A model generated the notes under the pieces. That model saw only the letters and a program-made list of their open reading frames with translations. It was not told where the DNA came from and made no database searches. A DNA stretch of 33,854 nt. It comes from Paramuribaculum sp. GTDB taxonomy: Bacteria > Bacteroidota > Bacteroidia > Bacteroidales > Muribaculaceae. Both the position numbers and the translations under genes were made by a program. The DNA lies in assembly GCA_029052015.1 (NCBI GenBank), contig JAIDJW010000161.1, forward strand, positions 1-33,854, in the 5' to 3' direction. Below, in pieces: positions 1 to 33,854 of the stretch. The number at the start of each line of letters is the position of its first letter. Position 1 is the first letter of the stretch.

Positions 1-1
1 C

Positions 2-142
2 TATAAAGCTGTGTGGCGGCGGTGGATAGAGCCCGAGTTTGGCATTTGTTACCGCACTTTCCTGAATATGTTAGGACTTTCCCCGGAGGATGAACAGGAA
101 AGCACTCAGAACAATTTCCCCTCCCTGTTTGATTTAGATTGA
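2..142 (+). CDS. C-terminal end of an unrecognised prophage protein (5' truncated by window edge)
   Basis: An open frame enters from the left edge and ends at a TGA at 140-142, giving the last 46 residues (YKAVWRRWIEPEF... to ...FPSLFDLD). The segment is aromatic-rich at first and acidic at the end. I do not recognise a family. It is transcribed toward the late minus-strand operon and is separated from it by a strong hairpin at 151-177. By position it is probably the last gene of the early or middle region of the Mu-like prophage, but that is inferred only from its place between the unseen left part and the late genes. Confidence 0.55.
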   Translation, partial: YKAVWRRWIEPEFGICYRTFLNMLGLSPEDEQESTQNNFPSLFDLD

Positions 143-150
143 ATAAGCGA

Positions 151-177
151 CCCCGACGGCTTCCGAAGCTGTCGGGG
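151..177. terminator. bidirectional intrinsic terminator between converging genes
   Basis: A 12-bp stem (ccccgacggctt pairing with aagctgtcgggg, one G-T pair) closes a 3-base loop. It sits between the plus-strand gene ending at 142 and the minus-strand operon ending at 192. T-rich sequence follows on the plus side (ttacttgttta). It would stop transcription from both directions. Confidence 0.75.
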
Positions 178-191
178 TTACTTGTTTATTG

Positions 192-677
192 TCAGGATGA
201 TGATATGGCGGCAGAGAGTCCCGGAAAGGGCGTGTCGCGTCTCATAGCGGTTGAGTTCTGCACCGAGGTACGGAAACACTCCACGTCTTCTATAATTTCG
301 TTGTGGGCGTGGTTGGTTGCCGAGATAGTGTGCATAAAGCCGGCGAAGTTGTCGCCCCTCAGCCCCTGCATGGCGGCGTTAATGCTATCGAGGAGGTCAA
401 AGCGCTCCAGAGCTTCCTCCATTGCCGGGTCCTGGCTTCCGTGTATTCCGGGAGTCGCACGGTTAAGGATGTGCAGCCGGACGGTGATGTCGGCACGGCG
501 CGCCCCGGCGTTCTGCTGGTGCCATTCGATTGTTTCAAACTCAACGAACACCGACGGCAGGGGGTAAACCGCCCCACCGGCAAAGTGTGCGCCGTTGTCG
601 TTCCAGAGGTCAACGTAAGTTATGCCGGGAACTGTAAGCAGTTTTTCGGCGATTGCTGTAAAAATTTGTCGTCTCAT
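192..677 (-). CDS. putative tail completion / minor structural protein (Mu gp37-like position)
   Basis: This 161-residue protein is the last gene of the minus-strand late operon. Its start overlaps the gpG stop by 4 bases (ATGA), so the two are probably translationally coupled. The N-terminus (MRRQIFTAIAEKLLTVPGI) followed by a 'PLPSVFVEFE' strand resembles small tail-terminator or minor tail proteins of the DUF1834/gpU kind, which cap the tail tube or join it to the head. Length and position fit, but the family assignment is by look and context only. The last residues are Ser/Ala-rich and probably disordered. Confidence 0.5.
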   Translation of the reverse strand: MRRQIFTAIAEKLLTVPGITYVDLWNDNGAHFAGGAVYPLPSVFVEFETIEWHQQNAGARRADITVRLHILNRATPGIHGSQDPAMEEALERFDLLDSINAAMQGLRGDNFAGFMHTISATNHAHNEIIEDVECFRTSVQNSTAMRRDTPFPGLSAAISSS

Positions 678-1132
678 TGTCTTATAAAGTCAGTTAGTGA
701 GAGGTTAAAACGTTTGAGGTTGTCGTCAATAACACCACGGATAATGCGCTGCGTTTCGGGTCCGTCGCCGATAAACTGGCGCTGCGGCATATTAAATTTT
801 CGCTTATGGGCGCGGACGGTGTAGACTTTGGCTTTTTTGGATCTGCGTGTGTGAGCCTTCACGGGTTTATATCCTGTGCCACCCTCATTGTGCAGCGTGG
901 TGTAAGGTTCTGAGGAGGTGAAGCGCACACCGTCGCCGGAGACTTCGCCCTGTGTTGACCGACGCATTGCACCGGTAACGATGAGCAGCGAGCCACGGGG
1001 GTAGTCATGGGCGCGAGGCTTCCACTTGTCGGAGAAAAAAGCCTTACGCTCAAAGTTGCGGTCGAACTCGTCGGAGAGTTCCACGCGCATATCGCTGAGA
1101 ATGTCGGCTTTTAATTTGTTGGCGTCGAGCAT
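674..1132 (-). CDS. Mu gpG-like virion morphogenesis protein
   Basis: This 152-residue protein resembles the phage virion morphogenesis family (Mu gene G, implicated in tail completion or head-tail joining). Recognisable features are the 'GSLLIVTGAMRRS' segment around residues 47-60, 'PYTTLHNEGG' at about 75-85, a basic stretch 'AHTRRSKKAKV', and 'MPQRQFIGDG' near 115-125. It lies downstream of the MuF gene, as in Mu (F then G), although here a 265-bp gap holding an oppositely oriented gene intervenes. Its stop overlaps the next start by 4 bases. Confidence 0.85.
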   Translation of the reverse strand: MLDANKLKADILSDMRVELSDEFDRNFERKAFFSDKWKPRAHDYPRGSLLIVTGAMRRSTQGEVSGDGVRFTSSEPYTTLHNEGGTGYKPVKAHTRRSKKAKVYTVRAHKRKFNMPQRQFIGDGPETQRIIRGVIDDNLKRFNLSLTDFIRQ

Positions 1133-1172
1133 TTAATTGGCATTTAAGTGTTATTATATCAGAATAGATTAG

Positions 1173-1180
1173 TAAATTTG
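1173..1180 (+). promoter_or_regulatory. Bacteroidetes-type -7 promoter element for the lone plus-strand gene
   Basis: TAAATTTG matches the TAnnTTTG consensus exactly and ends 7 bases before the ATG at 1188, so the transcript would be nearly leaderless. It lies in the gap between two minus-strand head genes and points the other way, so the small gene can be expressed independently of the late operon. No clear -33 element is visible. Confidence 0.5.
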
Positions 1181-1187
1181 CGGCATT

Positions 1188-1436
1188 ATGGAAATACCAG
1201 CTAACGTCAAAGAAGCGGCGCAATATCTTATCGATATTTACGGCGACCATGTAGAGTACCTCGGACAGTACCAGGGTGCAGAGGCTTTTTATTACCGCTT
1301 CCCGGAGGACGTGGACACCGGTTTTCCTGTCGTGTACCTATTGAAAGGCGCTGAATTGACCGAGGTTTCAGACTTTTTTGCGTTGGAAATAATCGGGTCA
1401 TTTATCGAAAATGTCGATGAAATCGGTATTGAATAA
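1188..1436 (+). CDS. small acidic protein, candidate immunity protein for the MuF-linked toxin
   Basis: This 82-residue acidic protein (MEIPANVKEAAQYLIDIYG... to ...ENVDEIGIE) is the only plus-strand gene inside the minus-strand head operon. It has its own TAnnTTTG-type promoter, and its 3' end overlaps the 3' end of the toxin-bearing MuF gene by 39 bp in antisense. Predicted content is a mixed alpha/beta fold with no signal peptide or membrane segment, hence cytoplasmic. I do not recognise the family. The immunity role is inferred from adjacency to a papain-like toxin domain, acidity, small size and independent expression, which suits a lysogen in which late genes are silent. A silent or unrelated moron gene is the main alternative. 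Confidence 0.6.
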   Translation: MEIPANVKEAAQYLIDIYGDHVEYLGQYQGAEAFYYRFPEDVDTGFPVVYLLKGAELTEVSDFFALEIIGSFIENVDEIGIE

Positions 1437-3110
1437 CTTATCGTCTACCCTTAAAATTCCACGTGTTCTAATTGGCTTTGTCGCCCCGCTATTGCATAAC
1501 TCTGAGATTGAACGCTTAGCCCCGGCAGACTCAACAAAGTGCTGTGGCTCAATATAGCTTAATGTCCCGTCTGCAAACCTTTGTAATATAGTGACATGGC
1601 CGCCACCACCTTTCCACCCGATTGTAAGGATGTAAACGCCTGTTTCTTTGCAAACTTCGTTAAAATATTCCTCATAACGTTTGGGTGACATTTGCTTATA
1701 TTCTTTGCCTTGCATCCAGTCATAAGTGAGGGTCGGTACAGCCGGGGTACCGTCTGTATTCTTCCATGCTTCAAAAGAACGTTGGTAAGCGAGATAATCC
1801 ATTTTTGTGCCTGGGGTACGTCCTTTTGCCTTTATATCAAAACCAAGTAAGCGGAGAGCATACGCAGGAGCACAGGTTTGGCAATTTATAGAAAAGCGTC
1901 TGTGTTTTTTTGCATCATAATCCGGATTACGTCTGTAATGGTTTCCGGCCTTATCAACAAAACTGCCATTAGGGTCAAGAATGAACTCCTCAACGTGGTT
2001 AGGATTTGCCGACTGTTTGTCAGCATCCTCCACGCTCATAGGTTTACCCTTTGTTATTCCGAGTTTCGCTTCAAGTTCAAAGCAATGTGAGGCAATAGCC
2101 TTTTTTTGGTCGTCTGTGAGATTGTCGGGCAGTTCCGCGATAATCTCAGTAATTCGCTTTTCGCGCTGCTGTTCCTCACTCATTTGCTCAATTATCTGTT
2201 TGGCTGCTTCCGGTGCTTTGTAATACGGATGTTTGGGCGGGAACAGTTTCAGATCTTTACCTGGGTTAAAGCGGAAAATTTGCTGTTTAGCGGCTTCGGT
2301 GCAGTTCTGACCGCGAAGCATAGAGAGCGCCGGGTCGCTCTGGGGGTACTTCCCTTTGCGAACCTGTACGGCAGTGCAGCGGCAGTTCCAACCATTCGGG
2401 GGCAGATATTGCGCCCAGAACGGGTCGGAGGGCGGCAGCGTGGTGCCGTGCAAAATTGCGTGATCTTCGCGCACGCGGTCATCCTGAGCCGTGCGGTACT
2501 GGAGGTCGTAACGGTCGCCGTCGGCTTCAATCTGTTGCCAGCGTGCAGCCATTAAGGAAGCACCGACCGCGTGGTTATATTCCGCATATAGGTAGTTATG
2601 GTTATATTGGTTGTTGACCTTTTCCACGTCGCGGCGGAATATTTCAAACGGTTTAATATCTCCTTTGTCGGTAGTCAGAGACAGACCGACCTCCCGTAGT
2701 GTGTGGAACGCCTTAAAACCTGAGAAAATAAAAGCATTATTTTCGAGGGCATAGCGCACCACCTCCGGCACCTCATGGGGAACGCTTGAACTTATGGCGG
2801 TGTTGAGTTGCTTAACCGTTTCGGCTATCAGGCGGCGAGCTTCGGGGGTGTTGAGTTGCGACGCATCAAAGCTCCCGGCATTGTAGACCATATCGGCAGC
2901 GTCAAAAAATGCCGTGTCGTCAAATTTGGGCTTATCTGTCGCTTCCGCAAGTTCGAGCAAGTCATTTTGCTTATCAGCCATTACCGGCGGCTCCTCAGCA
3001 GACAACAATAAATTGCCGTCTGCGTTCGGTTTGCACGGTAAATCATACAACGAACCCAGAGCAGCGTTAAACGCGATATATGAGCGCCGAAGCCCCGCAA
3101 CGTTAGCCAA
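1398..3110 (-). CDS. MuF/SPP1 gp7-type head morphogenesis protein with C-terminal papain-like toxin domain
   Basis: This 570-residue protein has two parts. Residues about 90-250 form the MuF minor head domain, including 'YNHNYLYAEYNHAVGASL' (169-186) and the family's signature end 'PPNGWNCRC' (237-245). Residues about 260-380 are a linker. Residues about 385-570 look like a papain-fold toxin: 'INCQTCAPAYALRLLGFD' (408-425) supplies the candidate nucleophile Cys413 (or Cys410), 'GGGGHVTIL' supplies His505, and 'IEPQ' (520-523) supplies the acidic/Gln position. MuF proteins sit inside the head near the portal, so the toxin could be packaged or injected. Mu F itself lacks this extension. The start at 3110 lies just after the portal gene. 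The toxin class is assigned from motif order, and the substrate is unknown. Confidence 0.85.
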   Translation of the reverse strand: MANVAGLRRSYIAFNAALGSLYDLPCKPNADGNLLLSAEEPPVMADKQNDLLELAEATDKPKFDDTAFFDAADMVYNAGSFDASQLNTPEARRLIAETVKQLNTAISSSVPHEVPEVVRYALENNAFIFSGFKAFHTLREVGLSLTTDKGDIKPFEIFRRDVEKVNNQYNHNYLYAEYNHAVGASLMAARWQQIEADGDRYDLQYRTAQDDRVREDHAILHGTTLPPSDPFWAQYLPPNGWNCRCTAVQVRKGKYPQSDPALSMLRGQNCTEAAKQQIFRFNPGKDLKLFPPKHPYYKAPEAAKQIIEQMSEEQQREKRITEIIAELPDNLTDDQKKAIASHCFELEAKLGITKGKPMSVEDADKQSANPNHVEEFILDPNGSFVDKAGNHYRRNPDYDAKKHRRFSINCQTCAPAYALRLLGFDIKAKGRTPGTKMDYLAYQRSFEAWKNTDGTPAVPTLTYDWMQGKEYKQMSPKRYEEYFNEVCKETGVYILTIGWKGGGGHVTILQRFADGTLSYIEPQHFVESAGAKRSISELCNSGATKPIRTRGILRVDDKLFNTDFIDIFDK

Positions 3111-3136
3111 CCTTATTGTCGAGCTTTGCGCGGGGC

Positions 3137-4381
3137 TCAGTCGAAAAAACGGTCGGGCTGTGTTTTGGTTTCGCGTGGGGAGTCAATAGTCACGCCGTAT
3201 TTTTCCGTGAAGTATTCAGGCGGAATGTTATAATACTCCAGGACCAGGCGTTCAATTTCGCGCTGTTCCGCCGGAGAGTAGCTCGCGGCATTGTTCCATT
3301 GGAAGCGGCAACCTTTGACCGGGAAGCCGTGCAACTCCATAAGAGGAAGCAGTCGCCCGTTGATAACGTGGGCGCACATAATAGCATCGCTTTCGGTTGT
3401 ACGCTCAAATATTTCGAGGTGTACTTCTGACTGTGACAGCGAGGACCCAGAGTCAATGGTCATTGTCTGATTTAACACCACCTTTGACAGTTCAGAGTTG
3501 CAGCGGTCCACGCGCTTGTCATAGACGTTGTAAGCGTCACCGCGGCTGCTTTCCTTAATCTCAATTTCCGTGCCGTCAGATGTTACGATATATTGAGCTG
3601 CGCCCATATCGCGGAGAGCGGCTTCGGTTTTGGCTCGTTCCGCGTCGTCAAGTCCGTTAACGCGAGCTATGCGCATAGGCATACCGAAAATTTCACCGAA
3701 TACGTCCCAATAAGCGAGCATATTCTTTTTGCTAATACATGGGGGAGCACACTTAAGAAGCAGACCGAGGTCACGCGGTTTGCCGACCTCCACGCACCAG
3801 TTGGCAATATCACCCTCGCGGTAAGTTGTGCCCTGTCGCCAGTCGTCGCCCGGGTTGCGGACTAATACCCCATATTCAGGCACAACATGTTTACGCGGCA
3901 CGAGTTCCACGCCGTCAAAACGCATTGGACCGTTGTCTCTGATAATGTCGCCCAACTGTATGAGCGTGGGTCCCCAGTAGATTGAGTCAAGACATATCTC
4001 GAGGAAGTCAAGGAACCAACCGGCTTGCAGCAGTTCCGTGGCTGCTGTGTTTTCTTTACCCGAAGCGTCTACGAGGCGGAAATCCTTTTGCAATACCTTA
4101 CCTTTGCGCTGGGCGATACAACCTGAGAGATGAGCATCGAGGACACAATCGGCGTAAATGTCATAAAGCCGACAACGGTTCGGGCTTTCGTAGTCAATAG
4201 CCACCTGATGAGCGGCGCGCCAGTCTGCCACGTCCTTTTTTGTCAGGCTGTCGGTCTGCTGCTGGAGCTGTGCTGTGAGCTTCAACCCCTGTTTTGAACT
4301 TACACGGCGGGCGAGTTCTACCAGTTCCGAGCGTTTGGGACGGCTGAAATAGTCGCGGATATTGGTTATTATATTTGCCAT
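3137..4381 (-). CDS. portal protein (DUF935, Mu gp29-like)
   Basis: This 414-residue protein of the DUF935 portal family forms the dodecameric ring at the head vertex through which DNA is packaged. Typical features are the N-terminal 'YESPNRCRLYDIYADCVLDAHLSGCIAQRKGKV' region (internal positions about 64-96), the central 'LLLKCAPPCISKKNMLAYWDVFGEIFGMP' type stretch (about 208-236) and the late 'LNQTMTIDSGSSLSQSEVH' segment. It is slightly shorter than Mu gp29. The order portal then MuF then gpG matches Mu. It is preceded by spike and hub genes, which is not the Mu order. Confidence 0.9.
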   Translation of the reverse strand: MANIITNIRDYFSRPKRSELVELARRVSSKQGLKLTAQLQQQTDSLTKKDVADWRAAHQVAIDYESPNRCRLYDIYADCVLDAHLSGCIAQRKGKVLQKDFRLVDASGKENTAATELLQAGWFLDFLEICLDSIYWGPTLIQLGDIIRDNGPMRFDGVELVPRKHVVPEYGVLVRNPGDDWRQGTTYREGDIANWCVEVGKPRDLGLLLKCAPPCISKKNMLAYWDVFGEIFGMPMRIARVNGLDDAERAKTEAALRDMGAAQYIVTSDGTEIEIKESSRGDAYNVYDKRVDRCNSELSKVVLNQTMTIDSGSSLSQSEVHLEIFERTTESDAIMCAHVINGRLLPLMELHGFPVKGCRFQWNNAASYSPAEQREIERLVLEYYNIPPEYFTEKYGVTIDSPRETKTQPDRFFD

Positions 4382-4392
4382 TGCAGTTTATG

Positions 4393-5007
4393 TTAATGTT
4401 TTACTCTTTCATTTTCGTAGTCTGAGCGGTTGAATGGTTGCGCCTGTTGTGCTTGCTGCTCCGTCGCTGACAGCACCCCCGGCACTGCTCCTGCCCCGAC
4501 TGTTGCGGTTGTAATGTGGGTGTGGGCATTGTAAGAAGTAATGAGGGCGTTAACGGTCTGTGTAAGCTCATTTAATTTGTCGGTTAGAGCTTCAACCTTA
4601 ACCAAGCCTCCGAGGTCTCCACCGTTGAAAATTACGGCACTTTTATTGAGGTTTGCGGAAATGTCGCCCACGTCGATACGCACACCGTCCGCGCTGATGA
4701 CAGCCGAGGTGTTACCGATCACAATTTCGGCGGACTCTATTTTCTCAGTGAGAAGTACCACCCCGGCGGCTCCGTTGGCGACAAAACCGACAACAACGAA
4801 AGAGCCAATTTCGGGGAACAGACACACCCCACATTCTGCCTCCTGATTGGCTTGAAGATTGACCCCAAGCAGCGGCGCACCCTCATTGATAGGCGAACAG
4901 TCAACCGTGCGTGCTGATTTATCCACAGCGTCAACCGTACACACAAGAGCAACGGTTTCACCGTCAGGCTGTGCCAGCTGTCTGATAACGTTTCGTAAAT
5001 TCTGCAT
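4393..5007 (-). CDS. baseplate spike protein (Mu gp45 / P2 gpV-like)
   Basis: This 204-residue protein has an N-terminal OB-like part (residues about 15-90, 'VALVCTVDAVDKSARTVDCSPI'), a repetitive beta segment (about 90-135) expected to form the triple-stranded needle, and 'YNAHTHIT' at 159-166. There His162 and His164 fit the H-x-H motif that holds iron at the spike tip. The trimer would pierce the outer membrane. It follows the hub gene directly, as D and V partners often do, but lies in the head operon rather than with the other baseplate genes at 24.6-26.6 kb. Confidence 0.82.
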   Translation of the reverse strand: MQNLRNVIRQLAQPDGETVALVCTVDAVDKSARTVDCSPINEGAPLLGVNLQANQEAECGVCLFPEIGSFVVVGFVANGAAGVVLLTEKIESAEIVIGNTSAVISADGVRIDVGDISANLNKSAVIFNGGDLGGLVKVEALTDKLNELTQTVNALITSYNAHTHITTATVGAGAVPGVLSATEQQAQQAQPFNRSDYENERVKH

Positions 5008-5016
5008 AACTCAAAA

Positions 5017-5970
5017 CTATTGCACGCGAAGCCCGAGCGTTATTTCCTGACGGAAGCCGGAATCGCCATATTTTATTACATTCTTTTTTACCTGATACAC
5101 GCCCATTTTAGTGCCGTCAATGATTATGCCGATAGCGTCGAGCGGGTCAACCAGAGAAGCTCCGAACGTGGTAAACGAACCGGTCAGGCCGTCACGTTTA
5201 AGACGTTTAACTTCCTGCTCCGCCCACGCTTTTAACTCACGTTCGGTTTTGTTGTAGGTGTGTAATGTGCGGCATTCACCGTCAGCGTCGCCGACTTCAA
5301 CCTTAATTTTTTTATTGTTTGGCATAAGGCTGACAGCCTTAACGCGCAGGCGCATATTTTCCGCCTTTTGCTGCTGGAGGCTTTCGTCTGAAATGATGTT
5401 AAGCCCGGAGCGGAACACTTGCGAGGGTGTGCTGTCACGGTCAAAGAGCACGCCACAGTAAAGAACCGGCTCGCCATTCTCATAACGAAAAAATGAGCGG
5501 ATGCCCTGTTCTGATAACTTCCCCAGCAGAGCGGCCACAGTGTCGGCAGTGACACGGTAAGCACCGAGCGACTGTTCACCCATAACGTTGAGCCGGTAAG
5601 TTATGCCCTGATCCTTAAGAAGCGTTTCAATGGTAACAGAGCGGTAGGCTTTTTTCTGTGTCGGCATTTGTTTGAGTTTGAACATATCATCCTCGCAGGT
5701 AATCACCACCGGAGTTTTAAAGCCAACGTCACGGACATAACCCACAAAAGCAAGTTGCAAATTGTCGTTATATCCCAGATAAATGCGCACGGAGTCACCG
5801 CGATGCACCGGAATTTCAGCCGAGCCGTTCCACTTTATTTTTTTAGGCAGTGTTATTTTGGCTTCGGCTGTGAGCTTTTCAGTGTCGCGCACAATCTCCA
5901 CAGCTGAGACGAAACCAATGTTCCAGGACCGCTCGCCGGATATTTCAATTTTAGCACACAGCTTAAACAT
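5017..5970 (-). CDS. baseplate hub protein (late control D / Mu gp44-like)
   Basis: This 317-residue protein has the look of gpD-type hub proteins: an N-terminal beta domain with 'GDSVRIYLGYNDNLQLAFVGYV' (about 84-105), a central 'CEDDMFKLKQ' strand, and a C-terminal 'YGDSGFRQEITLGLRV' ending typical of the family. The trimer forms the central hub of the baseplate, to which the spike encoded immediately downstream attaches. Its position between a gp36-like head gene and the portal gene is unlike Mu. Confidence 0.8.
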   Translation of the reverse strand: MFKLCAKIEISGERSWNIGFVSAVEIVRDTEKLTAEAKITLPKKIKWNGSAEIPVHRGDSVRIYLGYNDNLQLAFVGYVRDVGFKTPVVITCEDDMFKLKQMPTQKKAYRSVTIETLLKDQGITYRLNVMGEQSLGAYRVTADTVAALLGKLSEQGIRSFFRYENGEPVLYCGVLFDRDSTPSQVFRSGLNIISDESLQQQKAENMRLRVKAVSLMPNNKKIKVEVGDADGECRTLHTYNKTERELKAWAEQEVKRLKRDGLTGSFTTFGASLVDPLDAIGIIIDGTKMGVYQVKKNVIKYGDSGFRQEITLGLRVQ

Positions 5971-5995
5971 GGGTTAAACGGTATTTAATGGGTGT

Positions 5996-6412
5996 TTAAT
6001 AGTCGTAGCTGTTCGGTTTCATTGAGCCATAGCGTACAGGATTGCGCGCGTCGTCTCCGTCCTCACTCTGATAGAGAGGTAAGTCCGGGGAGGCTTTGCC
6101 GGCCTGAATGTCCCGCAACCACTTGACAGCGTCGTTATAGAGGCATTCCCGGCGTTCGTGTCCCATATTCTGAGGGAGACGGTGAATCATAAGCCAAAGG
6201 GAAATATTAACAGCGCACTGCACTAACATAGCGTTGCGGTCTTTGCCCTCAGACGCAAACACCCGGGTCATATCATAGCGATAGCGGAGATAAGAACCGA
6301 TTTGTTCCAGTGCGGCAGCTTCGGCAGTCAGGCGTGTTTCTTCGTCCTGTGTTATCTGCTTGAGCTCGTATTGGTCACACACACTCCGGTAGTCGTCAAG
6401 AGTCAGGAACAT
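5996..6412 (-). CDS. DUF1320 (Mu gp36-like) head-tail connector protein
   Basis: This 138-residue protein has 'MFLTLDDYRSVCDQYELKQIT' at the start (an acid-rich helix), a mid-protein 'YLRYRYDMTRVF' motif and 'QCAVNISLWLMIHRLPQNM' (about 65-85), all typical of the DUF1320/gp36 family. Members act at the head-tail joint, probably as an adaptor. Its 5' end overlaps the preceding small gene by 10 bases. The C-terminus is polar and probably flexible. Confidence 0.8.
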   Translation of the reverse strand: MFLTLDDYRSVCDQYELKQITQDEETRLTAEAAALEQIGSYLRYRYDMTRVFASEGKDRNAMLVQCAVNISLWLMIHRLPQNMGHERRECLYNDAVKWLRDIQAGKASPDLPLYQSEDGDDARNPVRYGSMKPNSYDY

Positions 6413-6660
6413 AGGCCGGAAGTTTTTGGCAATGCTTCAAATATTGCAATTTCGCGGGCTTTTTCGGCAGTCAGACCGGGGAGACGTTTCTGGCGGATCA
6501 TTTTTTTAACGCCCTGCATTGACACGCAGACCGGGCGCCCATGAAGCACAAGCACCAGGAATTTTTTACGGTGGAGTTCAGCCGAGCGCTGAGCTTCGCT
6601 GATAGCACGATTTTTGCGCCAGTCGAACAGGAGGGCGCGGAAAAATTCAAATATTACCAT
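6403..6660 (-). CDS. small unknown protein between large terminase and gp36-like gene
   Basis: This 85-residue basic protein has a hydrophobic/aromatic start (MVIFEFFRALLFDW), a short helical basic part and a C-terminal half 'VSMQGVKKMIRQKRLPGLTAEKAREIAIFEA' in which a helix-turn-helix-like segment may sit. It overlaps the terminase stop by 7 bases and the next gene by 10, so it is translated within the operon. I do not know its function. By position it could be a small head-completion or packaging accessory factor. It has no signal peptide. Confidence 0.65.
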   Translation of the reverse strand: MVIFEFFRALLFDWRKNRAISEAQRSAELHRKKFLVLVLHGRPVCVSMQGVKKMIRQKRLPGLTAEKAREIAIFEALPKTSGLCS

Positions 6661-8201
6661 GATACATTTTTTGCGTTAGGTCGCAACCCTATTGAAGTTG
6701 ATGAAACTATTTTCTTTTGTCGAGTGTCACGCTGTAAAATCCAGATAGCGCCCTCGTCAGCGTCCGGGGCGTCATCGTGTCCGCGCATACCTTTTTCAAA
6801 TGCGAGGGTTTGGTCTATGCCGGCAAGCATATCGGGGTCGTCCCGCTGGCTTTCGTCGTAATAGACAAAGCCACGCTCCCACAGTGGCGAAACAGCTTCA
6901 ACACGCTGGAACTTGTCAGGCTTTTTGCGCTTGTCGCCGGTCATTGGCAACTGATAGCCGCGAAGTTCACCCTCACGCTGGAACTCGTCAAGGATAGTGT
7001 CCTGCATGAAATTGGCTTCCATATACCAGCGCACGGCAATGCCCTGAGCGCGCGCCCACTCGTATAGGTTATAACACCACCGCACCATTTCGGCAACTGA
7101 GCATTGACGCACAAAAGCGCGGAGGTGCCAAAGTTGCGTCCCGGCTTTGCCCCAAAGTTTTGCAGCCTTAAAGTCGTTTTTGTTTGAGCCTTTGAAGCTG
7201 GGGTCGATGTAAAGCACAATTTCCGAGAACTTAGACCAAGCCGGGCGCTTGCCCCAGCGGATCCACTCATTGCGGAATACTGCACCCTCTATAATCGGGT
7301 TATTCATGTATTCCTTTTGAAATGCACGATAACCGGCCACGTCGGCAATGGCTTGCACTTCCTCCGGAGTCCATTTTGCACCCCAGGAAATATTACCGCT
7401 TTTGTCGTAGATATTTACACGGGTAACGTGTACGCTTTTAATATCGCACCACTTTGCAAGCACGGAGTTTTTGGCAATGAGGTTGCCGACCATAAAGAAG
7501 CGACCGCGCCCGCCGTCGAGAGTACCGAACAGAGCCGAGCGCACCCAGTCAAACAGTTTTGATACACGGGCGGGACTTTCCACAAGTTCGTCGTCGTCGA
7601 GGTCGTCAATTACGATGTAATCCGGACGGTGTGAACGGTAGCGCAGCCCACGCGGTGACTGACCGCGGCCACGGGCAAAAAAAGCGACTTCGGTCTGTGT
7701 GACAAATTCGCCCTCTTCCCAAGATCCGGCGTTATACTGTTCGCCGAAGTCAGCAATATAACGCTGATTATATTGTAACTCTGCCTGAATGTCACCTAAT
7801 AGAGTTTTAGCGTTATCCTCAGACTTGCCGACAATGACCATAACGTTAATTTCGCGGCGTTCCTGACACATTAACCACATTGGGACAAATACGTCCATAT
7901 TGGTTGACTTAGCCGCGCCACGGTGCCAGACAAAACCGGCTTTGAGGTTGCGGTTGGCTTTAATCTTATTGGCCGCGTCAATGTGGAATTTAGCGCAGGG
8001 AGTAGCGTTCCCGGTTTCAGGGTTAATGGTCCAGTGTGGGAAATAGTAATCAACAAAAGCGGCATAATCCGAGCGCAGGCGTGCAATGCGTGCGAGACGC
8101 TGCGCCGGTGTTTCGGTAATAATTACGGAAGTGGCAGCCTGCACAGTTTCGCAGTGCTGTTTCCATTCCTCAATAGCTTTTTTTAGTTCCGCTTTTGTCA
8201 T
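6654..8201 (-). CDS. terminase large subunit (Mu gp28-like)
   Basis: This 515-residue packaging motor combines ATPase and nuclease. The ATPase domain shows a Walker A-like 'HRGAAKST' (93-100) and a Walker B 'DYIVIDDLDDDE' (194-205). The nuclease domain shows 'LYIDPSFKG' with Asp333, Glu395 in 'YMEANF', and 'DDAPDADEGA' around 476-485, giving the acidic triad of the RNase H fold. It cuts and pumps the prophage DNA into the procapsid through the portal. It follows the small subunit after 3 bases, and length is normal for the family. Confidence 0.93.
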   Translation of the reverse strand: MTKAELKKAIEEWKQHCETVQAATSVIITETPAQRLARIARLRSDYAAFVDYYFPHWTINPETGNATPCAKFHIDAANKIKANRNLKAGFVWHRGAAKSTNMDVFVPMWLMCQERREINVMVIVGKSEDNAKTLLGDIQAELQYNQRYIADFGEQYNAGSWEEGEFVTQTEVAFFARGRGQSPRGLRYRSHRPDYIVIDDLDDDELVESPARVSKLFDWVRSALFGTLDGGRGRFFMVGNLIAKNSVLAKWCDIKSVHVTRVNIYDKSGNISWGAKWTPEEVQAIADVAGYRAFQKEYMNNPIIEGAVFRNEWIRWGKRPAWSKFSEIVLYIDPSFKGSNKNDFKAAKLWGKAGTQLWHLRAFVRQCSVAEMVRWCYNLYEWARAQGIAVRWYMEANFMQDTILDEFQREGELRGYQLPMTGDKRKKPDKFQRVEAVSPLWERGFVYYDESQRDDPDMLAGIDQTLAFEKGMRGHDDAPDADEGAIWILQRDTRQKKIVSSTSIGLRPNAKNVSW

Positions 8202-8204
8202 ACT

Positions 8205-8681
8205 TTAGAAAGACTCTTTTAACTTTTCAGAGATGAAAAGGTCGTGATAATGATTAATGGTTTTGAGTAGTTCCGGGGTAACATTCGGGTCGAAGCTCAT
8301 GCGGTACTGGAGCCACTTGCTGAAAGCCATAAACACCTCAATAATGTCAACCACGGAAGTTTTTTTGTCGAGGCGTTCAACAGTAGCGGCAAACTTTACA
8401 AGTTTGTCAGCGCTGGCGGCTGTTTTCTCCGGGCTGGGGTCATTTGCCAAGTCCTCCAGTAACACGTTGATACTGTTAAGAATTTTATTAACCAGTTCCG
8501 GTCTCGTTATATTGGCGGCAGCTCGTGCCGTCTCCCAGCCACCCTCTGCAACCCATTTTGTAACAGTCTGAGCAGATACCCCGACTTTTTCAGCAATAGA
8601 CTTCTGTGGCTCCCCCTGCATGTAAAGGAGGCGCGCGTGTTCGCGTTGCTGTTCGCGTTCTTTTTTGGTTTTAGTTGCCAT
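8205..8681 (-). CDS. terminase small subunit (DUF1804 / Mu gp27-like, helix-turn-helix)
   Basis: This 158-residue protein has an N-terminal helix-turn-helix (about residues 15-55; 'GEPQKSIAEKVGVSAQTVTKWV' region) followed by a helical oligomerisation domain. It recognises phage DNA and recruits the large subunit encoded immediately downstream. It is the first gene of the minus-strand late operon, and its start at 8681 faces the divergent control region with an untranslated leader that contains a small hairpin (8707-8729). Confidence 0.85.
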   Translation of the reverse strand: MATKTKKEREQQREHARLLYMQGEPQKSIAEKVGVSAQTVTKWVAEGGWETARAAANITRPELVNKILNSINVLLEDLANDPSPEKTAASADKLVKFAATVERLDKKTSVVDIIEVFMAFSKWLQYRMSFDPNVTPELLKTINHYHDLFISEKLKESF

Positions 8682-8736
8682 TCATAACGTACAGAGAAAT
8701 TAAGTTAACGCCCCCACTTCGGGAGCGTTTTCACAC

Positions 8737-8748
8737 TGCAAAATTGGG
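8737..8748 (-). promoter_or_regulatory. putative late promoter for the minus-strand head operon
   Basis: On the minus strand the sequence reads CCCAATTTTGCA, which nearly repeats the plus-strand motif at 8817-8829 (CCGCAATTTTGTA). The two motifs point away from each other across the hairpin at 8768-8798. AATTTTG resembles the Bacteroidetes -7 box with one difference. The distance to the terminase start is about 55 bases. The role is inferred from symmetry and position. Confidence 0.35.
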
Positions 8749-8767
8749 GTAAAAAAGTACTATGATA

Positions 8768-8798
8768 AAAAAGAGTGTAAAACATTTACACTCTTTTT
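8768..8798. terminator. strong hairpin between divergent late operons
   Basis: A perfect 14-bp stem (AAAAAGAGTGTAAA pairing with TTTACACTCTTTTT) has a 3-base loop, with A and T runs on both sides, so it works as a terminator in either direction. It lies between the two outward-facing promoter-like motifs and would insulate the operons from each other or stop readthrough. Confidence 0.6.
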
Positions 8799-8816
8799 GT
8801 TAGGGTGGTGAACAAT

Positions 8817-8829
8817 CCGCAATTTTGTA
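8817..8829 (+). promoter_or_regulatory. putative late promoter for the tRNA-like gene and plus-strand operon
   Basis: CCGCAATTTTGTA lies 24 bases before the tRNA-like gene and mirrors the motif at 8737-8748. If it is a promoter, the tRNA-like RNA would be the 5' part of the transcript that continues into the protease gene at 9040. Confidence 0.35.
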
Positions 8830-8852
8830 CCACTGAACGACTTAAAAGACAT

Positions 8853-8925
8853 CGCGGAGTAGAGCAGCCGGTAGCTCGTTGGGCTCATTTCCCAAAGGTC
8901 GCAGGTTCGAGTCCTGCCTCCGCCA
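8853..8925 (+). tRNA. initiator-type tRNA-Met(CAT)-like gene with unusual anticodon loop
   Basis: The 73 bases fold as a cloverleaf. The acceptor is CGCGGAG/CTCCGCC with position 1 unpaired (C1-C72, as initiators leave 1-72 open). The D arm GAGC/GCTC has A11-U24. The anticodon stem TTGGG/CCCAA has the three consecutive G-C pairs of initiators, and the T arm is GCAGG-TTCGAGT-CCTGC. The anticodon is CAT (8886-8888), but the loop reads CTCATTT, so positions 37-38 are T-T rather than the usual A-A, and CCA is not encoded. It lies between the divergent late operons. It may be a working phage initiator tRNA, or a tRNA mimic with another role. Confidence 0.8.
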
Positions 8926-8962
8926 CAACAATCAGGTATTATGTAAGAAAGATTGAATAACC

Positions 8963-9021
8963 GCCCCGGGCACAGGGGACACACGCGCCACCTCCGGACT
9001 AAGCCCCAAAGTGCCCCGGGC
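8963..9021 (+). repeat. GCCCCGGGCA pair in the leader of the protease gene
   Basis: GCCCCGGGCA occurs at 8963-8972 and again at 9013-9022, spaced 50 bp. Because the core is palindromic, the copies also form an imperfect inverted repeat (10 of 11 bases, GCCCCGGGCAC with GTGCCCCGGGC). It lies in the leader between the tRNA-like gene and the start at 9040, so it could be an RNA hairpin or a protein-binding pair. Confidence 0.4.
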
Positions 9022-9039
9022 ATTTTGTAAAATGAGACA

Positions 9040-10050
9040 ATGAAAGAAGTTATAATCTCAACTGAGGCAGTCAACAGTTATGGCACGCGCGTGCTGACTT
9101 CCGGCATTGACCTGGAGCAGTTCAAGCGCAACCCTGTTTTGCTGTGGATGCACCGCAGGGCTTTAGATGGTGAGTCAATGCCTATCGGCAAGATTGATAA
9201 CCTCAGAGTTGAAGAGGGCAAGTTGATAGGTACACCGGTGTTTGACCAAAACGATGAATTTGCCCGGAAGATAGAGAGCAAATGGGAAAGCGGTTTTTTG
9301 CGTATGGCTTCGGCAGCTTTGGAGCCTATCGAGGTAAACCCCGACCCGGCTTTAGCATTGGAGGGGCAGACACGCGCAACGGTTACACGGTGCAAACTTA
9401 TCGAGGTCAGCATTGTGGATATTGGCGGCAATGATGAAGCCCTGCAACTTTGTGGCGCTGACGGCAAACAGTTGAAGCTCGCAGCCGGAGAGGACGCCCC
9501 GGCACTTCCACTTCTGAAACTTAATGAACCCGAACCCACGCCGGAGAATGAACCTGGCGAGGGGGAGGAAATCAATAACAACAATAAACAAATAAAAACA
9601 GCGATGAACAAAGACCAGTTAATCCTCTTAGGACTTCCCGAGGATGCCAGCGACGAGCAGGTAACAGCCGCGCTCCAGCTGATGAAAACCAAGGCGGACA
9701 GCGCCGAAACTTTGCAGCTTGCGGCAGTAACTCTGTGCGTGGATCAGGCTATTGCCGACAAAAAGATATTGGCGGCTCAGCGTGACCACTACATTCAGCT
9801 CGGCAAAGCAGCAGGCACCGAAATGCTTGCAGACACATTCAAGACTATGCCGACCCAGCAGAAGCCCACCGACACCCTGAACCTATCACAGCAGAGCGCT
9901 CCCGGCGCCGGCTCCCAGCCTAAGGCATACGCCAAGTTGAGTGATGTGCCGCAGAGTGAGCTCATAGCACTGCGCAAAGACCAGCCCGCAGAATATATGC
10001 GACTTTACAAAGAAGAGTACGGCGTTGACTGCCCGCCCCTCAGCGAATAA
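9040..10050 (+). CDS. prohead protease-scaffold fusion (HK97 U35-like protease, Mu gpI/gpZ arrangement)
   Basis: This 336-residue protein has an N-terminal protease domain (about 1-150) with 'LLWMHRRALDGESMPIGKI' (33-51; candidate His38) and 'GFLRMASAALEPIEV' (85-99; candidate Ser91), as in HK97-type prohead proteases. Residues about 155-190 are an acidic Pro/Glu/Asn linker. Residues about 189-336 are helical and polar, fitting a scaffold. An in-frame ATG at 9604 (MNKDQLILLG) could make scaffold alone, as gpZ is made within Mu gene I. It is the first protein gene of the plus-strand operon and lies directly before the capsid gene. Confidence 0.82.
   Translation: MKEVIISTEAVNSYGTRVLTSGIDLEQFKRNPVLLWMHRRALDGESMPIGKIDNLRVEEGKLIGTPVFDQNDEFARKIESKWESGFLRMASAALEPIEVNPDPALALEGQTRATVTRCKLIEVSIVDIGGNDEALQLCGADGKQLKLAAGEDAPALPLLKLNEPEPTPENEPGEGEEINNNNKQIKTAMNKDQLILLGLPEDASDEQVTAALQLMKTKADSAETLQLAAVTLCVDQAIADKKILAAQRDHYIQLGKAAGTEMLADTFKTMPTQQKPTDTLNLSQQSAPGAGSQPKAYAKLSDVPQSELIALRKDQPAEYMRLYKEEYGVDCPPLSE
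9604..10050 (+). CDS. possible internally started scaffold protein
   Basis: The ATG at 9604 is in frame with the protease gene and falls at the boundary between the acidic linker and the helical C-terminal region, giving a 148-residue product. It is preceded by an A-rich stretch (aataaacaaataaaaacagcg), the type of leader that supports initiation in Bacteroidetes. The arrangement would match Mu, in which the scaffold shares the protease C-terminus. No direct evidence of initiation is available. Confidence 0.4.
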   Translation: MNKDQLILLGLPEDASDEQVTAALQLMKTKADSAETLQLAAVTLCVDQAIADKKILAAQRDHYIQLGKAAGTEMLADTFKTMPTQQKPTDTLNLSQQSAPGAGSQPKAYAKLSDVPQSELIALRKDQPAEYMRLYKEEYGVDCPPLSE

Positions 10051-10082
10051 ATAAACTCTATAAACACAATCAAACAACAGCA

Positions 10083-11165
10083 ATGAAATCGAAAAGTAAT
10101 TTTTTTAAGAAGCTGCTCGGCATAGTCAGTTGCATGATTATGGCCGTAGCGTTCAATGCCGCCGCCGGCGCAACCTGTGCCGTTGCAATCGGCTACGCTC
10201 CCGAAGCCGGAGCAATCGCTGGCAATGTTCTGGCGCTTGCCTTAGGTAAGGCAGCCCCCGCGGGTTCACTCCGTGCCGGTGTCCTCACAGAGATTTGGAC
10301 CGGTGAGCAGATCAAACAGTTCCGCACCGCTCTGGAGTCGTGGGGCTGGCTTGCAAGGATCCGCAGTTACAACAAGTATGTAAACAATGATGTAATCCAC
10401 TTTGTCGAGATTGGCGGCGACCCCAAGGTGCTTGTAAATAACACTACCTACCCAATCCCTGTTACCGCTCTGGAGGATGCAGACAAGCCCGTAAGTCTAG
10501 ACAAGTTCACCACTGAGGCAACCCCTGTAACAAATGATGAGCTTCACGCTATCAGTTACGACAAAATGGCAAGCGTTCAGGAGCGCCACCGCGATGTATT
10601 GGTGGAGATTTTCGGACAGCGCGCAATACACGCCATTGCCCCTGATGAAAATAAAAAAGGCGTGCCTGTGCTCTATACAACCGGTGAAGCGGCAGACGGT
10701 CGCAAGCTCATGACTTCAACCGACCTTTTGGCACTCAAAAGAAGTTTTGATAAAATGGGTATTCCCAAGGCTGACCGCGTGCTGGTCCTCTGTGCCGACC
10801 ATGTGAATGACCTGCTCCAGACAGAACAACGCTTCAAAGACCACTACAACATTAACCAGACCGAGGGCAAAATCGGTCGCCTGTATGGCTTTGACATTTA
10901 CGAATACGACGGCACACCGTACTACAATGCAGGCGGCAAAAAACTTGCGTGGGGTTCGGTTCCCGGTGCAACTGATATGCAGAGCTCCGTTGCGTTCTAT
11001 GCCGGCAGAATGATGAAAGCCGCAGGCTCTACACAATTCTACTGGAGCAAGGCAGAGAACGATCCTATTAACCACCGCAACCTCGTGAACTTTGATCAGT
11101 ACGGTATTTGTCTGCCTTTGTCCGAGGCCAACTGTCGTGCGGCAATAGTCAGCGCCAAAGCGTAA
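10083..11165 (+). CDS. major capsid protein (Mu gpT-like) with hydrophobic N-terminal extension
   Basis: This 360-residue protein has a body from about residue 63 ('AGVLTEIWTGEQIKQF') and a C-terminal half ('DRVLVLCADHVNDLL', 'AVAF-YAGRMMKAAG', 'RNLVNFDQYGICLPLSEANCRAAIV') of the kind seen in Mu-like major head subunits. Residues 1-60 are odd: a basic start (MKSKSNFFKKLLG), a signal-like hydrophobic run (about 12-30) and a second Ala/Gly-rich hydrophobic run (about 33-56). This could be a prohead-specific delta region removed by the protease encoded just upstream, or a membrane-targeting segment. It follows the protease gene by 32 bases. Confidence 0.83.
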   Translation: MKSKSNFFKKLLGIVSCMIMAVAFNAAAGATCAVAIGYAPEAGAIAGNVLALALGKAAPAGSLRAGVLTEIWTGEQIKQFRTALESWGWLARIRSYNKYVNNDVIHFVEIGGDPKVLVNNTTYPIPVTALEDADKPVSLDKFTTEATPVTNDELHAISYDKMASVQERHRDVLVEIFGQRAIHAIAPDENKKGVPVLYTTGEAADGRKLMTSTDLLALKRSFDKMGIPKADRVLVLCADHVNDLLQTEQRFKDHYNINQTEGKIGRLYGFDIYEYDGTPYYNAGGKKLAWGSVPGATDMQSSVAFYAGRMMKAAGSTQFYWSKAENDPINHRNLVNFDQYGICLPLSEANCRAAIVSAKA

Positions 11166-11171
11166 CACTCT

Positions 11172-11801
11172 ATGGCTATACTGAAACGAGGAAGCAGAGG
11201 CGCGGAGGTCAAAGCCCTGCAACAGCGGTTAAACCTCATGCCTGACGGTATTTTCGGACCGTTGACCGAGGAAGCCGTCAAAGAGTTTCAGAAGCGCCAG
11301 GGGCTGACGGCTGACGGTGTGGCCGGTGCCAAGACCTGGGCGGCCCTGGGCGTGACCCAGAGCAAGCGCAAGGTCGACCAAATAATTCTACACTGTACGG
11401 CCACGCCGGAGGGTGAGGATTTTTCAAACGAACAGATCAGGCACAGCCACCTGTCGCGCGGTTTTTCGGATATCGGCTACCATTATGTTATCGGGCTTAA
11501 CGGGGAGATACGCCCCGGGCGGTCAGAGAGCATAGCCGGAGCACATTGCACGGAGCACAATACCCGGTCAATCGGTGTCAGCTTAGTGGGCGGGTGTCCC
11601 GGGCGCATTGTTCTGGATTGGAACAAAAAGAGCAAGGATACGCGCACACCGGCACAGCGGATCGCGCTTGAAAAGCTGGTTAAAGAGCTGCTCAAGCGAT
11701 ACCCGGGGGCGACAGTGCACGGGCATAATGAATTTGCAAACAAGGCGTGCCCGAGCTTCAACGTAAAAGAATGGCTCACGCAAGTGGGCATAAAACAGTA
11801 A
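11172..11801 (+). CDS. endolysin: N-acetylmuramoyl-L-alanine amidase with peptidoglycan-binding domain
   Basis: This 209-residue protein has an N-terminal PG_binding_1 domain (about 4-60, 'LKRGSRGAEVKALQQRL', 'PDGIFGPLTEEAVKEFQ') and a T7-lysozyme-type amidase domain (about 67-205). Zinc ligands are His74 ('ILHCTAT'), His183 ('VHGHNEF') and Cys193 ('KACPSF'), with Lys191 as the likely catalytic partner. It cleaves the bond between muramic acid and L-alanine at lysis. No signal peptide is present, so a holin is needed. It lies between the capsid gene and the spanin-like pair. Confidence 0.93.
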   Translation: MAILKRGSRGAEVKALQQRLNLMPDGIFGPLTEEAVKEFQKRQGLTADGVAGAKTWAALGVTQSKRKVDQIILHCTATPEGEDFSNEQIRHSHLSRGFSDIGYHYVIGLNGEIRPGRSESIAGAHCTEHNTRSIGVSLVGGCPGRIVLDWNKKSKDTRTPAQRIALEKLVKELLKRYPGATVHGHNEFANKACPSFNVKEWLTQVGIKQ

Positions 11802-11809
11802 ACACATGA

Positions 11810-12295
11810 ATGAGCGGCGAAATAACAACAATCATAGTATCGGCGCTTGTTGCGGCGGTATCTGGTCCCGTTGGGGCATGGGTTGGCCGCAAACTAGAGC
11901 GCACTAAATATCGCATTGAGCTGAAGACCCTGAGGGCTGAAATGAATAATAAGCTCGCGGAGGTTAAAAGCAATGAGCTGGAAAACGTGCGAAAGGCTGC
12001 GGACATACTTATGGAGAGTATTGTGCCGCCGCTCAAAGCCGAAATAGCAAACTTACGTAATGATGTGCAAAGACTCAACACAGCACTGGAGCGCATTTGG
12101 GGCTGTCGTCATATTGATAGTTGCCCTGTCAAATTCGAGCTGCTGCTCTCACCAAAAGGTCGCGGAGCGCACCAGAGAGGAAACGGTGGCGCATGTGACG
12201 ACGAGCGCCAAAGGTTGCGAGGTGCACACCCGACACCAAGAGGCGACCCTGACGAGGGAGACCCGGAACCGGGGGACGACTGTAACGGAGATTGA
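11810..12295 (+). CDS. membrane-anchored coiled-coil protein, probable i-spanin or holin-like lysis protein
   Basis: This 161-residue protein starts with a hydrophobic segment (about 5-24, 'ITTIIVSALVAAVSGPVGAW'), followed by a basic flank and a long helical coiled coil (about 28-95), the shape of an inner-membrane spanin subunit. The last 60 residues are Gly/Pro/Asp/Arg-rich and overlap another reading frame that clearly codes (from 12060), so this tail is probably constrained by that gene rather than folded. It follows the endolysin by 8 bases. Confidence 0.65.
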   Translation: MSGEITTIIVSALVAAVSGPVGAWVGRKLERTKYRIELKTLRAEMNNKLAEVKSNELENVRKAADILMESIVPPLKAEIANLRNDVQRLNTALERIWGCRHIDSCPVKFELLLSPKGRGAHQRGNGGACDDERQRLRGAHPTPRGDPDEGDPEPGDDCNGD

Positions 12296-12611
12296 GGTCT
12301 TCGACACAGAAAAGCAGCCCGACCCGGCAACCGGACAAAGACCGTTAAAGGCCAAGATCAGGCAGACACATGGCGAGGAACACCTCAGTAATGAGACGGC
12401 GGATTTTACCGATGAGGATAAGACCGAAACAGCCACCGAGTCAGTGCAGACCATTGACGGCGGCACGCTTGCCGAAGTAACAGTCACAGCGACCAAAGCC
12501 CCGAGCTTATGGGAGCGACTTAAACAGGGCGCGGCATGGGCTGTGGCAATAATGATCCTGACGGCCGCCGTGTGGATAATTTATAAATTCAAAAAACGTA
12601 AAACGACATGA
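12060..12611 (+). CDS. putative u-spanin or o-spanin-like lysis protein overlapping the upstream gene
   Basis: This 183-residue protein overlaps the previous gene by 236 bases in another frame. It starts with a hydrophobic run (about 12-24, 'AFGAVVILIVALS') ending in 'NSSCC', a plausible though non-classical lipobox (Cys28), then has a long polar Thr/Glu-rich periplasmic stretch, and ends with a membrane helix (about 158-176, 'AVAIMILTAAVWIIYKF') and a basic tail. An N-terminal lipidation site plus a C-terminal membrane helix is the topology of unimolecular spanins such as T1 gp11, which bridge the two membranes. The start could be 12060 or 12063. Confidence 0.6.
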   Translation: MMCKDSTQHWSAFGAVVILIVALSNSSCCSHQKVAERTREETVAHVTTSAKGCEVHTRHQEATLTRETRNRGTTVTEIEVFDTEKQPDPATGQRPLKAKIRQTHGEEHLSNETADFTDEDKTETATESVQTIDGGTLAEVTVTATKAPSLWERLKQGAAWAVAIMILTAAVWIIYKFKKRKTT

Positions 12612-12922
12612 GCAACGAAACTAAAGAGACAATCCCAACCCCCACTGAGGAGGAATTAAAGGCTACGGGCCCGGTTGCCCATAGCCCACAGGAGGCTAAA
12701 GAAATGCTTGCTAAAGAAAAGGCAAAAAAGCAAAAGCCCAAAGCCAAGCCCGACAATGAAGCCGGCGCGCTCCATGCGGTAGGCCGTGCAGCGTGCAAAC
12801 GTCATGGACTCCCGGTCGTATGGGTAACAGCCGACGGCCAGTGCTTCAAGCAGGAGAATGACGCCCGCAACCACGGCAAAAGTCTGGGACTTTCAGCAGA
12901 ACCCTTAAAAATAGAAGCGTAA
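12608..12922 (+). CDS. unknown late protein with C-terminal WxTxDGQ-type motif
   Basis: This 104-residue protein has a disordered Glu/Lys/Pro-rich N-terminal half (about 1-50, with 'KAKKQKPKAKPD') and a compact C-terminal half 'AACKRHGLPVVWVTADGQCF' (about 61-80) then 'ENDARNHGKSLGLS'. It lies just before the sheath gene, which it overlaps by one base (TAATG). Mu and FluMu have small proteins of similar length in this place, but I cannot name the family. It could be a head-tail joining or tail terminator factor. Confidence 0.6.
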   Translation: MSNETKETIPTPTEEELKATGPVAHSPQEAKEMLAKEKAKKQKPKAKPDNEAGALHAVGRAACKRHGLPVVWVTADGQCFKQENDARNHGKSLGLSAEPLKIEA

Positions 12923-14100
12923 TGGCACCAAGTTTGAATATTCAGAGACAGAACGGCAATGTTCCCAAAGCTCTGCCCGGTGAAGACCATATCCCCGGTT
13001 TTGTGGTCTATCTTCCGGCTGCTGACATTCCGGCAGCGTTTAAGACCGAGCACGTGCAGCCGCTTAGCACCATTGACGCGGCAGAGGCGGCAGGCATTAA
13101 GGAGGATGCGGCAAGCTGGGGCGTGCGTGTGCTTCATTATCAGCTCAGCGAGATTTACCGAATTAACCCGGCTGTCAGCCTATATGTGGCAATTTTCGAG
13201 AAGCCGCAGGGTGCCTCTCAGACATTCGCGGAAATCAAAACCGTGCAGAACTTTGCCGCCGGTCGTATTCGTCAGATCGGTGTATGGTGTGGAGACCGTG
13301 CTCTGAGCGGTGACGACCTCACAGCACTGCAAGGTGTGGCGGATGCACTGGCCGAGGAGGAGGCGGAACTTTCAATCGTATACGCTCCGAAAGTGGTAGC
13401 CCTCAGCACTATGCCGGTTAATCTTGCCGGAGAGAATAAAAGCCGTGTCAGCGTGGTAATAGGACAGGCAGGAAGCGGTAAAGGAGCAGAGCTGTTTAAC
13501 GACAATACCAACGCCGAAAAAGCCAGCGTCAGCGGTTTGGGTGTTGTCATAGGTTTACTCAGTAGCGCAAAGGTTCACCAGTGTATTGCGTGGATCAAAG
13601 AATTCCCCACCGGTGTAAGTCTCCCGGCGTTCGGTGACGGCACACTGTTGCGCGATGTGGATAAGGCATTGCTCGAGACTCTGGACACCGCACGTTATCT
13701 GTTCTTTGTCACTCATACCGGGCAAGCCGGCAGCTATATGAATGACAGCCACACAATGGACTCCGCCATTAGCGACTATGCAGCCATTGAGAGCGTGCGA
13801 ACAATGGACAAAGCTGTGCGAGGCATACGCACATACGTAAAGCCGGAACTAGGCAGCAATGTGTATGTTGACCCTTCCAGCGGTCAGTTGGCAAGCTATA
13901 CCGTGGCGCATTTGGAAACTGTGGCAAACCAGGCACTCGAAGCAATGGAAAGAGCCGGGGAACTGAGCGGCTACAAGGTCGAGATTGACCCGGAGCAGGA
14001 TGTTGCAAGCACAAGCCTGGTGGAGTTCGTAATCAAGAATGTTGCAGTCCCGGTTATGCGACATGTGAGAATTAAAATCGGATTCGCAAAATCCGTATAA
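12922..14100 (+). CDS. contractile tail sheath protein (DUF2586-like)
   Basis: This 392-residue protein resembles the DUF2586 sheath family of Bacteroidetes Mu-like phages. Notable parts are 'IPGFVVYLPAADIPAAF' near 25-40, 'LSIVYAPKVVAL' near 150-165, a central 'NDSHTMDSAISDYAAIESVRTMDKAVRGIR' type segment (about 275-305), and a conserved-looking 'RTYVKPELGSNVYVDPSSGQL' (about 304-324) in the C-terminal domain, where sheath subunits interlock. It is followed directly by the tube gene, the usual sheath-tube order. Confidence 0.82.
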   Translation: MAPSLNIQRQNGNVPKALPGEDHIPGFVVYLPAADIPAAFKTEHVQPLSTIDAAEAAGIKEDAASWGVRVLHYQLSEIYRINPAVSLYVAIFEKPQGASQTFAEIKTVQNFAAGRIRQIGVWCGDRALSGDDLTALQGVADALAEEEAELSIVYAPKVVALSTMPVNLAGENKSRVSVVIGQAGSGKGAELFNDNTNAEKASVSGLGVVIGLLSSAKVHQCIAWIKEFPTGVSLPAFGDGTLLRDVDKALLETLDTARYLFFVTHTGQAGSYMNDSHTMDSAISDYAAIESVRTMDKAVRGIRTYVKPELGSNVYVDPSSGQLASYTVAHLETVANQALEAMERAGELSGYKVEIDPEQDVASTSLVEFVIKNVAVPVMRHVRIKIGFAKSV

Positions 14101-14123
14101 CCTAAATACAAAACGTAAGGACA

Positions 14124-14570
14124 ATGGACGTAAGTATTAAAAACGGCGTGCCTATGGTTAACGGCATGTTGGTTGCGTGGGCTGATATTGTCGTACTTGT
14201 CGGCGGTGTGCCTGTTACGGGCATTACAGGCGTAGAGTATGGCGATGAGCAGGAAATCGTAAACAAATGGGGCGCTGGGCGTCACCCTGTAGGACGTGCA
14301 AAGGGACGAATTACCCCCTCGGCAAAGATAACCCTCTACCATGAGGAAGTTGTGGCGCTTCAATCCCAGAGCGTTAACGGACGACTGCAAGACCTACCAC
14401 CCATTGAAATACAAGTCAGCTATTTGCCTGAAAATGGTGTGGTGGTTACTGATAAGATTCGCAACTGCCATATTTCAAGCAATACGCGCAAGTGGAAAGA
14501 GGGAGACACCGGTCAGGAGGTAGAACTTCCGCTCGTTCCCTCACATATCGAATGGGGCACAGTGGCATAA
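14124..14570 (+). CDS. tail tube protein
   Basis: This 148-residue protein sits right after the sheath gene, where the tube gene is expected. It is beta-rich, with 'VNGMLVAWADIVVLVGGVPVTGITGVEYGDEQEIVNKWGAGRHPVGRAKG' features (about 11-60) typical of P2/Mu-type tube subunits that stack in hexameric rings. The family assignment is from length, order and secondary-structure look. A 110-base non-coding gap with a hairpin follows. Confidence 0.75.
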   Translation: MDVSIKNGVPMVNGMLVAWADIVVLVGGVPVTGITGVEYGDEQEIVNKWGAGRHPVGRAKGRITPSAKITLYHEEVVALQSQSVNGRLQDLPPIEIQVSYLPENGVVVTDKIRNCHISSNTRKWKEGDTGQEVELPLVPSHIEWGTVA

Positions 14571-14596
14571 TCCCCCGGTTCGTACCCTTTTAAGGT

Positions 14597-14620
14597 CGTT
14601 AAGGGTTGACCCCCTTAACG
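14597..14620 (+). terminator. hairpin between tail tube and chaperone genes (weak terminator or processing site)
   Basis: A 9-bp perfect stem (CGTTAAGGG with CCCTTAACG) closes a 6-base loop. There is no T run after it, so it may partly stop or stabilise the abundant sheath-tube transcript rather than end it. Confidence 0.45.
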
Positions 14621-14679
14621 GTCACTAAGAATCAAACTTAAACAGTTATTAAAAACCATTTAACCCCCGATTAAAAAGC

Positions 14680-15018
14680 ATGGAAAAGGTTAACAACACC
14701 CCTAAAGTATTTAACGGCGACCTGACAGAAGCACAGGTCAAGGCGTTCAAGACCCAGCACCGCAAGAGCTTCGCGGTTGAAATCCAGGACGGCAACGAGG
14801 TTCATATCGGCTATTTCAAGCGCCCCACTCTGGAGACTCTGAAAGCTGTAACCAAGGTTGCAAAGAGTGATGAAGTGGAAGCCGGTAAAGTGATGTTCGA
14901 CAACTGCTGGCTGGGAGGCAGTCAGGAACTGCGCACCGATGCGCTACTCTTCATGGCGGTTCAAAAGAAGTTGGGCGAAGTGCTCAACAGCTTCCAGGGT
15001 CTAATAAAAAACTTGTAG
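14680..15018 (+). CDS. tail-assembly chaperone, short form (G analogue)
   Basis: This 112-residue helical protein lies between tube and tape measure, the place of lambda G and Mu gp41. It ends at TAG 15016-15018 just after a slippery heptamer (A AAA AAC, 15006-15012), placed in the correct phase for a -1 shift. The shifted frame would add a 'T' extension, as in lambda gpGT, that helps the tape measure assemble. The motif 'HIGYFKRPTLETLKAV' (about 46-61) and a small helical C-terminus fit the family. The extension is interrupted by the mobile element 100 bases downstream. Confidence 0.75.
   Translation: MEKVNNTPKVFNGDLTEAQVKAFKTQHRKSFAVEIQDGNEVHIGYFKRPTLETLKAVTKVAKSDEVEAGKVMFDNCWLGGSQELRTDALLFMAVQKKLGEVLNSFQGLIKNL
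15006..15012 (+). promoter_or_regulatory. programmed -1 ribosomal frameshift site
   Basis: The heptamer A AAA AAC fits X XXY YYZ with zero-frame codons AAA and AAC of the chaperone gene. Slipping by -1 leads into a frame open through 15134 now, and through the second half at 21469-21591 before the element inserted. The zero-frame stop is 2 codons later (15016). Confidence 0.7.
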
Positions 15019-15134
15019 AGGCGCACACATTGGCGGAGTCTGACGAAGAGGACGGCTTCGCCAAGGGGTGCGCCCTGATCCGCGCTAATCTGCACGTTGA
15101 TATTGATAAAATAAGGGAACAATATACATGTTGA
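15012..15134 (+). pseudogene. chaperone T extension, left half, truncated by the mobile element
   Basis: After a -1 shift the frame reads LVEAHTLAESDEEDGFAKGC and continues to ...HVDIDKI. At 15115 it enters the element and gains only REQYTC before a TGA at 15132-15134. Joined to 21469-21588 across one copy of the target duplication it would give about 74 extension residues, so the ancestral long form was about 185 residues. Confidence 0.7.
15107..15114. repeat. 8-bp target site duplication, left copy
   Basis: taaaataa abuts the left terminal repeat and is repeated exactly at 21462-21469 after the right terminal repeat. Eight bases is the usual duplication length for the IS1595 family. Confidence 0.9.
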
Positions 15135-15139
15135 CCTAG
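15115..15139 (+). repeat. left terminal inverted repeat of the element
   Basis: The 25 bases match the reverse complement of 21437-21461 without mismatch. They begin GGG, as IS1595-family ends often do. Just inside (15191-15220) the motif attgctaaag/attgctagag occurs as a direct repeat and may be a subterminal transposase site. Confidence 0.93.
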
Positions 15140-15244
15140 CTATAATTTACTAATAAATATCAGAATATCCAAGAGAGGGTTGATATCTAAAGCTAGAAAT
15201 TGCTAAAGATTGCTAGAGGATTCCAGAGCTATTGATCTTTCTAG

Positions 15245-15252
15245 TATATTTG
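15245..15252 (+). promoter_or_regulatory. promoter element of the transposase gene
   Basis: TATATTTG matches TAnnTTTG and lies 14 bases before the ATG at 15267, giving a very short leader. No clear -33 box is visible. Confidence 0.45.
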
Positions 15253-15266
15253 TCACAAATCAATAA

Positions 15267-16217
15267 ATGACAGATATTATGATGCAAAATATAGGTTTAG
15301 ATAAGTTCAATTCTCTTTTTTCCTTGGTTACATATTTCAAGGATGATGAAACTTGCAAAGAGTTTCTTATAAAACAGCGTTGGTCTGACGGTGACGTTAT
15401 CTGTCCTTATTGTGGCAAACACCACTGCAAAAGACGTTCAGACGGTCGTTTCCGTTGCTCTCAGTGCCTTCGTAATTTTTCTGTTTTGGTAGGTACTATC
15501 TTTGAAAATACCAAGATTTCACTTGTTAAATGGTTTATTGCCATGTATCATATCTCTTCACACAAGAAAGGTATATCAAGTCATCAGTTAGCAAGAGATT
15601 TATCCATTACTCAAAAATCAGCATGGTATATACTACATAAAGTACGTACACTTTTCGGTCAGGAATCAACCACTGAATTAACTGACAACGTAGAATGCGA
15701 TGAGGCTTATATCGGTGGTCAGGAGAAGTACAAACATGCTTCAAAGAAAACCAAGGGTACACAAGGTCGTTCTCTTAAAACAAAGACTCCTGTTTTTGGT
15801 ATGGCAGAACGTAAAGGTAAGGTTGTCGCAAAGAAAACATCGAATAATAAAGGCAGAACCTTATGTAGCTTAATCAATCAGTTTGTGAAAGCTGGTTCAC
15901 GTATATTCACTGATGAATATATTGGCTACAATACACTCGTAAAGTCAGAATATACCCATTCGGTTGTAAATCATGGTGCAAAGCAGTTTGTTGATGGAGA
16001 TGCACACACCAATACGATTGAAGGCTTTTGGAGTCAGCTTAAACGTTCAATCTTTGGCATCTATCATTTCGTATCTGCCAAGTATCTTCAAAGATATGTG
16101 GATGAAGCTGTATTCAGATACAATACTTGCAAGTTGGATGAGTCTGACAGATTTAAGAAGATGTTTCTTAAATCAATTGGAATTGTTAGATATGATGATG
16201 TGAAAAATGTGGCTTAA
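15267..16217 (+). CDS. IS1595/ISXO2-type DDE transposase
   Basis: This 316-residue protein has an N-terminal zinc ribbon with Cys47, Cys50, Cys64 and Cys67 (CPYCG ... CSQC), then a helix-turn-helix region (about 100-125), then a DDE/N-type catalytic domain: Asp145 in 'ECDEAYIGG', Asp216 in 'FTDEYIGY', and 'HTNTIEGFWSQLKR' (247-260) with Glu252. This is the signature of the ISXO2-like IS1595 family. Length is normal and all catalytic residues are present, so it is probably active. It reads away from the left terminal repeat and against the passenger genes. Confidence 0.95.
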   Translation: MTDIMMQNIGLDKFNSLFSLVTYFKDDETCKEFLIKQRWSDGDVICPYCGKHHCKRRSDGRFRCSQCLRNFSVLVGTIFENTKISLVKWFIAMYHISSHKKGISSHQLARDLSITQKSAWYILHKVRTLFGQESTTELTDNVECDEAYIGGQEKYKHASKKTKGTQGRSLKTKTPVFGMAERKGKVVAKKTSNNKGRTLCSLINQFVKAGSRIFTDEYIGYNTLVKSEYTHSVVNHGAKQFVDGDAHTNTIEGFWSQLKRSIFGIYHFVSAKYLQRYVDEAVFRYNTCKLDESDRFKKMFLKSIGIVRYDDVKNVA

Positions 16218-16259
16218 TTGCTTGAGAATTTCCCTTGGGAGGAGTATATTTATAATAAA

Positions 16260-16281
16260 AGGCACAGTTTACACTGTGCCT
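16260..16281 (+). terminator. terminator after the transposase gene
   Basis: A 9-bp stem (AGGCACAGT with ACTGTGCCT) with a 4-base loop lies 42 bases after the transposase stop, followed by a T-rich stretch (gtacatctttt). It would separate transposase transcription from the converging passenger genes. Confidence 0.6.
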
Positions 16282-16320
16282 GTACATCTTTTAGAGATTT
16301 GTGCTAGCCTCTCTATAAAA

Positions 16321-16452
16321 CTATGAAATAAGACTTCTCCGAAGTCGCCTGCAAAAAGAGTTTACGTAAAACTTAAGACCCTTACAAGATGTGCGATAAT
16401 GGTCAATCACGCTCACAGGCTTGTCTTTCGATTTACACTTACAGCGTGCCAT
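16321..16452 (-). CDS. possible 43-residue Cys/Lys-rich peptide in the transposon cargo
   Basis: The frame encodes MARCKCKSKDKPVSVIDHYR and continues to ...FCRRLRRSLIS. Cysteines at 4, 6, 23 and 34 could bind metal. It lies on the same strand as the other cargo genes. The first 30 residues look protein-like, and the Arg-rich end may be the out-of-frame remainder of a longer gene. I do not know a family, and it may be a remnant. Confidence 0.35.
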   Translation of the reverse strand: MARCKCKSKDKPVSVIDHYRTSCKGLKFYVNSFCRRLRRSLIS

Positions 16453-16553
16453 AGTTTAAACTTATTTTTTGGTGAAGTCGCATTGCTGAAAATACTATTC
16501 ACTTATTTTAGTTGAGACACCTGTGCATGTATTGCAAGGCAAAGTAACAAAAA

Positions 16554-16583
16554 AGCATCAATAGTTCCAAGACTATTGATGCT
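16554..16583 (-). terminator. terminator of the passenger operon
   Basis: A perfect 12-bp stem (AGCATCAATAGT with ACTATTGATGCT) with a 6-base loop lies just after the stop of the proline-rich peptide (minus-strand sense). A T run follows on the minus strand (ttttttgtt). Confidence 0.7.
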
Positions 16584-16602
16584 TAATTTTGTTAAAAGTG
16601 GA

Positions 16603-16728
16603 TTAGTCTAATAAGGGGATTTTAGTGCCAGGCTCAGGTTTAGGCTGTGGTTTTGGAGGTAACGGCTGTGGCTTGGGTGTAGGTTTAGGGAAGATGATAT
16701 CTTCATTTACCTTCTTCTTATCACTCAT
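16603..16728 (-). CDS. 41-residue proline-rich small protein in the transposon cargo
   Basis: The frame reads MSDKKKVNEDIIFPKPTPKP, then a PKPQP/PKPEP-type repeat, then GTKIPLLD. The Pro-Lys/Pro-Gln repeat should form an extended polyproline rod. It lies 95 bases after the membrane protein gene and just before the strong terminator at 16554-16583, on the passenger strand, which supports it being a real last gene of that operon. Function unknown. Confidence 0.55.
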   Translation of the reverse strand: MSDKKKVNEDIIFPKPTPKPQPLPPKPQPKPEPGTKIPLLD

Positions 16729-16823
16729 GATTGTTTGGTGATTAGTGTCTCTAACTCAAAAGACAGTGAAACTTATAGTACAAGATAAGAGTTAATCTGA
16801 ATAGCTTCAGTTATCTTGAAATA

Positions 16824-17243
16824 TTATTTTAGATTATCGTTGTATTTATCGTATTGATCACGATATTCAGGTGAATTTCTGTATTTTTCAAGACGATATT
16901 CGTTGTACCATTGTTCTTCTCGTTCTCTTCTCTTATTATCACATAATATTTGCAAGAAGACTTCAAGCACTGTAAAAATGATACACAATATCCAAAGAAA
17001 CTTCTTTTTCCTGTAAAAGAATAAGCCAAATCCAATCCACATTATAGGAATGGTAATAAATACCATAGGATTAGCAAATTCGTAGTTTGGGACAATGGAA
17101 CCCATTACAACATATATGAATGGGATAAGACAAGCTGCACCTGCAATTTTCATCCAACGTTTTGAGTTGGAGTAATGACAACATAAGGCAATCCACACTA
17201 TGTTCACACATAGATAAAGAATAAACCAAAAGAAGGCGTTCAT
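16824..17243 (-). CDS. multi-pass membrane protein in the transposon cargo
   Basis: This 139-residue protein has about four hydrophobic helices (residues about 2-22, 31-49, 58-76 and 82-101), followed by a highly charged cytoplasmic tail rich in Tyr, Arg, Asp and Asn (about 103-139). It is A+T-rich. I do not recognise a family. In phages and mobile elements proteins of this shape include holins and superinfection-exclusion factors, but nothing in the sequence decides this. It is preceded by a 345-base stretch with a promoter-like motif and a long hairpin. Confidence 0.6.
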   Translation of the reverse strand: MNAFFWFILYLCVNIVWIALCCHYSNSKRWMKIAGAACLIPFIYVVMGSIVPNYEFANPMVFITIPIMWIGFGLFFYRKKKFLWILCIIFTVLEVFLQILCDNKRREREEQWYNEYRLEKYRNSPEYRDQYDKYNDNLK

Positions 17244-17304
17244 AGATTAATACATGGCAAACGTTGACCCTACGAATGCATTTAAGCAGTTTATAACAAT
17301 AGGC

Positions 17305-17557
17305 ACAAAAAGAAAGTGTGAGCCAAGATCGCTGTTATCTGACTGGTTGGCTCTGGACTGCCATGAATATAGATAACAATAGTGGCTCACACTCTTGGCG
17401 TTTATATGTGTAAGTACATACGTAGCTACCAAGAGGGAGCATCTTACTGCCATTCCATATTCAGTTGAATTGTCCAGATTCTACCAGTCGGAATGAAGCA
17501 AAACGCTTCCTTAATATGTCTGCAAGACGGTTTCTCTCATCTTGCACCGCAAAGTTA
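17305..17557 (-). ncRNA. candidate structured RNA or long leader in the transposon cargo
   Basis: Between the tape-measure-like gene and the membrane protein gene, the minus strand has a promoter-like TAACTTTG (17550-17557). About 160 bases later comes a long stem: agtgtgagcca at 17315-17325 pairs with 17383-17393, and tgttatct at 17333-17340 pairs with agataaca at 17371-17378. A T-rich run follows (ttctttttg on the minus strand). This looks like a small RNA of roughly 240 bases with its own terminator, or a long regulated leader of the membrane protein gene. No convincing protein is encoded in it. Confidence 0.35.
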
Positions 17558-17588
17558 ATAAAATATCTTGAATGTTATGATATTAGAC

Positions 17589-20500
17589 TTAAACAAAATT
17601 CACAGAAGCTCTTGTATGGAACATCTTGCTTTGTCTTCCACCATGTACGTTATCATCAATTTGAGTAAGTATAAGATCTGTAATTCGTCTTATGAACATT
17701 GGGTCTGTTTCAATAAGTTTTGAAATATCTATGCTTTTGCCATCAGTATTCAATCTAAGGTCTCCATGAATATTTATATCTATGGATTGCTTTTCATTTT
17801 GGGAAGAGATTGTTGAATTAGTCTGTTTAATGGTATTTACAATCTCTCTCGTTGGCATCTCATAGTTCATTGCCTTGGGTAGTATCTCAGACACTTCATT
17901 TATTTTAGCAAATACACCATTGAATAAAGTATCAAATGGACCACCAGTCTTTGCAAATATAGCAGAGTCCTGTGGGTCTGTCTTGGCTAATTTGACTGAA
18001 CCATCATGAATTGGTGTAACAGATGATGCTGCAACTGTCATTGACTGACCATTTGCAGACATTGTTCCATCTTTAGTATATATAGGTGTGGTATCGAACC
18101 CGTCAGAATTAAATCTTTTATCCCATTTATCTTTTGTTATTCTTGCTTTTGCTACAGCACTTTCATCAGACATAAAAAAACCACGAAACCAATCTCTTAC
18201 TTGTGCTGCAACATTACGTTTTTCAGCTTTAGCCCTATGAAACATCAACATAGCACTACTAATTTCCTTGTCATTATCGTAGTTCTCAATATCATTTCTT
18301 GTTCTAACTTGATTTCTTCCTTCTTGACTACTCCTTTCTAAAGCATCTTTATCTGCCGTTTCTCTCCATTCATGAGGAAGGATTTCGTAAATAGCCTCAA
18401 GTTTACTTGCAATTGTTGGTAAAGACTTAAATGATTCTTTTTGTTCTTTCAATGCTTCAGCACGATTCATAACAATAGCTTTTACTATCTCACTTTCATT
18501 ATTAGTATATGCTTCAAGCATTGTCTGCACACTTTTTTCTGCTGTATCTGCAAAATTCACAAATGTATCAGCGCCCAAGATAGCTGCAATAGTTTTAGTT
18601 GCACTTTCAATCTTTTCAACAGATGACAGGGTACTTTGAGCATAACGACTCATATTTTCATCTGAGTTATCTGAAAGTATATTTTGAAGGTCAGCAGAAG
18701 TTATGGTACTAATGTCTTTAGTGGAATTATCCAACATATTAACCATCCATTTTCCTGTTACTGCATCTCTATGTGCCTTATTCGCCACAGCATCCATCTG
18801 CTCACTTGAAAGGTTTGAATTATGAACTTGTCTACGTATAACAGCCTTCTTGTTGTCTTCACGTATCATGTCCTTGGCATCTTCAACTGACATTCCAAGT
18901 GCTGAGGCTGCATTACGTATTAATAATGTATCAGTTCCATTAAAGGTGGTTTCTCCTGTTGTCTTATCATAAGTGCCTAAACCTTTGAACATACCTTTTG
19001 TTCTCTTGGCGTATGCATCTGGATCATTTAGGGACTCCCACATCATGGCAAGAGGATCGGAACCCATTGCAAAATGACCTCCAAGTACTTGAAGTTTTGC
19101 GCTTGTTTCAACTGTACCTTCAAGACCACCACTTTGAATTTTCTCTAACATTCCACCAAGTGAACTAAGGTTGAATCTCACATTCTCAGCCCATTTTGCA
19201 AGCTCAATGAAACCTTTTGAACCATTCTTGAAATCATACTTGTTGGCAAGTTTAAGATTACTGAGAACGTTCTTGGTTAACTTCTGCTGAGATAACCCCA
19301 TCTTATTTGCATAATTGTACATATCATACATTATGTCAGCAGATGATGAAACAGACTGATTAAATACATTCATTTGTGCTGAAAATTGAGTAAATGTATC
19401 ATCACCAACAAGTCTACCTACAGCAAGTGATTTTTCCATATCAGAGTTACTGAAATTGACATTTCTGCCACTTTGTTGGATAAAATCAGTTTGAAGTTTT
19501 ACTACATCTTCAATGGTCTTGTTATAGTGTGCAAAGGTCTCTGCCTGTGTAAGCATTCTCTTTTCATATACCATAGTCTGTTGAACTGTCAACCCATTCT
19601 GAGCCTGATATTGATGAATGGCTTTATCTTGCTTACGAAGGTAGTCATCTGTTAATTTAGTAAATTCATTGGCTTGTTGTATAAACTTCTGTGCATTGGC
19701 TAATCTTGTTTCAGCATATTTCTGTTCAATCTCTAAGGCAGCTTCCTGATATTTATTGACTTCACCCCAAATTGGTATCCAATTAGTCCATGTGTTAGCC
19801 ATTTTTAGATTTGCAAGTGTTGTGGCATTCTGAGACTGTAATAATGTCATTTGGCTATCTAATGCCAAATCCTGAGATGTATATGCACCAGATAGAGAAT
19901 CTTGCCAAGAAGCAACATTAGCCTTTAACTGATTTAATGAAACCTGAGCTACAGCATTCAGCTCTCTTAATGTGTTTTCTGCATTAAGTTTCATATATTC
20001 AGTAGACTTACCAATGCCAAACTCAACAGCTTTAATAAGACCTTCAGCTATCATCATATAAGGATTGCCTTTCAAACCTTTAAGTCCATTAGCCATATTA
20101 GCGAATTTTCCGCCACTTGAAATAGCACTGATAGCCTTATTCTTGTTATTCAAAGCAGTAATATCACCCATAGCAATCCTACGACCAAACAGTTTGTCAA
20201 AACGCCTGTTTGCATTATCTCTTTTGGTTTCAGCCTCATCACGTTTACGAGCATTGACATCACGTTTGGATTGCTTGTCAAGAAGCTCACGCTGTTTCTT
20301 GTCAATCTCACTTTGAATTCTGTTTCTGTTTTGCTGAGTAGTGGCATTATTCAAATGACCTTGCAGATTACTGATTGAGTTGGTAAGCTTCTGAATCTCT
20401 TTATCACAATCTTCTACAATGTCTTTATGCTCTTCATAGGCTTTATCCATATCATCAAAGGTATCAATCAAGTCCTCTGCTTTATCAGCCATCTCTTTTG

Positions 20501-20615
20501 ACACACCAATCTCTCTGCGAAATACCTCTTTCGCTTTATCCATCTTACCACTCTTATTGTCAAGTGCATTTAAAGCACCTTCCAAGTTTGAAAACAATCC
20601 ACCAATATTTGCCAT
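17589..20615 (-). CDS. tape-measure-like protein of a foreign large myovirus, carried by the transposon
   Basis: This 1008-residue protein has a highly charged coiled-coil N-terminal part (about 1-150), a Gly/Ala hydrophobic patch (about 165-200), a long helical middle with Gln/Asn/Ala heptads (about 210-400), a segment with 'GLEGTVETSAKLQVLGGHF' (about 505-523) and a C-terminal part with a beta-rich 'DINIHGDLRLN' (about 945-955). Size, helical composition and the adjacent T4-gp26-like gene fit a tape measure of a large Bacteroidales phage. It shows no resemblance by eye to the prophage's own tape measure at 21814. It starts 3 bases after the previous gene. The call is from architecture, not from a search. 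Confidence 0.6.
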   Translation of the reverse strand: MANIGGLFSNLEGALNALDNKSGKMDKAKEVFRREIGVSKEMADKAEDLIDTFDDMDKAYEEHKDIVEDCDKEIQKLTNSISNLQGHLNNATTQQNRNRIQSEIDKKQRELLDKQSKRDVNARKRDEAETKRDNANRRFDKLFGRRIAMGDITALNNKNKAISAISSGGKFANMANGLKGLKGNPYMMIAEGLIKAVEFGIGKSTEYMKLNAENTLRELNAVAQVSLNQLKANVASWQDSLSGAYTSQDLALDSQMTLLQSQNATTLANLKMANTWTNWIPIWGEVNKYQEAALEIEQKYAETRLANAQKFIQQANEFTKLTDDYLRKQDKAIHQYQAQNGLTVQQTMVYEKRMLTQAETFAHYNKTIEDVVKLQTDFIQQSGRNVNFSNSDMEKSLAVGRLVGDDTFTQFSAQMNVFNQSVSSSADIMYDMYNYANKMGLSQQKLTKNVLSNLKLANKYDFKNGSKGFIELAKWAENVRFNLSSLGGMLEKIQSGGLEGTVETSAKLQVLGGHFAMGSDPLAMMWESLNDPDAYAKRTKGMFKGLGTYDKTTGETTFNGTDTLLIRNAASALGMSVEDAKDMIREDNKKAVIRRQVHNSNLSSEQMDAVANKAHRDAVTGKWMVNMLDNSTKDISTITSADLQNILSDNSDENMSRYAQSTLSSVEKIESATKTIAAILGADTFVNFADTAEKSVQTMLEAYTNNESEIVKAIVMNRAEALKEQKESFKSLPTIASKLEAIYEILPHEWRETADKDALERSSQEGRNQVRTRNDIENYDNDKEISSAMLMFHRAKAEKRNVAAQVRDWFRGFFMSDESAVAKARITKDKWDKRFNSDGFDTTPIYTKDGTMSANGQSMTVAASSVTPIHDGSVKLAKTDPQDSAIFAKTGGPFDTLFNGVFAKINEVSEILPKAMNYEMPTREIVNTIKQTNSTISSQNEKQSIDINIHGDLRLNTDGKSIDISKLIETDPMFIRRITDLILTQIDDNVHGGRQSKMFHTRASVNFV

Positions 20616-20618
20616 ATA

Positions 20619-21305
20619 TTACTCAAAACTATTTATCTTATTTAATTCAGTGAACAAAGAATCATCAATGGCAATATCAATACCATTAAAGTCAATATCA
20701 GGATTGGTAGTGATTATGTATTTCAAGAAGTTTTCTGTTTGCATCTCACTAAGATTATGTATATATTCTTTAATCTCTGATTTTGATTCACTGCCATTGT
20801 AAGAGACAATACACTCAAGCATAATGGCTGTTTCCATTTCATCTGTATTATCCTTTAACTTTTCAATAATTCCTTGTTCATCAGAATGTGTCAGGAGACG
20901 ATATTTTATAACATCGCCATTATCTAATAAATAGCTGAAATAGCCATTTTCATCACCTTTAAGATTGAAATCCTTATATTTAAGTGTTGAAAGGTCTATT
21001 TCCTGATTAGTAGTAGGATTTACTATTGTATCACTATAACCTGTACGTCTGAGCCATACTAATATGGCATTTCTATCTCCAACACAAAGAGTGTCAGGAT
21101 TAAAGTCTTTATCAAGAATTTTAAGCCTTAAAAGTTCATCACAAACAGTCTGTGATAAGATATATTTAGATGAAACCATGATATTTTCATCAATGGCTCT
21201 AAGATAGCCAACAGGCACTCTTGACTTTTTATGTGGATAACATTCACCTTTGCTTGGCAATTCTACCCATTCATAATCTACATTTTCAATAAGGTTTTCT
21301 AACAT
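20619..21305 (-). CDS. T4 gp26-like baseplate / tail assembly protein of a foreign myovirus, carried by the transposon
   Basis: This 228-residue acidic protein has a start 'YEWVELPSKGECYPHKKSRV' (11-30) that fits the T4_baseplate family, in which 'ELPSKG-x-x-YP' opens the protein. It continues with 'YLRAIDENIM' and 'DTLCVGDRNAILVWLRRTGY', also usual for that family. Members help assemble the baseplate or tail of T4-like and other large phages and lie just before the tape measure, as here (3-base gap). It is the first gene of the passenger operon and begins 132 bases inside the right terminal repeat. Confidence 0.7.
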   Translation of the reverse strand: MLENLIENVDYEWVELPSKGECYPHKKSRVPVGYLRAIDENIMVSSKYILSQTVCDELLRLKILDKDFNPDTLCVGDRNAILVWLRRTGYSDTIVNPTTNQEIDLSTLKYKDFNLKGDENGYFSYLLDNGDVIKYRLLTHSDEQGIIEKLKDNTDEMETAIMLECIVSYNGSESKSEIKEYIHNLSEMQTENFLKYIITTNPDIDFNGIDIAIDDSLFTELNKINSFE

Positions 21306-21362
21306 TTATAGAAACAAGTCTTTTCTATAAATATAGGTGGATAGAAGAGTGTTATCAAATAA

Positions 21363-21394
21363 AAATGCCACCAAACTATAAAATGGCGGCATTT
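21363..21394 (-). terminator. hairpin just inside the right end of the element
   Basis: AAATGCC-A-CC pairs with GG-C-GGCATTT around a 12-base loop. On the minus strand a T run follows, so it would stop transcription entering from the right, upstream of the passenger operon. The A-C mismatch makes it moderately strong. Confidence 0.4.
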
Positions 21395-21436
21395 GAAAAA
21401 AGTTAAAAATTGTCTTATCTTTATGACAGAATTATA

Positions 21437-21461
21437 CTAGGTCAACATGTATATTGTTCCC
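21437..21461 (-). repeat. right terminal inverted repeat of the element
   Basis: Exact inverted copy of 15115-15139, ending in CCC against the right target duplication. Confidence 0.93.
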
Positions 21462-21469
21462 TAAAATAA
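21462..21469. repeat. 8-bp target site duplication, right copy
   Basis: taaaataa, identical to 15107-15114. Confidence 0.9.
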
Positions 21470-21591
21470 AGACGGAGGAGGAATGGGCACAACTCTATTG
21501 CGAGGCTGTATGGCTGGAGCGGTGGAGAAACCGAAACCGGGCGGAGCTTATCGCTACACTATTCTCCGGAACCGGAGCGGCAAGCCGATGA
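21469..21591 (+). pseudogene. chaperone T extension, right half, cut off by the mobile element
   Basis: The frame reads KTEEEWAQLYCEAVWLERWR and continues to ...SGTGAASR, then TGA at 21589-21591. It has no start codon of its own. It is in frame with 15012-15113 when the element and one duplication are removed. The Trp/Glu/Arg-rich helical content fits the C-terminal half of a tail chaperone long form. Confidence 0.7.
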
Positions 21592-21606
21592 CGGCAAGGG
21601 TCAGAG

Positions 21607-21765
21607 TTAGAGCCAAGGAAGCCCGGGTGTATTTCCTTTGTTATTCCCTTTCCCAGTTATAACTGCCCAGGAGATTATAATAAACCATATAACGCCAGCG
21701 ACCAGCATACCCCAGGCAATAACATTGGCTACAATTACAAAAATAATATGTAAAAATGTGCTCAT
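21607..21765 (-). CDS. possible 52-residue single-pass membrane peptide
   Basis: The frame starts MSTFLHIIFVIVANVIAWGM, continues with a second hydrophobic stretch and ends ...KGNNKGNTPGLPWL. Nearly all of residues 4-37 are hydrophobic, so it would make one long or two short membrane helices. It is antisense to the late operon between the broken chaperone and the tape measure. If real it could be expressed in the lysogen, like the gene at 1188, but a chance frame is possible. Confidence 0.35.
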   Translation of the reverse strand: MSTFLHIIFVIVANVIAWGMLVAGVIWFIIISWAVITGKGNNKGNTPGLPWL

Positions 21766-21813
21766 AACTGTTACTCGTTTTAATCTGCAACAAATATAAC
21801 AAAAGAATCAGAC

Positions 21814-23991
21814 ATGTCAAGTGTTTTTGACTACATTTTTAACATTGGTGGTAACTATTCCGCAACCATTAACGGCATGACAGCCGCGACCGGTGATTTT
21901 ACGGCCGAGGTAAAAAAGAGTCAGAAATGGACGGAAACACTAACCGGTGCATTGGCTCGTTTTGACTACCTTAATAATGTAGTGCGAAACATTGCTGATG
22001 GTATAAATTCAGTAAGTGCAGCAGGTGTAAAACTGGATAGCCAGATGCACGATCTAAGCGCGGTTGCCGGTGTTACTGGTGACGGGTTGAAACAAATTGA
22101 GACATTTGCCCGGCAGAGTGCAAAGGCTTTCGGAACTGATGCTGCGGTTGCCGTCGAGGGTTACAAGTTGCTGCTCTCACAGCTTAGCCCGGAATTGGGT
22201 AAATATCCGGAAGCACTCAGCAAAATGGGTGACTGCATACAGACCACCAGCAAGCTGATGGGCGGCGACGGAGTGGCGGCCGCTCAGGTTCTTACCACGG
22301 CGATGAACCAGTACGGCGTGAGCATGGAGGACCCGATAGCAGCCAGCGAGGAAATGGCGCGCATGATGAACGTAATGGCCGCTGCGGGTCAGGCAGGATC
22401 CGCAGAGCTTCCGGCTATAAGTGCGGCACTCCAGCAGTGCGGTATGGCATCAAAGGCAGCTAATGTGAGCTTTGAGGAGACAAACGCCGCAATCCAAGTA
22501 CTTGACAAAGCCGGTAAAAAAGCGAGCGAGGGCGGTGTTGCCCTCCGTAACGTTTTGGGTCAGCTCAGCAAAGGGCGCTTCGTTGGAAAGGCAGCACGTG
22601 AGGAACTGGAAAAGGCGGGCATTAACGTTGTGGCATTAGGTGACAACTCCAAAAGCCTTAAAGAGCGTTTGGAAATGCTTAAACCTATGCTCAACGACTC
22701 AGCCCTGTTGTCTAAATTCTTCGGGGTTGAGAACGCCAACGCCGCGCGTGCCCTCATTCAAGGCACGGACGCCCTGCAAGGTTTTACAGACGCAGTGACC
22801 GGCACCAACAGCGCCACCGAGCAGGCGGCTATTGTAATGGATAGTTACGCCGAACGTCAGGCGCGAGTAAACCAACAATTTGAGGACTTCAAAATTACTA
22901 TATTCCAAGCCACCGGCGATTTTTCGTTATGGTGTGGTGTAGTGACTTCGGCACTTGTGCCAATAGCACAACTTGCCCCACTTATTACAGCAGTGTGGAA
23001 AGGGATGCTCTTAGTAAAAGGGCTGAAATGGGCAAGTATGTGGACCTTAATTCAACGCGGTATATATGTAGCCCAGGTGCAAATGGCATTTATGAACCGG
23101 GAACTCGTAACCGGTCAATTTGTGTCCAATGGTTTTTTGATAAATATAACCCGCGCCACACTAGCAGTGCTTCGCTTCGCCACCGTTGGAATATTCAACG
23201 CACTCAAAGGGCTTGGCGCGCTGGTTCTATCATTCGTTACAGGCGGCACAGCTTCCGCCACATTCTCCGGAATTGCCTCAACAGCCTTTGGCGCGTTTGC
23301 TACGACCGCGACAACAGCGTGTCGCGCTGTTGGGGTTGCAATTATGAACATTCCAATAATTGGATGGATAGCGGCAGCCATAGCCGCTCTTATCGCAATA
23401 GGCGTATATTTTTGGAACACATCGGCAAAATTTCGCGCAGTACTCAAGGGCACATGGGCGGCGTTTAAGGCTTGTTTCACCGGCATAGGTGAACTTGCAA
23501 AAAACACATTCGGAGCCATTGGTGACCTTATAAAAGCAGCGTTCAGTCTGGATGCCTCGGGCATAGATGCCGCGCTTAAGAAACTAAAATCCGGATTTAG
23601 TGACTATGGCAAGCAGGTAGGACAGGCATTTGACGAGTCTTACGATGCTGAAATGACTGAATCCGCCAAAAAGGAAGCGGCCAATAAGTCCAAGGCAAAA
23701 AAAGGAACCGGAGGCACCCCGAACACCAGCGGGGCGACGGTTCCCGAGGTAACGGTACCGTCAATCAATCCCACGGGCACAACTCTGAGCGGAGCCACCG
23801 GCACAGGTGGCAGCGGCTCCGGAAGCGATGACAGAGGGAAAATCAAAAATATAACAATCAATATTGAAAAACTTGTCGAGCGTTTCGAGATACACAGCGC
23901 GACCGTTGGCGAGAGTACCGAGCAGGTCAAAACTGCAATGCTAGAGGCCCTTATGGGCGCGCTAAACGACACACAATTGGCCACGTCATGA
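21814..23991 (+). CDS. prophage tail tape measure protein
   Basis: This 725-residue protein belongs by look to the TP901-type tape measure family: an N-terminal helical region with 'LDSQMHDLSAVAGVTGDGLKQIETFARQ' (about 71-98), 'GGVALRNVLGQLSKG' (about 244-258), hydrophobic segments around 375-395 and 440-480, and 'IPIIGWIAAAIAALIAIGVYFW' (about 512-533). A Gly/Thr-rich stretch (about 640-670) follows, then a short coiled coil. It fixes tail length and probably forms a channel in the host membrane. Its stop overlaps the next start by 4 bases. Confidence 0.9.
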   Translation: MSSVFDYIFNIGGNYSATINGMTAATGDFTAEVKKSQKWTETLTGALARFDYLNNVVRNIADGINSVSAAGVKLDSQMHDLSAVAGVTGDGLKQIETFARQSAKAFGTDAAVAVEGYKLLLSQLSPELGKYPEALSKMGDCIQTTSKLMGGDGVAAAQVLTTAMNQYGVSMEDPIAASEEMARMMNVMAAAGQAGSAELPAISAALQQCGMASKAANVSFEETNAAIQVLDKAGKKASEGGVALRNVLGQLSKGRFVGKAAREELEKAGINVVALGDNSKSLKERLEMLKPMLNDSALLSKFFGVENANAARALIQGTDALQGFTDAVTGTNSATEQAAIVMDSYAERQARVNQQFEDFKITIFQATGDFSLWCGVVTSALVPIAQLAPLITAVWKGMLLVKGLKWASMWTLIQRGIYVAQVQMAFMNRELVTGQFVSNGFLINITRATLAVLRFATVGIFNALKGLGALVLSFVTGGTASATFSGIASTAFGAFATTATTACRAVGVAIMNIPIIGWIAAAIAALIAIGVYFWNTSAKFRAVLKGTWAAFKACFTGIGELAKNTFGAIGDLIKAAFSLDASGIDAALKKLKSGFSDYGKQVGQAFDESYDAEMTESAKKEAANKSKAKKGTGGTPNTSGATVPEVTVPSINPTGTTLSGATGTGGSGSGSDDRGKIKNITINIEKLVERFEIHSATVGESTEQVKTAMLEALMGALNDTQLATS

Positions 23992-24635
23992 GTATAATTC
24001 CACAACCAAGTTTAGGCGGCAAGAAACTGCCTATAAGCATAGACCTTGCGGCGATGAACTGGGCTCAGCACATTGCCAAACGGCTTGTGCGTTTTAAGGA
24101 GTTGGGCGGAACACCGGACCGGGACGGCATAAGCGGTCATGAAATCGGGCTGCCGATAACAGACCCGGAATATTGGGAGGGGCGCTGGGTACTCTGCCCG
24201 CTACGCCTGGAGCGAGAGAACGGGGAGGGGCTGACCTTTGCCGATGCGGTGGCAGCAGCCAGCCGGGAACACCGGATAGTTAGTACCGCATTGGTGGGGC
24301 GTGATGGTACAGTAAAGGAGTATATAAATGCCAACGACTGGTCAGTCAATATAGTGCTGGGGTTGCAGCATACGGAGGGGGGAGTGATAGCAGCCGCGTG
24401 GCCGGGCACGGAAGTGCGGGAAGTTCGGAAGCTGCTGGAGACAAAAGAGGCGCTAAGGGTGCACAGTGAATTCCTGGACGCTCTGAATATTGGGCGGCTT
24501 GTGATAAAGAGCTGCGCCGTTCGCCAGATGACAGAGACGAATTACCAGGTATATGAGATCAGTGCCGTGAGCGACGAGGATTACGAGATATTCAGTAAAG
24601 ATTACGAACAACCCCAAAAAGATGCGACACTATGA
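23988..24635 (+). CDS. DUF6046-like tail/baseplate protein
   Basis: This 215-residue protein follows the tape measure with a 4-base overlap and resembles the DUF6046 group of Bacteroidetes phages. Features include 'KLPISIDLAAMNWAQHIAKRLV', 'DWSVNIVLGLQ' and 'VRKLLETKEALRVHSEFLDALNIGRLVIKS' (about 142-171). By position it corresponds to the Mu gp43-gp44 region (tail diaphragm or hub adaptor), which links the tube end to the baseplate hub. The hub itself is encoded at 5017-5970. Function is inferred from position. Confidence 0.6.
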   Translation: MSIIPQPSLGGKKLPISIDLAAMNWAQHIAKRLVRFKELGGTPDRDGISGHEIGLPITDPEYWEGRWVLCPLRLERENGEGLTFADAVAAASREHRIVSTALVGRDGTVKEYINANDWSVNIVLGLQHTEGGVIAAAWPGTEVREVRKLLETKEALRVHSEFLDALNIGRLVIKSCAVRQMTETNYQVYEISAVSDEDYEIFSKDYEQPQKDATL

Positions 24636-24913
24636 AAGGCATATTGATAGACTCAGGAACGGGCGACCTGCTTGTGGAGCGTGGTGGCATAGCTGTGGGC
24701 GACACGGAGGGACAGACGGCCGAGGCCGTGGTTCTGACCATGCGCGGAGAACTGAAAGAACATCCGCTGCTTGGAGGCGAAGCCGGGCGTATGCGCGGCG
24801 GCCAGCCTGATGTGATGTGGTCCGGCGAGGTGCGCCAGATGTTACGAGGCTGCGGCGTGGAGTGTGAGCGAGTAGCAATGGAAGCTGACGGCACGATAAA
24901 CATAGAGCGATGA
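24632..24913 (+). CDS. baseplate wedge protein, gp25/gpW-like (Mu gp46-like)
   Basis: This 93-residue protein has 'GDLLVERGGIAVGDTEGQTAEAVVLTMRGELKEHPLLGG' features (about 10-48), in which the early 'T-x-x-G-x-L-x-x-x-G-x-x-x-x-G' and 'G-E-L-x-x-x-P-x-x-G' patterns are those of small gp46-type baseplate proteins. It overlaps both neighbours by 4 bases and lies before gp47-like protein, as in Mu (46 then 47) apart from the small gene between. Confidence 0.72.
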   Translation: MKGILIDSGTGDLLVERGGIAVGDTEGQTAEAVVLTMRGELKEHPLLGGEAGRMRGGQPDVMWSGEVRQMLRGCGVECERVAMEADGTINIER

Positions 24914-25209
24914 AAACTACAGCGAAAGAAAGACAAACAATGCTTGACATGGCTCTGCAAAGCGGAGGCCAAGTTGAAACGGTGCTGGCGTTGGCGTTGG
25001 CCAATGGGCTGAGCATGACCGACAGGCTGGATGACGGGCAGGTACTTACGGTGCCGGAGCCAGTGGGGGACGGGGATGCGCGGACCGTCAGGTTGTACCG
25101 GGCGCATGGGGTAGAACCGGCTACGGAGGCGAGCGCAGAAGATATGTCGACTTGTCCATACGGTGGCATCGGATTCATGGGTATTGAAATAGATTTTGAA
25201 GTTAGTTAA
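24910..25209 (+). CDS. small LysM-like baseplate-associated protein (gpX-like)
   Basis: This 99-residue protein has an N-terminal half 'MLDMALQSGGQVETVLALALANGLSMTDRLDDGQVLTVPEP' (residues 11-51) with the LysM-like pattern 'A-x-x-N-G-L-S-x-T-D-x-L-x-x-G-Q-x-L-x-V'. Small LysM proteins such as P2 gpX help hub or tube assembly. The second half is Ala/Glu-rich with a hydrophobic end. It overlaps the upstream gene by 4 bases. Confidence 0.6.
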   Translation: MKTTAKERQTMLDMALQSGGQVETVLALALANGLSMTDRLDDGQVLTVPEPVGDGDARTVRLYRAHGVEPATEASAEDMSTCPYGGIGFMGIEIDFEVS

Positions 25210-25230
25210 ACGTCAATTAAATAGCGATAA

Positions 25231-26076
25231 ATGGCACGAAGTATCAACGATATTAAGAACGAAATCACCTCAGAATTCATGCGCAACGAGGCAGCGTCTA
25301 AACTTTACGGTTTTGAACCGGGAACGTCATTCGGCGACAAATTCGGAGCTGCAAGTATAGAGAATATTCTCTTTTATGTCTGGGCTGTATGTGCGTGGAG
25401 TGTGGAGCAGCTCGTCAACCTGCACAAAAAGGAGGTCACGGAGGAACTTGAAAATCTGATAGCGCATCGTCCGAAATGGTACCGCGACAAAGTGCTTGCA
25501 TTTATGTTTGATAAGTCGCTTGTAGATGGAACGGACACTTACGATACTTCCGGAATGGAAGATACTCAGATAGTAGCTTGTAAGGTGGTGAGGCACGCGA
25601 CTGCTACAGAAAGTAAAGATGCGAGTCTGCTTACTATCAAGGTGGCGGGTGAGAATGGCGGAAACCGCTGTCCGCTCACGTACGAGCAGGAAGAGAAACT
25701 GAAAGCCTACATCGCTGAAATCAAGGATGCGGGTGTGAGAGTGAATCTCATAAATCAATCAGCAGACGAATTCAGCTGCGCGATAGATGTATATTATGAC
25801 GATCTTCTGTTACCCGGAAATGTGGAAAGCTCGTGCCGGTCGGTAATCAGCGAGTATGTTGAGAATTTGCCTTTCAATGGCGAATACACCAATATGGCTT
25901 TGGTTGACAGATTGCAACAGGTGGAGGGTGTGAAAATAATTGAACTGAAAGAGAGTAAAGTCCACGTGGACGGTGAGAGCGCTTATACAAGTGTTGATGC
26001 CCGGATAATCCCCGCCGCAGGTTATTTCAAGACTAAAGATATTGATATTAAAATGATTCCTTACAATGGTGAGTGA
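25231..26076 (+). CDS. baseplate J-like protein (Mu gp47-like)
   Basis: This 281-residue protein resembles the baseplate J/gp47 wedge family in the form seen in Bacteroidetes phages. Its N-terminal 'INDIKNEITSEFMRNEAASKLYGF' is helical, 'CPLTYEQEEKLKAYIAEIKDAGVRVNLI' (about 151-178) precedes a beta-alpha domain, and 'GEYTNMALVDRLQQVEGVKIIEL' (about 213-235) is usual for gpJ C-terminal parts. It forms the wedges that link hub to sheath and fibres. It overlaps the next gene by 11 bases. Confidence 0.75.
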   Translation: MARSINDIKNEITSEFMRNEAASKLYGFEPGTSFGDKFGAASIENILFYVWAVCAWSVEQLVNLHKKEVTEELENLIAHRPKWYRDKVLAFMFDKSLVDGTDTYDTSGMEDTQIVACKVVRHATATESKDASLLTIKVAGENGGNRCPLTYEQEEKLKAYIAEIKDAGVRVNLINQSADEFSCAIDVYYDDLLLPGNVESSCRSVISEYVENLPFNGEYTNMALVDRLQQVEGVKIIELKESKVHVDGESAYTSVDARIIPAAGYFKTKDIDIKMIPYNGE

Positions 26077-26569
26077 AAGAGTTTATAAGGTTAACATAAA
26101 GCGGCTGGCACTCCTGACTCTGCCTACTTGGTTGAGAAAGCCGTTGGTGGGCGCTCTGATATATGCCGGGGTAACGCCGTTGGCTCATATATTGCAGGAT
26201 CTGAGGTCATACCGCGCGACAACAAATTACCGCCTATCCCATAACGGTCAGGTGTGCAAGCTCCGTGCTGTCCTTAATGATGAGTTTGACCCGGAGCTTC
26301 GGCGAATCACAATAGAAGATAGTCAGAGCAGCATCACAATAGAAGCGGATGTGATATTTCAGCGCGATGTCAGCAGATGGACCATACTGCCGTTGCGGAG
26401 CAGAGGATCTGTAATAACTCACCGGCGTGGATTCAGCGGCACAAGCGGATATGATTTCTGGGCTAATGTCCCCTCAGAACTAAATAGTGAACAGACAACC
26501 ATAAGAATGAAAGCTCTCATTAATACTTACAAACTGGCTTCAAAGCGATTTACAATAAACTACATATAA
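26066..26569 (+). CDS. putative baseplate/tail protein in gp48 (gpI) position
   Basis: This 167-residue protein overlaps the end of the gp47-like gene by 11 bases and precedes the fibre genes, the place of Mu gp48. The first 40 residues contain 'LALLTLPTWLRKPLVGALIYAGVTPL', a hydrophobic stretch that may be buried in the baseplate. The rest is beta-rich and basic ('DPELRRITIEDSQSSITIEADVIF'). I cannot name the family with confidence. Confidence 0.5.
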   Translation: MVSERVYKVNIKRLALLTLPTWLRKPLVGALIYAGVTPLAHILQDLRSYRATTNYRLSHNGQVCKLRAVLNDEFDPELRRITIEDSQSSITIEADVIFQRDVSRWTILPLRSRGSVITHRRGFSGTSGYDFWANVPSELNSEQTTIRMKALINTYKLASKRFTINYI

Positions 26570-26577
26570 AATACAAT

Positions 26578-27561
26578 ATGGAAAAGATTTTAGGTAATTT
26601 CATTCATCAACCGAATAGGGATTTTCCGCTTGACGCAGAGACGCTGGACTATCTGCAGAACCTTACATCGATATCTGCAATAGTGGGCAATATCGCAGGT
26701 GACAAAGTTATCCTTTGCGGTTGTGAATCAACCGATGATGGAGTCCGACGAAATCCCGGATGGGTCTTTGTAAAAACAAAACTGTTCCCCAACGGCGAGA
26801 TATTGTACTGGGAGGGTGGATCTACAACCTCCGGAATGTATCTCAAACAGGAGAGGGTGGGCGTTACGGTGAATAATGTTGAATACGGTGAGGCATACAC
26901 CAAAAGGAGTCTCATGCCCGGCATTGGTGATGAATGGTTCGGGTGGGATACTTTCACTGAATTAAGAACGATAAGTGAACTTATTAAGGAGAATAAATCA
27001 CTACAGGAAAAACTGGATGTAGTACAGACCACACCTATAGGAGCTGTTATTCTATGGGCGGGAGGCAATCCTCCTGACGGCTATGTGTTATGTGACGGCA
27101 GAGAGCTTAGCACTGCATCTTATCCTGAATTATACGAAGTGATTGGTTCTGCTTACAACTCAGCTGTATCAAGCAATGGAATCAACTATTCAACTACCGT
27201 AGGTAATTTCAGGGTTCCGGATTTGCGGGGGCGCTTTGTTGTCGGGCAGCATGACAGTGATAATGATTATAAAACCAAAGGTTCCGGAGGGGGCGATAAA
27301 AAAGTGGTATTGACTGAAAATCAACTTCCAGGTCATAGCCATAATCTAAAGGACTACTACTTTGCTGAAGACGGCAGTTCCGCGAGCGGATGTAATTTTG
27401 ATAGAATGAACGTAAACAAGAAAATCGGAAGCGGCAAGCATGACTTCAATAACACTGTCTTGATATATGTGGAGCATGACACAAAAGAAACCGGAAAGGG
27501 TGAGTCTCATGAGAACCGCCCACCTTACTATGTCCTTGCGTATATAATGCGTGCTAAATGA
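26578..27561 (+). CDS. tail fibre protein with phage collar domain
   Basis: This 327-residue protein begins with an N-terminal part (about 1-140) that has no recognised fold. It ends with 'ELIKENKSLQEKLDVVQ', a short coiled coil, and is followed by a tail collar domain (about 153-215): 'PIGAVILWAGGNPPDGYVLC' then 'GNFRVPDLRGRFVVG', and a C-terminal 'LTENQLPGHSHNLKD' (about 248-262) and 'ENRPPYYVLAYIMRA'. The 'G-H-x-H' and 'RPPY' motifs are usual for fibre tips, where His binds iron. It shares its first residues (MEKIL) with the gene at 30094. Confidence 0.82.
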   Translation: MEKILGNFIHQPNRDFPLDAETLDYLQNLTSISAIVGNIAGDKVILCGCESTDDGVRRNPGWVFVKTKLFPNGEILYWEGGSTTSGMYLKQERVGVTVNNVEYGEAYTKRSLMPGIGDEWFGWDTFTELRTISELIKENKSLQEKLDVVQTTPIGAVILWAGGNPPDGYVLCDGRELSTASYPELYEVIGSAYNSAVSSNGINYSTTVGNFRVPDLRGRFVVGQHDSDNDYKTKGSGGGDKKVVLTENQLPGHSHNLKDYYFAEDGSSASGCNFDRMNVNKKIGSGKHDFNNTVLIYVEHDTKETGKGESHENRPPYYVLAYIMRAK

Positions 27562-27580
27562 CCTTAAAAAAATTAAGATA

Positions 27581-30082
27581 ATGGCAGTTAGAGATATTAC
27601 ACAACTAAAAAAATGGTTCAAAAAGGGTGCTTACCCTACAGAGTCACAGTTTGCAGATTTAATCGATAGCTTCCGGCATAAAAATGATAAAGTCGGGTTA
27701 ACTGAGGTACAGGGGCTTACAGATGCTTTAAATAAAAAGTATGATACAAGCGAAGGCAAGCTCCTTGAAGCTGAGGTTACGAAGCATACCGCTCAGATTG
27801 ATTGGTTAAATACCGTTCAGGAGCGACAGGCGGAGGAAATTGACGAACTGGAAGAGACCGATGAGGCGCAGCAAGTTGAAATTAATACTGCAAGAAATGA
27901 TATAATTACAATATCCAATATACTAAACAATGGCGGCAGCCTTGATGAGACCAAAGCGGCTCTTGAAGCTCTCGGCAATAACTATGCCGGGCTCTATGCT
28001 CTTGCCGTGACTGTAAAGACATTCCTTGAAACAACAGATACAAAGGAAACTACTATCAACACATGGCAGGAGATTGAAGAGTTTCTGCAAGGCATTACAG
28101 ACACTGAAAGCCTCGCCGGACTTTTGGCGGAACTGGAAGCAAACATAACCGAAGCATATACCGCGGCTATCAGTGAGGCGATGGATTCAGGTGTTAAAAT
28201 GGTTGATATTGAATATAGCCGTTTGATTGAGTTGCGAGACAATGGCGAGCTCACACCAGGTTCATATTATCGTATTACTGACTATGAAACAACAGTAGCA
28301 AATGATGATGTGGCACAATGCGCCGGACACCCGTTCGATCTGATAGTAAAAGCTCATGGCATAAATACACTGAGCGAAGAAGCTATGGCTATTCAAAGTG
28401 AACGGGATGTAGATGGATATTTCTCCGCTTCGAAGTTGGAGGCGTGGAAAATATGGTATTGCCTCGACAATGACATTTACCGTTTTGTGTGGGCAGACCC
28501 TGATAATGGAAAAGGAGTCATCTACCGTATGATAGATGATAGGGGCAACGATTGCCCTTACGATTTCAAAAATATCATGTTCAAAAGGTATCTTTGTGGA
28601 GGAAATTTCTTTGACAAAAATGACTCTTTCTGTGATGAAGACGGAAATCCATATTATCACAACCGTTACTTGCTCGGAAATGGAGAGCGCGATTGGATAG
28701 CCAATGATGATGCGAATATTGTTGACCACAGCGATATAGATTGGTTCTACACATTTAGTCTTGTTGACCAGGGCAGAAATATCGCAGACGCAACCATTAG
28801 TGATAGTTTTAGAACTTATCGCAATGTGATAATGCAGGCGCAGACGCGCACAGAATCAGATGAACGTGTGTATATTGCGCAATTCCTTAATGACATTGTT
28901 CTTACAGCCTATAGTGATTATTGTGTTGGAGAGTCTTACTCCAGTATCTGCGGCAATTATTTTGATCGTGACTGTTGCTGCATCACGATTCATGGCGGTA
29001 GTCAATCCAATAAGTTCGGTTGTCTATGTCGTTGGGTCGGAGGCTATAGCCTGATTAATAATACCCTCGGCTGTGATTGCGAAGATATTGTATTCGGACA
29101 TGGTTGTACTAACAACGTATTTGGCAATAGCTGTTCAACAATAGCCTTGGGATTGTGCTGTGAGAACAATAGATTTGGAAGATATTGCAACAACAATTAT
29201 CTCGAAGTGGGATGTGTAACAAATGTTTTTGAATATTGCACGCAATCATGCTTCTTGGGGGCATGCTGCGTCGGAAATATTTTTTCAGAAGCATGTGATA
29301 ATAACACTCTCGGTTCCGATTGCCGCCATAATGAATTTGGTTGCGGTTCGTCAGGGAACGTATTAGATTGTGACTGTGAGAACAATAGCTTTGGAATATA
29401 TTGCAACAACAACAACATTGGCTACGCATCATCTGGAAATGAACTTGGATGTTTTTCATCGCAGAACTTTATTGGCACATCTTGTGTCGGTAATATTATA
29501 GGACCCAACTGTTTTGAAAACATTATCAGTGAGGGGTGTAAATGCAATATCCTCAATGATGAGTGCAGAGGGAACGTCTTGGGTGAGTTCTGCAAGGGAA
29601 ATGTTTTTAGATATGGATGTGTTGACAATAATTTAGGTTCTGAGTGCAATAACAACATATTCAATCAGGAATGCTCAGTGAACATTTTGGCTGGAAATGT
29701 TTACGGTAACGAGTTGGGAACATGTTGCCATGACAACCAATTCTCTGCCATGTGTTCCGGAAATACCATTGGACCATATTGTCGTCATAACACATTCAAT
29801 ACATATTTCCGAGGAAACCATCTGAAGCAGAATGTTCAATATTGTACTTTCGGAGACTATATTGAGAATATTTCTGTAGGAAATAATGTGATGTATATCG
29901 ATGTTGCAGGTGGCGATAGAGCATCAGCTCCACTGACGCTACTACATATTCTGAATGGCGTTCATGGCATAAGTGGCGATTTGCTTCAAATATCTCCGGC
30001 GCTTTCAGGTTACTGTCAATATGTCGGTGTAAGCAGTTCCGGAGTATTAAAAATTTGGAATCCCGCAGATTTAATCAGTTAA
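27581..30082 (+). CDS. large tail fibre/spike protein with a cysteine-ladder repeat domain
   Basis: This 833-residue protein is taken from the ATG at 27581 (MAVRDITQLKKWF), because upstream codons would overlap the collar gene. Residues about 1-55 resemble an N-terminal attachment domain common in Bacteroidales phage fibres ('LKKWFKKGAYPTESQFADLI'). Residues 55-200 are coiled coil. Residues about 210-330 contain 'YYRITDYET' and 'GVIYRMIDDRGNDCPYDFKN'. Residues about 450-766 consist of imperfect 8-residue repeats of the form C-x-x-N-x-(F/L/I)-G-x, with about 38 cysteines. This suggests a beta-helix with Cys and Asn ladders. The C-terminal 50 residues are a possible tip. Confidence 0.75.
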   Translation: MAVRDITQLKKWFKKGAYPTESQFADLIDSFRHKNDKVGLTEVQGLTDALNKKYDTSEGKLLEAEVTKHTAQIDWLNTVQERQAEEIDELEETDEAQQVEINTARNDIITISNILNNGGSLDETKAALEALGNNYAGLYALAVTVKTFLETTDTKETTINTWQEIEEFLQGITDTESLAGLLAELEANITEAYTAAISEAMDSGVKMVDIEYSRLIELRDNGELTPGSYYRITDYETTVANDDVAQCAGHPFDLIVKAHGINTLSEEAMAIQSERDVDGYFSASKLEAWKIWYCLDNDIYRFVWADPDNGKGVIYRMIDDRGNDCPYDFKNIMFKRYLCGGNFFDKNDSFCDEDGNPYYHNRYLLGNGERDWIANDDANIVDHSDIDWFYTFSLVDQGRNIADATISDSFRTYRNVIMQAQTRTESDERVYIAQFLNDIVLTAYSDYCVGESYSSICGNYFDRDCCCITIHGGSQSNKFGCLCRWVGGYSLINNTLGCDCEDIVFGHGCTNNVFGNSCSTIALGLCCENNRFGRYCNNNYLEVGCVTNVFEYCTQSCFLGACCVGNIFSEACDNNTLGSDCRHNEFGCGSSGNVLDCDCENNSFGIYCNNNNIGYASSGNELGCFSSQNFIGTSCVGNIIGPNCFENIISEGCKCNILNDECRGNVLGEFCKGNVFRYGCVDNNLGSECNNNIFNQECSVNILAGNVYGNELGTCCHDNQFSAMCSGNTIGPYCRHNTFNTYFRGNHLKQNVQYCTFGDYIENISVGNNVMYIDVAGGDRASAPLTLLHILNGVHGISGDLLQISPALSGYCQYVGVSSSGVLKIWNPADLIS

Positions 30083-30093
30083 ATTAAGAAACG

Positions 30094-30534
30094 ATGGAAA
30101 AGATATTAGTTGGAAGTAGAGCCTTTTTTGGCGAACAAGTTGCGTCAAGAAACAAAGGCAAAGATTATGTGGAGCTCGTTTACAGTCCTAAAGTCTATAA
30201 ATGGAGGTGGGAGATGTGTCTGCGAGGTACTAACATTTTCCGATATAAAAAGGAAGATGTAAAAACCATGGTACAACGTACTGTTAATCTCGGAGACCCT
30301 CAACTGATTGGCAAGTTTCTGGTTCCTGAGTTTGCTACGGCTATCAATGCAAAGGTAGGAGATATTCTACCCCTAGAGGTGTTGCTGCCAAAACTCACCG
30401 AAAAGCAGAAATATATTGCATTGATATTTGAAGCTATCAAGGAGAATAACACATTTGAGTTAGAGCCTTGGCAGCTTAATGAGGCTTACGAGGTCTACAA
30501 ACAATCAAGACAGTGTTTTATGCGGAATGTGTAA
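30094..30534 (+). CDS. unknown protein after the fibre gene
   Basis: This 146-residue protein starts MEKILVGSRAFFGEQVA, followed by a beta-rich basic part ('DYVELVYSPKVYKWRWEMCL') and a helical C-terminal half ('LTEKQKYIALIFEAIKENNTFELEPWQLNEAYEVYKQS'). It could be a fibre chaperone or a fibre-tip accessory, judged only from its place between a fibre and the methylase. Its stop overlaps the methylase start by 8 bases. Confidence 0.55.
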   Translation: MEKILVGSRAFFGEQVASRNKGKDYVELVYSPKVYKWRWEMCLRGTNIFRYKKEDVKTMVQRTVNLGDPQLIGKFLVPEFATAINAKVGDILPLEVLLPKLTEKQKYIALIFEAIKENNTFELEPWQLNEAYEVYKQSRQCFMRNV

Positions 30535-31354
30535 GAAATATAAATGCGCACCGCTCCCATTTATGGGACAAAAACGCTATTTTCTCCGGGACTTCACGGA
30601 AGTGCTGGAGATGGTGGAGGGTGAGATTGACACGGTGGTGGACCTTTTCGGAGGATCCGGGCTGTTGTCGCACACGGCCAAACGGGTGCTTCCTGGGTGC
30701 CGTGTCATATACAACGACTTCGACCGTTATGTTGACAGACTGGCGGCCGTGGAGCAGACCAACGAAATTTTAAGGGTGATTAAAGACCGTTTAACCGGCC
30801 TTGAACCTAACCAGCGGTTAACCGACTGGCAGCGTGCCGACGTGCTGGCGATAGTGGCTGATTATGAGAAGCGGCTGGGTTACGTCGATATTCTCACTAT
30901 CGGCCGCTCGGTGCTTTTCTCCGGCAAATGGGTTACAAGTCTGGACGAGCTGCGCAAGCACACGATGTATAACCGCGTAAGACCGGGAGCGTATCAGTGC
31001 GACGGCTATCTGGACGGGCTGGAAATAGTTCACATGGACTACCGGAAACTGTTCGAGCGAGAGCGCGGCAACAGCCGGTCATTGTTCGTGCTGGATCCGC
31101 CGTATCTTACGACCGAGAACGGAATGTATGAGAACTATTGGAAGCTGACCGACTATCTGAACGTGTTGCGCTTGCTCAAAGGCACGAAATACGTTTATTT
31201 CACAAGCGACAAGTCACAGATTGTCGAGCTTTGCCAATGGCTCGCTGCCGAATACCGGGAAGCAGCACCCATGTGGGGCGCGGAAGTGCGCCAGCGCACA
31301 AACACGCTGAATTATCAAGCCAAATTTAACGATATGATGATAACGCGACTCTGA
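30527..31354 (+). CDS. D12-class DNA N6-adenine methyltransferase (Dam-like)
   Basis: This 275-residue protein is taken from the ATG at 30527, 48 bases into the longest frame. That start overlaps the previous stop by 8 bases and leaves the family's usual N-terminus (CKKYKCAPLPFMGQKRYF). Motif I for AdoMet binding is 'VVDLFGGSG' (37-45), and catalytic motif IV is 'LDPPYL' (189-194). The target-recognition part lies between (about 80-180). It transfers a methyl group to N6 of adenine, probably to protect phage DNA from host nucleases or to set a replication or regulatory state. The recognition site cannot be read from the sequence. Confidence 0.88.
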   Translation: MCKKYKCAPLPFMGQKRYFLRDFTEVLEMVEGEIDTVVDLFGGSGLLSHTAKRVLPGCRVIYNDFDRYVDRLAAVEQTNEILRVIKDRLTGLEPNQRLTDWQRADVLAIVADYEKRLGYVDILTIGRSVLFSGKWVTSLDELRKHTMYNRVRPGAYQCDGYLDGLEIVHMDYRKLFERERGNSRSLFVLDPPYLTTENGMYENYWKLTDYLNVLRLLKGTKYVYFTSDKSQIVELCQWLAAEYREAAPMWGAEVRQRTNTLNYQAKFNDMMITRL

Positions 31355-31374
31355 CGCACCTACAAAGCGCGGAG

Positions 31375-31512
31375 GCATAGAAAAGCCCCCGGCTTAGTTT
31401 GCAGTTTCCTACGACATACAAACGCAATGCACCGAAGCACATAAGCCGGGGGCTGAAAGCCTTTGACTTGTGCTTCGGTGCTTTGCGTCATGTCGTAGGA
31501 GTTGCAAAGTTA
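31375..31512 (-). ncRNA. candidate small pseudoknotted RNA, antisense strand
   Basis: On the minus strand a TAACTTTG promoter-like motif (31505-31512) lies at the right border. A transcript from it would contain B', A', B and A in order and run into TTTTC right after A, giving a terminator-like end at about 31380. This fits a small structured RNA of about 120 bases made from the strand opposite the Mor-like gene. The same 12-base motif (gcaaagttaata on the plus strand) occurs at 17549-17560 before the other candidate RNA. Confidence 0.4.
31384..31508. repeat. interlocked inverted repeats (A-B-A'-B') upstream of the Mor-like gene
   Basis: Arm A (31384-31396, agcccccggctta) pairs perfectly with A' (31442-31454). 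Arm B (31398-31441) pairs with B' (31469-31508) in blocks of 13, 5, 11 and 6 bp separated by small bulges. A' lies in the loop of the B hairpin, so on either strand the RNA could fold as an H-type pseudoknot or switch between two hairpins. No protein is encoded in it. Confidence 0.85.
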
Positions 31513-31527
31513 ATAATTTTTAGCCGA

Positions 31528-31770
31528 ATGACCATATATGAAGCCCTGAAATTGAGCGGCTGCATGATTGAACAGCTGGAGAAAGCCGGAGCAAGGCCGA
31601 GCGATCACAAATATGTCGGGCTGTTCGAGGGCTACCAGAGAGCGCGGAAACGCGGCGAAAAGGTCAGTTATATTGTCGCCGTTCTGGCCGAGCGTTACAG
31701 CGTCAGCGAGCGGAATGTTTACGACATTGTGAAGCGTCTGGTGAGAGACTGCAAAAGCGTTTCACCATGA
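31528..31770 (+). CDS. Mor-like transcriptional activator of late genes
   Basis: This 80-residue protein is taken from the ATG at 31528 (MTIYEALKLSGCMIEQL). A longer frame begins at 31399, but its first 43 codons run through the inverted repeats and do not look coding. Residues about 45-75 ('YIVAVLAERYSVSERNVYDIVKRL') form the helix-turn-helix of the Mor/C family, with the upstream helices forming the dimer domain. Mor and C activate Mu middle and late promoters. It is shorter than Mu Mor (129) but in line with compact relatives. A 14-codon frame (31767-31811) overlaps its stop as ATGA. Confidence 0.75.
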   Translation: MTIYEALKLSGCMIEQLEKAGARPSDHKYVGLFEGYQRARKRGEKVSYIVAVLAERYSVSERNVYDIVKRLVRDCKSVSP

Positions 31771-31822
31771 ACAGCCGAGTAAATGCCCCAGAACTCACAG
31801 ACACGGGCTAAATTCGCACCGA

Positions 31823-32467
31823 ATGACACAAAATAAATATTACGCCATGCTCAGCAAGATATTGCAGCACGGCAAACGACAGAGCAATAAAAAAGGCGAC
31901 ATAATGTATTTGCTCAATGAGCAGCTGCATTTGTCGCCTTTGGACATGCTGGAAATATTCGAGGGACACAACATTGCACGCAAGAAGCTGCGCAACGAAT
32001 TAAGCCTGTTTATGGCCGGAGAGAGAGACCTGACGAAGTACAGAGAAGCCGGGATAAATTGGTGGGATTATTGCGGCCAAATCCTAATTAACAGTTATCC
32101 GACCTATTTTGAAAAGTTGCCGGCTTTGATTGAGCAGATTAACCGGGAAAAACGGAGCAGCAAAAATTATGTGCTGTTCTTAGGATCAACAGGTGCGGAA
32201 ACCAACCAAGCGCCTTGCTTAAGCCTCATTCAATTCCAGCTAGATGATGGCGAACTCGTTTTGTCAGCCTATCAGAGAAGCAGCGACGCAAACTTAGGTT
32301 TGCCAGCTGACATTTACCATTTATATTTGATAGCGCGACAAATTGAAGCGCCTTTGAAGTCTATAACGCTGAATCTGGGAAACGTTCACATTTACGCTAA
32401 CAACGTAGAGAGAACGTGCGAACTTTTGGCCGGAAATGAAGCTGTGAGGTTTGACCTGAACGTCTGA
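31823..32467 (+). CDS. thymidylate synthase-fold enzyme, predicted dCMP-type (hydroxymethylase-like)
   Basis: This 214-residue protein is shorter than ThyA (264) but keeps the catalytic core: nucleophile Cys132 in 'QAPCLSLIQFQL', Arg152 and Asp155 in 'YQRSSDANLGLP', and His189/Tyr191 in 'HIYANN', which hold the deoxyribose. In dUMP-using enzymes 'GLP-x-N' carries an Asn. Here it is 'GLPADI' with Asp163, the exchange that favours dCMP in T4 dCMP hydroxymethylase. The two phosphate-binding Arg of the partner chain are not obvious ('KRSSKNYV'). It would make a modified pyrimidine nucleotide, or be a diverged TS. It lies beside the methylase and the Mor-like gene at the right end. Confidence 0.82.
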   Translation: MTQNKYYAMLSKILQHGKRQSNKKGDIMYLLNEQLHLSPLDMLEIFEGHNIARKKLRNELSLFMAGERDLTKYREAGINWWDYCGQILINSYPTYFEKLPALIEQINREKRSSKNYVLFLGSTGAETNQAPCLSLIQFQLDDGELVLSAYQRSSDANLGLPADIYHLYLIARQIEAPLKSITLNLGNVHIYANNVERTCELLAGNEAVRFDLNV

Positions 32468-32486
32468 AACAGGCGCGAAAGTCAGA

Positions 32487-32701
32487 GCAAACGAAACCAA
32501 ATTAACTAATACAAAGGTAGAAAATTCTGCTGACTTGACCAAACGAAAAGGCACAAAAATAACGCTGATTTTAAGCCAGTTTCAAAGGCTTTTAATCAGC
32601 GTTTAATTGATGTTTAAGCGGTCGAAAGGGCAAGAGAAAAAAGAGAAGTTTTGCTCGTTTCGTTTTGAAAAGCTGCACGTTTCGTTTTCGCGATTATACC
32701 A
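32487..32701. repeat. right end of the prophage with phased transposase-binding-type repeats
   Basis: CGTTTCGTTTT occurs at 32656-32666 and again at 32678-32688, exactly 22 bp apart, the length and spacing of MuA end sites. Related core copies in the opposite orientation lie at 32487-32498 (gcaaacgaaacc) and 32541-32551 (aaacgaaaagg). The last bases read ...TTATACCA (32694-32701), and an end at CA 32700-32701 would give the TG...CA form of Mu ends. The exact boundary cannot be proven because the left end lies outside the window. Confidence 0.55.
32561..32603 (+). terminator. terminator after the TS-like gene
   Basis: A two-part stem (aacgctgatt with aatcagcgtt, and aagcc with ggctt, separated by a TT-TT mismatch) closes a 9-base loop. 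It lies about 95 bases after the TS-like stop and before the prophage end, so it would stop late transcription from running into host DNA. Confidence 0.6.
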
Positions 32702-32881
32702 ACTCATCGTGTATTTCGGTTGGCGATAGATTACTGAATTTTCTTCCATTGCAGTTGTATATTATGTTGATGAGTTATATTTGACAATCCAAGAGCATGT
32801 TTACTCTCAAACAAACTAATTTCATCTCACATTATCAGAGGATGCTTTCTGATTTTTGGTAAAATCATTTAAAAGCAAGCT
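32702..32881. other. host intergenic DNA right of the prophage
   Basis: A 180-base stretch with no open frame of note. If the prophage ends at 32701, its first 5 bases (actca) would be one copy of the Mu-type target duplication. A short inverted repeat (aactcatc 32701-32708 with gatgagtt 32769-32776) lies in it. It separates the prophage from the converging 3' end of the LptD-like gene. Confidence 0.5.
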
Positions 32882-33854
32882 CTAATACCAGGTTATGCCG
32901 TTGCGCAGAGATGACCGCTTGTCGTATTTCACATCGGAGAGTAGAGATGAGTTCACGCTGATATGGAAATTGTATGATTTGTAGGGTCCTACAGGCACAA
33001 AACTTGCCCGCATCGTGAAGCAGTGGAGGTCACGGCTGATATTGCAGTTCATATATGCGAGCCTGTGAGTGTTGAAATCATAGCTGGCGCTGAAACTGAA
33101 ATTCCAGTTTTTGGTCGGACGGATATTGCCTGAAAAACTCAGGTTTTGGGTCACTTTGCCGTCATATTCCATCTTTTTCTTGTTAAATGCGCCGTAACCG
33201 TAGCCGATGCTGTAGTTAATCGACAGATTCCAGGGCACATCCCAAGCCATATATCCGTCGGAATTCAGCTTTAGGTCATCTTTGTGTGACTGCTCTTCAG
33301 GTGTGCCGTTTTGCGATGACGGTCCGTTAGCCATAGGATCATCGGCATTGTTGCTCCTGTTAGAGTTGTCGGAGTTGTTGGTCTCTTTATCGTCCTTGCG
33401 CTTACGCTTGAATGTGTTATTGTTCAGGGTGTACGAGAATGAGGTACCTGTGCTTGACAGGCGACCTATGCCTTTGCCGGCTTTCCAACGCGGTATGTTG
33501 ACCCTGACCGGATTGCCTGCAGAGTTGAGCTGATAGGTGTAGACGTCCCAAGTGGCGCTGAGATTGAGATTGAAGTTTTTGGTGAGCTTGAGCAGCAGGC
33601 TTGTGTTGATATTGCTCCAGTTCATGGAGTCGGCGGCGAAATTATAGCTTTGGCTAATCGAGAAGTTTTCAATCAGCGATATTTTTTTCTCGCCAATGGA
33701 GTCATTGTCATCGCGCACCTTCATTTCCAGATTGTTGGCGAGTGAATAGCTCACCGTGCCGCTTTTGCCCTGTCCAGGCACTCCGAAAAGGCTGTTGGGG
33801 AAGAGCGAATAAGTATGTTTCTGCATCTGGCCATTCGCATCAGGCATCATATAG
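32882..33854 (-). CDS. lptD: LptD-like outer-membrane LPS assembly protein, C-terminal part (5' end beyond window)
   Basis: The frame is open to the right edge, so the start is outside, and at least 324 residues are present. It ends in a run of amphipathic beta strands with aromatic ends ('WNLSINYSIGYGYG', 'WNFSFSASYDF', 'LHCFTMRASFVPVGPYKSYN'), as in the barrel of the Bacteroidetes LptD group. A low-complexity Asn/Ser/Asp/Glu loop (33282-33400) interrupts the barrel. LptD inserts lipopolysaccharide in the outer leaflet. The final residues (SSLRNGITWY) end in an aromatic residue as barrel proteins do. This is chromosomal, and the prophage lies downstream of it without breaking it. Confidence 0.75.
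   Translation of the reverse strand, partial: YMMPDANGQMQKHTYSLFPNSLFGVPGQGKSGTVSYSLANNLEMKVRDDNDSIGEKKISLIENFSISQSYNFAADSMNWSNINTSLLLKLTKNFNLNLSATWDVYTYQLNSAGNPVRVNIPRWKAGKGIGRLSSTGTSFSYTLNNNTFKRKRKDDKETNNSDNSNRSNNADDPMANGPSSQNGTPEEQSHKDDLKLNSDGYMAWDVPWNLSINYSIGYGYGAFNKKKMEYDGKVTQNLSFSGNIRPTKNWNFSFSASYDFNTHRLAYMNCNISRDLHCFTMRASFVPVGPYKSYNFHISVNSSLLSDVKYDKRSSLRNGITWY

Follow-up and report, generated by a model that had tools for sequence, protein, structure and literature searches.

The window, a 33,854-nucleotide contig of a Paramuribaculum sp. genome (GenBank assembly GCA_029052015.1, contig JAIDJW010000161.1), contains at positions 15115-21461 an intact 6,347-bp transposon of the IS1595 family, whose passengers include the genes of a short T4-gp26-like baseplate hub protein (gp26s) and of a tape-measure-like protein (TMP). 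The same hub-TMP pair is carried by a second element, L047, in the chromosome of another Bacteroidales species, and judged from sequence comparison the origin and the recurrence of this cargo are well supported. The presence of virion assembly genes as transposon passengers in two species, with TMPs of different lineages, suggests recurring use rather than accident. As the overall explanation we consider it probable that the transposon shuttles between phages and hosts with a tail module which is probably silent until infection and may then act on tails. Of the parts of this reading, the shuttling between large T4-like phages and Bacteroidales hosts is very likely, the triggering of cargo expression by infection has somewhat better than even chances, and an effect of the cargo on the tails of the infecting phage is put forward only tentatively.

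The perfect 25-bp terminal repeats and exact 8-bp duplications that an earlier note had read from the sequence were both found at the predicted ends (Table 1), and the 25-bp end has two matches in the window as compared to none in 100 shuffles when up to 3 mismatches are allowed. Similarly, the claim of one intact DDE transposase with a zinc ribbon is borne out by Pfam matches for both domains (DDE_Tnp_IS1595, PF12762, 1.3e-46, 158.8 bits, cut-off 27; N-terminal Zn_ribbon_IS1595, PF12760, 1.5e-07, 31.7 bits, cut-off 25.4). The family comprises the groups IS1016, ISPna2, ISH4, IS1595, ISSod11, ISNwi and ISNha5; PMC8101967 names as family traits the transposase domain, the zinc ribbon (in all groups but IS1016), the 8-bp duplication and terminal inverted repeats. 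The window element shows all four of these traits and belongs to the family; it differs in that genes for virion assembly, preceded by a promoter motif of phage type, are among its passengers and in that its branch has members in large virus contigs. A search of its own genome with the first 115 nt of the element matched only the element's two ends. By part, the GC content of the element is 0.31-0.42 as opposed to 0.47-0.53 in the surrounding Mu-like prophage, where it interrupts a frame that probably encodes a tail-assembly chaperone. The sequences flanking the element adjoin in 10 of the 11 related prophage loci compared; these empty sites show insertion in the past only. None of the related loci compared has the cargo, in agreement with the earlier proposal that it is foreign to the prophage.

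Table 1. Features of the transposon and its insertion site (positions in the window)
Feature	Position	Strand	Remarks
Mu-like prophage ORF and left part of its other-frame extension	14680..15114	+	ORF of 112 aa, 14680-15018; interrupted by element
Target duplication, left copy	15107..15114	.	8 bp, TAAAATAA; from sequence and pair search
Left terminal inverted repeat	15115..15139	+	25 bp, identical to right end
Putative host-type promoter box TATATTTG	15245..15252	+	Just 5' of transposase; fits TAnnTTTG
IS1595-family DDE transposase with zinc ribbon	15267..16217	+	316 aa, intact; Pfam matches
ORF of unknown function	16824..17243	-	139 aa, hydrophobic first half; Pfam YfhO and RCR below cut-off
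Structured noncoding segment	17290..17530	-	z -4.5; same place in element L047
Tape-measure-like protein (TMP)	17589..20615	-	1008 aa, intact; sister to TMP of phage contig L212
Short T4-gp26-like baseplate hub protein (gp26s)	20619..21305	-	228 aa, intact; from homologues
Phage-type promoter motif ATATTTATA	21326..21334	-	Starts 29 nt before hub gene
Terminator-like hairpin	21363..21394	-	Upstream of promoter motif; -15.8 kcal/mol
Right terminal inverted repeat	21437..21461	-	25 bp
Target duplication, right copy	21462..21469	.	8 bp, TAAAATAA
Other-frame extension, right part	21470..21591	+	Interrupted by element

Neither gp26s nor the TMP is identified directly by Pfam or PHROGs, and their identities were assigned because of homologues and gene order. 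In direct profile searches gp26s (predicted structure with a pLDDT of 85.9) matched neither Pfam T4_baseplate nor phrog_150; in Pfam it scores highest against a different family, CTD1, though under the cut-off (20 versus 25 bits), and its best PHROGs match is a family of unknown function. Among the four homologues scanned, phrog_150 matches all, and T4_baseplate (cut-off 24.5 bits) matches the hub of L047 (36.2 bits), the long hub of phage contig L212 (42 bits) and that of L003 (30.5 bits), with no match for the hub homologue of phage contig L204. The T4_baseplate check proposed earlier is thus positive for homologues and negative for the 228-aa protein itself, whose T4-gp26-like identity holds by way of these homologues and their context in phage tail clusters. 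The hubs of the two elements are 38% identical over 214 aa. PDB sequences gave no match to the hub profile below an E value of 0.037, and among 397 genomes of the host's family the profile is present in one, the window's own.

The 1008-aa protein matched no TMP family and no PDB entry, and neither a scan of viral_contigs with the single protein nor tblastn against phages returned a relative. Its relatives were reached only via the gene neighbourhood of the hub, where TMP homologues are the next large gene in seven of eight phage loci (three of the seven are near-identical; the eighth contig ends there). The protein was named TMP because of this gene order, and the earlier impression of a tape measure is upheld in that its relatives are phage tail-cluster genes following the hub. 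An annotated TMP stands at the same tail-cluster position in the Flavobacterium phage immuto (MW353176), which resembles the cargo in having a standalone 246-aa annotated baseplate hub subunit (32% identity to gp26s), followed by a 36-aa ORF and a TMP of nearly equal length to that of the window (1006 aa). Immuto differs in being a 160-kb phage whose TMP has no recognisable sequence similarity to that of the window (no match to the TMP profile, E 3). Run against three sequences only, the TMP profile A7 gives the Mu-like TMP of the window a score of 16 bits.

The TMP tree (49 rows, unrooted; identical rows and TMPs below 600 aa removed beforehand) joins the window TMP with that of L212 and the L047 TMP with that of L204, each with a support of 100, and the TMPs of the two elements stem from different phage lineages. 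A single TMP clade for both elements, as expected from one captured pair, was rejected (AU p 0.0099). For the hubs, a first tree groups those of both elements (with a support of 80, where long branches come together), as would be in keeping with a single origin of the hub, and a second leaves the short hubs unplaced; identical rows and hubs below 220 or 200 aa had been removed. The nearest phage relative keeps hub and TMP in the order of the cargo, and the two genes are spaced by 3 nt in the window and by 22 nt in both L047 and L212. The idea that gp26s is a hub cut down within the element was dropped, as L212 has an intact short copy before its TMP.

Passenger genes occur in some groups of the IS1595 family. 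Searching genomes for the ends, as had been suggested, uncovered further copies with varied passengers and not just short insertion sequences: the ends bound elements of 1.6-7.8 kb, and both ends are present in 15 of 24 cell-side sources. Both tail-gene carriers are cellular DNA, a prophage in the window and, in L047, a chromosomal gene with a signal-peptide-like start that the element interrupts. Members of the family also lie inside virus contigs of 130-412 kb, and one of these copies adjoins a gp26-like gene within a tail gene cluster. The exact 25-bp end has no match in viral_contigs. Of 49 virus loci in which ends were looked for, 15 virus-borne elements were selected and annotated (L102, L105 and L120 were assigned by their ends alone). 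Cell- and virus-borne copies have passengers in common (29-68% identity), and in the transposase tree (42 rows) the two interleave, with at least seven changes forced by well-supported branches; a single transposase clade for both tail-gene carriers gave p 0.07. Because family copies reside inside large virus contigs, the earlier suggestion that the transposon inserted into a jumbo phage and left with neighbouring genes is supported in outline, as capture during residence in a large phage.

The tail operons of both elements begin 28-29 nt after a phage-type motif, and a terminator followed by the motif also precedes the TMP in other phage loci. The motif [AC]TATTTATA was found 22-56 nt before the ATG of 68 of 276 phage genes versus none of 228 host genes. 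With the strict motif and another gene filter it precedes 6 of 36 cell-borne passengers versus 0 of 267 host genes (p 1.9e-06); the six include the two hub genes. The relaxed motif separates passengers (21/62) from transposase genes (0/21; p 0.001), and for the strict motif this contrast, which is biased against by some virus-borne transposases probably counted as passengers, gave p 0.06. With the first-gene filter lifted, the counts for the strict motif are 7 of 40 among cell-borne passengers and 4 of 23 among virus-borne ones; six near-duplicate loci had been taken out by hand before these counts. Because of its position and enrichment we read the motif as a putative late promoter. A string TTTG-N20-TATATTTA overlaps the phage-type motif and might act as a weak promoter in the host. 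Counts of an N-terminal motif are low (phage 4/486, passengers 7/78, host 0/340), and we therefore make no claim of a packaging signal. The Bacteroidota -7 box, with the consensus TAnnTTTG, shows no enrichment at transposase genes (p 1.0 against passengers) and does not separate passengers from host genes (p 0.53).

How, then, might such a cargo act? We suggest that an IS1595-family transposon with passengers moves between large T4-like phages and Bacteroidales hosts, carrying a phage block of terminator, late-type promoter, gp26s and TMP that most resembles an L212-type phage. The host would transcribe the phage-type promoter poorly, so that little gp26s and TMP would be made until the cell is infected by a related phage, which brings its late transcription machinery. 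Once made, the two proteins may compete with or join the tail assembly of the infecting phage, whose progeny would be lowered or altered. It is rather doubtful, at perhaps one chance in a few, that this amounts to a full transposon-borne anti-phage or tail-piracy module, in which the phage's late promoter switches on a foreign hub-TMP pair that enters or blocks tails, the TMP is renewed from circulating phages and the element rides phage genomes between hosts. If that were true, a second, unrelated non-phage lineage would manipulate tail assembly with its own TMP and hub. The transposon family offers a vehicle whose passage between large phages and Bacteroidales can be traced.

The strongest competitor, a serious possibility though below even odds, is neutral hitchhiking, whereby phage genes that happened to adjoin were captured and do nothing for the host; their open frames would then show only that capture was recent or that the source phage is unsampled. 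Passengers vary widely across the transposon family and few have a family match, and tail genes are carried by 2 of 30 annotated elements, with 13 of the 15 cell-borne ones lacking them. Moreover, the third-position excess seen in TMP comparisons is equalled by a phage-phage pair and therefore is no proof of selection within the element; codon-position differences do not separate evolution in the element from evolution in phages. However, a second species has the hub-TMP pair again, with the same promoter position, the neighbouring noncoding segment and a TMP of another phage lineage, which speaks against this rival.

A satellite-like piracy, in which hub and TMP of the element are built into chimeric tails that aid its spread, is improbable. 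Its model would be the PLE satellites of Vibrio cholerae and the tails of ICP1: as described in PMC12987554, PLEs bring in a TMP and a baseplate hub (BhuB) of their own as replacements, forming chimeric tails with TAC. The same two kinds of protein are found here (compare TMP and BhuB of PLE11), the cargo bears a promoter motif of phage type, and the transposon family has members in large virus contigs. At 1008 aa the window TMP also falls short of its counterpart in L212 (1448 aa), but such shortening does not hold for L047, whose TMP (1132 aa) exceeds the L204 one (943 aa) in length. Moreover, no packaging, replication or capsid gene was recognised among the ORFs of the element, and jumping into a phage genome would spread it without any need for tail proteins of its own. 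Both systems are non-phage mobile elements encoding a TMP and baseplate hub like those of large contractile phages, the hubs being alike in kind. They differ in that PLE is a satellite travelling in modified virions, with TAC, whereas the window element is a DDE transposon in which neither TAC nor a feature for virion travel was recognised. In function, PLEs are a close parallel, and if the cargo acts on tails, their manipulation by TMP and hub would have a simple DNA-transposon version. The defences Tab, Tai and Rta likewise act on tail assembly of infecting phages, the point of attack proposed for our cargo, with the TMP as the reported target of Tab and Rta; they differ in being inhibitors rather than copies of a TMP or hub. 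Among titles and abstract openings, with subscription journals and preprints mostly outside the search, we found no report of transposons carrying TMP or hub genes.

Slightly less probable still is transfer in the reverse direction, from element to phage, which would make the TMPs of L212 and L204 transposon-derived. The trees, being unrooted, give no direction, and L212 alone among the loci compared carries two hubs, a long one and a short one, with the short hub directly before the TMP. Against this, the TMPs of L212 and L204 lie within tail gene clusters, the stretches fetched contain no second TMP, and terminator and motif precede the TMP in other phage loci as well. That phage and prophage DNA were brought together by an error of assembly or binning, conceivable since the window is a single contig from a genome in 210 pieces, is most improbable given the exact ends and duplication, the uninterrupted sites in relatives and the second carrier.

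The 228-aa and 1008-aa ORFs stand on the opposite strand where the earlier note had placed them, but the opposite-strand cargo is not demonstrably phage DNA throughout: positions 16824-17530 hold an unmatched ORF and a segment that also occurs in host genomes of the family. The 139-aa ORF has no Pfam match at cut-off and none in PHROGs or PADLOC. The noncoding segment, without match in Rfam at E 0.1, is not specific to the transposon, since 25 further loci lack element ends in the approximately 1.5 kb fetched per side; similar segments are present in 18 of 119 genomes of the host's family, its own included.

The element within the prophage is, as an earlier note had claimed, a transposon of the IS1595 family: perfect 25-bp terminal inverted repeats bound it, an 8-bp duplication, TAAAATAA, flanks it, and its single transposase contains both the DDE_Tnp_IS1595 and the zinc-ribbon domain, which are described as required traits of this family (PMC8101967). 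The source genome comprises 2.35 Mb in 210 contigs, the window being one entire contig, and much of the latter is occupied by the prophage, for which we accept the designation Mu-like from the earlier note; the 10 of its proteins that were scanned include a terminase and portal, head, sheath and hub-like proteins. The element splits a reading frame that extends a 112-aa ORF in another frame. This ORF matches a PHROG family of unknown function; the interrupted frame, since it immediately precedes the tape measure gene of the prophage itself, is probably a tail-assembly chaperone extension. Of 247 family genomes, 14, counting that of the window, contain the left flank of the insertion, and 11 of the loci found by it, two of them from one genome, were compared. 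In 10 of these 11 prophage loci the flanks adjoin to within a few bases, leaving an empty site, and in the eleventh the left flank alone matched. The insertion is therefore probably recent and the cargo, as the earlier note had supposed, foreign to the prophage. The GC content is 0.31-0.42 in the parts of the element as compared to 0.47-0.53 in the prophage.

Relatives of the 228-aa cargo protein are a protein of Flavobacterium phage immuto that is annotated as a baseplate hub subunit (32%) and the products of hub genes at 8 IMG/VR loci. At 7 of the 8, three of them near-identical, the large gene that comes next encodes a relative of the 1008-aa protein; the eighth contig ends after the hub. 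The immuto hub gene precedes a 36-aa ORF and then the gene annotated as tail tape measure protein (TMP), and it is on such gene order that the putative naming of the 1008-aa protein as a tape measure is based. The profile matches expected for the hub were found in its homologues, three of four scanned exceeding the cut-off for Pfam T4_baseplate and all four matching PHROG 150 (baseplate hub), but not in the window protein itself, which matches neither and whose best Pfam match is an unrelated family below the cut-off. Its predicted structure is confident (pLDDT 85.9, pTM 0.82). A wider scan recovered hubs in 70 loci, and for 11 of these the contig measures 225-393 kb. Among family genomes the hub-TMP pair is rare, the hub profile being found in 1 of 397, the window's own.

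From what type of phage does the cargo derive? The TMP closest to that of the window is encoded on a 160.5-kb phage contig, L212 (41% identity across 944 aa, with a further 59 aa matched at the C-terminus), and has an extra low-complexity stretch relative to it. L212 encodes a long 505-aa hub, then a short intact 232-aa hub and, after 22 nt, the tape measure; it alone has two hub ORFs among 74 hub loci, which take in both tail-gene-carrying elements and a few repeated contigs. Since the short hub directly precedes the TMP gene in L212 and likewise, with 3 nt between them, in the window, the cargo would most simply be a contiguous two-gene piece of an L212-type phage. The L212 tape measure holds an N/S/T/G-rich repeat stretch of ~430 aa.

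The second carrier, L047, is an element of 7,839 bp that belongs to this transposon family and lies in the genome of an uncultured member of the Prevotellaceae, on a contig of 399 kb. It is flanked by the duplication TTTGACAT within an ORF that starts like a signal peptide, its transposase is 65% identical to that of the window, and its cargo is the same pair (249-aa hub, 1132-aa tape measure). A quick TMP tree of 49 rows places L047 as sister to another phage contig, L204, and the window as sister to L212, with support of 100 each; a single clade of both elements' TMPs was rejected (forced grouping, AU p 0.0099). The two elements were joined in a first hub tree (support 80, long branches meeting), and in a second one, with the short L212 hub added, both element hubs and the L212 short hub were unplaced.

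Upstream of genes in phage loci, CTATTTAT (58 versus 2.4 expected) and TATTTATA (107 versus 13.7 expected; 333 regions) are enriched, mostly at 21-50 nt before the ATG. Of 276 phage genes, 68 have [AC]TATTTATA at -56 to -22, where shuffles predict 1.9; none of 228 host genes has it there, against a prediction of 0.5. Under another gene filter these counts are 76/331 and 0/267, and 6 of 36 cell-borne passengers have the motif (p 1.9e-06); these six include both hub genes, before which it stands at -29 in the window and -28 in L047. Once relaxed, the motif is found at 21 of 62 passengers and at none of the 21 transposase genes (p 0.001, or 0.06 with the strict form). Upstream of the motif in the window lies a terminator-like hairpin, and a host-promoter-like string, TTTG-N20-TATATTTA, overlaps it. 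We read the motif, which in reverse complement is the T4 late box TATAAATA, as a putative late promoter of the phage that has stayed with the cargo.

A search for further ends, as suggested in the earlier note, yielded, in 15 of 24 cell-side sources, elements with defined bounds that are 1.6-7.8 kb long and differ in their passengers; one has a mismatch in its duplication. A profile scan of virus contigs gave 132 relatives, of which the best 80, representing 79 loci, were kept. Four elements, each having its ends and duplication, are present in virus contigs of 235-412 kb (L112, L116, L119, L121), and on a 147-kb contig an element lies between a hub gene, with small ORFs intervening, and a gene that by eye is tail-sheath-like; among the best 80 of the 132 relatives, transposase and hub gene occur together on three virus contigs. 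Cell- and virus-borne copies have passengers in common (29-68% identity) and are mixed in a transposase tree of 42 rows, where well-supported branches force at least 7 changes. We infer that this transposon family shuttles between large phages and their hosts. Tail genes are carried by only 2 of 30 annotated elements, both cell-borne, and the 63 other passengers scanned gave one weak match to a minor head protein family (0.00085). HEC-09, a candidate defence family, is matched by one of the 63 (5.4e-42), and four other PADLOC families are weakly matched by one passenger each. In genome G254, the ends were matched at 48 places. The N-terminal stretches similar among passengers and phage proteins are reminiscent of capsid-targeting leaders.

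Positions of features in the window and in compared loci
Feature	Window position	Strand	Other loci
tRNA-Met, where the gene map of the prophage divides into two divergent halves	8853-8926		
112-aa ORF beside the insertion	14680-15018		
IS1595-family element	15115-21461		
Structured noncoding segment, ~220 nt	17290-17530	-	L047 9572-9801; L013, L035, L251-L275
Another end-like sequence, 106 bp inward of the left end; ends may be nested or alternative			L047 7141 and 7247
Long and short hub in a row, then tape measure			L212 5347-12183 (L292 11812-18648)
Strong upstream [AC]TATTTATA, then A-rich stretch; probable late promoter of these large phages			L181-L237
Closely spaced paired ends (~140-190 bp) present in several genomes; probably MITE-like derivatives			e.g. 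G276:C71:24498-24659, G330:C5:59541-59698
3,962-bp element with extra end ~1.35 kb inside, possibly an element within an element			L056 (G382:C57)
Similar N-termini, e.g. MKKTIRLSESDLHRIVNESV or MKDIRTFITES			L048, L050, L051, L053-L056, L059, L104, L111, L115, L120

We propose that the element, by means of its transposase, jumps within hosts as well as into and out of large phages, and that the tail block travels along and is probably silent in the host. Upon infection by a related phage, the late machinery of the latter would turn on hub and tape measure, which could then disturb tail assembly. The nearest precedent is found in the PLE satellites of Vibrio cholerae, whose own TMP and hub are described as substituting for those of phage ICP1 in chimeric tails (PMC12987554); the TMP is likewise described as the target of the tail-assembly defences Tab and Rta. 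Alternatively, the cargo may be a neutral hitchhiker. Its codon-position differences resemble those of a phage-phage pair and do not show selection on the hub-TMP pair within the element.

Directly after the tape measure, both elements share a structured noncoding segment (71% over 237 nt; structure z -4.5), in which 16 of 51 predicted pairs have changes on both sides among 4 sequences. A search of Rfam gave no match at E 0.1. Similar segments are found in 18 of 119 family genomes (own counted), often shortly before variable accessory genes, and 25 further loci have no transposon ends near the segment; the idea that it is specific to the elements was therefore dropped. In three loci (L258, L259, L271), an ORF that by eye is tyrosine-recombinase-like lies just upstream of the segment, and L271 is located in the window's own genome (C179).
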